NCBI RefSeq assembly: GCF_002954225.1
Contig: NZ_PPTH01000011.1
Coordinates: forward strand, 67,934 to 131,933
Direction of reading: 5' to 3'
From: Arthrobacter ruber
GTDB taxonomy: Bacteria > Actinomycetota > Actinomycetes > Actinomycetales > Micrococcaceae
DNA: 64,000 nucleotides
Positions 1-64,000 of the stretch are shown one piece after another. Below the pieces are notes generated by a model that saw only the letters and a program-made list of their open reading frames with translations, had not been told where the DNA came from and searched no databases. The position numbers and the translations under genes were made by a program. How positions within the stretch are numbered: position 1 is the first letter of the stretch; every line of letters begins with the position of its first letter.

Positions 1-481
1 AGATGAACCGCGGCAGATGCCGGAAACCGGGGACGATCTTCGGGCTGAAGGCGAAGAAGGCCGGCGGCACGGCGAGTTGAACTGCCGTCCGAACCCGCTC
101 GGGGTGGTCGTAGCAAAGCTGCATGGCGGTGATGACACCCATGTCGTGCGAGACGACGTCGGCACGCTCGATGCCGAGGATGTCGAGGAGAGCGAGCAGA
201 TCGCGAAGCCGGCTCTCACGATCGATCTGCGGATTGTCGGCCTCCGTCCACCCCGCACCGCGCAGATCGGGACAGATGACTCGGTAGCCGCGTGCGGCGA
301 TGATCGGAGCTATGGCGCGCCACTGCCACCAGTGCTCGGGAAATCCGTGCAGGAGCACCACCGGATCACCTTCCCCGATGGTGGCGATGTGCGTCCGCAG
401 GCCGGGCGTCTCGACCACGAGGTGGTCGAAGCCTGCTGCATCCGGCAAAGGCGGGGACCAGATCGAGGTGGGCGTGGACAT
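1..481 (-). CDS. Alpha/beta hydrolase, epoxide-hydrolase-like (3' part missing)
   Basis: The gene starts at ATG 481 and runs off the left edge of the window, so about 160 N-terminal residues are visible. The product shows an alpha/beta-hydrolase N-terminal half: the oxyanion-hole stretch LHGFPEHWWQWR (about residues 43-54), then PDLRGAGWT, and a nucleophile elbow SHDMG. Asp occupies the nucleophile position of the elbow, as in epoxide hydrolases and haloalkane dehalogenases rather than serine esterases. The acid and His of the triad lie outside the window. The gene diverges from a TetR regulator, with a 16-bp palindrome between them, so repression by that TetR is likely. The substrate cannot be inferred. 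Confidence 0.85.
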   Translation of the reverse strand, partial: MSTPTSIWSPPLPDAAGFDHLVVETPGLRTHIATIGEGDPVVLLHGFPEHWWQWRAIAPIIAARGYRVICPDLRGAGWTEADNPQIDRESRLRDLLALLDILGIERADVVSHDMGVITAMQLCYDHPERVRTAVQLAVPPAFFAFSPKIVPGFRHLPRFI

Positions 482-506
482 GGCGACCTCCTTCGTAGGG
501 CGGGGA

Positions 507-522
507 TACTATGTTCATAGTA
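507..522. promoter_or_regulatory. Operator-like perfect palindrome between hydrolase and tetR
   Basis: TACTATG-TT-CATAGTA is a perfect 7-2-7 inverted repeat in the 63-bp gap between the divergent hydrolase and TetR genes. It lies 25 bp upstream of the hydrolase start and 22 bp upstream of the TetR start. Its AT-rich content stands out from the GC-rich surroundings. Position and symmetry fit an autoregulatory TetR operator controlling both genes. That role is inferred. Confidence 0.6.
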
Positions 523-544
523 AACCTCGCGGAAGGGGGTGTCC

Positions 545-1099
545 ATGCCAGCGTCCACACGCGAGCGGGGCCTGGAGGCGGCCGTGGAGTTGCTCGGTGC
601 GGAGGGCGTGCGCGCGTTGAGTCACGCGCGGGTCGACGAACGGGCCGGCCTGCCGCCAGGGTCCACCTCGAACTGGTTCCGCACGCGCCGGGCGTTGCTG
701 GGCGGGGTGGTCGACTGGATCGCAGAGCGCGAGCGGGCCGATTTCGACCCAGCCGCGATGCCGGCTATCACCGGCGCCGACGGACTGATCGAGGGTTTGT
801 GTGCCATGGTCGAGCTGCAGGCCGGGCCGTTCGCTGTGCGGACCCGCGCGCGCTATGCCCTCTTCCTCGAACTCGCCGCCGATCCTGAGCTCGGCGAGCC
901 GTTGCGGCAGCAGCGCCGCGAATTCGAGAAGTGGACCGAGTCAATCGTGACGGCCGTCGGAATCGCCGATCCTGAGCCAGCTACGCGGGCCCTCATGGCG
1001 CTCGCCGACGGACTGCTCCTGCACCGGTTGACCGTCGATCCCGAACTCGACATGCGTCCCGCCGTCGAACGCGCGGTGCACGCCCTCGCAGAATCATGA
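545..1099 (+). CDS. TetR-family transcriptional regulator
   Basis: The product is about 184 residues. The N-terminal helix-turn-helix is visible as RGLEAAVELLGAEGVRALSHARVDERAGLPPGSTSNWF, cut here into RGLEAAVELLGAEG, RALSHARVDERAGLP and GSTSNWF, followed by a mainly helical ligand-binding part. The start at ATG 545 was chosen because GGAAGGGGG ends about 5 bases before it; a GTG at 539 is in frame. The gene diverges from the epoxide-hydrolase-like gene and probably binds the palindrome at 507-522. Its stop overlaps the palindromic TCATGA at 1094-1099. The inducer is unknown. Confidence 0.88.
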   Translation: MPASTRERGLEAAVELLGAEGVRALSHARVDERAGLPPGSTSNWFRTRRALLGGVVDWIAERERADFDPAAMPAITGADGLIEGLCAMVELQAGPFAVRTRARYALFLELAADPELGEPLRQQRREFEKWTESIVTAVGIADPEPATRALMALADGLLLHRLTVDPELDMRPAVERAVHALAES

Positions 1100-1395
1100 C
1101 CGCTCCGACGCCGGATCCCGCTGCCACTGGCCGAACAGGGGTTTCGAGGCTCCCAGGACCTAGGTTGCCATGGCGCCATCCCGGCTTCGATAGCGCAGTC
1201 AAGGATTGCAGTGGGTAGCCACCGCTCATGATCGGGTTCAGAATTCCAGGGATTGTGGCCACTGTAGGGCGCTTCGCCCGGCTCACAGCCTTGCCTTGGA
1301 GAACCAGCGCTACGCACGAGGCAGAGAGGTGCGTTCCCCTGCCGAGCTCACCCGAGTGCCGGACTCCTGCACGGGACTTCGACGAAAGGGTCCCG
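1100..1395. other. No convincing gene; possible degraded coding remnants
   Basis: This stretch has lower GC than its neighbours and no ORF with a good start, RBS and codon use. On the minus strand an open stretch ending at 1094 reads VLGASKPLFGQWQRDPASE, which is protein-like, but a stop lies just upstream and there is no start codon. This may be the tail of a decayed gene. No family is recognised. Confidence 0.35.
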
Positions 1396-1728
1396 TCAGA
1401 CTTCGGGGACCATCTTTACAAGCGTCAGACCGCTCTCATTCGCCACGCGCAGAGGAATCGCGGGCAATGGAGCGTTGCGGTGGTTCACCGACGAGTGGAC
1501 GCGCGGAATGGGAGCAGTGCTCGAACTGGTCCAACGTGCCCATACGTCAGCATGAAGGAGTTTCCCGTCCACCTCCTCGGCGACCCGGAAACCATCGAAC
1601 TGAAGTCCGCAGAACTCGATGTCCTTCTCACGAAGGACGATGGTTTGAGTATGGAGAGCACCGGTGCGAAGGAGCTTCCGGGAACGAAAGGGCGAGAGGA
1701 ACTTGAGCAGTATCATCATGGTCACCAC
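1396..1728 (-). CDS. Hypothetical small protein, doubtful
   Basis: This possible 110-residue protein starts at GTG 1728, with alternatives at GTG 1725 and ATG 1719. The middle looks like folded protein (VLREKDIEFCGLQFDGFR, then AEEVDGKLLHADVWARW) and codon choice is coherent in this frame. No family is recognised. The GC content is near 50-55%, well below the neighbouring genes. The start lies 6 bases after the stop of another short minus-strand ORF, so the two could be a small operon or one gene broken by a frameshift. It could equally be non-coding. A plus-strand ORF overlaps it but is less convincing. Confidence 0.3.
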   Translation of the reverse strand: MVTMMILLKFLSPFRSRKLLRTGALHTQTIVLREKDIEFCGLQFDGFRVAEEVDGKLLHADVWARWTSSSTAPIPRVHSSVNHRNAPLPAIPLRVANESGLTLVKMVPEV

Positions 1729-1734
1729 ATTGCT

Positions 1735-1908
1735 TCAGCCCTTGCTTGGGTTCTCTCTGAGGTACTCAGTTCGAGTAAACTTCGCGGCAACGCCGTCGAA
1801 AATCACGCTGGAACTACAATTACGATCGAAGAAAACAGTGAACTTTCCGTCGTCGCTCGGTTCCATGAATGGGCGCACTCTCTCGGATCCTGGATCTGGC
1901 CACCACAA
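1735..1908 (-). CDS. Hypothetical short ORF or gene fragment, doubtful
   Basis: Read from TTG 1908 the frame gives 57 residues, including GKFTVFFDRNCSSSVIFDG and AAKFTRTEYLRENPSKG. Both look like real protein, with alternating hydrophobic and charged residues. An internal ATG at 1866 would give a product of about 43 residues. The stop lies 6 bases before the GTG of the next small minus-strand ORF. The GC content is about 50%. A gene remnant, or the 5' part of a frameshifted gene with that ORF, is as likely as a functional small gene. Confidence 0.25.
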   Translation of the reverse strand: MWWPDPGSERVRPFMEPSDDGKFTVFFDRNCSSSVIFDGVAAKFTRTEYLRENPSKG

Positions 1909-1916
1909 TATTGTGG
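1903..1916. repeat. 14-bp perfect palindrome CCACAATATTGTGG
   Basis: CCACAATATTGTGG is fully self-complementary and sits at the upstream edge of the two small minus-strand ORFs. Such AT-centred palindromes often bind dimeric repressors. No cognate regulator can be named. Confidence 0.4.
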
Positions 1917-1982
1917 ATTAGGTGCTGCTTAGTGAATCGTCATGGCTTATGAGGATCGAGCTCGCACTGTAGGTATCGATGG

Positions 1983-2016
1983 CGAAAGCCCTGCGCGACG
2001 TCGCACAGGGCTTTCG
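1983..2016 (-). terminator. Terminator-like hairpin after nrdF
   Basis: An 11-bp stem (CGAAAGCCCTG pairing with CAGGGCTTTCG) closes a 12-base loop about 40 bases beyond the nrdF stop. It fits the end of the nrdHIEF transcript. A U-run is weak or absent. Confidence 0.65.
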
Positions 2017-2055
2017 GCGAAAATGCGCGTGTCGCGCATCATTGACTAGACGGGC

Positions 2056-5247
<3,192 letters not shown>

Positions 5248-5251
<4 letters not shown>

Positions 5252-5715
5252 GTCCAAAACTCTTCCAATCCTGTGGTTACTCGGTCCACGTCCTCGGACG
5301 TGCCCATGACTTCGAATCTGTACAGCACGGGGACCCCGCACTTGGCCGCGACGATGTCGGCCGCAAGGCAGTAGGTCTCACCGAAATTTGTGTTGCCGGC
5401 TCCGATGACCCCCCGGAGGAGGACGCGGTTCTGCTCGTCGTTCAGGAACTTGACGACCTGGCGGGGCACCGCACCCTTCCCGGTGATGCCCCCGTAGGTC
5501 GGCAGGACCAGCACGTACGGCCGGGTGGCCCGCAGCGTCGGCTCCTTGGTGAGGAGCGGCATCCGGGCAGCCGGAACCCCCAGCTTCTGGACGAAGCGGT
5601 GGGTGTTGTCAGACACCGACGAGAAGTAGATCAGTGGAGCATCGGTGACCGGCCCCTCCGCGTCCCCGACCGGGGAGGCGGAGGTCACCTGGTCATCCAC
5701 GATGAGGGTGCTCAT
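5248..5715 (-). CDS. nrdI: NrdI flavodoxin-like activase of NrdF
   Basis: This 155-residue flavoprotein provides the oxidant for assembly of the Mn-tyrosyl cofactor of NrdF. The FMN-binding loop is recognisable in [14 protein letters not shown] (about residues 29-42), and a second flavin-contact region reads [14 protein letters not shown]. About 25 N-terminal residues before the first strand look like an extension. The gene lies 37 bases after nrdH and overlaps nrdE by four bases. Confidence 0.95.
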
Positions 5716-5752
5716 CCCGATGCCGCGCCGAGCGGACCCCGAAGGGTTCCGT

Positions 5753-5998
5753 TCAGGCTACCGAGCTGACGGCGGAGTCCGCGAGGGCGCTGATCTTGTC
5801 GGGGCGGAAGCCGGACCAGTGGTCGTTGTCGGTGATGACGACGGGTGCCTGCATGTAGCCCATGGAGCGGACGCGCTCGAGCGCCGTCGGGTCCTGCGAG
5901 ATGTCGACGCTCTGGTAGGCGATGCCCTTCTTGTCCAGAGCGCGGTAGGTGGCGTTGCACTGTACGCAAGCCGGCTTCGTGTAAACCGTGACGGTCAT
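5753..5998 (-). CDS. nrdH: Glutaredoxin-like NrdH redoxin
   Basis: This 81-residue electron donor for NrdE is a glutaredoxin fold with thioredoxin-like reduction. The CxxC motif is CVQC at residues 11-14, and the NrdH signature WSGFRPDK is at 61-68. It is the first gene of the nrdHIEF operon. Two NrdR-like boxes lie about 150-200 bp upstream of its ATG. Confidence 0.96.
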
Positions 5999-6149
5999 GT
6001 CCTAGTCCCCTTTTCCTCATACGGCTGCTGAATATCCATCAGCAGCGTGCTGTCGTGTCATGAGCGGCGCGGCCCCGGAAATGGGGAAGAAATCTGGGGT
6101 TTCTCGCACCTTGCGGCTCATGCTGTGCAGCGGCTGTTTCTGTCCCTCG

Positions 6150-6165
6150 ATACTACATCTAGTGC
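6150..6165. promoter_or_regulatory. Putative NrdR box, proximal copy
   Basis: ATACTACATCTAGTGC matches 12 of 16 positions of the palindromic NrdR consensus ACACWATATATWGTGT, quoted from general knowledge. It lies upstream of nrdH. A second, weaker copy begins exactly 32 bp further upstream, about three helical turns and typical for paired NrdR sites. NrdR represses RNR genes when dATP or ATP is bound. Confidence 0.6.
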
Positions 6166-6181
6166 GGGCCCTCGGGACAGA

Positions 6182-6197
6182 CCCCAACATGATGTAT
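6182..6197. promoter_or_regulatory. Putative NrdR box, distal copy
   Basis: The minus-strand sequence ATACATCATGTTGGGG matches about 10 of 16 consensus positions, with one half-site better kept than the other. Its start-to-start distance from the box at 6150 is 32 bp. The spacing, more than this match alone, supports the call. Confidence 0.45.
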
Positions 6198-6456
6198 TAC
6201 AAGTATGTCATTCCGGCAGCGAGTAGTCCACACGATGTCCACAGATCAGCGCCCGGCGGAAGCCCGGAAACGCGCCGAATCCGGCCCTTTTCGAGGCTCC
6301 GGTCCACATGCTGTGGAGGACTTCCACACAGGCGCAAGAATTTTCGTGTCGCGCATTTTCTGGCGTGTCGCGCTGCGTGCCCGGCAGCCGCGAGGTGAGG
6401 ATCCGGCGCCCCGGTAAGCTCGACGGACAGCCGCCGGACGAGAGGAAGGGTGGTCG

Positions 6457-7410
6457 ATGGTCAACCCGATCCACCTGAGGACACTGCTCGAGGTGATCCG
6501 CCACGGGTCCTTCAGCGGGGCGGCGACCAGCCTGGGCTACACGGCGTCGGCCGTCTCCCAGCAGATGTCGGCGCTGGAACGCGACACGGGCGCCACCCTC
6601 TTCACCCGCTCCGCCCGCAGTGCGGTGCCCACGGACGCGGCTGTCGCCATGTCCCGCCATGCCGCGAAGGTGCTGACGGACATCGACGCCCTGCTCGCCT
6701 CGACGGCACGTGCCGGCTCGGGCCCGGCGCACGAACTCCGCATCGGGATCTTTCCCAGCCTCGCGACCTTCGCCCTGCCTCGTCTGCTCCGCATGCCTGA
6801 GTGGCAGCGGCTCGGCGTGTCGCTGCGCCTGTTCGTCGGGGAACCGGCGCACGCCATCCAGGGACTCCGCACCGGCGGCGACCTCGACCTCGCGCTCGTC
6901 TACCAGGTGGGACAGGCCGGCCTCGCCTGGCCCTCCACGCTCAGCCGCCAGTGGATCGGCGACGACGACTTCCGGGTCATCCTGCCTGCGAGCTGGGGCA
7001 TCCGCAGCGGCTCGCGCGTCACGGCCGACCAGCTGGCGGACATGCCCTGGATCATGCACCACCCGGGCACGGCCGACGCCACGGTGATCGAGCGGCTCTT
7101 CGCGAGCTGCAACCTCCACCCCCGGATCGCGGCCTACTGCGACGACTTCAACGCCAGCCTGGAACTGACGGCCGCCGGCCTCGGCGCGGCACTGGTGCCC
7201 GAACTCGCCATGGTCAACCGGCCCGAGGGCATCGTGACGCTCGACGTCCCCGAGATCCGGCTCGCCCGCAGCATCTTCGCGCTGCGCACGGGCGACGCCG
7301 ACGACGCCCGGGTGCGGCTCTTCATGGACCAGCTCGCCGAGATCCTCAGGAGTCAGAGCATCGGGCCGAAGCACACGACCCGGGGCTATGCACCCACGGC
7401 CGCTCGCTGA
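6457..7410 (+). CDS. LysR-family transcriptional regulator
   Basis: The 317-residue product has an N-terminal winged HTH (residues 5-62: HLRTLLEVIRHGSFSGAA, then TASAVSQQMSALERDTG) and a periplasmic-binding-like effector domain from about residue 90. Length and layout are typical of LysR regulators. The ATG follows GAGAGGAAGGG by a normal distance. It diverges from nrdH, 458 bp away, and is followed by a short-chain dehydrogenase whose expression it may influence. The effector is unknown. Confidence 0.92.
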   Translation: MVNPIHLRTLLEVIRHGSFSGAATSLGYTASAVSQQMSALERDTGATLFTRSARSAVPTDAAVAMSRHAAKVLTDIDALLASTARAGSGPAHELRIGIFPSLATFALPRLLRMPEWQRLGVSLRLFVGEPAHAIQGLRTGGDLDLALVYQVGQAGLAWPSTLSRQWIGDDDFRVILPASWGIRSGSRVTADQLADMPWIMHHPGTADATVIERLFASCNLHPRIAAYCDDFNASLELTAAGLGAALVPELAMVNRPEGIVTLDVPEIRLARSIFALRTGDADDARVRLFMDQLAEILRSQSIGPKHTTRGYAPTAAR

Positions 7411-7504
7411 TCCCCCGTTGCACGCGCGGCGACCGGACCGTACGTTCGGGGACAGGGCGGGCGCGGGTCCGCCGGCCATCGGACTCTCGTCAGGAGGAAC
7501 CCCC

Positions 7505-8542
7505 ATGCGCATCAGGAACAGCGTGGTCGTCATCACCGGTGCAGGAAGCGGGATCGGCCGAGCCACGGCCCTGCACTTCGCCCGCCGCCGCACCTGCCTG
7601 GTCCTCGCGAGCAGGCGGGAGGAAGCACTCGAGTCCCTCGTCGCGGAATGCATGGCCCTGGGCTCCCGGGCCATCGCCGTCCCCACCGACGTCTCGGAGC
7701 ACGACGCCGTGCAGGAACTTGGCAGCCGGGCCGTGGAGGAGTTCGGCCGCATCGATGTGTGGGTCAACAACGCCTCCGTGGCCGTCTTCGCACCCTTCCT
7801 CGACATCCCTCTGCGCGATTTCGAGACCGTGATCGACGTCAACGTGATGGGGTACGTCTACGGCTCCCGCGCCGCGCTCGAACGCATGCAGGAGCAGGGC
7901 TCCGGCGTCCTCGTCAACGTGGCCTCCATCCTCGGAGCGGTTCCGCAGCCGTACAATTCCGCCTACTCCATGTCCAAGGCCGCCGTGCGGGCCCTCGGGG
8001 TGAGCCTCAGGTCCGAGCTGATGCTGGAGAAGAAGAAGCGCATCCACGTGTGCACCGTCCTTCCGCCCACCATCGACACGCCGTTCTTCCACCACGCCGC
8101 GAACTACACGGGCCGGCGCGTGATGGCCATGCCGCCGGTCTACCCCGCCGACCTCGTCGCCAGGGCGATTCTGGCCGTCGTCGAGAAGCCGGTGCGCGAG
8201 GTGGCCGTCGGTCGTCTCGGGCGTTCCGTGGTGCGCCAGCACCGCCTCATGCCGGGCCAGGTGGAAAAGGGTATGGCGGTGCAGGCGAAGCACGGTCAGC
8301 TCTCGACCGAGGAGCCGGCGCAGGACTCCACCGGCAACCTGTACGGCCCGTCCCTCGATCCCACCGACGCCGCAGTGAGCGGCGGCTGGAGCGGCAAGCG
8401 CCGCACCGCCCAGCGCGTGGTCATCGGCTCCGTTCTTGCGGGAGTCGGGGCCGTGGTCTTCAAGGACAAGCTCATGGCTGCCACTCCGACGGCGGTCACG
8501 GCGATCGCCGCCGCGGGAAGGGCCGTCGCGAAGAGTTTCTAG
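7505..8542 (+). CDS. Short-chain dehydrogenase/reductase with membrane-prone C-terminus
   Basis: This NAD(P)-dependent SDR has 345 residues, longer than the classical 250. The Rossmann motif is TGAGSGIG (11-18), the structural motif NNAS (88-91), and the catalytic residues are Ser141, Tyr154 and Lys158 in YSMSK. After the SDR fold comes a linker of about 60 residues and a hydrophobic segment (VVIGSVLAGVGAVVF) near the C-terminus that may anchor the protein in the membrane. The start at ATG 7505 follows a strong AGGAGG. Substrate unknown. Confidence 0.9.
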   Translation: MRIRNSVVVITGAGSGIGRATALHFARRRTCLVLASRREEALESLVAECMALGSRAIAVPTDVSEHDAVQELGSRAVEEFGRIDVWVNNASVAVFAPFLDIPLRDFETVIDVNVMGYVYGSRAALERMQEQGSGVLVNVASILGAVPQPYNSAYSMSKAAVRALGVSLRSELMLEKKKRIHVCTVLPPTIDTPFFHHAANYTGRRVMAMPPVYPADLVARAILAVVEKPVREVAVGRLGRSVVRQHRLMPGQVEKGMAVQAKHGQLSTEEPAQDSTGNLYGPSLDPTDAAVSGGWSGKRRTAQRVVIGSVLAGVGAVVFKDKLMAATPTAVTAIAAAGRAVAKSF

Positions 8543-8635
8543 CCCGGCACGACTCCCGACGCCCGGACGGCTCACGCCGGGTACGCCGCCTGCTCGTCCT
8601 GCCGCAGGGGCAGCAGGGAGCTGCCGACCCCCGCG

Positions 8636-9535
8636 CTAGAGGGAGGCTGCGAGTCCCGCCTGCGGGGGCCGCGCGAGGTCCAGGGCGTCGAGGACGTCCA
8701 GGGCTGCGGCGTGCTGGTTGAAGGTGTAGAGGTGCAGGCCCGGGGCGCCGTCGTCGAGTGCCGCCCGGGCGAGGTCCACCGTGGCGGCGACACCCACGCG
8801 GCGGCGCTCGTCGTCGGTACGCGCACCCTCGAGTCGCGCCCACAGGGCGTCGTCGACGTCGATCCCCGCGAGGCTGCTCAGCTTCCGCAGCCGCCGGGTG
8901 CTCGTCAGGGGCATGACGCCGGGGATGATGGGCATCGTCACACCGGCGCGCCGGGCCCGTGTGACCAGGCGCGTGTAGTCGGAGGGCCGGAAGAACACCT
9001 GGGTGATGGCGAAATCGGCGCCGGCCTCCTCCTTGGCCAGGAGCACGTCGATGTCCTGGTCGAGGTTCGCCGAGTCGGGGTGACGTGTCGCGTACGCCGC
9101 CACACCGACCGACACCCTGCCGGCGGCCAGCTGGGCGGTCCGCTGCGCCTCGACCTCCCGGATGAGGCGGACGAGCTCGTCGGCGTGCTCGACGTCGCCC
9201 GCCCGCGTCCTGCCCTCCGGCGTGTCGCCCCGCAGCGCGAGGATGCCACGCACTCCCCCACCGATGAGGCGGTCGATGATCCCCGTCAGCTCCGTCCGGC
9301 TGCTGCCGACACAGGTGAGATGTGCCAGCGGCTTCAGCGTGGTCTCCGTCAGGAGCCGCCGCAACAGGCCGATGGCGGCTTCCCGATTGCTGCCGGCCGC
9401 GCCGTAGGTGACGGAGACGAAATCCGGGCGCGTCTCCTCCAGCCGGCGGACGGTGGTCCACAGGGACTGCTCGGACTCGGCACTCCGCGGCGGGTACAGC
9501 TCGTAGGAGAGAGCGGGGTAGGACGGTTGCGACAT
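8636..9535 (-). CDS. metF: Methylenetetrahydrofolate reductase
   Basis: This FAD-dependent enzyme reduces 5,10-methylene-THF to 5-methyl-THF for methionine synthesis. From ATG 9535 it has 299 residues, normal for bacterial MetF. The N-terminal SYELYPPRS carries the conserved catalytic Glu (residue 12), equivalent to the FEFFPP motif of E. coli MetF. Further motifs include VSVTYGAAGSN, DFAITQVFF and PIIPGVMPL, all typical of the TIM barrel. In-frame codons upstream of 9535 do not look coding. A small inverted repeat lies in the leader at 9685-9698. Confidence 0.95.
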   Translation of the reverse strand: MSQPSYPALSYELYPPRSAESEQSLWTTVRRLEETRPDFVSVTYGAAGSNREAAIGLLRRLLTETTLKPLAHLTCVGSSRTELTGIIDRLIGGGVRGILALRGDTPEGRTRAGDVEHADELVRLIREVEAQRTAQLAAGRVSVGVAAYATRHPDSANLDQDIDVLLAKEEAGADFAITQVFFRPSDYTRLVTRARRAGVTMPIIPGVMPLTSTRRLRKLSSLAGIDVDDALWARLEGARTDDERRRVGVAATVDLARAALDDGAPGLHLYTFNQHAAALDVLDALDLARPPQAGLAASL

Positions 9536-9684
9536 CGCGGGCCTCTTCGTACGTGCCGCGCACCGCTGGGCGCGGGGCCGGCTGGAGATTGTGCGGGCGA
9601 CCGCGAACGATCCCCGCCGAGCATTTGTACGAATGTCAGGCCCGCACGGAGGCACCCACACTTCCCTGCGAAGGTCGCTGACCC

Positions 9685-9698
9685 GCTACCGGAGTAGC
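9685..9698. repeat. Short inverted repeat upstream of metF
   Basis: GCTAC-CGGA-GTAGC is a perfect 5-4-5 inverted repeat about 150 bp upstream of metF. It could be a hairpin in the leader or a protein site. The leader does not resemble a known SAM, SAH or cobalamin riboswitch that I can identify. Confidence 0.3.
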
Positions 9699-9774
9699 TA
9701 GGACCACACGCTACGACACGCCTGCGCGTGCATCAAGGACCATGGAAGAATGACGCACCGCGTGCAGGCGGGGA

Positions 9775-10914
9775 TCAGCCGTTCTCCTCCGGCTCATCGG
9801 CCGAACGCACATCGTTGCGGATGATGCCCAGCTCCGCGAGCTGATCGGACATGCCCGCGCCGTCGGGTGCGTAGATCCAGGGGATGCCCGGCGTCGGGCG
9901 TACCCCGCTCTTCGAGCGCCCGCCGGCGAGGACGGCCTCCCCGGTGGACAGCTGGCGGATCGCGATGGCCCGGACGTTCTGCGGGTGGCGCTGCGCGAAC
10001 TCGGAGTAGATCGCCTCGTCGTGCTGGCCGTCGTCGCCGACCAGCAGCCACTTCACGTCCGGGAACTCCTCTGCGAGGCGCTCCAGGGAGGTCCGCTTGT
10101 GGTCCTGGCCGCTGCGGAACCAGCGGTCGCGGGTGGGCCCCCAGTCGGTGAGCAGCTTCGGGCCCGCGGGGTAGAGGTTGCGGGAGAGGAAGCGGGACAG
10201 GGTCGGCGCCACGTTCCAGGCGCCGGTGGAGAGGTACAGCACGGGTGCGGAGGGGAGGGTCCGCACGATCCGCTCGTAGAGCACGGCCATCCCGGGCGTG
10301 GGGGTCCGCGCGTGCTCGTCGAGCACGAAGGTGTTCCAGGCCGCGAGGAACGGCCGCGGCAGGGCGGTCACCACCACGGTGTCGTCGATGTCGGAGACGA
10401 CGCCGAACCCTGTGCCGTCCGCGACGATCCGCACGGGGGCTTCCACGGTCTTCGACTCACCCGACTGCAGGGCGATGGTGTGCCACCCGGCGTCGAGGGT
10501 CACGGGGATGCGGGCGTCCACCACGCCACCGCGGTCCGCCTCGACGTCGTGCACGGTGTCCCCGATGGTGACGTGGACGACGGCGTGTGCAACCGGGGCA
10601 CTCGTGAAGTTGCGCCAACCGCGCATGCCCTCCTGCAGGGGCTTCAGCGGGCCGTCCGTCGACCCCTTCCCCGTATCACGCGGGTCGCTGAGGACCACGC
10701 GCGCGAGTACCCGCACCCACGACGTCGTGCCGTAGCCGGTGTACGGGATGACGGTCTCGACGCGGCCGCGGCGAACCGCGAGGCGCGTCTGGAACCGGAG
10801 CCAGGCGTCGTCGAGGCGCATGCCGAGGTGCCGGTCCCCCACCCCCGGCGCGACCGGCGGATTGCTGCTCGAGCTGGTGGTGCGTGCGTGCGACTTCGCG
10901 AAACGTGGACACAT
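9775..10914 (-). CDS. App1-family phosphatase domain protein (DUF2183)
   Basis: The 379-residue product carries the App1/DUF2183 catalytic domain, a HAD-like phosphatase fold described in yeast phosphatidate phosphatase App1. The DxDxT nucleophile motif is at 175-179 (SDIDDTVV). A later acidic motif GDDGQHDEAIY fits the Mg-binding loop. The first 160 residues form a beta-rich region. The start is uncertain: ATG 10914 is used, but the conserved part begins at MRLDDAW (Met32). A lipid phosphatase role is by family only. Confidence 0.85.
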   Translation of the reverse strand: MCPRFAKSHARTTSSSSNPPVAPGVGDRHLGMRLDDAWLRFQTRLAVRRGRVETVIPYTGYGTTSWVRVLARVVLSDPRDTGKGSTDGPLKPLQEGMRGWRNFTSAPVAHAVVHVTIGDTVHDVEADRGGVVDARIPVTLDAGWHTIALQSGESKTVEAPVRIVADGTGFGVVSDIDDTVVVTALPRPFLAAWNTFVLDEHARTPTPGMAVLYERIVRTLPSAPVLYLSTGAWNVAPTLSRFLSRNLYPAGPKLLTDWGPTRDRWFRSGQDHKRTSLERLAEEFPDVKWLLVGDDGQHDEAIYSEFAQRHPQNVRAIAIRQLSTGEAVLAGGRSKSGVRPTPGIPWIYAPDGAGMSDQLAELGIIRNDVRSADEPEENG

Positions 10915-11082
10915 GCGTCCCAGTCTGGCACGGCGCGCCCCGGTGGACGACCCATCAACGCGGCCGTGCGCAGGTAACGGGCGGCTAACAACTTCCGCTT
11001 TCACCTCGCGGCGTCTTGTTGGCGGGAACCGGCGGCTGCGACGCTGGAGCCTCTATTCAGCGAGGGAGCATCGGGGGAAGCC

Positions 11083-11436
11083 ATGGCATTCGACTCGGAA
11101 GTGGTCGGCGTACGTGTGAAGCAGGACGTGGTTCTGCGCACCTGGAACCGGGCGGCCGAGCAGGATCCGGCCACTGCGGCGGCCGACCTTGCACACGCCG
11201 TGCTCTTCGGCAGGGCGCAATCGGCCCTCGAAGCGGTGGCCGCGGGCGGCGTGGGCCTCACCGTCGACCACGCCCGTGCACTCCACTTCGCGAACGAGAT
11301 GGCGGAGCTGCGGCACTACGCTCCGCTGATCGCCGTCGAGGACGGCCTGCCCACGCTCGCCCCGGGAGTCCGGGAGCTCATCGACACCATCAACCAGTGC
11401 GGCCTGTGGGACGGCCAGCCGGCTTGGCGCCTCTGA
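11083..11436 (+). CDS. Hypothetical protein, 117 residues
   Basis: This small soluble protein is acidic and helix-rich in the middle (AAEQDPATAAADLAHAVLFG) and ends in NQCGLWDGQPAWRL. I recognise no family. Codon use and GC match real genes of this genome, and the ATG is preceded by a GGGGGAAG-like RBS. It diverges from the App1-type gene and is followed by two more short plus-strand genes. Confidence 0.7.
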   Translation: MAFDSEVVGVRVKQDVVLRTWNRAAEQDPATAAADLAHAVLFGRAQSALEAVAAGGVGLTVDHARALHFANEMAELRHYAPLIAVEDGLPTLAPGVRELIDTINQCGLWDGQPAWRL

Positions 11437-11592
11437 CGATCAGCTGCTGTCGACCCATCCGCCCGCCTCTCCTGCTCCGAATGGATTCCGGTTCGCGCCC
11501 CTCCGCGCGGTCCGCCGCCGCAGGGCGGTTCATCGGATGTCCCGCCGGCACTGCGAAGCGCGGCCGGGACGCGTGGAAGGCGCTCGCTGGAA

Positions 11593-11976
11593 GTGGATAC
11601 GGACGTACTGGATGCTCGCCCTGATCACGCGACGTCCGAGGACGAGGCCCGGTTCTCCCTGAGGGTCCTGCCCTTCGCGCTCCACTTGTGCTGGCAACCG
11701 CGCCTCGTCATCGACCGGGCGGATATCGCGCAGGTCGGTTCCGCTCTCACCTCCTCCGGCCGGCGGGGATTGCCGCTCCTGGTGGAGGTCACCGCCCTCG
11801 AGGACGTGACCCGTGAGGCACGTGAGGCGATCCACGCGTACGAGCACCCCGCGCGCATCGCGATCCTCGGGCGCGACGCCGTGGACCGCATGCTGGCCGC
11901 GTTCACCGTGAGGACCGCGACCGACGTCCGGTTCTTCACGGGCCGGGACCACGCCGTGCGCTGGCTGCTGCAGTAA
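11593..11976 (+). CDS. STAS/SpoIIAA-like small protein (DUF7793 type)
   Basis: This 127-residue protein begins at GTG 11593. Its pattern of strands and helices (RLVIDRADIAQVGSAL, LPLLVEVTALEDVTREAREA, RIAILGRDAVDRMLAAF) resembles the SpoIIAA-like STAS fold found in short actinobacterial orphan proteins. Members are poorly characterised. The RBS is weak (TGGAAG). Neighbouring short genes on the same strand are unrelated in sequence. Confidence 0.6.
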   Translation: MDTDVLDARPDHATSEDEARFSLRVLPFALHLCWQPRLVIDRADIAQVGSALTSSGRRGLPLLVEVTALEDVTREAREAIHAYEHPARIAILGRDAVDRMLAAFTVRTATDVRFFTGRDHAVRWLLQ

Positions 11977-12043
11977 CCATCACCGGCGCGCGGGCGAACC
12001 TCGGAATCACAAGGCGCTGGGAGATCCGGGCCGGACCTCAACT

Positions 12044-12379
12044 GTGACCCAACCGAGACGTGTCGACAGTAGCCCTGCCACCTCGAAGCCGGACACTTGG
12101 AGCATGGCGCTCATGGGACTCGAATCGGCACGACCGACGCAGTGGTTGAAGGACAACGGAGGGGCCTTGCCGTCGATCGCGGCTCTGGTCGGCGTGGCCC
12201 TGTTCTGGGTCGTGGGAGCGGTCGGAGGGATCGGGTTCCTGCGGGACGCGAGTTCCCCCATGGCGATGCTGGCGGGGCTCTACGTGATGCTTGCCGCCGT
12301 CGCCGTCTCGATCATCATCGCCATCCTGGCACTGACCGACCTGACCCGCCGCTACTCCCGGCCGCGCACCCGCCGCTGA
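12044..12379 (+). CDS. Small membrane protein, two transmembrane segments
   Basis: From GTG 12044 the product has 111 residues; starts at ATG 12104 or 12113 are possible and would remove a poorly structured head. Two hydrophobic segments are clear (LPSIAALVGVALFWVVGAVG and AMLAGLYVMLAAVAVSIIIA), followed by a basic tail (RRYSRPRTRR), which fits an inner-membrane protein with its C-terminus in the cytoplasm. No family is recognised. Confidence 0.65.
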   Translation: MTQPRRVDSSPATSKPDTWSMALMGLESARPTQWLKDNGGALPSIAALVGVALFWVVGAVGGIGFLRDASSPMAMLAGLYVMLAAVAVSIIIAILALTDLTRRYSRPRTRR

Positions 12380-12607
12380 AGGCAGGCTCACCTGCAGGAC
12401 GGCGCATCCCGGTCTGCACCGCGGCGACGCCCCGTGCGCGGAGCCCTGCGACCGACGTGGTGAACCAGCCGGCGACGACGGAGGAACCAGGACTGACGGC
12501 CCTGCCCTCGCGTCGGTTCTACGGCCGGGTCATTGGTCGCGCGTCGCCCGCCGCGCTGGCGGCGGACCGGCTGGGCCGTCGACATCTTTCTCGGCTGCAC
12601 GACAAAA

Positions 12608-12647
12608 AACCGCCGGATCAGGGCTTTCACCCTGTGGTCCGGCGGTT
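12608..12647 (-). terminator. Rho-independent terminator of the tRNA gene
   Basis: A 10-bp stem (AACCGCCGGA pairing with TCCGGCGGTT) contains a nested CAGGG/CCCTG pairing and is followed on the minus strand by a six-U run. It lies six bases beyond the 3' end of tRNA-Ala. Confidence 0.9.
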
Positions 12648-12652
12648 CGTTG

Positions 12653-12725
12653 TGGAGCTAAGGGGATTCGAACCCCTGACCCCCTGCATGCCATGCAGGT
12701 GCGCTACCAGCTGCGCCATAGCCCC
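12653..12725 (-). tRNA. tRNA-Ala (anticodon GGC)
   Basis: This 73-base tRNA has an acceptor stem GGGGCTA/TAGCTCC with one G-U pair, a D arm GCGC...GCGC, an anticodon stem CCTGC/GCAGG with loop ATGGCAT (anticodon GGC, reading GCC), and a T arm with GGTTCGAATCC. The discriminator is A and the CCA is not encoded. The codon GCC is very common in this GC-rich genome. Confidence 0.97.
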
Positions 12726-12821
12726 GTGCTTCGCTGCTCCCGGAGGTCTTCACCCCGCCGAAGCAACTTGTTCAGTGTAGTAAATTCTGGCCGCTTCGCC
12801 AAATCGACCACCCTGCCGGTC

Positions 12822-13502
12822 TCACCCTTCGAGCGGCTCCACCGGCAGCGAGCCGAGTCCCACGTTGTGCTCCGTCAGCTGCCACGAGAAAAGCGCATCG
12901 GCCCTGCCCACGACCTCGTGGACCTCGGACCAGTGACAGTTGGACAGGCCGGCAAGGGAACCCCAGCGCCTCGGCGGCAGCCCCATGAGTGCCGCCAGCG
13001 CAGCCCTGATCGCTCCACCGTGGCTGACCACCACGAGGGTCTCCGCGGGTTCGATGCGAGCGACGGCAGCCGTGACCGCCGCCAGCATGCGGTCACCGAC
13101 ATCGATCCGGTTCTCCGCGCCGCCGGCGCGCACCTCGGGGTCTCCCCCACGCCAGGCGGCGTTGTCCTCGGCGAACCTCTCGTCGATCTCGGCGAAGGAC
13201 AGACCCTGCCACTGGCCGGCGTCCGTCTCGCGCAGGCGTTCGTCGAAGGACACCGGGACGCCGCTGAGCCCGGCGAGGGCGGCCGCCGTGTCGGCGGCCC
13301 GCCGGAGGTCGGACGAGACGATCATCGCCGGCTGCCGGGTGACGAGCACCTCGGCAGCACGAGCCGCCTGCTCACGGCCCGTCTCGTCCAGGTCGATGTC
13401 CTCCTGGCCCTGGAACAGGCCGGAGCGGTTCCACTCCGTACGGCCGTGGCGCCAGAAGATGACGCGGCGGGCTGCCGGATCCGCGTGGGGATATCGCGTC
13501 AC
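12822..13502 (-). CDS. Histidine phosphatase family protein
   Basis: This 226-residue phosphoglycerate-mutase-like phosphatase has the phosphohistidine motif RHGRTEWN with catalytic His19. It also has SSDLRRAADTA, LRETDAGQWQG and a second His in VVVSHGGAIRA. GTG 13502 overlaps the rsfS stop as GTGA, so it is co-translated with rsfS. Genes of this family beside rsfS are common in Actinobacteria and are often annotated as phosphoglycerate mutase. The real substrate is unknown. Confidence 0.9.
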   Translation of the reverse strand: MTRYPHADPAARRVIFWRHGRTEWNRSGLFQGQEDIDLDETGREQAARAAEVLVTRQPAMIVSSDLRRAADTAAALAGLSGVPVSFDERLRETDAGQWQGLSFAEIDERFAEDNAAWRGGDPEVRAGGAENRIDVGDRMLAAVTAAVARIEPAETLVVVSHGGAIRAALAALMGLPPRRWGSLAGLSNCHWSEVHEVVGRADALFSWQLTEHNVGLGSLPVEPLEG

Positions 13503-13906
13503 TCGGCGGCGTCGGACGCTGCGGTCTGAGGTGAGCTCTGCAGCGCACCCTCGAGCTGGAGGTCGACGGACGGGCAGTCCTTCCAGAGGCGGTCGAGGGC
13601 GTAGAACACGCGGTCCTCCTCGTGCTGCACGTGGACGACCACCTGGGCGTAGTCGAGCAGGACCCAGCGGCCCTCGCTGCGCCCTTCCCGCCGTACGGGC
13701 TTGAGGCCCTGCTTCGAGAGTTCCTCCTCGATGCCGTCGACGATCGCGTTCACCTGGCGCTCGCTGGGTGCGGACGCGATCAGGAAGATATCCGTGATGG
13801 CGAGCCGGTCACTGACGTCGATGGCGATGATGTCCTGGGCAATCTTGTCCACGGCGGCGTGCGCCGCGGTGCGGGCGATGCTGATGGACTCTTCGGTAGC
13901 GCTCAC
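13499..13906 (-). CDS. rsfS: Ribosomal silencing factor RsfS
   Basis: RsfS binds ribosomal protein L14 on the large subunit and blocks subunit joining under nutrient limitation. The 135-residue product shows the family core: AIDVSDRLAITDIFLIAS, RQVNAIVDGIEEEL, GRWVLLDYAQVVVHVQ and FYALDRLW. GTG 13906 follows a good AAGGAG. It sits in the common nadD-rsfS-phosphatase order, with an extra low-complexity gene inserted after nadD. Confidence 0.95.
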   Translation of the reverse strand: MSATEESISIARTAAHAAVDKIAQDIIAIDVSDRLAITDIFLIASAPSERQVNAIVDGIEEELSKQGLKPVRREGRSEGRWVLLDYAQVVVHVQHEEDRVFYALDRLWKDCPSVDLQLEGALQSSPQTAASDAAE

Positions 13907-13933
13907 TGATCTCCTTGTGTGGTGCCAGCGGTT

Positions 13934-15133
13934 TCACCCATTGAGGGAGCTGACTGTCAATACTATTCCGGTTGAGAGTGCCGCCGCGCCCGCACCGAGC
14001 AGCGAATACTGGATGAGGCGGATACGGCGCAGCCTGCCGAGGCCTGCGGTCATCGCGTCGAGGGGATCCAGGCCGAAGGCGCTTCGCGCCCCGACCGGTT
14101 CGGTCTCGTCGGGATCCACCCGGGCGGGTGTGCCGACGCCCCCTCCCTCGGCGCCCTCCGCGGACGGGGTGGGAGAAGACGGCGCGGGATGTAGGAACAC
14201 CACCGGCACGGAGGAGGTGGCCGGCGCCCGCAGGACGGCCTGGGACCCGCCCGGGACCTGGACGAACTCGGGCGGTGCGACGATCGACAGGTTGTGTGCC
14301 GTCGTCGGGTCGTTCACCGCCACCGTGGGCTGCTCGTTCGGCCGCGAGGGCCGCTCCTCCGTCGCACGAGCCCGACTGTTCAGGAGCGCGGCCCGCTCGG
14401 CGAGCGCCTTCTGCTGCGCCAGCAGCCCGGCGTCCACGATGAACGGATCGTCGGTGCCGGCGGTCCGGAGCCCGGCGACGAGCTCCCTCGCCTCCTCGGC
14501 GATCGCGTGACGCGCGGCGAGGGCCTCCTCGACGCTTAACTCCTCGGTGCGCCTACCATCAACCGCATCGTCGACCGCCCTGTCGGATCCGCCGCCGGAG
14601 ACACCCGCGGGCGTGTCCGGCGTCCCATCTGCTGGGCGATCGCTCCGCCGACGTCGATCCCGGCGCCCGCCGGGGACCGGCGTCGGTGCTGCCCCGGCAG
14701 CGGTCGCACCCGGTCGGTCAGCCATGGAGGCGGAATCCGTCGGGGTCACGGCGACCAGCCCTTCGGTCAGGGGCCGGGGCAACACTGCCCGACCCTGCGC
14801 CTGCTGCAGCCTCAACTGCCGCCGGGTAGGCATCTCGACGCGTACGCCGCTCTGCTCGGGGTCCTGCGCCTCGGCAAGGGTGTGGGACGCCCTCGGCGCC
14901 TCCCCGTAGCGGGCTCGTGTCTGCGACGCGCGCTCCACCGCAGCCTCCGGTACGGAGTCGGCCGACACCTCCGCTGCCATCCTGCTGCGACGCGCGGCGC
15001 TGTCCACGGTCGTCCGGTGCGCTCCGTCATCGACGGAGGCGGGGCCGGTGCTGCCTGTCATCCCGAGTCCCCCTGACTCGGCACGGTCCGCTCGGTCCCC
15101 GGTGACCCGTGCGTCGTCGCTCGCCTTGCCCAT
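13934..15133 (-). CDS. Low-complexity protein with single C-terminal transmembrane helix
   Basis: The 399-residue product lies between nadD and rsfS. It is rich in Ala, Pro, Asp, Arg and Thr and largely disordered. A short helical stretch is visible in the middle (EALAARHAIAEEARELVAGL, then LLAQQKALAERAALLNSRA). One hydrophobic helix (IQYSLLGAGAAALSTGIVL) lies 10 residues from the C-terminus, with basic residues before it (LRRIRL). That suggests a tail-anchored protein with about 370 cytoplasmic residues. I recognise no domain. It starts 7 bases after the nadD stop. Confidence 0.75.
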   Translation of the reverse strand: MGKASDDARVTGDRADRAESGGLGMTGSTGPASVDDGAHRTTVDSAARRSRMAAEVSADSVPEAAVERASQTRARYGEAPRASHTLAEAQDPEQSGVRVEMPTRRQLRLQQAQGRAVLPRPLTEGLVAVTPTDSASMADRPGATAAGAAPTPVPGGRRDRRRRSDRPADGTPDTPAGVSGGGSDRAVDDAVDGRRTEELSVEEALAARHAIAEEARELVAGLRTAGTDDPFIVDAGLLAQQKALAERAALLNSRARATEERPSRPNEQPTVAVNDPTTAHNLSIVAPPEFVQVPGGSQAVLRAPATSSVPVVFLHPAPSSPTPSAEGAEGGGVGTPARVDPDETEPVGARSAFGLDPLDAMTAGLGRLRRIRLIQYSLLGAGAAALSTGIVLTVSSLNG

Positions 15134-15140
15134 CGCCTCT

Positions 15141-15887
15141 TCACCCGGTCGGTTGGTGTACGGTGCTGGGGTTGCCCCCGTGCTTCCCCTCCGCCGGGAA
15201 GACTTCCTCGCCCTCGGGGCGCCGGGGCAGCCGGCCTCCGGACGGTGCCGCGCGCCGGTACAGGCGGTGCTTGGCGATGTACTGGACGACGCCGTCGGGC
15301 ACCAGGTACCAGACCGGCTTGCCCTCGCCCACGCGGCGCCGGCAGTCGGTGCTCGAGATGGCCATGGCCGGGACCTCCAGCAGGCTGACGTCGCGTCCCC
15401 GCCCGTTCAGCTCGTGGCCGGGCCGCGTGACGCCGATGAAGTGCGCGAGGGACCACAGTTCCTCCGCGTCCTTCCACGTGAGGATCTGCGCCATCGCGTC
15501 GGCACCGGTGATGAAGAACAGCTGCGCGTCCGGCCGCTCCGCCTTCAGGTCGCGCAGCGTGTCGATCGTGAAGGTGGGACCCGGCCGGTCGATGTCCACG
15601 CGACTCACCGTGAAGCTGGGATTCGAGGCGGTGGCGATGACCGTCATCAGGTAGCGGTGCTCCGCCGCCTCGACGTCCTTGTCGGCCTTCTGCCACGGCT
15701 GCCCCGTGGGCACGAACACCACCTCGTCGAGGTCGAAGACCGTGGCGACCTCGCTGGCCGCGACGAGGTGGCCGTGGTGGATCGGGTCGAAGGTCCCGCC
15801 CATGACGCCGAGTCGCCAGCGCGATCCGTCCCGGTGCCGCTGCTGAGGGCCGCCCATGGCGTCCCGCTGGATGCTGTCCGCTACCAC
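15141..15887 (-). CDS. nadD: Nicotinate-nucleotide adenylyltransferase
   Basis: The enzyme adenylates nicotinate mononucleotide in NAD synthesis. The nucleotidyltransferase motif [12 protein letters not shown] begins at about residue 30 and the ISSTxxR motif appears as [10 protein letters not shown]. From GTG 15887 the length is 248; ATG 15857 would remove ten residues before the fold and is equally plausible. About 35 C-terminal residues after the core are polar and variable. A small membrane-protein gene ends nine bases upstream. Confidence 0.95.
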
Positions 15888-15895
15888 CTGGACCG

Positions 15896-16132
15896 CTAGA
15901 GCCGGTTCGCTTCGCCGTGGTCGTGGTTGTTGGCGTGCTGCTTGTGCGGGTCGATGTGCTCCTCGACGGCCTCGTGGCGATTCCGGACGTTGGAGAAGGA
16001 CAGCGTGACGACCATCAGGGTGAGCAGGATGCCCATGGCGATCAGACCGTACGCGATGGCGGGCATCGGCAGTTCGGTGTGGTGTTCCATGGCTTCGGTC
16101 GCCAGCAGTGCGCTGCCGAGGGAGTAGAGCAT
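15896..16132 (-). CDS. Small His-rich membrane protein
   Basis: The 78-residue product has one clear transmembrane helix ([20 protein letters not shown]) and a cytoplasmic tail rich in His, Asn and Asp ([19 protein letters not shown]). ATG 16132 follows GGGGAA. It lies between proA and nadD in the same direction. The His-rich tail could bind metal, but that is only a guess from composition. Homologues in this position are common in Micrococcaceae as unnamed proteins. Confidence 0.75.
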
Positions 16133-16240
16133 CGTGATTCCCCTGTCGGGTCAGGTTCCGCCGGTCCGTCCGGGCCCGGCGCGGGCATTTGCTTCAATGG
16201 TACGCGCAACCGGACCGCGTCCTCCCCGCGGACGGGGGCC

Positions 16241-17560
16241 TCAGCGACGGACCTGCCCCTCCCCCTGCACGATCCACTTGGTCGTGGTCAGCTCCGCCAG
16301 GCCCATGGGACCGCGGGCGTGCATCTTCTGCGTGGAGATCCCCACCTCGGCGCCGAGACCGAGCTCACCGCCGTCGACGAAGCGGGTCGAGGCGTTGACC
16401 AGCACGGCGGCGGAGTCGACGCCGGCGATGAACTCCTCGGCCGACGCCAGGCTGTCGGTGATGATGGCCTCGCTGTGTCCTGTGCTCCACCGCCGGATGT
16501 GCTGCAGCGCCTCGTCGACGCTGTCGACCGTCCGCACGGCGAGATCGAGCTGCATGTACTCGCGCCCCCAGTCGTCCTCCGTCGCCGGCGGCGCGTCGGC
16601 CCCGGCGGGCAGCAGCGCGCGTGAGCGCTCGTCCACGTGCAGGACCACCCCGGCACGCACGAGGGCGGCGAGGACGGCGGCCGCGGCACGCGACCGGCTG
16701 TGGACGAGGAGCGTCTCCACGGTGTTGCAGACACTGGGACGCTGGGTCTTGGCGTTGAGCAGGATGTCGACCGCCATCTCCTCGTCCGCGCTCTCGTCGA
16801 GCAGGATGTGCACATTGCCCTCCCCCGTCTCGATGACGGGGACGCGCGCGGTGGTCACGACCGACTGGATCAGCTCGCGCCCGCCCCGCGGGATCAGGAC
16901 GTCGATCCGCCCGCGGGCCTGCATCAGCACCTGGGCGCCCTCCCTGCCGAACTCGTCGACGGTGAGGACGGCGTCGTCGGGCAGGCCGTGGTCCTCGAGG
17001 GTGTCGCGGATGATCCCGACCAGCGCGGCATTCGTGGCCGCGGCCGCACTGCCTCCACGCAGGATCACGGCGTTGCCGCTCTTGAGGGCGAGACCTGCGA
17101 TGTCCACCGTGACATTGGGGCGCGCCTCGTAGATGGCGGCGACGACGCCGAGCGGCACGCGGACCTGCCGCATCCTCAGCCCGTTCGGGAGTGTCTCGGC
17201 ACGGACCGCGGTGCCGACGGGGTCCGGGAGCGCGGCGAGCTCCGTCAGGGCGTCGGCGAGCTTGTCGATCCGCGCCGGATCGAGGCTGAGCCGGTCCAGC
17301 AGGTAGGCGGAGGTACCGGAGGCACGGCCGCGCTCGACGTCGGTGCGGTTCGCGGCCAGGACGACGTCGCGTCGCGCGACGAGGGCGGCGGCGACGGCGA
17401 GGAGGACCCGGTCCTTGCGGGTCCGGTTGGCGCGCCCGAGGACACGCGAGGCGACGCGCGCCCGGTCCGCGATGGCGTGGACGGCCGTCGTGAGCTGTTC
17501 CGGGGACAGGGCCTCGGCGTCGTCGGTCCGGGGGGTGGTCTCGGCCTGCAGGTCGGTCAT
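16241..17560 (-). CDS. proA: Gamma-glutamyl phosphate reductase
   Basis: This is the second enzyme of proline synthesis; it reduces gamma-glutamyl phosphate to the semialdehyde with NADPH. The 439-residue length is normal. The aldehyde-dehydrogenase-like motifs include VPLGVVAAIYEARPNVT, NAVILRGGSAA and the catalytic Cys in TQRPSVCNTVE. It lies 47 bases after proB, with which it should be co-transcribed. Confidence 0.96.
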   Translation of the reverse strand: MTDLQAETTPRTDDAEALSPEQLTTAVHAIADRARVASRVLGRANRTRKDRVLLAVAAALVARRDVVLAANRTDVERGRASGTSAYLLDRLSLDPARIDKLADALTELAALPDPVGTAVRAETLPNGLRMRQVRVPLGVVAAIYEARPNVTVDIAGLALKSGNAVILRGGSAAAATNAALVGIIRDTLEDHGLPDDAVLTVDEFGREGAQVLMQARGRIDVLIPRGGRELIQSVVTTARVPVIETGEGNVHILLDESADEEMAVDILLNAKTQRPSVCNTVETLLVHSRSRAAAAVLAALVRAGVVLHVDERSRALLPAGADAPPATEDDWGREYMQLDLAVRTVDSVDEALQHIRRWSTGHSEAIITDSLASAEEFIAGVDSAAVLVNASTRFVDGGELGLGAEVGISTQKMHARGPMGLAELTTTKWIVQGEGQVRR

Positions 17561-17607
17561 GCCAGCAGTCTAGCGAGGACCCTGTCCGCCGACCTCCCGG
17601 GGGTGCT

Positions 17608-18765
17608 TCATGACGCGGCAGCGGCCTGCAGCACCACGAGGTCGTTGACGTGCACGATCGAGCGCTCGTACTCGGCCCCGAGCTCGTCGGCGAGCTCGTG
17701 CGTGGACCGTCCCAGCATCCGCGGGAGCTCGGCGGAGCTGTAGTTCACGAGGCCGCGCGCCACCACCGTCCCGTCGCCGCTGACGAGCTGCACCGGATCC
17801 CCGGCCTCGAAGACGCCCGAGACGTCCACCACACCGGCCGGCAGCAGCGACCGGCGCCGCTCGCCCACCGCGCGCACGGCGCCGTCGTCGAGCACCAGGG
17901 TGCCGAGGACGCGGGCGAGGTGGGCCAGCCACAGCAGGCGGATGGGCTGGCGCTTGCCGGTCGGCGTGAACCACGTCCCGACGTCGTCGCCGCGCAGGGC
18001 CGCCGCGGCGTTCGCCGTGGACGTGACGAGGGCGGGGATGCCGGAGGACGCGGCGATGGTGGCGGCCTCGACCTTCGTGACCATGCCGCCCGTGCCCACA
18101 CCGGCCCTGCCGGCCCGCCCGATCGTGACGCCGTCGAGGTCCGACGGTGAGGCGACGAGCGGGATGCGGCGCGCGCCGGCGGCGGGCGGCCCGTCGTACA
18201 GCGCGTCGACGTCGGACAGCAGCACGAGCGCCTCCGCCTTCACCAGGTGCGCGACCAGCGCAGCGAGGCGGTCGTTGTCGCCGAAGCGGATCTCGTGGCT
18301 GGCGACGGTGTCGTTCTCGTTGACGATGGGCACGACGCCGAAGTTCAGGAGCCGCTCCATCGCACGGTGCGCATTGGCGTAGTGGGAGCGCCGGATGAGG
18401 TCGTCGGCGGTGAGCAGGATCTGGCTCACCGTGACGCCGTGGGCAGCGAAGGCCTGCGAGTACTGCGCCATCAGCAGGCCCTGCCCCACGCTCGCGGCAG
18501 CCTGCTGGGTGTCCAGCTGGGACGGGCGCCGGGCGAGGCCGAGGGGCGCGAGGCCCGCGGCGATCGCCCCGGAGGACACCAGGATGATCTCCGTGCCGGC
18601 GACGCGCCGCTCCGCGAGGACGTCGGCGAGGCCCACGAGGGCCTGACCGGAGATGCCTCCCGAGACGGACGTCAGCGACGACGACCCGACCTTGACGATG
18701 ATCCTGCCCGCGGCCGCCAGCCCCGCGCGGGACGGCAGGGGCCGGCGCGACTGCTCCGGTCCCAC
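17608..18765 (-). CDS. proB: Glutamate 5-kinase with PUA domain
   Basis: This is the first enzyme of proline synthesis, and it is usually feedback-inhibited by proline. The amino-acid-kinase domain shows IIVKVGSSSLT, VSSGAIAAG, VPIVNENDTV, FGDNDRLAALVA and GTGGMVTKVEAA. The C-terminal 100 residues form a PUA domain. Start is GTG 18765, four bases after the obgE stop, so obgE, proB and proA form one operon. Confidence 0.96.
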   Translation of the reverse strand: MGPEQSRRPLPSRAGLAAAGRIIVKVGSSSLTSVSGGISGQALVGLADVLAERRVAGTEIILVSSGAIAAGLAPLGLARRPSQLDTQQAAASVGQGLLMAQYSQAFAAHGVTVSQILLTADDLIRRSHYANAHRAMERLLNFGVVPIVNENDTVASHEIRFGDNDRLAALVAHLVKAEALVLLSDVDALYDGPPAAGARRIPLVASPSDLDGVTIGRAGRAGVGTGGMVTKVEAATIAASSGIPALVTSTANAAAALRGDDVGTWFTPTGKRQPIRLLWLAHLARVLGTLVLDDGAVRAVGERRRSLLPAGVVDVSGVFEAGDPVQLVSGDGTVVARGLVNYSSAELPRMLGRSTHELADELGAEYERSIVHVNDLVVLQAAAAS

Positions 18766-18769
18766 CGCG

Positions 18770-20350
18770 TCAGTCCCCCTCGCCGTCCGCTTCCTGCGGG
18801 GCAGGGGCGGTCTTCGAACGGTTCTGCACGGACTCGGTCCAGATCCCCGCCCTGCGGTCCGCCTCGAGGTCCGCGCGCGCGGCGGCCTTCGCCTCCTTGC
18901 GCTCCTGGTACTCCTCGCGCTTCTGCTCGCGCGTGGGCCGGACGTACTCGGCCAGGCGGAGGTCGGAGCCGCGCGGGCCGGCGAGCAGCTCGGCGCCGCC
19001 CATCATGGTGGGCTCCCAGTCGAAGACGACGCCGTCGCCCTCGCCGATCACCACGGTGTCGCCGGGCTTGGCCCCGGTCTTGAACAGCTGCTCCTCCACG
19101 CCGAGCTTGGCGAGGCGGTCCGCGAGGAAGCCGACGGCCTCGTCGTTGGTGAAGTCGGTCTGCTTCACCCAGCGCTCGGGCTTCTCCCCGAGCACGCGGA
19201 ACAGCGGCAGCGCGTCCTTCTCCTCGTGCCGGATCCGGAACGAGGCCGCATTGACGCCGCGGGGGCGCAGGACGGGCGCTGCCACCTTCGGGGGCGCGGT
19301 CGCCACGGCCTTGCGGGCGTTCTCGACGATCTCCGCCATGGCGAAGCCGAGCCCGCGCAGCCCCTCGTGGCTGGAGGCGGACACCTCGAAGACGCGGTAG
19401 CCACGGGCCTCGAGGTCGGCACGGACGAAGTCCGCCATGTCGCGTCCGTCGGGGACGTCGACCTTGTTGAGCGCGATGAGCCGCGGGCGCTCGTTCAGGG
19501 GTACGACGTCGCCGTCGGGTCCCGCGAAGCTCATGTCCACCGAGTACTTGTCCAGTTCGCGTTCGATGATCGCGAGGTCGGCCAGCGGATCGCGGTCGGT
19601 CTCGAGTGCGGCGCAGTCCAGGACGTGCACGAGGGCCGCGCAGCGCTCCACGTGGCGCAGGAAGTGGTGGCCGAGGCCCTTGCCCTCGCTCGCACCCTCG
19701 ATGAGGCCCGGGACGTCGGCGATGGTGAACCGCGTGGAGCCGGCCTCGACGACACCGAGATTGGGTACGAGGGTGGTGAAGGGGTAGTCGGCGATCTTCG
19801 GCCGTGCGGCCGACATGGCGGCGATCAGGCTCGACTTGCCGGCCGACGGGAAACCGACCAGCGCGATGTCCGCAATGGACTTCAGTTCGAGGACGACGTC
19901 CCGCTCGTCGCCCGGGATGCCGAGGAGGGCGAATCCGGGTGCCTTGCGCTTCTGGGAGGACAGGGCTGCGTTGCCGAGGCCGCCCTGTCCGCCGGCGGCG
20001 GCCACGAACTCCGTGCCCTCGCCGACGAGGTCGGCGAGGACCTCGCCGTCCTTCGTCTTGACGACCGTGCCGTCCGGGACGGGCAGGATCAGGGTCTCCC
20101 CGCTCTTGCCTCCGCGCCAGTCGCCCATGCCGTTGCCGCCGTTGGTGGCGTGGCGGTGCGGGGCGTGGTGGTAGTCGAGCAGGGTGGTGGTCTGGTGGTC
20201 GACGCGGAGGATCACGTTGCCGCCGTCGCCGCCGTTGCCGCCGTCGGGCCCGCCCAGGGGCTTGAACTTCTCGCGGTGGACGGAGACGCAGCCATGGCCA
20301 CCGGTGCCTCCGGATACGTACAGGACTACGCGGTCAACGAAGCTCGCCAC
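18770..20350 (-). CDS. obgE: Obg GTPase
   Basis: This essential large-subunit assembly GTPase has 526 residues. The glycine-rich Obg domain is residues 1-160 ([30 protein letters not shown]). The G domain carries G1 [10 protein letters not shown] near residue 170, G3 DVPGLIEGA and G4 NKVD. A C-terminal OCT domain follows, then a basic/acidic tail. GTG 20350 follows AAGGAG. It is encoded downstream of rplU-rpmA, the usual bacterial order. Confidence 0.97.
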
Positions 20351-20405
20351 GGTGGTCTCCTTCTACAAATGTCTCGCTGTGCCGAGTCTAATCGGCTTAA
20401 AAGAA

Positions 20406-20436
20406 GGTGGGGCGAGCCGTAGAGGCTCACCCCACC
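20406..20436 (-). terminator. Rho-independent terminator after rpmA
   Basis: A 13-bp stem (GGTGGGGCGAGCC with GGCTCACCCCACC, one mismatch) and a five-base loop are followed on the minus strand by TTCTTTT. It separates rplU-rpmA from obgE and probably reduces, rather than abolishes, readthrough. Confidence 0.85.
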
Positions 20437-20467
20437 CGAATGCTTCTCGCACCGTGTACAGGCAGAA

Positions 20468-20728
20468 TTACTCTGCTGCTGCTCCGACGATGTTGACGAC
20501 CTTGCGTCCGCGACGCGTGCCGAACTCGACGGCACCGGCCTCGAGGGCGAACAGGGTGTCGTCCCCGCCGCGTCCCACGTTGGCGCCCGGGTGGAAGTGG
20601 GTGCCGCGCTGGCGGACGATGATCTCGCCGGCCTTGACGACCTGACCGCCGAAGCGCTTCACGCCGAGGAACTGCGCGTTCGAGTCGCGGCCGTTGCGAG
20701 TGGAGCTTGCGCCCTTCTTATGTGCCAT
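20468..20728 (-). CDS. rpmA: 50S ribosomal protein L27
   Basis: The 86-residue product carries the L27 signature [20 protein letters not shown]-like stretch (here [17 protein letters not shown]) and [16 protein letters not shown]27 contacts the tRNA ends in the peptidyl-transferase centre. The N-terminus MAHKK has no cleavable extension of the Firmicutes type. It lies 56 bases after rplU. Confidence 0.98.
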
Positions 20729-20784
20729 GAGTTATGCCTGCCTTCGCTGAAGTGTCTGCTTGACCGAACGATAGCCCGAAGGGA

Positions 20785-21093
20785 CTACGCGATGCCTGTG
20801 ATTTTGACGCGGGTCAGTTCCGAACGGTGACCCTGGCGCTTCTTGTAGCCGGTCTTGTTCTTGAACTTCTGAATGACGATCTTCGGTCCACGAAGATTCT
20901 CGATGATCTCGGCAGTGACGGTGACCTTCTCGAGGTCCTCCGCTGCGGAGGTGATCTTGGCGCCGTCTACCAGAAGGAGGGCGGGAAGCTTGAACGTGCT
21001 TCCGGCCTGACCGGTGACGCGGTCAAGGGTAACGAGGTCTCCTACAGAAACCTTTTCTTGGCGGCCGCCTGCGCGGACAATCGCGTACACCAC
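20785..21093 (-). CDS. rplU: 50S ribosomal protein L21
   Basis: From GTG 21093 the product has 102 residues, the normal L21 length, starting [19 protein letters not shown]. The C-terminal [18 protein letters not shown] contains the L21 signature. Longer in-frame starts upstream do not look coding, so they were rejected. It is the first gene of the rplU-rpmA unit. Confidence 0.97.
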
Positions 21094-21384
21094 TTGGGAA
21101 CTCACTTCTCTCGACATTCTTGACTTCTGATGAAAAAACCTGGGTGCGCTTCGGCAGCGATCCTGGAGCTTGCTCCCCGTGCGGGATTCGCTGTGCGCGT
21201 CCCGGACACCGCAGCCTGGGCTGCCGAGATCCGAAGGACATCTGCGTGCGTGCATCCCCCACCGTTGCCGCCGGACATGCCGGTTGACAGGCAAGTGCAC
21301 CGAGGGTCCAGATTACGGCAGTACGGCACCATCCCGCAAATCAGCGGGCGGGACGGCGCCCGCGCCGGCCGATTCCCGGACACA
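21094..21384. other. rplU leader region, no gene seen
   Basis: Between the rne terminator and rplU there are about 290 bases without a credible ORF. The part next to rplU is AT-richer and probably contains the promoter and 5' UTR. A ribosomal-protein leader structure is possible, but I could not identify a defined motif. Confidence 0.4.
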
Positions 21385-21418
21385 GGAACGCCGGAGTCCC
21401 CGTGGACCCCGGCGTTCC
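21385..21418 (-). terminator. Terminator-like hairpin after rne
   Basis: A 10-bp stem (GGAACGCCGG with CCGGCGTTCC) lies 33 bases beyond the stop of the RNase E/G gene. There is no clear U-run, so it may need Rho or act as an RNA-stabilising end. Confidence 0.6.
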
Positions 21419-21450
21419 CTCTCCCTGGCCTCTACGGCCCCGTGCCGCCC

Positions 21451-24400
21451 CTACAGCTCCGAGGCGGGCACGCCGACACCGAAGATCAGCGGCTCGGCTG
21501 CCGATGCCTCGGGCTTCCGTGCCGCCACGGGCGCCTTGGCGACGTGCCGGGTGCCGGTGGGGTCACCGGCGGGCTCCGCGACCTGCGTCTCGATGGTGGT
21601 GTCCGCAGCGCCCTGGGCGCTGCGGGCGACCCTGCGGGGGCGCGTACGGCGGGCAGGCGCTTCCACCACCTCCGTGGGCGCTCCGGGCCGCGACGCAGCG
21701 CGAACCCGCGCCTCGTCGGCCACCGCTGCGGCCGGCGGGCCGGACACCGCCCGGACCGGGGCCACGGGATCCTCCTGCACGTCGTCCCCCGCGCTTTCCC
21801 CGGGCTCTGCTGCGGGTGCCGCTGCTGCGTCGTCGGCCGGCTTCCTGTTGAAGGCCTCGCTCAGGCTGTCCAGTGTCAGGCGGGTCGACGGCGGGACCTC
21901 CCGGTCCCGGCCGTCCTGGTTCCGGCCCTCCGCACGGGGCAGGGTCACCGTCTCGCCGTTGAAGGTGAGCACGGCCTCCGTCACCTGGACGGCGGCCTCG
22001 ACAGCAGCCTCCGTGCCCTGTTCCTCCTGAGCGTGGTGCGTCGCGGCGGCGATGCTCGCCAGGGCGGCGCGCGCCGCCTCCGCCTTCGCAGCGCGGTCGG
22101 GGCTCTCGGCCACGGGTGCGACGGCGGCGGGCAGCACCAGGCCCTCGTCCTGCTGGCCTCCGCGTCCGCGGTTCCGCTTGCGCTCGCTCCGGGACACCCG
22201 GTCCTGGCGCACCTGCGGCGTGCTCTCGGGCGCGGGCGCGGTCCGGCGGTGCTCCACGGGCTCCATGTGGGTCACGACGCCTCGGCCCGCACAGTGCTCG
22301 CAGTCCTCACCGAAGACCTCGAGCAGGCCCGTGCCCATGCGCTTGCGCGTCATCTGGACGAGCCCGAGGGAGGTCACCTCGGCCACCTGGTGCTTGGTCC
22401 GGTCGCGGCCGAGGCACTCCACCAGCCGGCGCAGCACGAGGTCGCGGTTCGCCTCGAGCACCATGTCGATGAAGTCGATCACGATGATGCCGCCGATGTC
22501 GCGGAGGCGGAGCTGCCGGACCACTTCCTCCGCGGCCTCCAGGTTGTTCTTGGTGACGGTCTCCTCGAGGTTCCCGCCGCTGCCGGTGAACTTGCCGGTG
22601 TTGACGTCCACCACCGTCATGGCCTCGGTGCGGTCGATCACGAGGGATCCGCCCGAGGGCAGGAAGACCTTACGCTCGAGTGCCTTGGAGATCTGCTCGT
22701 CGATGCGCGACGCGGCGAAGATGTCCTCGTCGCCCGTCCACTTCTCGAGCCTGCCCACGAGGTCCGGGGCCACGTACATGACGTAGGCCTCGATGGTGTC
22801 CCAGGCCTCCTCGCCGGACACGACCAGCTTGGAGAAGTCCTCGTTGAAGACGTCGCGCACCACCTTGATGGTGAGGTCGGGCTCACCGTACAGCAGCTCG
22901 GGTGCCAGGGTCTTGGTGGAGCCGGCCTTGCGCTCGATCTCCTCCCACTGGGCGCGCAGGCGGTTGACGTCGTGCGTCAGCTCCTCCTCGCTCGCGCCCT
23001 CGGCCGCGGTGCGGACGATCACGCCGGCGTTCTCGGGCAGGCGGTCCTTCAGGATCCGCTTCAGGCGGTTGCGCTCGACGTCGGGCAGCTTGCGGGAGAT
23101 ACCCGTCATCGACCCGCCGGGCACGTACACGAGGTAGCGGCCGGGGAGCGAGATCTGGCTCGTGAGCCGGGCGCCCTTGTGACCCACCGGGTCCTTGGTG
23201 ACCTGCACCAGCACGGGGTCGCCCGACTTCAGCGCGAGCTCGATGCGGCGCGGCTGGCCCTCGAGGCCCGCAGCGTCCCAGTTGACCTCACCGGCGTACA
23301 GGACGGCGTTGCGACCCCGTCCGATGTCCACGAACGCCGCTTCCATGCTCGGCAGGACGTTCTGCACCTTGCCGACGTAGACGTTGCCGATCAGCGAGTC
23401 CTGCTGCGTCCGGGAGACGAAGTGCTCGGCGAGGATGCCGTCCTCGAGGACGCCGATCTGGATCCTGTCGTCGCGCTGGCGAACGATCATCTGCCGGTCC
23501 ACGGACTCGCGGCGGGCGAGGAACTCCGCCTCGGTGATGACCTGTCGGCGGCGGCCCGTGTCCCGGGACTCGCGGCGCCGCTGCTTCTTCGCCTCGAGCC
23601 GCGTGGAGCCGCGGACGCTGGTCACGCGATCGGACACGGGCTCGCTGGACTGGCGGGGGGCGCGGACACGCGTGACGGTGTTGGGCGGGTCGTCGTCGTC
23701 GCCGCCGGAGAGTTCGAGGTCCTGGTCGCCACGACGACGACGGCGGCGGCGGCGTGACGTGACGCCCGCGCCGTTCTCCGGGCCGTTCGATCCGGCCTGC
23801 TCGTCCGGTCCGTCCGCCTCGGCGTCCTCCGCGCCGGGCTCGGTCTGGCCGGCGTCGCCGCGGCCGCGGGTCCTGCTGCGGCGGCTCCTCCGCGACCGGC
23901 GTCCGGGGTCCTCGGCGTCCTCGTCGGCGTCCTCCTCGGCGGGAGGGGTGACCTTGACGGCCGGCACGGTGACAGTGCTGAGATCCGGTGCGTGGAACAG
24001 GAGCGAGAGCGGCGATTCCGGGACGGCGAAGGGGTCGGCTGCGGCCACCGGGGCCGGCTGGTCCACGGTGCTCCGGGAGTCCTGCGCGTCGTCGGGGTCC
24101 TGCGCGTCGTCCGCGGCGGGCGCTTCCGGGCCGGACGCCGTCGGGGCAGCGGCCGCGTCGGCGGCGGGCGAGGAGGCGTCGTCCTGCTGGACCGGTTCGG
24201 ACGCGCGGCGGCTGCGGCTTCTGGTGGAGGTACGGCGCGCGCGTGCCGGCTTCTCCTCGGTGCCCTCGGCGTCCTCCACGGCGGTCCCGGGCTCGACGGC
24301 CGGTGCAGCCTCGACGACGGGCTCGGTGGGGGCCGCGGCGACGGGAGGCTGCTCGACGGGGCGGGCGGGGCCCGCCTCAGCCGTGGCGGCGCGACGACGC

Positions 24401-24750
24401 GTGCGGGTCGCGCGGGCCGGGGCCGCGGGTGCCTCGGGTGCTGCATCGGCGTCGGTGGTGCCTGCGGCCTCGACGACGGCGGCCTGCGCCGGTGCTGCGT
24501 CCGTGACTGTCTCGTCCGTCACGACGACGGGCTTGCGCGTCCGGGTAGCCCGCTTGCGGACCGGAGCGGCGGCTTCGACCTCGGCATCGGGCCCGGCGTC
24601 GGGCAGGGATCCCGTGAGGGCGGGTGGCGCCCCGGCTGGGGCGCTGGCGGTGCGTCGCTTCCGCGGGGCCTTCGCCGGCGCGGCCTGCTCGGGCGCTTCT
24701 GCCGTTGCGGCCGCGTTCTGTTCGTTCCCCAGCTGTTCTGACTGATCCAT
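21451..24750 (-). CDS. rne: Ribonuclease E/G family endoribonuclease
   Basis: The 1099-residue product is a central enzyme of mRNA decay and rRNA processing. About 420 N-terminal residues are Ala/Glu/Asp/Arg-rich and disordered, with several basic patches. The catalytic core spans about 420-830: S1 domain (NVYVGKVQNVLPSMEAAFVD), 5' sensor, DNase-I-like part with catalytic Asp in VVDVNTGKF and IVIDFIDM, and the Zn-link CEHC. A second disordered tail of about 270 residues follows. The arrangement of core in the middle with long tails on both sides is typical of actinobacterial RNase E. Start is ATG 24750. Confidence 0.95.
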   Translation of the reverse strand: MDQSEQLGNEQNAAATAEAPEQAAPAKAPRKRRTASAPAGAPPALTGSLPDAGPDAEVEAAAPVRKRATRTRKPVVVTDETVTDAAPAQAAVVEAAGTTDADAAPEAPAAPARATRTRRRAATAEAGPARPVEQPPVAAAPTEPVVEAAPAVEPGTAVEDAEGTEEKPARARRTSTRSRSRRASEPVQQDDASSPAADAAAAPTASGPEAPAADDAQDPDDAQDSRSTVDQPAPVAAADPFAVPESPLSLLFHAPDLSTVTVPAVKVTPPAEEDADEDAEDPGRRSRRSRRSRTRGRGDAGQTEPGAEDAEADGPDEQAGSNGPENGAGVTSRRRRRRRRGDQDLELSGGDDDDPPNTVTRVRAPRQSSEPVSDRVTSVRGSTRLEAKKQRRRESRDTGRRRQVITEAEFLARRESVDRQMIVRQRDDRIQIGVLEDGILAEHFVSRTQQDSLIGNVYVGKVQNVLPSMEAAFVDIGRGRNAVLYAGEVNWDAAGLEGQPRRIELALKSGDPVLVQVTKDPVGHKGARLTSQISLPGRYLVYVPGGSMTGISRKLPDVERNRLKRILKDRLPENAGVIVRTAAEGASEEELTHDVNRLRAQWEEIERKAGSTKTLAPELLYGEPDLTIKVVRDVFNEDFSKLVVSGEEAWDTIEAYVMYVAPDLVGRLEKWTGDEDIFAASRIDEQISKALERKVFLPSGGSLVIDRTEAMTVVDVNTGKFTGSGGNLEETVTKNNLEAAEEVVRQLRLRDIGGIIVIDFIDMVLEANRDLVLRRLVECLGRDRTKHQVAEVTSLGLVQMTRKRMGTGLLEVFGEDCEHCAGRGVVTHMEPVEHRRTAPAPESTPQVRQDRVSRSERKRNRGRGGQQDEGLVLPAAVAPVAESPDRAAKAEAARAALASIAAATHHAQEEQGTEAAVEAAVQVTEAVLTFNGETVTLPRAEGRNQDGRDREVPPSTRLTLDSLSEAFNRKPADDAAAAPAAEPGESAGDDVQEDPVAPVRAVSGPPAAAVADEARVRAASRPGAPTEVVEAPARRTRPRRVARSAQGAADTTIETQVAEPAGDPTGTRHVAKAPVAARKPEASAAEPLIFGVGVPASEL

Positions 24751-25162
24751 GGGTGCTCGCTCCAAGCCCCTGCGGCACCGGCCACATTCCGGCACCCTCC
24801 AGGGCGGTATGTCGGCCCGCCGCGGGCCCTTCGCCCGGCGGCTGACCGGAAGTCGTTGTCATGTCGCCCGAGGTCACACCGTCATGGGGGTGCGGAATCA
24901 CTCGGAGACCAGTGGCGCTTTTCCACCTCAGCCGTCCGGGTGGACGGTGGGTCCCGACAGCGGATTCGGCCTACTTCCGCCGACGGGGCGGACTCGGTAG
25001 GACGGAAGCATCGCCGGCGGAACGGAAGCCTGTCACTGGACCGGCGCGGGAATGTGGTTCCCTCGTCGGCCTTCGCCATTATCTCACACCACCTCCCGCC
25101 TGCGGCTCCCGCGCATCGGCGAGCCCGCCCGGCCGGCCCGGCGGGGCGACGGTCGGGAACCG
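24751..25162. other. Long leader upstream of rne, no gene seen
   Basis: This gene-free stretch precedes rne on the minus strand. No credible ORF or known RNA motif was recognised. In other bacteria rne is autoregulated through its long 5' UTR; a similar role here is possible but only by analogy. Confidence 0.4.
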
Positions 25163-25187
25163 CGGCCGGGCACGGGTGTCCCGGCCG
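25163..25187 (-). terminator. Possible terminator hairpin after dxs
   Basis: CGGCCGGG pairs perfectly with CCCGGCCG around a nine-base loop, 35 bases beyond the dxs stop. No U-run follows, so intrinsic termination is uncertain. Confidence 0.4.
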
Positions 25188-25221
25188 GGAGCACCGTGCC
25201 GGACACCGCCGGATCCCGCGG

Positions 25222-27195
25222 TCAGTGCTTGGGGAGCTGCCCGGTCACGGGTGTGGAATCCCCCGCGAGCGGACGCGCGACGGGCACCTTGGTGCCGAGG
25301 ACCTGCGCGACGACGTCGTGCGTGATCTGCTGCGCCGTGAGGCCCACGCGCTCCAGGACCTGGTTGCGGGAGCCGTGGTCGAGGAACTCGACCGGCAGGC
25401 CCACCTCGTTGAGCGCGGTGTCCACGCCCGCCGAGCGCATCTCCTGGCGGATCCTCGAGCCGACGCCGCCGGCACGGACGCCGTCCTCGATGACGATCAC
25501 GATGCGGTGCTCGGCCGCGAGGTCGATCACGGACCGACGGACGGGCAGGAGCCAGCGCGGATCGATGACGGTGGAGCTGATGCCCTGGGCGCCGAGCCGG
25601 TTCGACACGTCGAGGGCCAGCTCGCTCATGGCGCCGACGCTGACGATCAGGACGTCGTTGGTCCGGGAACCGGCGGGCCGGCGGGAGAGGACGTCCACGC
25701 CGTCGTCCAGGCGCTCGATCGCCTCGACCTCGGCTCCGACCGACCCCTTGGAGTAGCGCACCACGCTCGGGGCGTCGCCGATGGCGACGGCCTCGCGCAG
25801 CTCCTCCCGGAGCCGGGTGGCGTCGCGCGGGGCGGCGAGGTGCAGGCCGGGGACGGCCTGCAGCAGCGCGAGGTCCCACATGCCGTGGTGGCTCGCGCCG
25901 TCCGGCCCCGTGACACCGGAACGGTCCAGGACCACCGTGACGCCCGCCTTGTGCAGGGCCACGTCCATGAGCAGCTGGTCGAAGGCGCGGTTGAGGAAGG
26001 TCGCGTACAGGGCGATCACCGGGTGCAGCCCGCCGAACGCCATGCCGGCGGCGCTCGTGAGCGCGTGCTGCTCGGCGATGCCGACGTCGAACACGCGGTC
26101 CGGATGACGGGCCGCGAAGCGGTGGAGCCCCACGGGGATGAGCATGGCGCCGGTGATCCCGACGATGTCGGGGCGCTCGTCGGCGATGTCGGCGATCTCG
26201 TTCGCGAAGACGGAGGTCCAGGACTGCTGGCCCGCGACGTCCACGGGTTCGCCGGTCTCGGGGTCGATCACACCGACGGCGTGGAACTGGTCCGCCTCAT
26301 GGGCGCGGGCCGGCGCGTAGCCGTGGCCCTTCTCGGTGATCGCGTGGACGATCACCGGCCCCTCGTAGTTCTTGGCGAGCTGCAGGGCCTGCTCGACGGC
26401 CGACTGGTCGTGGCCGTCCACCGGACCCACGTACTTCATCCCGAGGTCCTCGAACAGGCCCTGGGGCGCCCACCAGTCCTTGATGCCCTTCTTCATGGCG
26501 TGCAGGCTCTTGTAGCTGAACTCGCCCACCGTCCCGCCGTCGTGCATGCGCTGCTTGACCCAGTCGAGGGTGCGCTCGTAGACGCGGTGCGTGCGCACGG
26601 AGTCGAGGGTGGGGCGCAGGGACGCGAGGTAGTCGGCCACACCGCCGATGGTCGGTGCGTAGGAGCGGCCGTTGTCGTTGACCACGATCACCACGCGGCG
26701 CCGCTTGTCCGCGGCGATGTTGTTGAGGGCTTCCCAGGCCATGCCGCCCGTCAGGGCGCCGTCCCCCACGAGCACCACGGTGTAGCGGTCGCCCTCGCCG
26801 TTCAGGACGCGGGCGCGGGAGATGCCGTCGGCCCACGAGAGGGAGGACGAGGCGTGCGAGCTCTCGACGACGTCGTGCACCGACTCGGCGCGTGACGGGT
26901 AGCCGGACAGTCCGCCCTGCTGGCGCAGCGAGCTGAAGTCGTGGCGGCCCGTGACGAGCTTGTGCACGTAGGACTGGTGTCCGGTGTCGAAGATGATGCT
27001 GTCGCGGGGCGAGTCGAAGATGCGGTGGATGCCGAGGGTCAGTTCGACCACGCCCAGGTTGGGGCCCAGGTGACCGCCCGTCCGCGAGACATTGCTGACC
27101 AGGAAGGCGCGGATCTCTTTGGCGAGTGACGTCAGTTGCGCGTCGCTGAGCTTGCTCAGGTCCTGCGGGCCGTGGATAGTCTCCAGAAGTCCCAT
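25222..27195 (-). CDS. dxs: 1-deoxy-D-xylulose-5-phosphate synthase
   Basis: This thiamine-diphosphate enzyme condenses pyruvate and glyceraldehyde 3-phosphate, the first step of the MEP isoprenoid pathway. The 657-residue length is normal. The ThDP motif runs from [16 protein letters not shown] to [13 protein letters not shown]. Other family landmarks are [32 protein letters not shown] and the catalytic Glu region [12 protein letters not shown]. The gene stands alone, 108 bases after the tRNA/rRNA methyltransferase gene. Confidence 0.97.
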
Positions 27196-27303
27196 CGGCG
27201 CCTCCTCGGTTCGTTCGGCGTGGCGAAGGAATCGCCGTTGACTGTTCTTAACTCTAACGTTCGGGCTTCGGACGAGGTGCCATTGCCATCGTGTGGCGAT
27301 ACC

Positions 27304-28653
27304 TCAGGCGGACGGTGGCAGGAGCCGTGCGAAGGACTCCATGTGGTGGGTGTGGGGGTAGAGGTCGAAGACGCGCAGGGTGTCGAGCGACCAGCCGGCG
27401 GCGAGGAAGTAGCCGAGGTCGCGGGCGAACGACGCCGGGTCGCAGGACACGTAGCCGACGGCCCGCGGGTTGGCTGCGAGGATCTGCCGGACCACCTTCT
27501 TCCCCGCCCCGGCACGCGGCGGGTCGAGCAGGACGGCGTCGAGCGGCTCGGACCACCGGCCCAGGACGGCATCCACGCGGCCCTGCACGATCGACACGTG
27601 GTCCTGTCCGTGCAGGTTGCGCTTGGCGTCCCGGCTCGTCCCGGGCGATCCCTCGACCGACAGCACCGCACCCCCGGGCCCTACCGCGCGCGCCAGCGGG
27701 ACGGTGAACAGTCCCGCACCGGCGTAGAGGTCGGCGACCCGCTCCCCCGTGGCGGGCCGGAGTCCGTCGAGCACAGCGGAGGCGAGGGCCTCCGGCGCGC
27801 CGCGGTGGATCTGCCAGAAGCCGGCCCCCGTGACGCGGTAGTCGAGGCCCAGCACGCTCTCCTGCAGCCAGGTCCGTCCCTTCAGGCGCTGCACCTGGCC
27901 GGACTCGGGATCCAGGACACCCACCGAGGCGCCGTCGATCGAGGCCGCCACGGCTGCGACGCGGCGCGGGGACGTACCGGCTGCGGGCACGAGGAGGACC
28001 AGCGGCTCTCCCCCGCCCGAGGGCGCGGCGACGTCGACGCGTCCGATGCCGGAGAAGTCGAGGGTCCAGAGCCGCAGCCCGTTGATCGCGGGGACGGCCA
28101 GGGGCATCTCCCGGATCGGGGCGACGGCGTGGGAGCGGTGCAGGTGCATCGCCAGACGGCCGGCGGTGTCCACGGCGAAGGCCGCGCGGGTGCGCCAGGC
28201 GAGTCCGTCCGCCGTCTCGCCGGGGGCGGGTTCCACCGTCACCGTGCGCTCGGTCCGCGCGAGCCGGGTGAGTTGCTCCTCGAAGATGGCGGCCTTCAGG
28301 CGCCGCTGCTCGTCGAGGGCGATGTGCCCGAACTCGGCGCCGCCCACGGCCGCGCGTCCGCGGGCGGCGGTGAAGAGGGCATCAGCGAGGGGCCAGGGGT
28401 GCACCACCCGGTGCGGGGAGGCCTCGAGTACCTCGACGACGTCGGCGCGCCAGAAGCTGGCGCCGTCGTCCGTCTCGGTGAAGCGCACCCGCACCCGCTC
28501 ACCCGGCAGCGCGTGGCGGACGAAGACCACACGGCCCTCGTGCCGGGCGACGAAGTGCCCGCCGTGTGCGGGCCGCTCGACGGTGAGCTCCGCCGTCGCG
28601 GCCTGGGCGGTCCCGGGAGCGGCTGGTGCTGCGGGTGGTACGGCGTCTGTCAT
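27304..28653 (-). CDS. TrmA/RlmD-type RNA 5-methyluridine methyltransferase
   Basis: The 449-residue SAM-dependent methyltransferase has an N-terminal TRAM-like domain (ARHEGRVVFVRHALPGERV), a central insert, and a Rossmann domain with VADLYAGAGLFTVPLA. The catalytic motifs are LDPPRAGAG and YVSCDPASFARD with the nucleophile Cys. The [4Fe-4S] cysteine cluster of RlmD/RumA-type enzymes is absent, as in many actinobacterial members. The exact uridine target is unknown. It starts nine bases after the permease stop and is probably co-transcribed with it. Confidence 0.9.
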   Translation of the reverse strand: MTDAVPPAAPAAPGTAQAATAELTVERPAHGGHFVARHEGRVVFVRHALPGERVRVRFTETDDGASFWRADVVEVLEASPHRVVHPWPLADALFTAARGRAAVGGAEFGHIALDEQRRLKAAIFEEQLTRLARTERTVTVEPAPGETADGLAWRTRAAFAVDTAGRLAMHLHRSHAVAPIREMPLAVPAINGLRLWTLDFSGIGRVDVAAPSGGGEPLVLLVPAAGTSPRRVAAVAASIDGASVGVLDPESGQVQRLKGRTWLQESVLGLDYRVTGAGFWQIHRGAPEALASAVLDGLRPATGERVADLYAGAGLFTVPLARAVGPGGAVLSVEGSPGTSRDAKRNLHGQDHVSIVQGRVDAVLGRWSEPLDAVLLDPPRAGAGKKVVRQILAANPRAVGYVSCDPASFARDLGYFLAAGWSLDTLRVFDLYPHTHHMESFARLLPPSA

Positions 28654-28662
28654 CGTGTGTTC

Positions 28663-30639
28663 CTACTTCAGGTCCTGGTAGATCCGACTCGCGTCGGAGG
28701 ACGCGAGCTGCCACGGCACGCTGGCCACCATCACGCCGGGCACGAAGTGCAGGCGCGCCTTGATACGGAGGGCGGTCTGGTTGTGGACCAGCTGCTCCCA
28801 CCACTTTCCCACCACGTACTCGGGGATGTAGACCACGACCAGGTCGCGCGGGGAATCCCTGCGCATGGTGGTGATGTAGTCGAGGATCGGGGTGATGGTG
28901 TCGCGGTACGGCGAGGCGAGGACCGTGATGGGCACGGGGATCTCGTATCGCTCCCAGTCGGCGAGGGTGCGGCGGGTCTGGGCGGGGTCGACGTCCACAG
29001 TGATGGCATCGAGCCGGGACGGCCGTGAGGCTCGTGCGAAGGCGAGCGCCCGCAGCACCGGCTTCCGGACGTGGGAGACGAGGATCACGGCGTGGACCCG
29101 GGAGGGAAGGGCCCGCAGGTGCACGGCGTCGTCGATCGCGAGTTCGGCGGCCACCACGTCGTAGTGCTTCTTGATGCTGCGCATGACGGCGAAGAGCATC
29201 GCCATGGCGAGCACCGCGATCCACGCCCCGTACTCGAACTTGGTGATGAGGACGACGACGAGCACGGCCGCGGTGAGGCCGAAGCCGAGCGCGTTGATGG
29301 CCAGCGACCGGCGGATAGACCAGCGCTCCTGAGCGCCGACGGTGCTGCGCAGGGTCCGGCTCCAGTGCCGGACCAGACCCAGCTGTCCCCCCGTGAAGGA
29401 GACGAACACGCCCACGATGTACAGCTGGACCAGCGCTGTCACGTCCGCACGGAAGACGAGGATCAGCACCACGGCGCCCAGCCCGAGCAGGAGGATGCCG
29501 TTGCTGAAGGTCAGCCGGTCCCCCCGGGTGCGCAGCTGCCGGGGCAGGTAGCCGTCCTTGGCGAGGATGGAGGCCAGCACGGGGAACGCGTTGAAGGCCG
29601 CGTGGCCGGCGAGCAGGAGGATCAGCGCCGTCGCCGCGACGACACCGTAGAAGGCCGGGGATCCGGCTCCGAAGACGGTCCGGGCCAGCTGGCTGATGAC
29701 CGGCGCCTGGATGTAGTCGGCGGGGACGGGCTGTCCGTCGAGGAGCAGCTGCGCCGCGGGGTTCTGCACCACATGCACGCGCGTGGCGTTGGCGAGGTAG
29801 ATGACGCCCGCGAGCATCGCGGAGGAGACGACGCCCACGAGCAGGAGGGTGGTCGCCGCGTTGCGGCTCTGCGGCGCCTGGAAGCGCTGCACGTTCGACG
29901 CCGGCCCTTCGAGTCCGGTCAGCGCCGCGGCGCCGGCCGAGAACGCCCGCAGGATCAGCAGGCCGCCGGCCAGGCCCACGAGGCCGGCGTCGAGGGCCGC
30001 CTCGGGCACGATCTCGAACCGGGCGCTCGGCGCCTGCCCGAGCGAGCCCGTGAGCGCCCGGACGATGCCCGTGGCGCACAGGGCGAGGATCCCGGCGAGG
30101 AAGGCATAGGTGACGACCGCGCGGGCACGGACGCCCCGCATGACGCCGCGCAGGTTCAGCAGCACCAGCACCGCGACGCCCGCGACGGCGAGGGTCACGC
30201 GGGCGCCCTCGAGCGCCGGGGCGAGCGAGACGACGTACTGCGCGGCCGCCGACACCGAGACGGCCACGGTGAGCAGGTAGTCGATCATGAGGGCCGACGC
30301 GACGGTGGTGCCGGCCCGGGGGCCGATGTTCCGCTTGGCGATCTCGTAGTCGCCACCACCGGACGGGTAGGCGTGGACGGCCTGGCGGTAGGAGGCGACG
30401 ACCACGAGCAGCACCGCGATGACGGCCAGGCCTACCCAGGGCGAGATGGCGACCGAGGCCACTCCGGCGAGGGCGAGGGTCAGCAGGATCTCGTCGGGGG
30501 CGTACGCGACGGACGAGAGGGCGCTTGCGGAGTACACGGGCAGGGCGAGGCGTTTCGGCAGGCTCCTGGTCCTCAGCCTGTCGCTGGCGAAGGGCTTGCC
30601 CACCAGCACCCTCTTGACAGCCTCGAGAAAAGTCAGCAC
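28663..30639 (-). CDS. APC-superfamily permease, KimA-like potassium importer
   Basis: The 658-residue product has about 12 transmembrane helices (residues 30-480) and a soluble C-terminal domain of about 180 residues. The N-terminus RVLVGKPF, ALSSVAYAPDEIL, SYRQAVHAYPSGGGDYEI and MIDYLLTVAVSVSA closely match, from memory, the KimA (YdaO) high-affinity K+/H+ symporter family. The gene diverges from two TrkA/RCK proteins, which supports a potassium role. A general amino-acid permease is the alternative. Start is GTG 30639, six bases after a -10-like TAGTCT, suggesting a leaderless mRNA. Confidence 0.75.
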   Translation of the reverse strand: MLTFLEAVKRVLVGKPFASDRLRTRSLPKRLALPVYSASALSSVAYAPDEILLTLALAGVASVAISPWVGLAVIAVLLVVVASYRQAVHAYPSGGGDYEIAKRNIGPRAGTTVASALMIDYLLTVAVSVSAAAQYVVSLAPALEGARVTLAVAGVAVLVLLNLRGVMRGVRARAVVTYAFLAGILALCATGIVRALTGSLGQAPSARFEIVPEAALDAGLVGLAGGLLILRAFSAGAAALTGLEGPASNVQRFQAPQSRNAATTLLLVGVVSSAMLAGVIYLANATRVHVVQNPAAQLLLDGQPVPADYIQAPVISQLARTVFGAGSPAFYGVVAATALILLLAGHAAFNAFPVLASILAKDGYLPRQLRTRGDRLTFSNGILLLGLGAVVLILVFRADVTALVQLYIVGVFVSFTGGQLGLVRHWSRTLRSTVGAQERWSIRRSLAINALGFGLTAAVLVVVLITKFEYGAWIAVLAMAMLFAVMRSIKKHYDVVAAELAIDDAVHLRALPSRVHAVILVSHVRKPVLRALAFARASRPSRLDAITVDVDPAQTRRTLADWERYEIPVPITVLASPYRDTITPILDYITTMRRDSPRDLVVVYIPEYVVGKWWEQLVHNQTALRIKARLHFVPGVMVASVPWQLASSDASRIYQDLK

Positions 30640-30644
30640 AGCCC

Positions 30645-30650
30645 AGACTA
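30645..30650 (-). promoter_or_regulatory. -10 element giving a probable leaderless kimA-like mRNA
   Basis: On the minus strand TAGTCT (TANNNT) is followed by GGGCT and then the GTG start of the permease. Transcription from this hexamer would begin at or next to the GTG. No Shine-Dalgarno sequence is present before the start. Leaderless mRNAs are common in Actinobacteria. Confidence 0.45.
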
Positions 30651-30742
30651 GCGCGTCCGTGCCTGCGCCCAGCCACTAGGCTTGGTGCTGGTACGGCACG
30701 GGACGGCAGGGTCGGCAGCAGGATCTACAGCAGGAATCAGGG

Positions 30743-31423
30743 GTGCCCTCGGTGGCTCATTTCGTGATCATGGGGTGCGGCAGGGTGGGCGTCAGCCTGG
30801 CGCACACGCTCGACGAGTCCGGGCACTCCGTGGCGATCATCGACCAGGACGACCGCGCGTTCCGCCGGCTGCGCTCCTCGTTCGGCGGGCGGAAGGTCAC
30901 GGGTGTCGGCTTCGACCGGGAGACGCTCAAGCACGCCGAGATCGAGACCGCCTACGCCTTCGCCGCCGTCTCCAGCGGTGACAACTCGAACATCCTCGCC
31001 ACGCGCGTGGCGAGGGAGACGTTCCACGTACCGCACGTCGTCGCCCGTATCTACGATCCGGGGCGCGCCGAGATCTACCAGCGCCTCGGTATCCCCACGG
31101 TGGCCGCGGTCCGCTGGAGCGCCGACCAGGTGCTGCGGCGGATCCTGCCCGAGCAGACCATCAACGGCGACTTCCGGGAGACCTCGGGCCGGCTGATCCT
31201 CGCCGAGCTCGCACTCGCCGACGCCTGGCTCGGCAGATCCCTGAGGAGCATCGAGGCCGCGAGCGGCGTGCGGATCGCCTACGTCACGCGCTTCGGCGAG
31301 GGCATCCTGCCCACGGCCGGCACGAGCTACCAGCAGGGTGACACCCTGCACGCCATGATGAGGACGACGGCGACGGACGAGATCACGCGCATCCTCGCCG
31401 CGGCGCCGAAGGAGGAGGACTGA
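30743..31423 (+). CDS. TrkA/RCK-family potassium uptake regulator 1
   Basis: The 226-residue product contains an RCK_N Rossmann domain (VIMGCGRVGVSLAHTLDESG, then AIIDQDD) that binds NAD(H) or ATP, and an RCK_C domain at about 140-220. The acidic residues at the ends of strands 2 and 4 fit NAD binding. Related genes are called ceoB in mycobacteria. Start is GTG 30743, with AGGA ten bases upstream. It overlaps the next TrkA gene (TGATG) and diverges from the KimA-like permease, so the products probably gate or control that or another K+ transporter. Confidence 0.9.
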   Translation: MPSVAHFVIMGCGRVGVSLAHTLDESGHSVAIIDQDDRAFRRLRSSFGGRKVTGVGFDRETLKHAEIETAYAFAAVSSGDNSNILATRVARETFHVPHVVARIYDPGRAEIYQRLGIPTVAAVRWSADQVLRRILPEQTINGDFRETSGRLILAELALADAWLGRSLRSIEAASGVRIAYVTRFGEGILPTAGTSYQQGDTLHAMMRTTATDEITRILAAAPKEED

Positions 31424-32100
31424 TGAGGGTCGTCATAGCCGGGGCAGGGAGCGTGGGATCCTCGATCGCGCGGGAACTGCTCGGCAACAAGCACGAGATC
31501 CTGCTGATCGACGAGAAGCCGGAGGCCATCGGCCGCAGCGGCCTCAAGGGCGCGAAGTGGCTGATCGGCGACGCCTGCGAGCTGACCACGCTCAAGGACG
31601 CCCGCCTCGACGAGGCCGACGTCGTGGTCTCGGCAACGGGCGACGACAAGGTGAACCTGGTGGTGTCGCTGCTCGCCAAGAGCGAGTTCGGGGTGGGGCG
31701 CACGGTGGGCCGGGTGAACAACCCGAAGAACGACTGGATGTTCGACGACTCCTGGGGCGTGGACGTGGCCGTCAACACCCCGCGCCTGATGACCGCCCTC
31801 GTCGAGGAAGCCGTGGAGGTGGGCGACCTCGTGCGCCTGCTGACGCTGCAGACCGGGGTGTCCTCGATCGTCGAGTTCACCGTGCCCGCGGACTCCCCCC
31901 TGGTCGGCAGTACGATCGGCTCCATCGCCCTTCCCCAGGACTGCGCCGTCGTGGCCGTGCTGCGCGACGACTCCCCCGTCACGCCGAGCCCTGACGACGT
32001 CGTCGAGGGCGGCGACGAGATGTTCTTCCTCGCGGCGATCGCCGCGGAGGACGACCTGCGGATCGCCCTCTCCGCCCGCAGCGACGGGTCCGAGGACTAG
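31423..32100 (+). CDS. TrkA/RCK-family potassium uptake regulator 2
   Basis: The 225-residue product has the Rossmann motif VVIAGAGSVGSSIARELL and Asp/Glu after strand 2 (LLIDEKPE), followed by an RCK_C domain. It corresponds to ceoC of mycobacteria. Its ATG overlaps the TGA of the first TrkA gene by one base. Two separate RCK proteins probably form a hetero-oligomeric ring. No TrkH/KtrB channel gene is in the window; the KimA-like permease is the nearest K+ transporter. Confidence 0.9.
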   Translation: MRVVIAGAGSVGSSIARELLGNKHEILLIDEKPEAIGRSGLKGAKWLIGDACELTTLKDARLDEADVVVSATGDDKVNLVVSLLAKSEFGVGRTVGRVNNPKNDWMFDDSWGVDVAVNTPRLMTALVEEAVEVGDLVRLLTLQTGVSSIVEFTVPADSPLVGSTIGSIALPQDCAVVAVLRDDSPVTPSPDDVVEGGDEMFFLAAIAAEDDLRIALSARSDGSED

Positions 32101-32155
32101 CCGCCGGGTCACCGGTCGGAAGCTTCGCGACGCCGACCCGACGCTCAGCGGCTCC

Positions 32156-32947
32156 CTAGTCCGCCGTCCCGGAACCGGAGGCTGCGCCTGCCGGCACGGC
32201 GGGCCGGGACACGACCCACGCGAGCCAGAGACCGAGCGCGTAGAGCGGCAGGCCCATCGCCACACGCGTGGAACCGAGGGCCGCGACGTTCTCCGCGAGG
32301 TACAGCGGCACCTGCACCACGAGGCGCAGCGCGAGGACCGTGACGATGATCCAGGTCGCCACGCCGTAGGCGCGGACGCGCGCAGGATCCTTGCGCCACT
32401 CGATGCCCTCGTTGCGGATGAAACCGAACAGGAGTCCGGCGAAGGGCCACCGGAACACCACCGAGGCCACCATCGCCACGATGTAGCCGGCGTTGATGAA
32501 GAACCCGGGGAGGAAGAAGTCCTCGGCGTTGCCGGTACGCAGCGCCACGAACGCGCAGACGGCGACCCCGATCAGCCCGGCCACGGCCTGGGTGACGGGT
32601 GTCCGCGAGACGAGCCGCACCACGGTGAAGACCGCCGAGACGGCCAGCGCCGCGATCAGCGAGACCTGGAGGTCCGTGGTGAAGGTGAAGAGCACCGTGA
32701 ACACGAGCCCCGGGCCGATGCTCTCCGCCAGCCCCTGCACGCCGCCGATCGAGGACAGCACGTCGATCTGGCCGGAGTCGCCGCGACGCACCCCGGACTT
32801 CGCCGCGTACTGCGTCGCGAGGTCCGCCGCCGACGGGCCCGCCTGCTCGCCGGCCGGTGCAGCGGCCGAGGGACGGGCACCCGGGCCGGCGCCGCCCGCG
32901 GCGGGCACGGGCCGACCGGCCTCCGGCTCGTCGATGGGATAGCTCAT
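32156..32947 (-). CDS. DUF3159 family membrane protein
   Basis: From ATG 32947 the product has 263 residues: a Pro/Ala-rich head of about 60 residues, then six or so transmembrane helices (GPGLVFTVLFTFTTDL, SLIAALAVSAVFTVV, AGYIVAMVASVVF). The layout matches DUF3159, an actinobacterial family without known function. It is encoded 14 bases after the OB-fold gene in a conserved block that continues with DUF3710 and dut. The convergent trkA gene ends 55 bases away. Confidence 0.85.
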   Translation of the reverse strand: MSYPIDEPEAGRPVPAAGGAGPGARPSAAAPAGEQAGPSAADLATQYAAKSGVRRGDSGQIDVLSSIGGVQGLAESIGPGLVFTVLFTFTTDLQVSLIAALAVSAVFTVVRLVSRTPVTQAVAGLIGVAVCAFVALRTGNAEDFFLPGFFINAGYIVAMVASVVFRWPFAGLLFGFIRNEGIEWRKDPARVRAYGVATWIIVTVLALRLVVQVPLYLAENVAALGSTRVAMGLPLYALGLWLAWVVSRPAVPAGAASGSGTAD

Positions 32948-32961
32948 GTCTGGTTGCTCAT

Positions 32962-33381
32962 TCAGTACTCCTCGGGACGTCCGATGATCTCGTAGCGCGG
33001 GTTGTACACGGTGGGGGTGCCCCCGACGCGGCTCAACATCCCCTCGAACCGCAGCGCGACACCGGCCTCGATGCCGGGGACGCGCCGCTGACCCATCCAC
33101 ATGAGCCGCACGTCCTCCTGCGTGCCGTTCCACTCGATCCTCGCGAGGACGGCGAACGACGGCGGGGCCGTGACGGGGGCGATGGTGATCCTGGCGACGA
33201 CACCGCGTGCCTTGATCCTGCCGCGCTGCGGCAGGGGTGCAGGAGCGCCGAACGCCGCCGGGCCCGCGGCGTCCTGCCCGGAGGTGGCCGCGCGGCGGGG
33301 GCTCGCCTGCGATGCGGGTACGGAGCGGCCCGCCGGGCCCTGGGGATCGGCGGGACCGGGGGCGTACTGCCGCGCGGTCAT
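32962..33381 (-). CDS. OB-fold nucleic-acid-binding domain protein
   Basis: The 139-residue protein has a disordered head of about 50 residues followed by a single OB-fold (IKARGVVARITIAPVT, FAVLARIEWN, VRLMWMGQRRVPGIEAG, NPRYEIIG). In Actinobacteria this protein always accompanies DUF3159 and DUF3710, and it may bind RNA or DNA. It starts five bases after the DUF3710 stop. Confidence 0.85.
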   Translation of the reverse strand: MTARQYAPGPADPQGPAGRSVPASQASPRRAATSGQDAAGPAAFGAPAPLPQRGRIKARGVVARITIAPVTAPPSFAVLARIEWNGTQEDVRLMWMGQRRVPGIEAGVALRFEGMLSRVGGTPTVYNPRYEIIGRPEEY

Positions 33382-33386
33382 GGGCT

Positions 33387-34217
33387 CTAGCGGGTCTCGG
33401 TGATCTCGGGACCGCGCTCGAGAGGGTTCAGGTCCGGGCGCGCGGGGGCGGGGGCTGCGGGAGGGCCGGCTGCGGCGTCCTTCGGCAGCTTGAGCGGCAG
33501 CAGCTCGCGTGGCGGGAGGGGGTGCTCGCCGCGCACCACCACGACGCTGCGGAAGAGCGCCTCGATGGGCGCTGCGGCGTTCTGGTCGAGCGCTGCGGGA
33601 CCGCCGAACACACCGCGGAGGAACCAGCGCGGACCGTTGACACCGACGAAGCGGGCCACGCGGTAGCCCGCCTGGCCGTCCGGGGTCTGCGCGGGAAGTT
33701 TCGCCAGCAGCTCGGTCCCGAGGCGTCCGGGCCGCTCCTCCACGGTGCCGCCCTGCGCGCCCACCGAGGCGCCGATCTGCTCCCGGATCTCGTCCCAGAG
33801 TCCTTCGGTCTTCGGGGCGGCGAAGGCCTGCAGCTGCAGCGTCGAGCCGCCGAGGTCCAGTGTCACGGCGATGACACGCTTGCTGCGCTCCTCGACTTCG
33901 AGGCGGAGCTGCAGGCCCTCGGCCGCGTTGATCCGCAGGGCGCCCAGGTCGATGTATCCGCTCGCCGTGTCCTGCTCCGCGGCGTCGAACGGTCCGAGCG
34001 TGCCCCGGGCGTAGTCGGCGCTGGAGACGTGGCCGGCGGGCACGCGGGGGACATCGGCGCCGGGCCGGCCCTCCGTGCTCCCGGTGGCGTCCCCGGCGCC
34101 CGCGGTCGCCGTCGTGTCCCCGGCATCCGGAGCCTCCGCGGCGTCGGCCGGCGCGTCCTGCATCGGGGACGCGTCGGCGTCGTCCTGCTTCTTCTTCCTG
34201 GGGCGCCCAAAAGCCAT
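33387..34217 (-). CDS. DUF3710 family protein
   Basis: The 276-residue product begins with a Lys/Arg cluster (FGRPRKKKQ) and an acidic Ala-rich head. The conserved body starts near residue 75 (GPFDAAE, YIDLGALRI) and includes TLQLQAFAAPK, GLWDEIREQI and GYRVARFVGVNGPRWFLRGV. These are the landmarks of DUF3710, an actinobacterial family with no known function. The tail is Pro/Ala-rich. It lies downstream of dut. Confidence 0.88.
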   Translation of the reverse strand: MAFGRPRKKKQDDADASPMQDAPADAAEAPDAGDTTATAGAGDATGSTEGRPGADVPRVPAGHVSSADYARGTLGPFDAAEQDTASGYIDLGALRINAAEGLQLRLEVEERSKRVIAVTLDLGGSTLQLQAFAAPKTEGLWDEIREQIGASVGAQGGTVEERPGRLGTELLAKLPAQTPDGQAGYRVARFVGVNGPRWFLRGVFGGPAALDQNAAAPIEALFRSVVVVRGEHPLPPRELLPLKLPKDAAAGPPAAPAPARPDLNPLERGPEITETR

Positions 34218-34291
34218 GTCCGGGGTCCTTTCCTGATTACGTGGTCGGGGAGGTGTGTCGTGGGGCGTGCTGCGTGGCCCGCAGGGCGGGT

Positions 34292-34792
34292 TCAGCCGCC
34301 CTCGGGGATGCCGACGGCCGTCAGCGTGGCGTCGGGTGTCGTGAATCCGCCGGTCGAGCCGAATCCACCCGTGCCGCGGACGCTCGCCGGCAGCTCGTGC
34401 ACCACGGAGAAGCGGGCGTGTTCGACGCGCTGGATGACCAGCTGCGCGATGCGGTCGCCGCGCGTGAGGCGGACGGTCTCGCTGGGGTCGGTGTTGAGGA
34501 GGCAGACCTTGATCTCTCCGCGATAGCCGGCGTCGATGGTGCCGGGGGCGTTGACGATGGTCACTCCGTGTCGCGCGGCGAGACCGGAGCGCGGGTGGAC
34601 GAGGCCCACGTAGCCGGTGGGCAGCGCCATCGCCACACCCGTGGGGACCAGCTCACGCGCGCCCGGCGCCAGCACGACGTCGACGGCGGTCCGGAGGTCC
34701 GCGCCCGCGTCGCCGTCCGTGGCATAAGCGGGGGGCTCCAAGCCGTCGTCGAGCATCAAGATCTGGACCGGGAGGTCCTGCTGTGTACCCAT
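34292..34792 (-). CDS. dut: Deoxyuridine 5'-triphosphate nucleotidohydrolase
   Basis: This trimeric dUTPase hydrolyses dUTP to dUMP, preventing uracil incorporation and feeding dTMP synthesis. All five motifs are present: [41 protein letters not shown] and the C-terminal [10 protein letters not shown]. From ATG 34792 the product has 166 residues; GGGAG is nine bases upstream. A start at 34801 would leave no space for the RBS. Confidence 0.96.
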
Positions 34793-34908
34793 TGACCGCA
34801 TCTCCCACGCAAGCTATCCGGTTACCAGCCCCCCACTTTAGCGCCTTTGCCTCGGCGTCGGCGGCGGCCCGGGATGAGTCAGCGGACAAATGGTGGAATG
34901 CTGGTGTC

Positions 34909-35385
34909 ATGTCCAGCGCGCCAGGGGAAGCCCCCCGGAACACCCCCGACCAGGCCGTCCTCTACGAGGAGCGCCTGTGGCCGTCCCCGTGGATCTGGCT
35001 GATCGCCGCGGGCTTCTCCTCGGCCACGATCGTGATGTTCGCGCCCATCTCGGCGGAGGTCGGCTTCGGCGCCGCAGCCGTCACCGCGATCATCGTGTTC
35101 ACGCTGCTCATCCTGTCGACACCGCGCATCACGGTCACCGCGACCACCCTGACCGTGGGCCGCGCGAGCATCGAGCGGGCCTATCTCGGGGCGGTGGACT
35201 GGTTCACCGGCGACGACGCCACCTACCAGCGCGGTCCGGGCCTGAACGGCCTCGCCTACCTCTGCATCCGGGGATGGATCTCCCCCGTGGTGCGTATCGA
35301 GGTCACGGACCCGGCGGACCGCACGCCCTACTGGCTCGCGTCCTCGCGCAACCCGGAGCGTCTCGTCGCCGCGCTCGCCCGCTGA
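34909..35385 (+). CDS. DUF3093 family membrane protein
   Basis: From ATG 34909 the product has 158 residues. After a short head comes YEERLWPSPWIWLIAAG and two adjacent transmembrane helices, then a soluble beta-rich part (TVTATTLTVGRASIERAYLG, CIRGWISPVVRIEV). This matches DUF3093, an actinobacterial family of unknown function that sits opposite dut in many genomes. Confidence 0.88.
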   Translation: MSSAPGEAPRNTPDQAVLYEERLWPSPWIWLIAAGFSSATIVMFAPISAEVGFGAAAVTAIIVFTLLILSTPRITVTATTLTVGRASIERAYLGAVDWFTGDDATYQRGPGLNGLAYLCIRGWISPVVRIEVTDPADRTPYWLASSRNPERLVAALAR

Positions 35386-35397
35386 CGCACCTCGCGC

Positions 35398-35742
35398 TCA
35401 GCCCTCGCAGTCCATGCAGTAGAGCTTCCCGCCCCGGTCCAGGGCGATCTGCGAGCGGTGGCGCACGAGGAAGCACGATGCGCAGGTGAACTCGTCGGCC
35501 TGCGCTGCGAGGATCTGCACCGAGATCTCCTCGCTGGAGAGGTCGGCTCCGGGCAGGTCGAACGAGTCGGCGGCCTCGATCTCGTCCTCGTCGACCGGCG
35601 GCGTCATCAGCGCCGTCGCCGAAGCCGTCATCGGGCCGGACCCGGGCGCGGTCCGCCGGACCCCGTGCTGCCGGAGGTGCCCCGGGTCGCGGGATGCTCC
35701 GTCGTCGCCCGCTGCGTGCTGTGCCTGGTGTTCCATCGCCAT
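35398..35742 (-). CDS. DUF4193 family zinc-ribbon protein
   Basis: The 114-residue product ends with the DUF4193 core: ADSFDLPGADLSSEEISV, then DEFTCASCFLVRHRSQIA and LYCMDCEG, a four-cysteine zinc ribbon (CxxC...CxxC). The N-terminal 45 residues are poorly conserved in character and longer than usual. The family is confined to Actinobacteria, and its function is not established. It converges with DUF3093 and diverges from sepH. Confidence 0.9.
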   Translation of the reverse strand: MAMEHQAQHAAGDDGASRDPGHLRQHGVRRTAPGSGPMTASATALMTPPVDEDEIEAADSFDLPGADLSSEEISVQILAAQADEFTCASCFLVRHRSQIALDRGGKLYCMDCEG

Positions 35743-35930
35743 ACCTGCCTCTTTCCCCCGTCATCGACCCCCGCCCTCCGGACGGGTTCCATCGGAATCG
35801 CATAACGCGGAAACCGCCGGATTTGTGCCCGCCGCCGCTGCGACGTGCGCCACGCCTTCGCGCGTAGTAGGAATGGCCGCCATTCAATGGCACAGTTTCC
35901 CCTAGGAATTATTGTCGGCTGGAGGATTCG

Positions 35931-37244
35931 ATGCAGGAGTTACGCCTGGTGGGTGTGGATGGCGAACATCTGCTGTTGAGCGGCGAGGAGGGCACGTCCT
36001 ACCGGCTGCCCATCGACGACGCGCTGCGCACCGCGAGCACCTCCGGAGCCTCGCCGGCCCCCGCGCCGCCGCAGGCCGCTCCCCGCCAGAAGCCTGCCAA
36101 GGCCCCGGTCCCCCTGACGCCCCGCGACATCCAGGCGCGCATCCGCGCAGGTGCGACGGCGGAGCAGGTCGCCGCCGAGTCCGGGCTCGAACTGTCCCAC
36201 GTGCAGCGGTACGAGGGCCCGGTCCGCGCCGAGCGCGACTACGTGGCGTACCTCGCGCAGCGCGTCGAGGTCGCGACCCCCCTGCCGAGCCACGACGGCT
36301 ACCGCTCCGCCTTCGGCGACAACCCCGCCCTGCTCGGGGACATGGTGGCGTTCCGGGTGCGCAGCTACGGGATGGACCCGGCGTCGCTCGAGTGGGATTC
36401 CTGGCGGCGCCAGGACGGCTCGTGGCACGTCGAGGCGTCCTTCGACCTGCCCGACGGTTCGACGGTGGACCTCGGGGAGGAGCCCCCCGCGCAGTGGACG
36501 TACAACCCGACCCGGAAGACGGTCGCCAACGGCAACCGGTGGGCGCAGGTGCTCAGCGAACTGGAGCCGCTCGACGGCCCGCTGCCCTCCCGCCGGCTCA
36601 GCGCCGTCGCGGACCGCGTCTTCGACTTCGAGGCGGAGGCCGAGGAGGCCCCCGAGACCCTGCCGGCGGATCAGGACGGCCTGCTGGACGTGCTCCGCTC
36701 ACGGCGCGGCCAGCGCCTCGGAGCCGACGAGGACGGCGATGACGCCCTCGCCGAGCTCCTGAGCCGTGGCGGTATCCCCGCCGCCCACCCCAGGAACGCC
36801 GAGGGTACCGACGACGAGCAGGAGGACGAGGACGTCCCCGTGCCCGGTCTCTCGCTGGCGCCCCGCACGGCGGACGGCGACGACGTCCTGGGCGCGGCGC
36901 AGGACGCCACGCTCCACGAGGACGGCACCCCGAGACTCTACGACGGCGTCAGCACCGAGACCCGGGAGATCAGCATCTTCGCGCAGCCCGCGCGCCGACT
37001 GCAGCCGCCCGCTCCGGAGACGCAGGACCCCGGCGCTCCGGCAGCGGGAAGGGCATCCGGTCGCGGCGCGGCCGCGGCGGCCTCCGACGACTCCGGGCAG
37101 GACACGGGCGGGGACGCGGCCAAGGAGGCGGCGAAGGACACGGCGAAGACCGGCACCGAGGCGCCGGCGGAGCGCCGGCCCAAGCCCAAGCGGTCGAGCG
37201 TCCCGAGCTGGGACGACATCGTCTTCGGACGCAAGGGCGACTAG
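35931..37244 (+). CDS. sepH: Cell-division regulator SepH
   Basis: SepH, known from Streptomyces and mycobacteria, contains an N-terminal DUF3071 domain and stimulates FtsZ assembly. The 437-residue product begins MQELRLVGVDGEHLLLSGEE, has an HTH-like part (AGATAEQVAAESGLELSHV, VRAERDYVAYLA) and FRVRSYGMDPASLEWDSW. A long acidic, disordered tail follows and ends in a conserved motif, RSSVPSWDDIVFGRKGD-like (VPSWDDIVFG). Its stop shares the CTAG at 37241-37244 with the converging small gene. Confidence 0.93.
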   Translation: MQELRLVGVDGEHLLLSGEEGTSYRLPIDDALRTASTSGASPAPAPPQAAPRQKPAKAPVPLTPRDIQARIRAGATAEQVAAESGLELSHVQRYEGPVRAERDYVAYLAQRVEVATPLPSHDGYRSAFGDNPALLGDMVAFRVRSYGMDPASLEWDSWRRQDGSWHVEASFDLPDGSTVDLGEEPPAQWTYNPTRKTVANGNRWAQVLSELEPLDGPLPSRRLSAVADRVFDFEAEAEEAPETLPADQDGLLDVLRSRRGQRLGADEDGDDALAELLSRGGIPAAHPRNAEGTDDEQEDEDVPVPGLSLAPRTADGDDVLGAAQDATLHEDGTPRLYDGVSTETREISIFAQPARRLQPPAPETQDPGAPAAGRASGRGAAAAASDDSGQDTGGDAAKEAAKDTAKTGTEAPAERRPKPKRSSVPSWDDIVFGRKGD

Positions 37245-37435
37245 CGGCGCCCGGTCCTGCGGGGAGGTCGGTGTCCGCCGTCGCGGCCACGGGCGACGGC
37301 GGCTCCCAGTGCCACCCCTGCTAGCGCCCAGAAGGCTCCGGCCCCCACACCCGCCAGGACGATCCAGAACGGAACCCTCAGGGGGTCTTGGTCGCTCCGC
37401 TCTGCGGCTTCGGCATCCATGTGCGTGTGCGTCAT
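37241..37435 (-). CDS. Small membrane protein after thymidine kinase
   Basis: This 64-residue protein has one transmembrane helix (FWIVLAGVGAGAFWALAGVA), an acidic head and a strongly basic tail (RGRDGGHRPPRRTGRR), consistent with N-out/C-in insertion. ATG 37435 overlaps the thymidine kinase stop as ATGA. It ends in a stop codon shared with sepH on the other strand. Its function is unknown. Confidence 0.65.
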   Translation of the reverse strand: MTHTHMDAEAAERSDQDPLRVPFWIVLAGVGAGAFWALAGVALGAAVARGRDGGHRPPRRTGRR

Positions 37436-38259
37436 CGTCGGAGTCTGCCGGATCCCTGCTTCGATTCGAAGGGCAGCGGCATCTCGTTGGAGTAGAGCGA
37501 CGGCGACGTCCTGGAGGTCTGCCGGCGCATGTGGTGCCGTCGGCACAGCGTCTCGTAACCGACCACCGGTTCGCGGCGGGTATCGGTGAGCGGTTCCCGG
37601 CGGTGGTCGGGCGCCCGGCCGGGTCCGGTGTCGGGCACCGGTTCGAGCACGGCGTCCAGGACCGGCTCCCGCACCCGCTCGGGCGCGGCATCGAGCGCGG
37701 ACCCGAGCACCGCATCGGGGTCACCGGGCTGGTCGACGTCCCCGACCACCATCTGGTCGCCTTCGACGACCATGACGCCGTCCACCGTCCGGGCGTTGTG
37801 GGTGGCCCGCTTGCCGCACCAGCACAGGGCCTCGACCTGCAGGACCTGCACGCGGTCCGCGAGCTCGATGAGGCGCTGCGACCCGGGGAACAGCCTGGTG
37901 CGGAAGTCCGAGGTGATGCCGAAACTGAAGACGTCGATGTCCATCTCGTCCACGACGCGCGCCAGCTGGTCGATCTGGTCGGTCGTGTAGAACTGGGCCT
38001 CGTCGCAGATGATGTAGTCGATCCGGGCCCCCATGGTCTGCCGGACGATCAGTTCCACCCAGAAGTCGGTGTCCGGGAACACCTCGACGGCGGACACCTG
38101 CAGTCCCAGGCGGCTCGAGATCGTCGACTCCCCGGCGCGGTCGTGGGAGCTGAACAGCAGCCCCTTCCGCCCGCGGGCCTTGTGGTTGTGGTCCATCTGC
38201 AGGGCGAGGGTGGATTTCCCGCAGTCCATGGTGCCCGAGAAGAACAGGAGCTCAGCCAC
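37432..38259 (-). CDS. tdk: Thymidine kinase with an inserted Arg/Pro/Asp-rich segment
   Basis: The product phosphorylates thymidine in the pyrimidine salvage pathway. The P-loop is SGTMDCGKST (8-17), the catalytic Glu lies in DEAQF (residue 87), and the zinc-site cysteines are C146 and C148 (CWCGK) and C239 (TLCRRHH). Normal bacterial enzymes have about 190-220 residues; this one has 275. About 55 residues (177-232, DNA 37564-37731) rich in Asp, Pro, Arg and Glu are inserted between VVGDV and GYETLC, in the substrate lasso. Start is GTG 38259, overlapping the upstream gene by eight bases. Confidence 0.93.
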   Translation of the reverse strand: MAELLFFSGTMDCGKSTLALQMDHNHKARGRKGLLFSSHDRAGESTISSRLGLQVSAVEVFPDTDFWVELIVRQTMGARIDYIICDEAQFYTTDQIDQLARVVDEMDIDVFSFGITSDFRTRLFPGSQRLIELADRVQVLQVEALCWCGKRATHNARTVDGVMVVEGDQMVVGDVDQPGDPDAVLGSALDAAPERVREPVLDAVLEPVPDTGPGRAPDHRREPLTDTRREPVVGYETLCRRHHMRRQTSRTSPSLYSNEMPLPFESKQGSGRLRR

Positions 38260-39451
38260 GTCCGGCCCCCCTGCCGCTCCGGCGCCTGGGACCGGCGGGC
38301 TTGTTCAGCGTCAGCAGCGGGATGTCGCGCTCGGCCCGGGTGAGGGAGCCGTGCTGCCCCACCATCTCGAACGCGCCGGCCTGGACGCGCCGTCCGTCGA
38401 TGAGGGCGATCGGCTCGCGCGCCAGGACGAGGATGTCCCCGATGCGGGGCAGGACGGCGTCGTCCACGGTTCCGAAGTAACCCTGGGCCACGGCTTCCTC
38501 CCGCGTGAGGATCCAGGCACGGGAACCGAACGCCTCGTGCCAGCGCGCGGCCAGCGCGTCGCGGCCTTCCGCGGGGACACCGGGGTCGAGGTAGAGGTGG
38601 AGCATGCGCGGTTCGCCGGCCGTGTGGGCGACGCCCTCCAGCAGGTCCTCGCGTTCCGAGTAGTCGATGCGCCCCGACGGCGGGACGTCCACCATGCCGT
38701 GGTCCGCCGTCAGCAGCAGCAGGGTGTCCGGCGGCACCCTGCGGGCCAGGAGCTTCAGGGCGGCGTCGAGGTCCTCCAGGGCGCGCACCCACTCCGGGGA
38801 GTCGATCCCGTACCGGTGACCGGCCTTGTCGAGATCGTTGACGTAGAAGTACATGAGCATCATGGGCGTCTTCGCCAGGTGCTCCGCGGCGGCATCGATC
38901 CGCGCGTGGATGGTGCCTGCGCCGACGAAGGTGGCGCCGCGCAGGGCCGCCCGCGTCATCGGCGAGTCCTCGAAGCGCGGCTGGCTGACCGTGACCACCG
39001 GCAGGTGCGCGGACACCCGCTCGAAGACCGTGGGGTGCGGCTGCCACGTGAGGGGATCGACGCCGGCGTCCCAGTGGCCGAGCATGTTGACGACGCGGTC
39101 CTGAGCGGGATCGAGGACGTCGTACCCCACCATCCCGTGCTGTCCGGGCGCCAGTCCGGTGCCGACGCTGGCCAGCGATGCCGCCGTCGTGGAGGGGAAC
39201 GCGGAGGAGAGGATGCGGGCGGAGTCGAGGCTCTCGCGCAGGAAGGGCGCGTGTGCCGCGTACTTCCGCAGCAGCGACATGCCGAGGCCGTCCACCATGA
39301 CGATGGCGATCCGGCGGGAGGCCGGCAGCGCCAGGGCGTTGTGGAAGCCGTCGACGCCGAGCGCCGCGGCTGCGCTGGGCATCACCTCGGCGACCGTGGA
39401 GGCACCGTAGAGGGGCGGAGCCGGGAGGGGCTCCTTGTGCGGGAGGGCCAC
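38252..39451 (-). CDS. Alkaline-phosphatase-superfamily phosphodiesterase/nucleotide pyrophosphatase
   Basis: The 399-residue product starts at GTG 39451, two bases after the DUF5998 stop. The metal-binding motifs of the type I phosphodiesterase/NPP fold are visible: MVDGLGMSLL, the Thr nucleophile in FPSTTAASLASVGTG, YFYVNDLDKAGHRYG and LLLTADHGMVD. No signal peptide is visible, so it is probably cytoplasmic. The substrate is unknown. It forms an operon with DUF5998 and thymidine kinase. Confidence 0.9.
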   Translation of the reverse strand: MALPHKEPLPAPPLYGASTVAEVMPSAAAALGVDGFHNALALPASRRIAIVMVDGLGMSLLRKYAAHAPFLRESLDSARILSSAFPSTTAASLASVGTGLAPGQHGMVGYDVLDPAQDRVVNMLGHWDAGVDPLTWQPHPTVFERVSAHLPVVTVSQPRFEDSPMTRAALRGATFVGAGTIHARIDAAAEHLAKTPMMLMYFYVNDLDKAGHRYGIDSPEWVRALEDLDAALKLLARRVPPDTLLLLTADHGMVDVPPSGRIDYSEREDLLEGVAHTAGEPRMLHLYLDPGVPAEGRDALAARWHEAFGSRAWILTREEAVAQGYFGTVDDAVLPRIGDILVLAREPIALIDGRRVQAGAFEMVGQHGSLTRAERDIPLLTLNKPAGPRRRSGRGAGRG

Positions 39452-39453
39452 CG

Positions 39454-40131
39454 CTACTGCTGGTGGTGGGCCCGGTTGAACCGTCCGCCGAAGCCCGGCT
39501 GGCGCCGGGTCGTCGCCTCGGGTGCGCCGATGTACCCGCCGATCGCGGGGCTCGCCGTGTTGGCCTTGCGCAGCGCCCGGGCGAACGCCTTCGCGTTCTG
39601 CACCGCCTGCGCGCCGTCGGCCTCGGCGCTGACGCGGAGCACGATGTCCTCCTGCGCCACGGTGCCGGTAAGGCCGTGGTCGGCGTCGCACTGGGGGTCG
39701 CCGCAGCTGGCGGGGCCGATGTCGAGGCGCTGGCCGCCGGACCAGGCGATCGCGAGCGTCATCTCGCGGACGGGGTCGCTGGGCTTGTAGTCCTGCGGCT
39801 GGGCGTAGAGGTAGCTGAGCACCACCGAGCGGATCTGGCTGACGGGGACGGATTCGGTGGAGATCTGCGCCATGACCTGCTCGCCCGCGTCGTCGAGCTG
39901 CTGGTCGTCCACGTGCGTGATGACGAGCATGTCCTCCGTGAGCACGAGCACCGTGATGTGCCGGTGCACCTCGGTGCGCTCGAAGTGCGTCTCGAGATGC
40001 GCGACGTGGGACAGCGGCTCGCGCCCGTCGAGGGCGTCGTGGACGACGTCGGCCACGAGGCGTGGGTAGAAGCCGGCCCGCTCGAGCGATGCATCGAGGT
40101 CACGCCACTGGGCGGAAAGCGATGGGGTCAT
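39454..40131 (-). CDS. DUF5998 family protein
   Basis: From ATG 40131 the product has 225 residues. It contains the features of DUF5998: AGFYPRLVADVVHDAL, VAHLETHFERTEVHRHITVLV, VVLSYLYAQPQDY and GPASCGDPQCDADHG. The family occurs only in Actinobacteria and its function is unknown. It is the first gene of a three- or four-gene unit with the phosphodiesterase-like gene and tdk. Confidence 0.85.
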   Translation of the reverse strand: MTPSLSAQWRDLDASLERAGFYPRLVADVVHDALDGREPLSHVAHLETHFERTEVHRHITVLVLTEDMLVITHVDDQQLDDAGEQVMAQISTESVPVSQIRSVVLSYLYAQPQDYKPSDPVREMTLAIAWSGGQRLDIGPASCGDPQCDADHGLTGTVAQEDIVLRVSAEADGAQAVQNAKAFARALRKANTASPAIGGYIGAPEATTRRQPGFGGRFNRAHHQQ

Positions 40132-40179
40132 GCCCCCAGTTTCCCCCACCGGCCCGTGTTGCGCCTAACCCGCGACGCG

Positions 40180-43005
40180 TCAGTCGCGCATGGCGCGGCG
40201 GGCGCTGTCCGTTCGCCGCTGGGGGTTCCCGACGTCGATCACCGCGCTGAGCACGGTGAGGCCCGACGACGCGACGAGCACGGGGTTGAACTCGAGCCGC
40301 GCGATCTCGGGATGATGGTCCTTCAGCAGCGCCACGCGGGCCACGAGGTCCTCCACGGCCGCGACGTCCGCCGGCGGCAGGCCCTGGTAGCCGAAGAGCT
40401 TGCGGGACGCGCGTGGCGCCCGGACGAGGTCTGCGATGTCCCCCGTGCTCAGCGGCGGGACGGCGTGGGCCCAGTCGTCGAGGAGGTTGACGGAGTCTCC
40501 CGCGAGGCCGAAGGACAGCACCGGGCCGAGAAGCGGGTCCTCGATGGCCCGGATGCTGCACGCCTGGCCGGAGGGGGCCATCGACTGCACCTCCATGCCG
40601 AAGCTGCCGAAGGGCGCGAGCACCTTCTCCATCCGCGTGATGTTGCGCCGCAGGGACTCGGCGTCGTCGATGTTCAGTCGCACGCCGCCGAGATCGAGGC
40701 GGTGCCTCAGATGCTCGTCCATGGTCTTCAGTGCCACCGGCCAGCCCAGGCGGCCGGCCTGCACGACGGCGTCGTCGGCGGACGAGAAACGGGCCGAGGG
40801 CAGGAGCCGGATGCCGTAGGCACCCATCAGGGCGGTGCATTCGTCCGGCGTGAGCCGCGTGAGCTCGATGTCCGCGACACGCGTCCGGATCTCCGCCAGG
40901 ATCCGGGAGGCCTCGTCGGCGTCGACGCCGTCGGGGTCAAGGAACTCGCCGTGATCCCGGGCGCGCCACTGCGCGTACCTGACGACGGCGCCCAGTGCCG
41001 CGAGCGCGGCTCCCGGGCTCGGGAAGCAGGGCAGGCCGCGCTGCAGGGGCAGGACGGCGGCGGTCTCGCGTTCGGCGGTACCCGCGCCCGCCGGCGCCGC
41101 GGGTGCGCCGGCGTCGAGCGGCCCCTGGACGGTATCAACGCCGTCCTGCTCCGCATCCTGCCCGGGGTGCTGCGCGTGGGCTCGGGACAGGGTCGGCGCC
41201 GACACGAGCCCGTCGAGCTGCAGGCGGACGTCCAGGATGCCCGTGAACGAGGCGACGACCGGCTTGCCCGCCCGCTCCGCGCACTCCTGCAGGCATGCTG
41301 CGATCGCCTCCGCCGTCAGGCCTCGGGCCGGCAGGGTGGTCACGACGGCGGCGTGGACCGACTCCTCGCCCAGCGCGTCCCCCACAGCCGCGGCGAGGGC
41401 GGGCAGGGCCACGGACTGCCCGGTGTCGAGCTGCAGGCCGGTCTCCAGCCGCGCGACCGTCATGCCCTGCGAGGCGACGCCGTCCGCCACCACCTTGCCG
41501 AGCGCCGACGAGTTGCTGAACACGGCCACGCCGGTACCCTGCGGCAGGGGCTGGCTCGCGACGATCTGCGCGATGTCCATGAGCTGCTCGGTCGTCTCGA
41601 CCCTCATCACCCCGGACTGGCGGAGCATCGAGTCGAGGGCGCCGGGCGGCGCCTCGGTGGTCCGGACGGCGTGGCCGGGCGGCAGCTGCAGGCCGGTCAC
41701 GTCGGATTTCGCGACGATGACGGGCTTCGTCCTGGCCAGTCGGCGGGCGATGCGCGAGAACTTCCTCGGGTTGCCGATCGATTCGAAGTACAGGCCGACG
41801 GCGCGGGTGCCCGCGTCGTCCTCCCAGAACTGCATGGCGTCGTTCCCCGAGACGTCCGCGCGGTTGCCCGCCGAGATCACCGAGGACACCCCGAGCCCGC
41901 GGCGGTGGGCGCTCGCGTACAGGAGCACGCCGAGGCCCGCCGACTGGCTGAAGAGCGACAGCGCCCCCCGGCGGGGCAGGTCCGGTGCCATCGAGGCGTT
42001 CAGGCGGACCGCCGGGTCCGTGTTGACGAGGCCCAGCGAGGCGGGCCCCACCACGCGCATGCCGTGCGCCCTGGCCTTGTGCACCAGGGCGCGCTGCCGG
42101 GCGAGCCCGTCGTCGCCGTCGTCGGCGTAGCCCGCCGTCGCCACCAGCAGTCCCTTGACCCCGGCCCGCGCGCAGTCGTCCACCACCGCGTCCACCTGGT
42201 CGTGCGGCACGGCCACGACGGCGAGATCCACGGGTTCGGGGACCTCGGCCAGCGAGGCGTGGGAGATCATGCCGTGCAGCTCGAAGGCCTCCGGGTTCAC
42301 CGCGTACACGCGGCCCGTGAACCCGCCGTCGGTGAGGTGTTCGAGCAGGGCGTAGCCCACGGTGCCCCACTCCCGGCTCGCGCCGATCACGGCGACCGAC
42401 GACGGCGTCAGCAGCTCCTTCATGCTCCTGGCCTCCGCGCGGTGCTCGCGCGCCTCCATCACGGCCTGCGACCTCCGCGTGGGGTCGATGTCGAAGCTCA
42501 GCATCACCACGCCGTCGTCGAAGTGCCGCTCCACCTCGTACCCGGCCTCGGCGAAGACCGTGATCATCTTGCGGTTCTCGGGCAGCACCTCGGCGGAGAA
42601 GCGCCGGATGCCGTTCTCGCGGGCGGCGGCGGCCAGGTGCTCGAGCAGGATGGAGCCGACGCCGCGGCCCTGGTGGTGGTCCGAGACGTTGAAGGCGACC
42701 TCGGCCTCGTGCGGGTCGTCGAGGCGGTCGTAGCGGCCGATGCCGATGATGTCCGCGCCGCGGGTGATGACGAAGGCCACGCGGTCGCGGTGGTCCACCT
42801 CGGTGAAGCGCTTGAGCTCCTTCGCGCTGAGCTTGGCCTTGTACGTGAAGAAGCGCAGGTAGATGGAGTTCTGCGACTGGCGGACGTGGAAGGCCTGGAC
42901 CGCGTCCGCGTCCAGCGGTGAGATGGGGCGCAGGTGCCCGGTCCCGCCGTCCCGCAGGACGACATCAGCCTCCCAGTATTCCGGGTATTGTCCGTCCGTC
43001 GCCAT
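40180..43005 (-). CDS. GNAT acetyltransferase fused to ADP-forming acyl-CoA synthetase
   Basis: From ATG 43005 the product has 941 residues. The N-terminal 195 residues are a GNAT domain (LRPISPLDADAVQAFHVRQS, DHHQGRGVGSILLEHLAA binds acetyl-CoA). Then come a CoA-binding Rossmann domain (SSVAVIGASREWGTVG), succinyl-CoA-ligase-like domains and a C-terminal ATP-grasp part (from about 700: LMGAYGIRLLPS, WPVALKTM). This is the architecture of protein acetyltransferases of the Pat/PatZ type, with GNAT first instead of last. It probably acetylates lysines, including in acetyl-CoA synthetase. Whether the synthetase part is active is unclear. Confidence 0.9.
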   Translation of the reverse strand: MATDGQYPEYWEADVVLRDGGTGHLRPISPLDADAVQAFHVRQSQNSIYLRFFTYKAKLSAKELKRFTEVDHRDRVAFVITRGADIIGIGRYDRLDDPHEAEVAFNVSDHHQGRGVGSILLEHLAAAARENGIRRFSAEVLPENRKMITVFAEAGYEVERHFDDGVVMLSFDIDPTRRSQAVMEAREHRAEARSMKELLTPSSVAVIGASREWGTVGYALLEHLTDGGFTGRVYAVNPEAFELHGMISHASLAEVPEPVDLAVVAVPHDQVDAVVDDCARAGVKGLLVATAGYADDGDDGLARQRALVHKARAHGMRVVGPASLGLVNTDPAVRLNASMAPDLPRRGALSLFSQSAGLGVLLYASAHRRGLGVSSVISAGNRADVSGNDAMQFWEDDAGTRAVGLYFESIGNPRKFSRIARRLARTKPVIVAKSDVTGLQLPPGHAVRTTEAPPGALDSMLRQSGVMRVETTEQLMDIAQIVASQPLPQGTGVAVFSNSSALGKVVADGVASQGMTVARLETGLQLDTGQSVALPALAAAVGDALGEESVHAAVVTTLPARGLTAEAIAACLQECAERAGKPVVASFTGILDVRLQLDGLVSAPTLSRAHAQHPGQDAEQDGVDTVQGPLDAGAPAAPAGAGTAERETAAVLPLQRGLPCFPSPGAALAALGAVVRYAQWRARDHGEFLDPDGVDADEASRILAEIRTRVADIELTRLTPDECTALMGAYGIRLLPSARFSSADDAVVQAGRLGWPVALKTMDEHLRHRLDLGGVRLNIDDAESLRRNITRMEKVLAPFGSFGMEVQSMAPSGQACSIRAIEDPLLGPVLSFGLAGDSVNLLDDWAHAVPPLSTGDIADLVRAPRASRKLFGYQGLPPADVAAVEDLVARVALLKDHHPEIARLEFNPVLVASSGLTVLSAVIDVGNPQRRTDSARRAMRD

Positions 43006-43118
43006 AGACTCAGGGTAGTCGGCATCGCTTCGGGCCCGGGTCGGGCCGCCGCCGGACGCGCGGAGATGCGCCGACCACCCCATCCGATCACCTGAGTTGT
43101 TGAGGAACCGCGACGCAC

Positions 43119-45749
43119 ATGGCCAGGCGCCAGAACTCCGCACCGCCGGAGGATTTCACCGAGAAGATCATCGACATCGACGTCGAAGCAGAGATGGAGG
43201 AGTCCTTCCTGGAGTACGCGTACTCCGTGATCTACTCGCGCGCCCTCCCCGATGCGCGGGACGGCCTGAAGCCGGTGCAGCGGCGCATCCTGTACATGAT
43301 GACGGACATGGGCCTGCGCCCGGACCGCGGTCACGTGAAGTCCGCGCGCGTGGTCGGCGAGGTCATGGGCAAGCTGCACCCGCACGGCGACACCGCCATC
43401 TACGACGCCATGGTGCGCATGGCCCAGGACTTCTCGCTCCGGCTCCCCCTGATCGACGGGCACGGCAACTTCGGCTCCCTCGACGACGGTCCCGCCGCGC
43501 CGCGCTACACCGAGGCCCGCCTCGCGCCGTCGGCACTGGCCATGACCAGCCACCTCGACGAGGACGTCGTCGATTTCATCCCGAGCTACGACAACGAGCA
43601 CACCCAGCCCGAGGTGCTGCCGGCGGCCTTCCCGAACCTGCTCGTCAACGGCGCCAGCGGGATCGCGGTCGGCATGGCCACGAACATGCCGCCGCACAAC
43701 CTCGGCGAGGTCGTCGCGGCGGCCCGCCACCTCATCGCGCACCCGGATGCCTCGCTCGAGGACCTGACGCGCTTCGTCCCCGGACCGGACCTGCCGAGCG
43801 GCGGCAAGATCGTGGGCCTCGACGGCGTGCGCGATGCCTACGCGACGGGCCGCGGCTCCTTCAAGACCCGCGCCACCGTGACGGTGGAGCAGCTGTCGGC
43901 GCGGCGCACGGGCCTCGTGGTCACCGAACTGCCGTACACGGTGGGACCGGAGAAGGTGATCGAGCGCATCAAGGACGCCGTCACCGCCAAGAAGCTGCAG
44001 GGCATCTCCGACATCGTGGACCTGACGGACCGAACCCACGGCCTCCGCCTGGTGATCGAGCTGAAGAACGGCTTCAACCCGAACGCCGTGCTCGCCCAGC
44101 TCTACCGCTTCACGCCCATGGAGGACTCGTTCGGGATCAACAACGTGGCGCTCGTGGACGGGCAGCCGCGCACGCTGGGGCTCCGGGAACTCCTGCAGGT
44201 CTACGTGTCCCACCGGATCCTCGTGGTCCGACGCCGCACCTCCTACCGGCTGCGGCGCAAGCGTGACCGCCTGCACCTGGTCGAGGGTCTGCTCGTCGCG
44301 ATCGTGGACATCGACGAGGTCATCCAGATCATCCGGTCCTCGGACGAGTCGGCAGCCGCCCGCGAGCGGCTCATGGCGATCTACGACCTCACCGAGATCC
44401 AGGCGAACTACATCCTCGAACTCCGCCTGCGGCAGCTCACCCGGTACTCCCGGATCGAGCTGGAGAAGGAGCAGGAGCAGCTCCGCCGGGAGATCGCCGA
44501 GCTGGAGGCCATCCTCGGATCCGAGGAACGCCTGCGCACCCTCGTGTCCGACGAGCTCGCCGAACTGGCAGAGCAGTTCGCCACACCGCGCCGGACGGTC
44601 CTGCTGGAGTCCGAGGCCGCGGCCCCGCTGAAGGGGTCCACGCTGCCCGCCCCTGCCGGCAAGGGCACCAAGGCCGTGATGCCGCTCGAGATCGCCGACG
44701 ACCCCTGCTGGGTGCTGCTCTCGGCGTCCGGGCAGCTCGCCCGCACCTCCGACCGCCAGCCCCTGGGTGACGGGCAGCGGATCAAGCACGACGCCTTCCG
44801 GTCCGTGCTGCCCTCGACGGCCCGAGGAGAGGTGGCGGCCGTGACCTCCGCCGGCCGGATGATCCGCCTCCAGGTCATGGACATGCCCGCCCTGCCCCCC
44901 ACCGCCGGGGTGCCGAACCTCGCGGGCGGCGTGCCGTCGTCGGAGTTCATCACGCTCGAACGCGGCGAGAGCCTCGTGGGACTGGCCCTGCTGAACGGCG
45001 TGGTGGCCCTCGGGACGTCCCAGGGCGTCGTCAAGCGCGTCCAGGCGGACCACCCGCTGAACCGCGACGACTGGGAGGTCATCGCGCTCAAGCCCAAGGA
45101 CAGGGTGGTGGGTGTCGCCTCCGCCTCGGATTCCGACGATCTCGTGTTCATCACGCGCCTCGCGCAACTGCTGCGCTTCCCGGCGTCGGCGGTGCGCCCG
45201 CAGGGCAGGACGGCGGGCGGCATGGCGGGCATCAAGCTCGCCGCCGGGGACGCCGTACTGCACTTCGGCGCGGTGGCGCCCGGCGACGAGCAGGGCGTGG
45301 TGGTGACGGTCGCCGCGGCCGGGAACGCCCTGCCCGGGACCGCCGCCGGATCGGCGAAGATCACCGAGTTCTCCGAGTACCCGGTCAAGGGCCGGGCCAC
45401 CGCGGGCGTGCGGGCGCACCGGTTCCTGCGCGGCGAGGACGCGCTGTCGCTGGCCTGGGCCGGGCACGGTCCGGCGCGGGCGGCGTCGGCGAACGGCGTG
45501 GCACGGGCGCTGCCCACCGAGCACGGTCGCCGTGACGGCTCGGGTGTGCCGCTCACCCAGCAGATCGACGCCGTGGGTCCGAGCCTGGCCGGGCTCATCG
45601 AGGCGTCACGCCCGGTGGTGCCGGCCGGGTCGGCGGGCCCGGCGGCATCGGACGCCTCCGTCGCCGGGGTGCGGCTCGTGGACGGATCCGCATCGGATTC
45701 TTCCGTCTCTCAGGACGGGTCCGACGACGGTCAGGGCACGCTGCTCTAG
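43119..45749 (+). CDS. parC: DNA topoisomerase IV subunit A
   Basis: The 876-residue type IIA topoisomerase subunit has the DNA-cleavage Tyr in APRYTEAR and the quinolone-resistance region around [18 protein letters not shown] coiled coil follows ([19 protein letters not shown]) and then C-terminal beta-propeller repeats. The matching ATPase subunit is encoded at 54963-57071. Topo IV rather than gyrase is inferred from its distance from any dnaA-gyrB locus and from the ParE partner. ATG 43119 is preceded by GAGGAA. Confidence 0.93.
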
Positions 45750-45793
45750 CGTCCCCACCGGCAGGCACCCGCGCCGGGCGCCCGCCACGCCGG

Positions 45794-46846
45794 TCAGTCA
45801 GCCTCGGCGGTGAGGGGCAGGTCGAAGACGATCACGCGCTGCGTCGGCACGTAGCCCATGCGCTCGTACAGCCCGAGAGCTCCTGAAGGGTTCTCGGTGT
45901 CGACGCCCAGACCCGCGTTGTCCATCCCGGCGGCCCGGTAGCGCTTCATCGCCTCGGCCAGGAGCGCCGGGGCCAATCCGCGGCCGCGCCAGGTCCGGCG
46001 CACACCCAGCAGGTCCGTGTACCCCTCCGCGTGGCCCAGCAGTTCCGGGGAGTCGGGGTCGAAGCTGGCCAACTGGTAGGCCGCCACCTCGCCCGTCGCC
46101 GGGTCCAGGAGCGCCAGGCTCCAGTCGGCGCGGAATTCAGGATGGGTGACGGTGAACTGCCATGACTCCTGGTCGCGCGGCTCGCTCCCCCAGTGGTCCT
46201 GGAAGGCGTCGTTGTGGGCGAGGCGGACCAGTTCCGTGATGTTCCGGTGGGCACCCTCGGCGAAGCTCAGGAGCTCCAGCTCCGGCGGAAAGGGCAGGTC
46301 GGGGATCGGCTGGTCCAGCGGCCTCGTCATCTCGGTGAAGTACCGCACGATGGTGCTCCCGCTCGCCCTGAGCAGGGCCAAGTGCGACGGATTGCGTTCC
46401 TCGACGTAGTTCCTGAAGGTCCCCTCCGCCTGGCCGGTCTCGCGCAGACGCTCGCGTGCCCGCAGCACCTGCCAGGCGAGGACGGCCCGCCCGATGCCCC
46501 GTCCGCGCCACTCCGGGTCCACACCGCCGCCACCGTGGACGAGCGAGGACCCCGTGTTCATCGACAGGCGGCCGAAGGCGCGGGGCGTACCGTCCCCGTC
46601 GAACCCTGCGACGGTGTCGCGGCGCGGGTCGTTCTTGGAGGCCCGCAGTGCCTGCTCGAGGTCGGCGCGCTGCTCCACCCAGTCCGGCTCGTCGACGGCC
46701 GCGATGCGGCGGACCAGCGCGAGCCAGCCGTCGATGTCGGCGTAGGTGAGCGGACGCCACTGCAGCATCCCGGGCAGCGTCGGGGCCTCGGGTGCTGCAG
46801 CGCTCCCGGTGTCGGGATGCTGCCCGGGCGTGTCGGAGGTACTCAT
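45794..46846 (-). CDS. Tandem GNAT-family acetyltransferase
   Basis: The 350-residue product contains two GNAT-like repeats. The first has EWRGRGIGRAVLAWQ-like acetyl-CoA motif GGVDPEWRGRGIGRAVLA, and the second has GVRRTWRGRGLAPALLAEAM. The C-terminal part (GLGVDTENPSGALGLYERMG) is a typical end of such enzymes. The first 40 residues are disordered. The substrate is unknown. It lies 41 bases after the cydDC stop and may belong to the same transcript. Confidence 0.88.
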   Translation of the reverse strand: MSTSDTPGQHPDTGSAAAPEAPTLPGMLQWRPLTYADIDGWLALVRRIAAVDEPDWVEQRADLEQALRASKNDPRRDTVAGFDGDGTPRAFGRLSMNTGSSLVHGGGGVDPEWRGRGIGRAVLAWQVLRARERLRETGQAEGTFRNYVEERNPSHLALLRASGSTIVRYFTEMTRPLDQPIPDLPFPPELELLSFAEGAHRNITELVRLAHNDAFQDHWGSEPRDQESWQFTVTHPEFRADWSLALLDPATGEVAAYQLASFDPDSPELLGHAEGYTDLLGVRRTWRGRGLAPALLAEAMKRYRAAGMDNAGLGVDTENPSGALGLYERMGYVPTQRVIVFDLPLTAEAD

Positions 46847-46887
46847 GATCCCAGCGTATGGCAGGGCGGGTCCGCCCGTGCGGAGCG

Positions 46888-49800
46888 TTACGCGCAGGAG
46901 GGGATGGCGGCCCGCAGCTCGACCACGTCGTCGCACAGCATCGCCTCATCGGCGTCGTGCGTCACTAGCAGGACCGCCGTGCCGGTCAGTCCGCGCCGCA
47001 GGTCCTCGAGCAGTGAGCGGGCGCCCTCGGCGTCGAGGTGCGCGGTGGGCTCGTCGAGGAGGAGGACGCCGGAGCGTGTCAGCAGTGCTCGCGCGACGGC
47101 GAGCCGCTGCCGCTGCCCGCCGGACAGCCGCGATCCCCCGGCACCGACCTGCGCGTCCAGGCCGTCCTCGAGACCGGACACCAGCGGCGTGAGTCCCACC
47201 GCGCGCAGGGCACCCTCGAGCTCGTCGTCGGTCGCAGCATCCCCGGCGGATCGCGCGAGCTGCAGGTTGGAACGCAGACTCGAGTTGAACAGGTGGCTCT
47301 CCTGCGGGCACCAGGCGACGAACGGCGCCGCCCCGTCGGGGACCTGCATGCCGTCCGCGAGCAGCCGTCCCTGCTCGAGCGGCAGGAACCCTGCCAGGGC
47401 TCCGATCAGGGTGGACTTCCCGCTGCCGGACGGGCCGGTGAGGGCCGTCCAGGTCCCCGGGGCGAGGTGCAGGTCCACGTCGGTGACCACCGGCCGGCCG
47501 GGTTCGTACCCTACTCCTGCGCCTTCCAGGTCCAGCCGCCTCACCGGTACCAGGGCCGGTCCGTCACCGTCGGCCACGGGGGCATCCCCGTCCTGCGGCG
47601 GCACGAGCACCGGGAGGATGCGGCGGGCGACGGCGGACAGCGGGCCCCAGTGCTGCACGGCCGATGCACCGGCGACGAAGGGCTCGACCAGCGCGAGCTG
47701 CATGAGCACGAGCACCGCCGTCGTGTCCACGGGCAGGGCGGCCGAGTGCACGAGGATGCCGAGCGACGCGGTGCAGCACGCGGCGATGATCAGCGCGGTC
47801 GCTGCTCCCGCGGCGGCTGCCGACCGGCGTGCGGCAGCCGATGCCGCACGGTCCAGGCGGCGCGTCGACTCCAGTGCGGCCCGGTGCGCTCCGTTCACCC
47901 GGAGGTCGGGCGCTGCCGCCAGCAGGCCGGTGACCCGCGCGAGGGCATCCGCGCGTACCTGCACGGCCGCGGCTCCCGCCGCCCGCTCGCGGAGCACGGC
48001 CACGACGGGAGCGACGACGACGGCCACGCCGACCGCCAGAGCCTGCCAGCCCAGGGATGCGGGGTGCAGGACGGCGGTCGTGACGAGTGCCGCGAGTCCG
48101 GTGAGCACCGCCGTGAGGAACGGCAGCAGGGCCCTGGACGAGAGGTCCCGCAGTTCGTCGATGTCGCCGACGAGCCGCTCGACGCCGCCGGACCCGCGGG
48201 CCAGGGTCCGCCACGAGGACCCCGATCGGAGGAGCCCGGTCCACAGGCGCAGGCGTGTGTCGTCGGCCCGGTGGAACACGGCGCGGTGCAGCCAGAGGCG
48301 TTCCTCGTAGCGCAGGAGGGACCGCCCGATCCCGAAGAACCGGACACCGACGATGGCGGTGAGCAGGTACAGGATCGGCGGCTGCTCGGCGGCGCGCACG
48401 ATCAGCCAGCCGCTCAGGGCAGTGAGTGCGACGGCGAAGACCGAGGCGCCGAGACCGAGCGCCGCCGCGGCCGCGAAACGACGGTCCCAGGGCCGCACGA
48501 GGGCGAGGACGTCGCGCCCCGACCGGAGGAGGGAGACCTCCCGGGTCGGTCGTGCAGGGCTCTCCTTCCCCGGCGCGGTGTCACCGGGTACGGGAGCGGG
48601 CCGGGCGGCGGGCGGCGCGGTGCACGGCGCCACCTGTCGTCCGGCAGCGTGCCGTGCGGTGTCCGGTGCGCCGGTGTGCGGTCCGGTCGCGTCCGATGAG
48701 GCCGCGTGCGGTCCGGCGAGCACGCGGGCGTGCGTGAGAGCGCGCTGAGCACGGAGAGCCACTGATCGGTATCCCGCAGTGGGGACACCGACCGGGGCGA
48801 GCGCGTCGACCCGCTGCGCGTCGAGGCGTACCTCGACGGTCGCGATGGCTGCCGTCTCGTCGTCGTGCGCGATCAGCAGGACCGTGAGCCCCGGCCGGCG
48901 CGCCTCGATGGCCGAGCGGATGGCACGCGACGCGTCCGGGTCCACGTGGGCCGTCGGTTCGTCGAGCAGCAGCAGGCCGACCGACGGATCCTGCGCCCTC
49001 GACAGTGCGCGGGCGACGGCGACACGCCGCAGCTCCCCCGGGCTCAACTGCCCGGTGTGCCGGTCGGCCAGTCCTGCGGCGCCGACGGCGTCGAGCTGGT
49101 GGTCGATGGCAGGGGCGTCCTCGTCGAGTCCGCCGTACAGGGCCAGCTCCGCGCGGACCGTCTCCATCAGGAGCTCCGGATGCTGCGGCACCCACGCGAC
49201 GCCCTCCGGCAGGCCCGTGATGCGTCCTTCCGTCCGGAGCCCGGCCGGGACCGCCGCTCCCCCGGCCAGCACGCGCATGAGCGTCGATTTGCCCGACCCG
49301 CTGGGGCCGCGGAGGGCCACGACCGAGCCCTGCTCGACGACGAACGAGACGTCCGCGAGGACCGGCTCGAGCAGGCCGTCGTAGCGCGCGGTCAGCCCCT
49401 CGATCCGGAGGTCGCCGCCCGCTCGGGCAGCGACCACCGCTCGGGCAGCCTCCGGGTCGGGAACGGCGCCGGCCGGATCCTCCATGGGCGGGACGAGGGC
49501 GGCCGGACCCGCCGCAGGAGCCTCGATGACCGCACGCACACGCGCTCCGGCTTCCTCGCCGTCCTCGCTGGCGTGGTGCGCGGCGCCGACGTCGCGGAGC
49601 GGGCCGTAGCACTCCGGTGCCAGGATCAGCGCGATCAGGGCCGTCTCCAGCCCCAGGTCGCCGTGGATCAGGCGGACCCCGGCGAACACCGCGACGACGG
49701 CCACCGAGATGGTACTGATGAGTTCGAGGGCGAGGGAGGAGAGGAACACCGTGCGCAGCGTCGTCATGGTGCGGGAGGTGTACGCACCGGCGATGTCACG

Positions 49801-50520
49801 CAGCGCCCGCGTCTGCTCCGCCGCACGCCCGAGGCCCACGAGGACCGGGAGCCCCCGGGCGAGCTCGAGGAGGTGGTCGGACAGGCGTCCCAGCGCCGCG
49901 GCCGCCTGCTGCGTGCGCTCCTGCGTGTGCAGGCCGATCAGGGCCATGAACACGGGCACCAGCGGCACCGTGAGGACGATGATGAGGGCGCTGACCCAAT
50001 CGGCCGCGAGGACCCGCACGCCGACGAGCAGCGGCACCACGGCGCACGTGATCAGTGCGGGCAGATACTGCGTGTAGTACTTGTCGAGGCCGTCGATACC
50101 GCGGGTGAGCAGCACCGCGAGGGACCCCTGGCCGCTGCCGGGTGCGGCCGCGGACGTGGTGCCTCCGTCGTCGAGCACGCGCAGCAGCGCGGCCTCCCGC
50201 AGCCGCTCCTTCACGCCGACGGCGAGGCGCGCGGCGGTGGCGTCCTGACCCCAGCCGGCGACGGTACGCAGGACCGCGCCGAGGACGCCCTGGAGCAGGA
50301 CCGCGCGGACGTCCAGCGACCCTGCCGCGAGAGAGGCGATACCCAGGGCGAGTGCCTGGGCCATGAGCACGAGTCCTCCGGCGCGGGCTGCGGCGAGCAC
50401 CCCGAGGAGATACACGGCCGACGTCGACCCTGCGGCCCCGGCCGGTCCGCCCGATGTCAGCACGGCCAGGGGGCTGCGACGGGACGCCGCGGGGTCGGGT
50501 GTCCCGCCGGCGGCGCTCAC
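46888..50520 (-). CDS. cydDC: Fused CydDC heterodimeric-type ABC exporter in one chain
   Basis: This 1210-residue protein combines the two halves of the CydDC exporter of glutathione/cysteine-type thiols, which is needed for cytochrome bd assembly. The CydD half has six TM helices, Walker A GPSGSGKSTLM (about residue 410), signature LSPGELRR and Walker B LLLLDEPTAHVD. A low-complexity Thr/Pro/Ala linker (about 585-660) follows. The CydC half has its own TM region, Walker A GPSGSGKSTLI (about 1033), signature LSGGQRQR and LLLDEPTAHLD. GTG 50520 overlaps the cydB stop as GTGA. Confidence 0.93.
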   Translation of the reverse strand: MSAAGGTPDPAASRRSPLAVLTSGGPAGAAGSTSAVYLLGVLAAARAGGLVLMAQALALGIASLAAGSLDVRAVLLQGVLGAVLRTVAGWGQDATAARLAVGVKERLREAALLRVLDDGGTTSAAAPGSGQGSLAVLLTRGIDGLDKYYTQYLPALITCAVVPLLVGVRVLAADWVSALIIVLTVPLVPVFMALIGLHTQERTQQAAAALGRLSDHLLELARGLPVLVGLGRAAEQTRALRDIAGAYTSRTMTTLRTVFLSSLALELISTISVAVVAVFAGVRLIHGDLGLETALIALILAPECYGPLRDVGAAHHASEDGEEAGARVRAVIEAPAAGPAALVPPMEDPAGAVPDPEAARAVVAARAGGDLRIEGLTARYDGLLEPVLADVSFVVEQGSVVALRGPSGSGKSTLMRVLAGGAAVPAGLRTEGRITGLPEGVAWVPQHPELLMETVRAELALYGGLDEDAPAIDHQLDAVGAAGLADRHTGQLSPGELRRVAVARALSRAQDPSVGLLLLDEPTAHVDPDASRAIRSAIEARRPGLTVLLIAHDDETAAIATVEVRLDAQRVDALAPVGVPTAGYRSVALRAQRALTHARVLAGPHAASSDATGPHTGAPDTARHAAGRQVAPCTAPPAARPAPVPGDTAPGKESPARPTREVSLLRSGRDVLALVRPWDRRFAAAAALGLGASVFAVALTALSGWLIVRAAEQPPILYLLTAIVGVRFFGIGRSLLRYEERLWLHRAVFHRADDTRLRLWTGLLRSGSSWRTLARGSGGVERLVGDIDELRDLSSRALLPFLTAVLTGLAALVTTAVLHPASLGWQALAVGVAVVVAPVVAVLRERAAGAAAVQVRADALARVTGLLAAAPDLRVNGAHRAALESTRRLDRAASAAARRSAAAAGAATALIIAACCTASLGILVHSAALPVDTTAVLVLMQLALVEPFVAGASAVQHWGPLSAVARRILPVLVPPQDGDAPVADGDGPALVPVRRLDLEGAGVGYEPGRPVVTDVDLHLAPGTWTALTGPSGSGKSTLIGALAGFLPLEQGRLLADGMQVPDGAAPFVAWCPQESHLFNSSLRSNLQLARSAGDAATDDELEGALRAVGLTPLVSGLEDGLDAQVGAGGSRLSGGQRQRLAVARALLTRSGVLLLDEPTAHLDAEGARSLLEDLRRGLTGTAVLLVTHDADEAMLCDDVVELRAAIPSCA

Positions 50521-51539
50521 AGGGCCACCACGGGGTGTGCCTTGGGGATGCTCGCCTCGGACACGCGCCGCCGGAAGACCCAGTACGTCCACGCCTGGTA
50601 CGCGAGCACGAGCGGCAGGCCGAAGCACGCGACGATGCTCATCAGGCCGAGCGTGTAGGGCGAGGACGAGGCGTTCTGGACCGTCAGGTGGAAAGCGCCG
50701 TCCAGGGTCGAGGGCAGCACGACCGGGAACACCGCAGTGAAGATCGACCCGACGAGCGCGAGCATCCCGACGCCGAGGGCGGCGAACGCGCGGCCGTCCC
50801 GGCCGCCGGCTGCGGACCGGTAGGACGCCGCGAGTGCCGCGACGGCGAGGACCACGGCGAGCCAGGTGAGGGTCGATCCCGAGTCCACCTGCACGAGGAG
50901 CGCCCACCCCAGGAACGGGAGCATCGCGACGGGCAGGAGCCGGCGGAACAGGCGCTCCGCCTGGCCCCGCACACCGCCCTCGGTCTTCAGCGCGATGAAC
51001 GCGGCGGCATGGACGAGGCAGAACAGCACGACGGCGGCGGCCCCGAGGAGCGCCGGTGCCGTGGCCCACGCGAGGGCGCCTCCCACGCGATTGCCGTCGG
51101 CGTCGAGCGGCAGTCCCGTCGTCGTCAGTGCCAGGGCCGCGCCGATCCCGGCCGCCGCGGTGAAGGACCCGACGGCGATGGCCCAGTCCCACCGGGTGCG
51201 CCATGCGTCGCTGTCGCGCTTGCCGCGCCACTCGAAGGCGACGGCGCGGAAGATCAGGCCGAGCAGCACGAGGAGGAAGGGCAGGTAGAGCGCCGACAGC
51301 AGTGAGGCGTACCAGTGCGGGAAGGCGGCGAACATGGCACCGACGGCCGTGACGAGCCACACCTCGTTGCCGTCCCAGACCGGGCCGACCGTGTTGAGCA
51401 GCACGCGCCGCTGGGTGTCGTTGCGGGCCATGAGCTTCATGAGCATGCCCACGCCCAGATCGAACCCCTCGAGGAAGAGGTAACCGGCCCACAGCACGGC
51501 GATCAGGACGAACCAGAGCGTAGGCAGGGCCTCGGTCAT
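50517..51539 (-). CDS. cydB: Cytochrome bd ubiquinol oxidase subunit II
   Basis: This 340-residue membrane subunit of the cytochrome bd quinol oxidase has about eight TM helices. The N-terminus LWFVLIAVLWAGYLFLEGFDLGVG and the GPVWDGNEVWLVTAVGAMFAAFP region (here split into GPVWDGNEVWL and AVGAMFAAFP) are family hallmarks. It lies about 147 bases after cydA and overlaps cydDC by four bases. Confidence 0.95.
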   Translation of the reverse strand: MTEALPTLWFVLIAVLWAGYLFLEGFDLGVGMLMKLMARNDTQRRVLLNTVGPVWDGNEVWLVTAVGAMFAAFPHWYASLLSALYLPFLLVLLGLIFRAVAFEWRGKRDSDAWRTRWDWAIAVGSFTAAAGIGAALALTTTGLPLDADGNRVGGALAWATAPALLGAAAVVLFCLVHAAAFIALKTEGGVRGQAERLFRRLLPVAMLPFLGWALLVQVDSGSTLTWLAVVLAVAALAASYRSAAGGRDGRAFAALGVGMLALVGSIFTAVFPVVLPSTLDGAFHLTVQNASSSPYTLGLMSIVACFGLPLVLAYQAWTYWVFRRRVSEASIPKAHPVVAL

Positions 51540-51686
51540 CGTGGAGCCTTCCAGTCGTTCGGGATCGGGGAATCAGGGCGTGACGGCGGCGCGGTCTTGC
51601 GGCCGATGGCCGGACCGGTGGCCAGGCCCGCCACCGGTCTGCCGGCCGGGTCCGCCGTGCCGCGTGCGCCGGGGCCGGCCGCCGGG

Positions 51687-53261
51687 TCAGTAGGCGAAGG
51701 CGAGGACATCGCCGTCGTCCTTCCCGCCGGCGCCAGGAGCGGAGTCGTCGTCGGAATGCGCCAGCTCCGGCATCGCGGAGGCGGTGCCACCGCGGACGTA
51801 GGTGAACAAGAGCTTCACCTCGACCACGAGCAGGACGGCGTACACGGTGGTCAGGGCCACGAGCGAGAGAATCAGCTCGGCGACGGTGACGCCGGGTGAG
51901 ACGGCCGCGGCAGTGAACATGAAGACGCTGTCGACGCCCGAGAAATCGGGATTGGGTGCGACGACGAACGGCTGACGGCCCATCTCGGTGAAGATCCAGC
52001 CCGCCGCGTTGGCACCGAAGGGTGCGAGGATCCCGAACACCGCGAGGCGCATGAGCCAACGGGACTCCGGGACCGTCCCCCTGCGGAGGACCCAGAGGGC
52101 CGCCCCTGCCGCAGCCGCGGCGATCGCGCCGAAGCCGATCATGATGCGGAACCCCCAGTAGGTGACCTCCATGACGGGTAGGTAGTCGATCTCCGTGCCG
52201 GCGCGCTCGCCGTACATCGCATCATCCGGGAGCGTGGTGCCGTACTTCTCCTGGTACTCGGGTAGGAGGGTGTTCACGCCCTTGACCTCGGTGGTGAAGT
52301 CGCCGTTGGCGAGGAAGGAGAGCACGCCGGGGACCTCGATGACCGCTGTGATGTCGTCGCAGCTCTGCGCGCCGAGGTTGCCGACGGACAGGATGGAAAA
52401 TCCGGTGCCGTCGTGGCAGGCGGCCTCGGCGGCCGCCATCTTCATGGGCTGCTGGTCGAACATCAGCTTGCCCTGCAGGTCACCCGTGATGCCCGTGCCG
52501 GCGAATGCGATCATGGCGACGACGGCGCCGGCCCGCGCGGAGCGGAGCCAGACCCGGTGGTCCACGGCGTCGCGGGCGCCGGCCGGATCACCGACGGTGA
52601 GGGTGCCGTCCGCTGCGAGGATGTCGAGGCCGTCGTGGCGCCGCCGCCACAGGTGGTACCAGCTGATACCGAGGAGGAACGCACCGGCCACCGCGAGGGC
52701 ACCGAAGAGCGTGTGCGGGAAGGCGACGAGGGCGGTGTTGTTGGTGAAGACCGCCCAGGCGTCCACCATCACGGGCCTGCCGTCCACCATCTCGACGCCC
52801 ACGGGGTGCTGCATCCAGGAGTTGGCGACGAGGATGAAGTAGGCGGAGAAGACCGAGGCGAGGACGGCGGCCCAGAGGGACAGCAGGTGGATCAGCCGAG
52901 GAAGGCGGTTCCAGCCGAAGATCCAGAGACCGAGGAAGGTCGACTCGACGAAGAAGGCCAGGAGTGCCTCCATCGCCAGGGGCGCCCCGAAGACGTCCCC
53001 GACGAAGCGGCTGTACTCGCTCCAGGCCATGCCGAACTGGAACTCCTGCACGAGGCCGGTGGCCACGCCCATGATGAAGTTGATGAGGAACAGCTTCCCC
53101 CAGAACTTCGTCATGCGGAGGTAGTGCTCCTTGCCCGTGCGGTGCCAGGCGGTCTGCATCAGCGCGACCAGGAGACCGAGCCCGATGGTGAGCGGAACCA
53201 TGAGGAAGTGGTAGACGGTGGTGATCCCGAACTGCCACCTGGCAATCTCCAGAGCTTCCAT
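51687..53261 (-). CDS. cydA: Cytochrome bd ubiquinol oxidase subunit I
   Basis: This heme-carrying subunit oxidises menaquinol or ubiquinol and reduces O2 without pumping protons; it is important at low oxygen and under respiratory stress. The 524-residue product has an N-terminal ARWQFGITTVYHFLMVPLT containing the heme b595 His, TGLVQEFQFGMAWSEYSRFVG-like motifs (FQFGMAWSEYSRF), and a C-terminal ALWVLRRG...RWLMRLA. The first gene of cydA-cydB-cydDC, it diverges from blaI, with three BlaI-type operators in between. Confidence 0.95.
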   Translation of the reverse strand: MEALEIARWQFGITTVYHFLMVPLTIGLGLLVALMQTAWHRTGKEHYLRMTKFWGKLFLINFIMGVATGLVQEFQFGMAWSEYSRFVGDVFGAPLAMEALLAFFVESTFLGLWIFGWNRLPRLIHLLSLWAAVLASVFSAYFILVANSWMQHPVGVEMVDGRPVMVDAWAVFTNNTALVAFPHTLFGALAVAGAFLLGISWYHLWRRRHDGLDILAADGTLTVGDPAGARDAVDHRVWLRSARAGAVVAMIAFAGTGITGDLQGKLMFDQQPMKMAAAEAACHDGTGFSILSVGNLGAQSCDDITAVIEVPGVLSFLANGDFTTEVKGVNTLLPEYQEKYGTTLPDDAMYGERAGTEIDYLPVMEVTYWGFRIMIGFGAIAAAAAGAALWVLRRGTVPESRWLMRLAVFGILAPFGANAAGWIFTEMGRQPFVVAPNPDFSGVDSVFMFTAAAVSPGVTVAELILSLVALTTVYAVLLVVEVKLLFTYVRGGTASAMPELAHSDDDSAPGAGGKDDGDVLAFAY

Positions 53262-53301
53262 CAGACCCTTTCAGCTGTGCCGTCCAGCGACGGGAGCAAA
53301 C

Positions 53302-53318
53302 TTCTACAAGCGGTAGAA
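53302..53318. promoter_or_regulatory. BlaI-type operator 1, cydA-proximal
   Basis: TTCTAC-AAGCG-GTAGAA is a perfect 6-5-6 inverted repeat, 41 bp upstream of cydA. It shares its half-sites with two more copies at 53326 and 53358. BlaI/MecI operators known elsewhere are similar symmetric repeats with a TAC..GTA core, such as TACA..TGTA. Confidence 0.8.
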
Positions 53319-53325
53319 AACTTTC

Positions 53326-53342
53326 TTCTACACATCGTAGAA
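53326..53342. promoter_or_regulatory. BlaI-type operator 2
   Basis: TTCTAC-ACATC-GTAGAA has the same half-sites as operator 1 and starts 24 bp after it. On the minus strand a TATTCT hexamer overlapping it could be the cydA -10 element, so bound repressor would block cydA. Confidence 0.8.
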
Positions 53343-53357
53343 TAAACGCAGGATCTT

Positions 53358-53374
53358 TTCTACGTGGAGTAGAA
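53358..53374. promoter_or_regulatory. BlaI-type operator 3, blaI-proximal
   Basis: TTCTAC-GTGGA-GTAGAA has the same half-sites and starts 32 bp after operator 2. It lies 110 bp upstream of the blaI start. The flanking T53357 and A53375 extend the symmetry by one base pair. Confidence 0.8.
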
Positions 53375-53483
53375 ATGTTCGCCCAGAGGCGGTAGGTTGG
53401 ATAAACCACCCTTGGTGGCTCCCTCCGGGGAGCGGGCCGGGATCCGCGGCGGATCGCGGTCGTGCATTGATCGAAGGAAGAAC

Positions 53484-53852
53484 ATGGCAACACTCGGAGA
53501 CCTCGAACGCACAGTGATGGACCTGCTGTGGGCAACGCCGGAAGCGATGACCGCCAACCGGCTCCGGGACGCGATCGCCGAGGCGCCCTCGGGTGAAGTC
53601 GGCCGCGAGCTCGCCGTCACCACCGTCCTCACGGTGCTGTCACGCCTCGAGAAGAAGGGCCTGGTGGAGCGGGAGCGCGACAGCCGCCCGCACCGCTACA
53701 GGTCCGTCACGAGCCGCGAGGACCACACGGCGGAACTCATGCACGAAGTGCTCGTCACGGCACCCGACCGCGAAGCCGTCCTCGCGCGATTCATCGGCAG
53801 CGTCACCGCGTCCGAGGCCGAGACCCTCCGTAAGTTGCTCGGCGGCAGCTGA
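53484..53852 (+). CDS. blaI: BlaI/MecI/CopY-family transcriptional repressor
   Basis: The 122-residue winged-helix repressor begins at ATG 53484 behind GGAAG. It shows LGDLERTVMDLLWATPE, TVLTVLSRLEKKGLVERERD, and PHRYRSVTSREDHTAELM before a C-terminal dimerisation helix that is the usual cleavage region. It diverges from cydA with three shared operators between them. The next gene, seven bases downstream, encodes an M56 protease, as in BlaI/BlaR1 pairs. No beta-lactamase or PBP2a gene is nearby, so cytochrome bd is its likely target. Confidence 0.92.
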   Translation: MATLGDLERTVMDLLWATPEAMTANRLRDAIAEAPSGEVGRELAVTTVLTVLSRLEKKGLVERERDSRPHRYRSVTSREDHTAELMHEVLVTAPDREAVLARFIGSVTASEAETLRKLLGGS

Positions 53853-53859
53853 CCCACCG

Positions 53860-54855
53860 GTGTTCTGGGCCTCCTACCTGCTCGCGGCACTCGCGATCAT
53901 CCTCGCGTGGCCCGCTCCCATCGCGCTCTCCCGCGCCGCGTGGCCTGCCCGGGCGCCGTTCACCGCAATGGTGCTGTGGCAGTCGATCGCGCTCGCCGGC
54001 GGGCTGTCCATGATCGGGGCGATGCTCGTCTGGGGCCTCGAGCCGCTCGGTGACAACCTCGTCTCCGCCTCGGCCGGCTTCTTCAGCATCCTGTTCGACG
54101 ACGACTCCGCCCAGACCCTCGGCGTGATCCACGTCTTCGCCATCAGTGCCGCGACCCTGCTGTTCGGCCACCTCGTCTTCACCCTGGCACTGACGTTCGT
54201 GCGCATCCGGCGGCAGCGCAGCCGTCACCGGGACATGCTCAACCTGCTGAGCTCCCCCGCCGCCGACCAGCCGGCAACACTGGTGATCAGCCACCCCGCG
54301 CCCGTCGCATACTGCCTGCCCGGCGGCGCGCGCTCCGTGACCGTCATGTCGGACGGACTCATGGACCTCCTGAGTCGCGCGGAGCTCGACGCCGTCCTGA
54401 CCCACGAGAACGCACATCTCCATCAGCGCCACCACCTGCTGCTGTGGGCCTTCGCCGCATGGCGCGCGGCGCTGCCGTGGCTCCCCACCTCCCAGCTGGC
54501 CCAGCGTTCGGTCAGCGAACTGATCGAGATGCTGGCCGACGACGAGGCCCTGCGCCACGTGGACGAACCCACGCTCGTCCGTGCCATCGCCATCGTGGGG
54601 TCCGGCGCCCTCCCGTCACCGGCCGACGCACTGGACGACCCCCTGGGCGAGGAGGGCCGGAGTGGGCCGGTGCCCGGGGCGTCCGACGTCTCCGGCGGCG
54701 CCGCCGATGCCCGGTCCACGGCGCACAGGCTCCGACGGCTGCTCACTCCCCTGCCGCCGCTGAACCGGATCCAGCAGGGCCTGGCCCTGTCCACCGCCGG
54801 GATGCTGCTGGTGGTTCCGCCCGTGCTGCTGGTCGCCCCCGAGCTCCTGGGCTGA
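53860..54855 (+). CDS. M56-family membrane metalloprotease (BlaR-like, no sensor domain)
   Basis: From GTG 53860 the product has 331 residues: several TM helices (SYLLAALAIILAWPAPIAL, LWQSIALAGGLSMIGAMLVW), a cytoplasmic protease part with the zinc motif HENAH (HExxH, near residue 190) and a downstream Glu in ADDEAL, and a last TM helix near the C-terminus (GMLLVVPPVLLVAPE). It lacks the extracellular penicillin-binding sensor of BlaR1. It probably cleaves, or starts cleavage of, the neighbouring BlaI. The signal it senses is unknown. Confidence 0.88.
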   Translation: MFWASYLLAALAIILAWPAPIALSRAAWPARAPFTAMVLWQSIALAGGLSMIGAMLVWGLEPLGDNLVSASAGFFSILFDDDSAQTLGVIHVFAISAATLLFGHLVFTLALTFVRIRRQRSRHRDMLNLLSSPAADQPATLVISHPAPVAYCLPGGARSVTVMSDGLMDLLSRAELDAVLTHENAHLHQRHHLLLWAFAAWRAALPWLPTSQLAQRSVSELIEMLADDEALRHVDEPTLVRAIAIVGSGALPSPADALDDPLGEEGRSGPVPGASDVSGGAADARSTAHRLRRLLTPLPPLNRIQQGLALSTAGMLLVVPPVLLVAPELLG

Positions 54856-54962
54856 ACGCAGCACCGGCGCTACCCATAGCACCCCGACGCTCCGGCGCTT
54901 CCGCCCCCATGGTGCCCGGTGCCGGCGGAGGATGCGTCGGCCGGCCGGCCTCGCCCGATCCG

Positions 54963-57071
54963 TCAGGCGTCGATGCGGTCGCGGTCCAGCGATGCTGCCC
55001 CGGCGACGATGAAGTCCTTCCGCGGCGCGACGTCGCTGCCCATCAGGAGGTTGAAGACGCGCTCGGCCGATTCGGCCTCCTGGATGCGGACGCGCCGCAG
55101 CGTCCTGTGCCGCGGATCCATGGTGGTCTCCGCCAGCTGGTCCGCGTCCATCTCACCGAGTCCCTTGTAGCGCTGGATCGGGGACTTGTGCCGTCTGCCC
55201 TTCTTCTCGAGGATCGAGAGCAGACGCGTCAGCTCCGCCTCGGAGTACGTGTACATCATCTCGTTGGCCTTCGAGCCGCCGTTGATGACCTCGACGCGAT
55301 GCAGGGGTGGCACGGCGGCGTAGACCCTGCCGGCCTCGACCAGCGGGCGCATGTACCGAAAGAACAGCGTCAGGAGCAGCGTGCGGATGTGCGCACCGTC
55401 GACGTCGGCGTCGGTCATCAGGATGACCTTCCCGTACCGGCGCGCGTCCAGCTGGAAGCTCCGCCCCGAGCCGGCCCCGATGACCTGGATCAGGGCGGCG
55501 CACTCCGCGTTGGACAGCATGTCACCCACGGATGCCTTCTGCACGTTGAGGATCTTCCCCCGGATCGGCAGGAGTGCCTGGTAGTCGGAGGACCGCGCGT
55601 TCTTGGCGGTGCCCAGGGCGCTGTCGCCCTCGACGATGAACAGCTCGGAGCGCTCCGGGTCGTCGATGCGGCAGTCGGCGAGCTTGGCCGGCATGGTCGA
55701 GGTCTCGAGGGCGTTCTTGCGCCGCTGCGTCTCCTTGTGCACACGTGCCGAGATGCGGGACTTCATCTCGGCGACGACCTTCTCCAGCAGGAGTGCCGAC
55801 TGGGCCTTGTCGTTGCGCGCCGAGGACGACAGGCGTGCCTGCAGCTCCTTCTCGACGACCCTCGCCACGATGGCCTTGACGGCGGAGGTGCCGAGGATCT
55901 CCTTGGTCTGTCCCTCGAACTGCGGCTCGGCGAGGCGCACCGTGAGCACGGCCGTCAGTCCCGCGAAGACGTCGTCCTTCTCGATCTTGTCGCTGCCCGC
56001 CTTCAGCTTGCGCGCATTCGCCTCGATCACCTTGCGGAAGGTCTTGAGCAGCGCCTGCTCGAACCCGCTCTGGTGCGTCCCGCCCTTCGGGGTCGCGATG
56101 ATGTTGACGTAGCTGCGGACCGTCGTCTCGTAGCCGATCCCCCAGCGCAGGGCGATGTCGACGTCGCAGTCGCGCTCGACCTCCGCCATCCGGCTGTGGC
56201 CGCGCTCGTCCAGCACGGGCACCGACTCCTTGAAGCGGCCCGAGCCCTGGAAGCGCCATACGTCCGTGACGGCCGCATCCAGCGCGAGGAACTCGGCGTA
56301 TTCCGAGATGCCGCCGTCGTGCTGGAAGACCTCCTCCACGGGCCCCGACTCGCCCGGCGTGCCGGGGAGCTTCCGTTCGTCGCGGAGCACGATGCGGAGG
56401 CCCGGGACGAGGAAGGAGGTCTGTCGCGCGCGGGTCTGCAGCTCCTCGTACGAGAAGGCGGCGTCGGGCGTGAAGATCTGGCGGTCCGCCCAGTAACGGA
56501 TGCGCGTCCCGGTCACGCCCCGCTTGGTGGTGCCTGCGATCTCGAGGCGGGAACCGTCGAGGAAGGGCTCGAAGGACGAGGTGGGCGACGGCGTCCTGCC
56601 GTCGTCGAAGATGCCGGGTTCGCCGCGGCGGAACGACATGGCATAGGTCTTGCCGCCACGGTCCACGAAGACGTCGAGTCGGGACGACAGCGCGTTGACG
56701 ACGCTCGCCCCCACGCCGTGGAGGCCGCCGGAGGCGGTGTAGGAGCCGCCGCCGAACTTGCCGCCGGCGTGCAGCTTGGTGAACACCACCTCCACCCCGG
56801 TCAGGCCCGTCTTGGGCTCGATGTCGACGGGGATACCGCGGCCGTCGTCGTGGATCTCCACCGAGCCGTCCGCGTGCAGGATCACGGTGATGCTCTGGCC
56901 GTGACCGGCAAGGGCTTCGTCCACCGAGTTGTCGATGATCTCCCAGAGGCAGTGCATGAGGCCGCGGGAGTCCGTGGACCCGATGTACATGCCGGGACGC
57001 TTGCGCACCGCCTCAAGGCCCTCGAGGACCGAGAGGTGCCGGGCGGTGTAGTCCGAGGTGGGGGGTGTCAC
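54963..57071 (-). CDS. parE: DNA topoisomerase IV subunit B
   Basis: The 702-residue ATPase subunit of type IIA topoisomerase has the GHKL motifs EIIDNSVDEALAGHG, DDGRGIPVD and GGLHGVGASVVNALS, a transducer domain, and the TOPRIM domain with EGDSALGTA and TDADVDGAHIRTLL. The short loop after TOPRIM and the end of the protein are typical of the family. Start is GTG 57071. The partner parC is 9 kb away. Its neighbour across the 255-bp gap is the small zinc-ribbon gene next to sigA. Confidence 0.94.
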   Translation of the reverse strand: MTPPTSDYTARHLSVLEGLEAVRKRPGMYIGSTDSRGLMHCLWEIIDNSVDEALAGHGQSITVILHADGSVEIHDDGRGIPVDIEPKTGLTGVEVVFTKLHAGGKFGGGSYTASGGLHGVGASVVNALSSRLDVFVDRGGKTYAMSFRRGEPGIFDDGRTPSPTSSFEPFLDGSRLEIAGTTKRGVTGTRIRYWADRQIFTPDAAFSYEELQTRARQTSFLVPGLRIVLRDERKLPGTPGESGPVEEVFQHDGGISEYAEFLALDAAVTDVWRFQGSGRFKESVPVLDERGHSRMAEVERDCDVDIALRWGIGYETTVRSYVNIIATPKGGTHQSGFEQALLKTFRKVIEANARKLKAGSDKIEKDDVFAGLTAVLTVRLAEPQFEGQTKEILGTSAVKAIVARVVEKELQARLSSSARNDKAQSALLLEKVVAEMKSRISARVHKETQRRKNALETSTMPAKLADCRIDDPERSELFIVEGDSALGTAKNARSSDYQALLPIRGKILNVQKASVGDMLSNAECAALIQVIGAGSGRSFQLDARRYGKVILMTDADVDGAHIRTLLLTLFFRYMRPLVEAGRVYAAVPPLHRVEVINGGSKANEMMYTYSEAELTRLLSILEKKGRRHKSPIQRYKGLGEMDADQLAETTMDPRHRTLRRVRIQEAESAERVFNLLMGSDVAPRKDFIVAGAASLDRDRIDA

Positions 57072-57326
57072 GGTGGGGCTGTCTCCTTGGCGGAACGGGC
57101 GCGGTCCAGGACAGGCGTCAGGCGGGTGTCTTCCGGGGGGACCGTGTAGCTCCAGTTTATTACCCGGGACCGACACCGCCCGGCAGGCGCGTCCCGACGG
57201 GCTCGCCGCGGGCTCCGAGTGTGACCCATACCCCTGGTACGCCCGGAGCGAAAGGAGGCCCAGCCTGCGAAGGGGCTGCGACGAATAGTGGTTATATGAG
57301 TAGACGATCCACATGAGGAGACATTC

Positions 57327-57548
57327 ATGACCACTGCAGTAGCAACTCGCGAACTCACTGCCCTGGACCGCTGTGACCGATGCGGCGCCCAGGCCTACGT
57401 GCGGGCCGTCCTCCAGTCCTCCGGTGGAGAGCTTCTTTTCTGCGGCCACCACGCGCGCGCCGTCGAAGCGAACCTGAAGCCGCTCACCTCGGAGTGGCAG
57501 GACGAGACGCAGCGGCTCCACGAGAAGCCGGCCGTCGCAGGCGACTGA
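57327..57548 (+). CDS. Small zinc-ribbon protein (DUF7455 type)
   Basis: The 73-residue protein contains CDRCGAQAYVRAVL and LLFCGHHAR, giving a CxxC...CxxH zinc ribbon. ATG 57327 follows TGAGGAGA. A short protein of this kind is found next to sigA and parE in many Actinobacteria. Its function is unknown; proximity to sigA suggests, but does not show, a role with RNA polymerase. Confidence 0.85.
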   Translation: MTTAVATRELTALDRCDRCGAQAYVRAVLQSSGGELLFCGHHARAVEANLKPLTSEWQDETQRLHEKPAVAGD

Positions 57549-57615
57549 TTCCGCCAGGACTCGCACCACCCACAGACACAGGCGCCCCGTGTACAGGCGC
57601 TGACAGCACAAGGAC

Positions 57616-57639
57616 GGGCCCCCTCCTCGGAGGGGGCCC
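57616..57639 (+). terminator. Terminator hairpin after the zinc-ribbon gene
   Basis: GGGCCCCCTCC pairs with GGAGGGGGCCC around a two-base remainder, about 68 bases past the stop at 57548. It is followed by TCCTGCGTT without a real U-run. Confidence 0.7.
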
Positions 57640-57727
57640 TCCTGCGTTCCGGGACCGTCCGGGCTGCGGCGGCCCCGCGCTGCTCCCGAATCACGTTCCT
57701 CGCGGCAGCCCCGCCGTCCGGGAACGA

Positions 57728-57760
57728 CACAGGGCCCCTCCCGAAGGAAGGGGCCCTGTG
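57728..57760 (-). terminator. Terminator hairpin after sigA
   Basis: CACAGGGCCCCT pairs with AGGGGCCCTGTG around a short loop containing CCCGAAGGA. It lies 30 bases past the sigA stop on the minus strand. It also faces the convergent hairpin at 57616-57639. Confidence 0.75.
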
Positions 57761-57789
57761 CGGGTAGCTGCTGGTCTCCGGAGTCCTGA

Positions 57790-58995
57790 TCAGTCCAGGT
57801 AGTCGCGCAACACCTGGGAGCGCGAGGGGTGGCGCAGCTTGGACATGGTCTTCGATTCGATCTGACGGATCCTCTCGCGGGTCACGCCGTAGACCTTGCC
57901 GATCTCGTCCAGCGTCTTCGGCTGTCCGTCGGTCAGTCCGAAGCGCATGGCGACGACGCCCGCCTCGCGCTCCGACAGGGTGTCGAGCACCGAGTGGAGC
58001 TGCTCCTGCAGCAGCGTGAAGCTCACGGCGTCGGCGGGTACGACCGCCTCGGAGTCCTCGATCAGGTCACCGAACTCGGAGTCGCCGTCCTCACCCAGGG
58101 GCGTGTGCAGCGAGATGGGCTCGCGGCCGTACTTCTGGACCTCGACGACCTTCTCCGGCGTCATGTCGAGTTCGAGGGCGAGCTCCTCGGGGGTGGGCTC
58201 GCGGCCGAGGTCCTGCAGCATCTGGCGCTGCACGCGGGCGAGCTTGTTGATGACCTCCACCATGTGCACGGGGATGCGGATGGTGCGTGCCTGGTCCGCC
58301 ATGGCGCGCGTGATGGCCTGGCGGATCCACCACGTGGCATAGGTGGAGAACTTGAAGCCCTTGGTGTAGTCGAACTTCTCGACCGCGCGGATGAGGCCGA
58401 GGTTGCCTTCCTGGATCAGGTCGAGGAAGAGCATGCCGCGCCCGGTGTAGCGCTTGGCGAGGGAGACCACGAGGCGGAGGTTCGCTTCGAGGAGGTGGTT
58501 CTTGGCCCGCTTGCCGTCGTGGATGACGAACTCGAGCTCGCGCTTGAGCTTCGGGTCCATGTCCGGGTCGGCGGCGATCTTCTCCTCGGCGAAGAGGCCG
58601 GCCTCGATGCGCAGGGCCAGGTCCACTTCCTGCTCGGCATTGAGGAGGGCGACCTTGCCGATCTGCTTGAGGTAGTCCTTGACGGGGTCGGCGGTGGCGC
58701 CCGCGGATACCACCTGCTGGGCGGGGGCGTCGTCGTCGTCGGCATCGGAGTAGACGAAGCCGGTGGTCGTGGCGACCTCGGCGGCCTCGGGCTTCAGGTC
58801 CTCGGGATCGACGTCGACGGCGGCATCCGTCACGTCAAGGGTGTCCACCGAACCCTGGGCATCGGAGGTCGAGGCCTTCGCGGCCGCAGCGGAGGAAGCA
58901 GCCTTCGTGGCGGGCTTCTTGGCCGCTACCCGGCGCTTGGTCGTGGTGGTACCGGCGTCTGTCGACGCCTGTGCTGCTGTCTTCTTGACCGGCAC
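57790..58995 (-). CDS. sigA: Primary RNA polymerase sigma factor
   Basis: The 401-residue housekeeping sigma-70 factor has an Ala/Lys/Thr-rich head of about 100 residues and then the conserved regions. These are 1.2 ([21 protein letters not shown]), 2 ([41 protein letters not shown]), 3 ([18 protein letters not shown]) and 4 ([40 protein letters not shown]). Start is GTG 58995 with AAAGG six bases before it. It is a member of the HrdB/SigA group of Actinobacteria. Confidence 0.96.
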
Positions 58996-59304
58996 AGAAA
59001 ACCTTTCATACGGCGGTGTGTGGTGCCATCAGAGGGACAACACCACTATGACCCTGTCAAGTCCGCGCTGGTTATCAGACAGTTCCGGCGAGGCCAGGTC
59101 CCATGGGAAACGGTCCCGCCGCCCTCGCTATTCCCGCGGAATCCGCTCTGGGGCGGGATCCGGAATGGAATGCTCGGTCTGTTCTGATGCACGGACCCAA
59201 CCGGGTCTCAACTGTCATTGTCTCACGGTTGTCCGCCGGCCCGGAAATCATGTCGGTGCTTTTATGCCTGCTGTCGGCACCGGCGTCGCAGAGGTACGTG
59301 ATGC
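58996..59304. other. Intergenic region upstream of sigA
   Basis: This gene-free stretch of about 310 bases lies between the sigA start and the DUF4192 stop. A TTGACA hexamer on the minus strand (59055-59060) resembles a -35 element, but no -10 hexamer lies at the right distance. No RNA gene is seen. Confidence 0.35.
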
Positions 59305-60816
59305 TCACGTCGCCCCGCCCGATGACGATGCACCACCCGTGGTCCACGCGGTGGAGCGGCGCCTGGCCCAGGCCGGCAGCCCGCCGCGGCGCAGCAGTTC
59401 GGAGAGCAGGCGTGCGAGCCGGTATCCGGGAACGGCCTGCTCGGCCGCCCCGAGGAACACCGCTGCCCGTGAACCTCGACCGCGGGCGTACTCGAACCAG
59501 GCGGACATGGTGAGTGCGGCGGCCCTCGACTCCCCGTCCGACACCGCCGCGAGCCGCGCGAGTACCTCGCTCATCGCATCGACCCGCTCCCACGCGATGG
59601 GTCCCGGGAAGCGCCCCGCCAGGAGGTCCGCGTAGAGCAGGGCTGCATCGGCGCCGTGGCCCCGGCCACCCGATCGCTCCACGGTTGCGGTCGAAGCAGC
59701 CACCGCGGCAGCAGTCGGTTCCGCAGCGGCGGGAGCAGTCGTCGGGGCAGTGGCCGAGGCGGCCGTCGAAGCCGCCGTCGGAGCGGTCGGATCAGCAGCA
59801 GCGACAGCGGCGCGCGTCACCTCCAGGGCCTGACGCAGCGCCACGGGCGACACCGCTAGGCCGCGCACCGCCGGCACGGCCCAGGCGGCGGCACCGGGTT
59901 CCGGCCGATCGGGAGTCAAGCCGGGGTCGAGCGGGCCCGGCTCGGGGTCGGGCCCGAGGACGTCGCAGTCGAGCAGGCCACACGCCCGCGCGCCGTCGAG
60001 CGCCGCGGTCGACCCCAGGCATGCACTGGCGAGCAGGAAGTCGCGGACCGTGCGGCACTCGATGCTCGCCAGCAGGAAGCCCGCGACCTCGGGTTCGGCC
60101 TGCACATGGAACGTGCCCGGGTGTAGCAGGACGACGTCCCAGAGGGCGGACGTCGCGGTGAACTGCCCCTGGGAGATCCAGCGGCCGGCGCATCGCGCGG
60201 CGAAGTGGGCCTGGGCGTCCTCCACGGCACCGGGGTTCGCCGACCATCCATCGCGCGGGGCCACGGCCGGCGCGGCGCGGAGGACTGCTTCCGGTGCCGA
60301 CGCGTCGAAGGCACTGCCGCCGAAGATCAGTTCCGCGTTCAGGGCACTGTGCACCACGGCGTCGAGCGGTGTGCCCGGCCAGGGACAGCACCGCTCGTCC
60401 CGGCAGAAGTAGTCCCGCCACCCGCTCCCCGACACGAGCCACCCCGCCCGGACGGGAAAGCCCTCGAGCTTCAGGGCCATCTCGAGGTCGTCCAGCAGAT
60501 CCTCGTGCGGAGGAGGGCGGAGCCGGTGCCACTCCTCGCGCGTGTACACGACGACGAGTGTGCCGTCGGCCTCGGGATCCCCCCGCAGGAAGGACACCAC
60601 CCCCTCGGCGAACGCCAGCGGATCCGCCCCCTGGGCGGGCAGGTCCACCCGCAGCATCGCCCCCAGCCTCGTGCCCGTGGTGGTCAGGACGACCAGGCTC
60701 TCCGCGGGCATGAAGCCGAGGGCGTGGGGTACGTAGGACAGGATGTCCGCAGGCGAGGTGATGGTGAAGGACGGGGACGCCGGACCGCCAGGAGCGGGGC
60801 TCGATGGAGATGACAT
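59305..60816 (-). CDS. DUF4192 family protein with Ala/Thr-rich insert
   Basis: The 503-residue product shows DUF4192 landmarks: ADILSYVPHALGFMPAESLVVL near the N-terminus, then VDLPAQGADPLAFAEGVV, GWRDYFCRDERCCPWPGTPLD and AALTMSAWFEYARGRGSRA. The family is actinobacterial and functionally unknown. About 40 residues of nearly pure Ala/Thr/Pro/Ser repeats (roughly 345-385) form a low-complexity linker between two conserved halves. The last 20 residues are Thr/Gly/Ser-rich. Confidence 0.88.
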   Translation of the reverse strand: MSSPSSPAPGGPASPSFTITSPADILSYVPHALGFMPAESLVVLTTTGTRLGAMLRVDLPAQGADPLAFAEGVVSFLRGDPEADGTLVVVYTREEWHRLRPPPHEDLLDDLEMALKLEGFPVRAGWLVSGSGWRDYFCRDERCCPWPGTPLDAVVHSALNAELIFGGSAFDASAPEAVLRAAPAVAPRDGWSANPGAVEDAQAHFAARCAGRWISQGQFTATSALWDVVLLHPGTFHVQAEPEVAGFLLASIECRTVRDFLLASACLGSTAALDGARACGLLDCDVLGPDPEPGPLDPGLTPDRPEPGAAAWAVPAVRGLAVSPVALRQALEVTRAAVAAADPTAPTAASTAASATAPTTAPAAAEPTAAAVAASTATVERSGGRGHGADAALLYADLLAGRFPGPIAWERVDAMSEVLARLAAVSDGESRAAALTMSAWFEYARGRGSRAAVFLGAAEQAVPGYRLARLLSELLRRGGLPAWARRRSTAWTTGGASSSGGAT

Positions 60817-60904
60817 GCAGATACCCTGCTCCTCGCGCGCCAGGCCCGCGTGACGGATACGCCCTATGTGGACAACCGGACCGGCCCGAAGGGAGGGATA
60901 CCGC

Positions 60905-62248
60905 CTACCCGCCCTGGTTCCTCCGATCCATCTTCTGCTCCCGTCGACGGCGGTGTTCCCGCGCCAGGGCGTCGCGGAGGGGCGGGACCACCACGCCCTG
61001 CTCGGCCATACGACGCCGAACCCTGCGCCGCACGATGACGACGGCGATCGCCCCGGTCGCGAGGACGACGAGCTGGGCGGCCATCGCGAGGCGGAACGAG
61101 GGCAGGGCGTACAGCTCGCCCTGCGAGAAGCCGCTGCCGAGGAGGACGTCGAGGACCACCCCGATGATGAACATCGACAGCAGGGAGGCCGTGAACCCCC
61201 CGATGTTCACGATGCCGGTCGCCGTCCCGATCCGCGCGGCCGGATTGAAGGTGCGGGCGAAGTCGAAGGCGATCATCGAACCGGGGCCGCCGATCGCCAG
61301 GGCGACCACCAGCAGGATCAGCAGCGGCAGGGGCGCGGGCCCGGGGTACAGCAGGACCGCGAGCCAGGCGCCGGTTATCAGTGCGGCGATGGTGAGCACC
61401 ATGGTGGACCGCCGCAGGGGGTGCAGCCCCACGTAGCGCCCGAGGAACGGCCCGCACGCGATACCCACCGCCACGAACAGGGTCATCAGCGCGGAGGCCG
61501 CGCCCTCCCCGACCTTCTCCGCGCGCACGAGGTAGGGGTAGCCCCACATGATCACGAACACCGTGCCCGGGAACTGGATGGTGAAGTGTGACCAGAGGCC
61601 CAGGCGCGTGCCCGGCTGCTTCCACGCTTCGGCGAGGGAACGGCCGGTCTGCCGGAGCGTCTGCGGGGTGCGCTCACCACCCGCCAGCGGCGAGTCCCGG
61701 ATGACGGCCACGGAGAGCACGACGGCGATCGCGGAGAGGGACGCGGCCGAGAGGAAGGCCGGCTGCCACCCGAAGGTCGAGAGCAGCCCCACGAACGGGA
61801 TGACCGAGACAACCTGCCCGAGCTGACCCACGATGCCGGTCCACTGCGTGAGGATCGGGATGCGTCGCGGCTCGAACCAGGCCGGGAGCAGCCGAAGGAC
61901 GCTGATGAAGGTCATCGCGTCCCCCGCGCCCACGAGCAGGCGACCGACGATACCCTCCCCGACCGAGTCGGCGAAGGCGAGCTGCGCCTGGCCCAGCGCC
62001 ATCAGCGCGCCGCCGGTCACGATGAGCGCCCGGGGACCCCAGCGGTCCACGAGCACGCCCACCGGCACCTGCAGGGCCGCATAGACGAGCAACTGCACCA
62101 CCGTGAAGATCGACAGCTGCGAGGCCGAGGCGTCGAAGCGCTCCGTCGCCTCCAGACCCGCCACCCCGAAGGAGGTGCGCTGCGTCACCGCGACGAGATA
62201 CGCCACGACACCGGCCGCCCAGACCAGGAGGGCCCTCGAGGAATTCAC
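60905..62248 (-). CDS. Major facilitator superfamily transporter
   Basis: The 447-residue product has 12 predicted transmembrane helices. The MFS loop 2-3 motif appears as GVLVDRWGPRALIVTGG. Other landmarks include RLLVGAGDAMTFIS and a central loop near residue 200. The tail is strongly basic (RRRVRRRMAEQ, EHRRRREQKMDRR), consistent with a cytoplasmic C-terminus. The substrate is unknown. Confidence 0.9.
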   Translation of the reverse strand: MNSSRALLVWAAGVVAYLVAVTQRTSFGVAGLEATERFDASASQLSIFTVVQLLVYAALQVPVGVLVDRWGPRALIVTGGALMALGQAQLAFADSVGEGIVGRLLVGAGDAMTFISVLRLLPAWFEPRRIPILTQWTGIVGQLGQVVSVIPFVGLLSTFGWQPAFLSAASLSAIAVVLSVAVIRDSPLAGGERTPQTLRQTGRSLAEAWKQPGTRLGLWSHFTIQFPGTVFVIMWGYPYLVRAEKVGEGAASALMTLFVAVGIACGPFLGRYVGLHPLRRSTMVLTIAALITGAWLAVLLYPGPAPLPLLILLVVALAIGGPGSMIAFDFARTFNPAARIGTATGIVNIGGFTASLLSMFIIGVVLDVLLGSGFSQGELYALPSFRLAMAAQLVVLATGAIAVVIVRRRVRRRMAEQGVVVPPLRDALAREHRRRREQKMDRRNQGG

Positions 62249-62343
62249 TCCCCCATTATGGCGTGGCCGGGAGAGCGCACGACGTCGGATGCGCCGGACC
62301 GCGCGAACCCGCGACCCGCAGCGTCACGGTCCCGCGCACAGCA

Positions 62344-62371
62344 GAGCCCGCCGGTGCTCACCGGCGGGCTC
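62344..62371 (-). terminator. Terminator hairpin after the PAC2 gene
   Basis: GAGCCCGCCGGTG pairs with CACCGGCGGGCTC around a two-base core, 15 bases beyond the PAC2 stop. It separates that gene from the MFS gene. A U-run is lacking. Confidence 0.7.
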
Positions 62372-62386
62372 CGACGGGACAGCGGT

Positions 62387-63460
62387 CTATGCCAGGGGGC
62401 GGGGGTCGGGACCGGGGGTCTCGTCGTCGCCCTCGGACGTGGCACCCGGGCCCGACTCGGATGCCCGCGCGGACCGGACGCCGTGCTCACCCGCGTAGTC
62501 GATGGCGGTCGTGCCGAGGAACTCCGTGTCCCAGAGCAGTGTGGACTCCTCTTCCGCCTGCGGGCTCGCGAGGTACGCCTCGACGGCCGCGCCGAGCTCC
62601 TCGGCGCTGGCGAGTTCGCTGTTCTCCTTGACGAGCAGCGACTTACGAGCGACGCCGTCCGCGTACTCGTCGTACCGCTTCTCGAGCGAGGCCACCACGG
62701 ACTGCACCTCGGCCGAGTTGCCGACCTGGCGTGCGATCTGCCGTTCGACGTCGCGCCCGGTCTCACGCAGACGGTCGGTGGGCAGCACCAGGCGGGCGGT
62801 GGCGCCCAGGTACTCGAGCCCGGCGACGGCGGCCGGCGGGTACTCGGCCTCGGCGAGGTAGTGCGGCACGTGGATGACGTGGCCGACGACGTCGTGCCCC
62901 GCCTCGATGAGCCGCAGTTCCAGGAGATGACCGATCGACGCCTGCAGCTCGGCGGTGGGACGCCAGGCGTTCATGCCGTCGATGATGTCCGTGCGGTTCC
63001 CGTGCAGCGTGACACCGATGGGACGCGTGTGCGGCACCGGCATGGGGATCGCGTGGATCCACGAGATGAGCGGGACGTCGAGGTCCTGCACGAGTCCGAC
63101 GACGGCGCTCGCGAACCGCTCCCACTGCAGGTCGGGCTCCACGCCGGTGAGGAACAGGAAGGGCTCACCCAGCCCGTCGTACAGCCGGTGCAGTTCCAGG
63201 CGGTGCGGCTGGTAGTCCCTCAGGTGGTCCTCGGCGAACGTGACCTTCGGGCGCCGCCCGCGGTAGTCCATGAGCTGGTCGGCGTCGAACTCCACCACGG
63301 TGTCGTGGTCGAGGATCTCGAGCAGCTCCTCGCTGATCTGCGAGACCACATGTCCGGCGTCCATGAAGCCGGTGAGGCTCACGAGCAGCGGCAGGCCCCG
63401 GTTCGCGGGGTCGCCGAAGACCTCGGCGTCGGTGTTGTACAGGGTTCGTGGGTCCAGCAT
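62387..63460 (-). CDS. PAC2 family protein
   Basis: From ATG 63460 (GGAGAGA RBS) the product has 357 residues. The PAC2 fold, related to proteasome-assembly chaperones, is visible in GLPLLVSLTGFMDAGHVVSQ, DQLMDYRGRRPKVTF, PFLFLTGVEPDLQWERFA and the helical repeat VASLEKRYDEYADGVARKS. Actinobacterial members may help with proteasome or other complex assembly, but the role is not established. The C-terminal 40 residues are acidic and disordered. Confidence 0.92.
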   Translation of the reverse strand: MLDPRTLYNTDAEVFGDPANRGLPLLVSLTGFMDAGHVVSQISEELLEILDHDTVVEFDADQLMDYRGRRPKVTFAEDHLRDYQPHRLELHRLYDGLGEPFLFLTGVEPDLQWERFASAVVGLVQDLDVPLISWIHAIPMPVPHTRPIGVTLHGNRTDIIDGMNAWRPTAELQASIGHLLELRLIEAGHDVVGHVIHVPHYLAEAEYPPAAVAGLEYLGATARLVLPTDRLRETGRDVERQIARQVGNSAEVQSVVASLEKRYDEYADGVARKSLLVKENSELASAEELGAAVEAYLASPQAEEESTLLWDTEFLGTTAIDYAGEHGVRSARASESGPGATSEGDDETPGPDPRPLA

Positions 63461-63690
63461 GGCTCTCTCCTGACGGTGGGCTCCTGCCGGTATCAACACC
63501 GTCGGCGCCACCTTCATTCCGGGACCGGCAGCCCGCGCCGCGCGGTCCGCAGCCGGCCCCGCCACGCCGTCCACCGGGTCGGCCACGGCGCAGAGACTAG
63601 GATCGTCAGGACGGTTCCCGGCCCACCAGATACCGGACCGCAAGTGAGCAGCATCTGGACAACCCATCCGGACACGAGGAGAGCGATTCC

Positions 63691-64000
63691 GTGATCAAGA
63701 CGACCGAACTACACCTGACAGCATCCGCGAAGGACCTCAGGAAGATCCCGAGCGACGCACTCGTGATCGGGGTCGCCAAGGGGGCCGACGGGCCGGTGCT
63801 GCTCGGGAGCCCGCTGCCGGCGAAGGCCGCTCGCGCCCTCGGGGACAGCCTCCAGGTCCTCGGGATCACCGGCGCCGCCGACGAGGTCCGCCGCCTGCCC
63901 GGACTGCCCGAGACCGGCGCCGACTCGCTCGTGCTCACCGGCGTGGGACCGGTCGCCGCCGAGGAGGTGCTGGGGCACGAGACGCTGCGCCGTGCCGCCG
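63691..64000 (+). CDS. pepA: Leucyl aminopeptidase, M17 family (N-terminal part)
   Basis: The gene starts at GTG 63691 behind GAGGAGAG and runs off the right edge, so about 103 residues are visible. They form the non-catalytic N-terminal domain of M17 aminopeptidases: DALVIGVAKGADGPVLLG, then LGDSLQVLGITGAADEVRRL and LVLTGVGPVAAEEV. The metal-binding catalytic half lies outside the window. It diverges from the PAC2 gene across about 230 bp. Confidence 0.9.
   Translation, partial: MIKTTELHLTASAKDLRKIPSDALVIGVAKGADGPVLLGSPLPAKAARALGDSLQVLGITGAADEVRRLPGLPETGADSLVLTGVGPVAAEEVLGHETLRRAA

Follow-up and report, generated by a model that had tools for sequence, protein, structure and literature searches.

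A KimA-type permease without the potassium-coordinating aspartate, encoded beside two CeoB/CeoC-type RCK proteins in Arthrobacter ruber

The window analyzed here is a stretch of 64,000 nucleotides from Arthrobacter ruber. It holds a gene for a permease and, divergent from it, a pair of genes for RCK proteins. The features that the argument needs are the following, with single residues and segments placed by alignment.

28663..30639, minus strand: KimA-family permease gene (KUP subfamily, APC fold); 658 aa, GTG start; by position, the orthologue of M. tuberculosis Rv2690c
28717..29112, minus strand: C-terminal cytosolic domain with c-di-AMP pocket residues (His-Asn-Gln-Thr = KimA 579-582)
29602..29604, minus strand: codon of His346 (= KimA Asn316, TM8 tunnel)
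29893..29907, minus strand: rebuilt TM6b segment Gly245-Pro246-Ala247-Ser248-Asn249 (= KimA 234-238)
30523..30525, minus strand: codon of Ser39 (= KimA Asp36; K+ coordination, intracellular gate)
30640..30742, no strand: divergent intergenic region, 103 bp, searched with Rfam
30743..31423, plus strand: CeoB-type RCK protein, 226 aa; TrkA_N with nucleotide motif GCGRVG
31423..32100, plus strand: CeoC-type RCK protein, 225 aa; TrkA_N (GAGSVG) and TrkA_C
32156..32902, minus strand: DUF3159 membrane protein gene, adjoining ceoC (Pfam PF11361, E 9.3e-66)

The two RCK reading frames overlap by one base, and the first starts 103 bp from the divergent start of the permease gene. Both adjacent proteins have a GxGxxG nucleotide motif and a single-RCK build, as is expected of a CeoB/CeoC pair; Pfam finds TrkA_N in both and TrkA_C only in the second. 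Their position, between kimA with a TrmA-like gene on one side and DUF3159-DUF3710-dut on the other, is conserved here. The channel gene that Trk and Ktr systems encode with their RCK genes is absent, neither TrkH nor KtrB being found beside CeoBC. A first-pass annotation of this DNA had described two overlapping RCK genes without an adjacent TrkH, and its coordinates were correct. Within 30640..30742, Rfam gave no match, and the ydaO-type c-di-AMP riboswitch was not found; a search of the whole window likewise gave no c-di-AMP riboswitch. DUF3159 is also the neighbor of ceoC in the other Actinomycete loci examined, including those that lack KimA.

The permease is a full-length homologue of KimA in both its membrane and its cytosolic domains, by sequence and by fold. 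Residues 6-644 match Bacillus subtilis KimA (6s3k/8b70/8b71) with an E value of 1.1e-95, the only match that phmmer returns among PDB sequences. An AlphaFold2 model (pLDDT 82.7, pTM 0.72) submitted to Foldseek places the three KimA structures at ranks 1-3, followed by cation-chloride cotransporters and then by amino-acid carriers. The family name AA_permease_2, which Pfam attaches to the protein (E 3.3e-22), might suggest an amino-acid permease, a very improbable reading given a KimA match that takes in the tail and a structure search in which amino-acid carriers stand below KimA. The sequence match, the model and the structure search thus agree with the earlier assignment to the KimA (YdaO) family rather than to the amino-acid transporters.

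That annotation went on to call the protein a K+ importer, and proposed a comparison with B. subtilis KimA. The comparison, when made, found the c-di-AMP pocket residues mostly kept, the K+ site kept but for one residue, and the importer claim in difficulty. The aspartate that coordinates K+, indispensable for its binding and conserved in the family (Asp36 of KimA), is a serine here (Ser39). In B. subtilis KimA, replacing this residue by alanine or by asparagine abolishes K+ uptake; D36A also abolishes K+/Rb+ exchange, and the residue corresponds to Asp23 in the Kup protein of E. coli (PMC6994465).

The loss is not a peculiarity of one strain. That idea was rejected when sampling of the genus and the family showed an old, clade-wide change. 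The genus has one KimA copy per genome, and position 36 is Ser or Asn in every species of the genus that can be read in the alignment. In the phylogeny, a clade of 45 rows (SH-aLRT 99) that spans at least seven genera of Micrococcaceae has serine in 28 and asparagine in 17, while all 108 of the other homologues have aspartate. Nor is the change at position 36 alone. The clade is marked by I235P, N237S/A and G/A238N in TM6b and by N316H, position 316 being His in 44/45 members of the clade and Asn in 107/108 of the others. The changes specific to the clade are enriched near the ion pathway (8/16, hypergeometric p 0.008). Conversely, Glu233, which is essential for proton coupling in KimA, is kept, as are the other residues of the K+ site and gate, Y43, T121, T230 and Y377. 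Together with D117 and S125, these are invariant in 45/45 members of the clade.

Three simple ideas about these changes were tried and set aside. An independent-pair test of co-change at positions 36 and 237 had no power, there being only three independent losses of Asp36, and we do not read the apparent correlation between the two positions as coevolution. The presence of TrkH cannot discriminate as an explanation of the loss, since every Micrococcaceae genome has it. A likeness of I235P to the TM6 proline of the cation-chloride cotransporters was dropped, since, counted from the conserved Thr of TM6, it does not fall where the cotransporter proline lies.

Despite the loss of Asp36, the permease gene is, as judged from its substitution rates, under purifying selection, with a median dN/dS in the genus of 0.164. 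Selection has, however, been distributed differently. The membrane domain evolves faster in the clade without Asp36 than in the relatives that keep it (dN/dS 0.164 vs 0.057), and its invariant columns are fewer (27% vs 51% in Micrococcaceae with Asp36). The cytosolic domain of the clade is slower (dN/dS 0.079), with more invariant columns (51% vs 36%). This pattern would also fit a partial loss of transport. Outright decay of the gene, for which the faster membrane domain and a split into two frames in one genome (G175) might speak, is already largely refuted, and can hardly be right, because the frames are open and full-length in the other 35 genomes of the genus and dN/dS is well below 1. 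A protein that has lost Asp36 and is still under selection implies that either its job must have changed or the accepted mechanism of KimA must be incomplete.

The cytosolic tail still carries a predicted c-di-AMP pocket. In KimA numbering, R337, H579, N580 and Q581 are kept and S582 is Thr, and the genome encodes a protein with a DAC cyclase domain. The RCK_C signature for c-di-AMP binding, (I/L)(I/L)x2DxRx5N(I/L)(I/L), has no match in CeoB or CeoC, even when relaxed, and the apparent counterpart of CeoB/CeoC in Streptomyces venezuelae did not bind c-di-AMP (PMC10117811). The first-pass annotation treated c-di-AMP and RCK control as alternatives. As the pocket residues are kept and a cyclase is present, both inputs are possible.

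The divergent arrangement of kimA, ceoB and ceoC recurs across the Actinomycetes. Among the best matches in a first sample, ceoB and ceoC diverge from kimA in 12/12 genomes of the same class, and most of the named loci carry the triad, including those of Streptomyces, Mycolicibacterium, Rhodococcus, Micromonospora and Cellulomonas. Within the Micrococcaceae (298 genomes), 260 have both KimA and CeoB and 38 have neither, and the co-occurrence holds even where the genes are unlinked, about 2 Mb apart. The earlier suggestion of RCK partners therefore stands as to the partnership, which synteny and this exact co-occurrence show to be conserved; the regulation itself keeps the status of a proposal.

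The reading that we prefer, to which we assign a probability of about one half, is that the protein is a transporter of the KimA fold whose cation site has been altered, within a module controlled by CeoBC and c-di-AMP. The Actinomycete module would comprise a proton-coupled cation transporter of the KimA fold and, as its readout, two nucleotide-binding RCK proteins with overlapping genes, with the cytosolic tail of the permease adding a c-di-AMP input. In Arthrobacter s.l. and related genera of Micrococcaceae, the permease would be a derived form, with Asp36 replaced by Ser or Asn and nearby positions in TM1, TM6b and TM8 rebuilt. Bulk K+ uptake in this lineage would presumably fall to TrkH with its own RCK protein, and the KimA-type protein would most likely still be a transporter, its cation site changed in affinity, in ion or in coupling.

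The alternative that survives best, although we think it unlikely, is that the permease of this lineage no longer transports at all and has become a regulatory or sensory subunit anchored in the membrane. The working parts would then be CeoBC and the tail that binds c-di-AMP, signaling to a different K+ system, for instance TrkH. In favor of this are the replacement of a residue without which KimA does not transport, the movement of constraint from the membrane domain to the cytosolic domain, and the presence of TrkH in all 298 genomes. It would be odd, however, for a dead pore to hold seven ion-pathway residues, Glu233 among them, invariant throughout the clade (by a simple estimate, a chance of about 1e-4), and to have newly fixed Pro235, Asn238 and His316.

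More doubtful is the view that the protein is an ordinary K+/H+ symporter of the KimA type, in which K+ is held by Ser or Asn, T121, Y377 and the backbone, so that the effect of D36N in B. subtilis would not apply to this background. All other residues of the K+ site are indeed kept, and compensating changes exist around it. Against this stand the invariance of Asp36 outside the clade, its equivalence to the Kup aspartate, and the effects of D36A and D36N on uptake and of D36A on exchange (PMC6994465).

It is also rather improbable that what CeoB and CeoC gate is TrkH, or else the membrane protein DUF3159 next to them, with the KimA-type gene a mere neighbor. CeoB does occur without KimA in 10/148 genomes of the class, where kimA is missing from an otherwise intact locus; TrkH is present in 7/9 of those checked, and DUF3159 still adjoins ceoC. 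A search beside CeoBC in the genomes without KimA found no replacement transporter. Some of these loci have a serpin-like gene further along. On the other side, TrkH is found in 298/298 Micrococcaceae genomes, including all 38 that lack CeoB and KimA; CeoB therefore follows KimA, not TrkH. In Mycobacteriaceae-like genomes, CeoB and KimA are present and TrkH is absent in 5/5. The search for TrkH elsewhere in the A. ruber genome that the first-pass annotation had advised found a single gene (C15), overlapped by an RCK gene of its own. It therefore does not seem that CeoB and CeoC are orphaned subunits of TrkH, and the idea of two alternative K+ systems under shared control loses its footing.

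If CeoBC indeed act on the permease, this would be the first demonstrated case of RCK proteins gating a symporter of the KimA type, and the missing membrane subunit of the M. tuberculosis "Trk" system would be supplied. For years CeoBC have been investigated in that organism as its system for low-affinity K+ uptake, yet both are soluble RCK subunits, and no TrkH was found in the mycobacteria-like genomes that were checked. The exact co-occurrence in Micrococcaceae makes the adjacent permease of the KimA type the foremost candidate for the membrane component. Further, a clade of at least seven genera carries in nature the replacement of Asp36 that inactivates KimA when made experimentally, and so offers ready variants with which to study the role of this residue and what the KimA fold can do without it. 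Cation-chloride cotransporters move a K+-anion pair with no acidic residue at the site. Tentatively, this may be a natural, selected transporter of the KimA fold whose K+ site dispenses with a supposedly indispensable carboxylate, carrying another ion or a K+-anion pair at a site built with His316, Pro235 and Asn238 under the control of CeoB and CeoC.

Among known systems, the nearest is B. subtilis KimA, a K+/H+ symporter of the KUP family (6S3K, 8B70, 8B71). The two proteins are homologous over their full length, cytosolic domain included, and have the same fold; T121, Y43, T230, E233, D117, Y377 and most c-di-AMP pocket residues are common to both. The Arthrobacter permease differs in having Ser for Asp36, Ser for Asn237, His for Asn316 and Pro for Ile235, and in the linkage of its gene to two RCK genes. 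The RCK proteins of KtrAB and TrkAH belong to the family of CeoB and CeoC, but their membrane partner is a TrkH/KtrB channel; in this genome, such a pair is encoded away from CeoBC, the channel being accompanied by an RCK gene of its own. In KhtTU and CpeAB, an RCK-domain protein likewise controls a transporter that is not a TrkH channel. There, however, the transporter is a K+/H+ antiporter used for efflux, the RCK_C domain binds c-di-AMP, and the membrane protein is unrelated.

S. venezuelae has a KimA-like protein, Vnz_27465 (39% to KimA), and an RCK_C protein, Vnz_27460, with adjacent locus numbers, between which a review draws no connection. The triad is present in the Streptomyces loci of this analysis, and Asp36, lost from the Arthrobacter permease, is kept in those examined. 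Finally, the Rv2690c-ceoB-ceoC locus of M. tuberculosis agrees in its three genes, in their order and in their surroundings (TrmA-like, DUF3159, DUF3710, dut), and the Mycolicibacterium locus found here matches it. Genetics lends independent support to the preferred reading: M. tuberculosis that lacks ceoBC is disturbed in its K+ homeostasis (PMC6375644, PMC12136442), and ceoB and Rv2690c come up together in one Tn-seq selection (PMC12216072). In the literature, "Trk" there means CeoB and CeoC only, and Rv2690c is left as an unnamed membrane protein; the mycobacterial relatives, unlike the permease described here, keep Asp36.

Four genes of the locus are listed first.

28663-30639, minus strand: permease, 658 amino acids, GTG start
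30743-31423, plus strand: first RCK ORF (CeoB), TrkA_N with its GxGxxG motif intact
31423-32100, plus strand: second RCK ORF (CeoC), TrkA_N with an intact GxGxxG motif, also TrkA_C
32156-32902, minus strand: DUF3159 membrane protein, adjoining ceoC

The first-pass annotation described a permease with two overlapping RCK genes; the ORFs and their coordinates agree, the overlap being one base. It also placed the permease in the KimA (YdaO) family, and this assignment holds. The sole sequence match in the PDB set is B. subtilis KimA (E 1.1e-95, residues 6-644, including the cytosolic domain). A structure search with an AlphaFold2 model of the permease (mean pLDDT 82.7, pTM 0.72) returns three KimA structures at ranks 1-3, then cation-chloride cotransporters, with amino-acid carriers after those. 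Because of this match and this ranking, the generic Pfam label, AA_permease_2, is no argument for amino-acid transport, and an amino-acid permease is very unlikely.

The named organisms closest to the window, by permease identity, are Arthrobacter bussei (91%) and A. subterraneus (77%), which places it in Arthrobacter in the broad sense, within the Micrococcaceae. The genes here are dxs, a TrmA-like methyltransferase, the permease, ceoB, ceoC, DUF3159, an unnamed ORF, DUF3710, dut, DUF3093 and DUF4193, surroundings that we take to correspond to Rv2682c-Rv2699c of M. tuberculosis. There, ceoB adjoins Rv2690(c) (PMC12216072). The cluster is already known in pieces; in the literature up to 2026, CeoB and CeoC go under the name "Trk", and Rv2690c is called an integral membrane protein. 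The searched literature, which largely leaves out subscription papers, yielded none that joins KimA to CeoB and CeoC (CeoBC).

The kimA-ceoB-ceoC triad is widespread. Within the window's own class, ceoB and ceoC stand divergent beside a kimA-type gene in 12 of 12 best matches of the first phylum sample. Seven loci of other classes in that sample have them adjoining kimA, five divergent and two (L035, L036) co-directional. Most of 80 named loci carry the triad, including those of Streptomyces, Mycolicibacterium, Rhodococcus, Micromonospora, Nonomuraea, Amycolatopsis, Cellulomonas, Oerskovia and Aeromicrobium.

Across 298 Micrococcaceae genomes, KimA was matched in 262, or 260 once two matches to other permeases (E 3.5e-6, 9.5e-6) were removed; CeoB, counted at E <= 1e-30, was matched in 260. 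The genome lists agree, with both proteins in 27 genera and neither in five (38 genomes). In coded genus g168, which includes the A. koreensis group (by position), kimA and ceoB are unlinked yet both kept, lying, for example, ~2 Mb apart in genome G453. TrkH is present in all 298 genomes, including the 38 without CeoB; thus, CeoB tracks KimA, not TrkH. Over the wider class the link is strong, not absolute: among 148 genomes, 132 have both, 10 CeoB only, one KimA only and five neither. The CeoB-only loci that were read keep the remaining neighbourhood intact, with no replacement transporter in kimA's place. All five Mycobacteriaceae-like genomes checked encode KimA and CeoB but no TrkH, in line with S. 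venezuelae, for which a lack of TrkH/KtrB is reported (PMC10117811). The RCK pair had been described as having no TrkH channel; this is so at the locus, and elsewhere the window genome encodes a single TrkH, overlapped by an RCK gene of its own.

The DUF3159 gene remains beside ceoC even at loci without kimA, which makes its product a further candidate for the membrane partner of CeoBC. A serpin-like gene, named by eye from sequence, lies between DUF3159 and DUF3710 at five loci (L191, L192, L194, L195, L198) in genomes of one family, where kimA is absent or only weakly matched.

The window genome encodes a DAC-domain cyclase. Pocket residues for c-di-AMP (B. subtilis KimA numbering throughout) R337, H579, N580 and Q581 are kept in a 45-row clade of Micrococcaceae KimA with Ser or Asn at position 36; S582 is Thr there and Ser or Thr in other homologues. 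Neither CeoB nor CeoC matches the RCK_C c-di-AMP signature, relaxed form included. Vnz_27460, by locus number the apparent Streptomyces counterpart, is listed among RCK_C domains without c-di-AMP binding (PMC10117811). Outside the window's class (L029, L036, L023 and other genomes of the phylum), many KimA homologues are directly followed by the cytosolic c-di-AMP domain once more (matches at query positions 510-650), for several of them without a break in the open frame. This copy may belong to a KimA with tandem domains, or else to a gene for the domain alone.

We propose that the permease would be a proton-coupled transporter of KimA fold that takes two inputs on its cytosolic side: c-di-AMP would act on the tail, and CeoB-CeoC would relay a nucleotide signal. 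Transporter and CeoB-CeoC would together form a single K+-homeostasis module in Actinomycetes. To the module we give a probability of about 0.75. Less firm is the altered-transport part, in which the window's lineage would have rebuilt its cation site without Asp36, leaving bulk K+ import presumably to TrkH.

KimA binds K+ through D36, Y43, T121, T230 and Y377, and its proton coupling requires E233; replacing D36, the counterpart of D23 in E. coli Kup, completely abolishes K+ uptake (D36A, D36N) and, in D36A, K+/Rb+ exchange as well (PMC6994465; PMC10284832). Position 36 is Ser or Asn in every readable member of the window's genus, where no second KimA copy was found. A maximum-likelihood tree, for which sites 36 and 237 were masked, requires three changes to explain the loss of Asp36. 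One lies at the base of the 45-row clade (SH-aLRT 99), which takes in the window's genus along with coded genera g145, g146, g154, g159, g162 and g167; the other two each affect one row, Arthrobacter sp. B6 and a distant protein in genome G191. The remaining 108 of 108 rows keep Asp36. Among the codons at this position GAC/GAT, AAC/AAT and AGC/AGT predominate, which fits a D-N-S route. No report of a natural Asp36-less KimA was found in the searched literature, again mostly without subscription papers.

Three genomes deserve separate mention. G349 (Arthrobacter hankyongi by identical sequence) has a CeoBC-linked KimA with Ser36 and an unlinked copy that keeps Asp36 (L154, L155), a natural within-cell comparison. 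The change to Ser in Arthrobacter sp. B6 (L088) is isolated, on a long branch with Asn237 kept, and is perhaps a recent inactivation. The G191 homologue (L178, 34%) has Gly at 36 with ceoB and ceoC still adjoining, a further loss outside the Micrococcaceae.

The main rival is that in this lineage the permease is a non-transporting regulator, and here the pattern of constraint matters. Median permease dN/dS is 0.164 in the genus versus 0.06 in Asp36 relatives, ceoB standing at 0.08 in both; the excess falls in the membrane domain (0.164 versus 0.057), the cytosolic domain differing less (0.079 versus 0.050). Invariant columns make up 27% of the membrane domain in the clade versus 51% in Asp36 Micrococcaceae, and 51% versus 36% of the cytosolic domain; as the groups differ in sampling depth, the within-group reversal is more telling than the absolute percentages. 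Y43, D117, T121, S125, T230, E233 and Y377 are invariant in 45 of 45 clade rows, and new residues have become fixed (Pro235 in 45/45, Asn238 in 43/45, His316 in 44/45). Of the membrane-domain changes specific to the clade, 8 of 16 fall no more than two residues from a published pathway residue, whereas 45 of the 210 eligible columns do (p 0.008, descriptive only, the changes having been picked after the data were seen). Judged from these sequences, the permease is not decaying; its constraint has changed.

The first-pass annotation had proposed comparing the C-terminal domain and pore with B. subtilis KimA. In that comparison the pocket residues, S582 apart, and Y43, T121, T230, E233 and Y377 are kept; at position 36, KimA has Asp whereas the window permease has Ser, with Ser also at 237.
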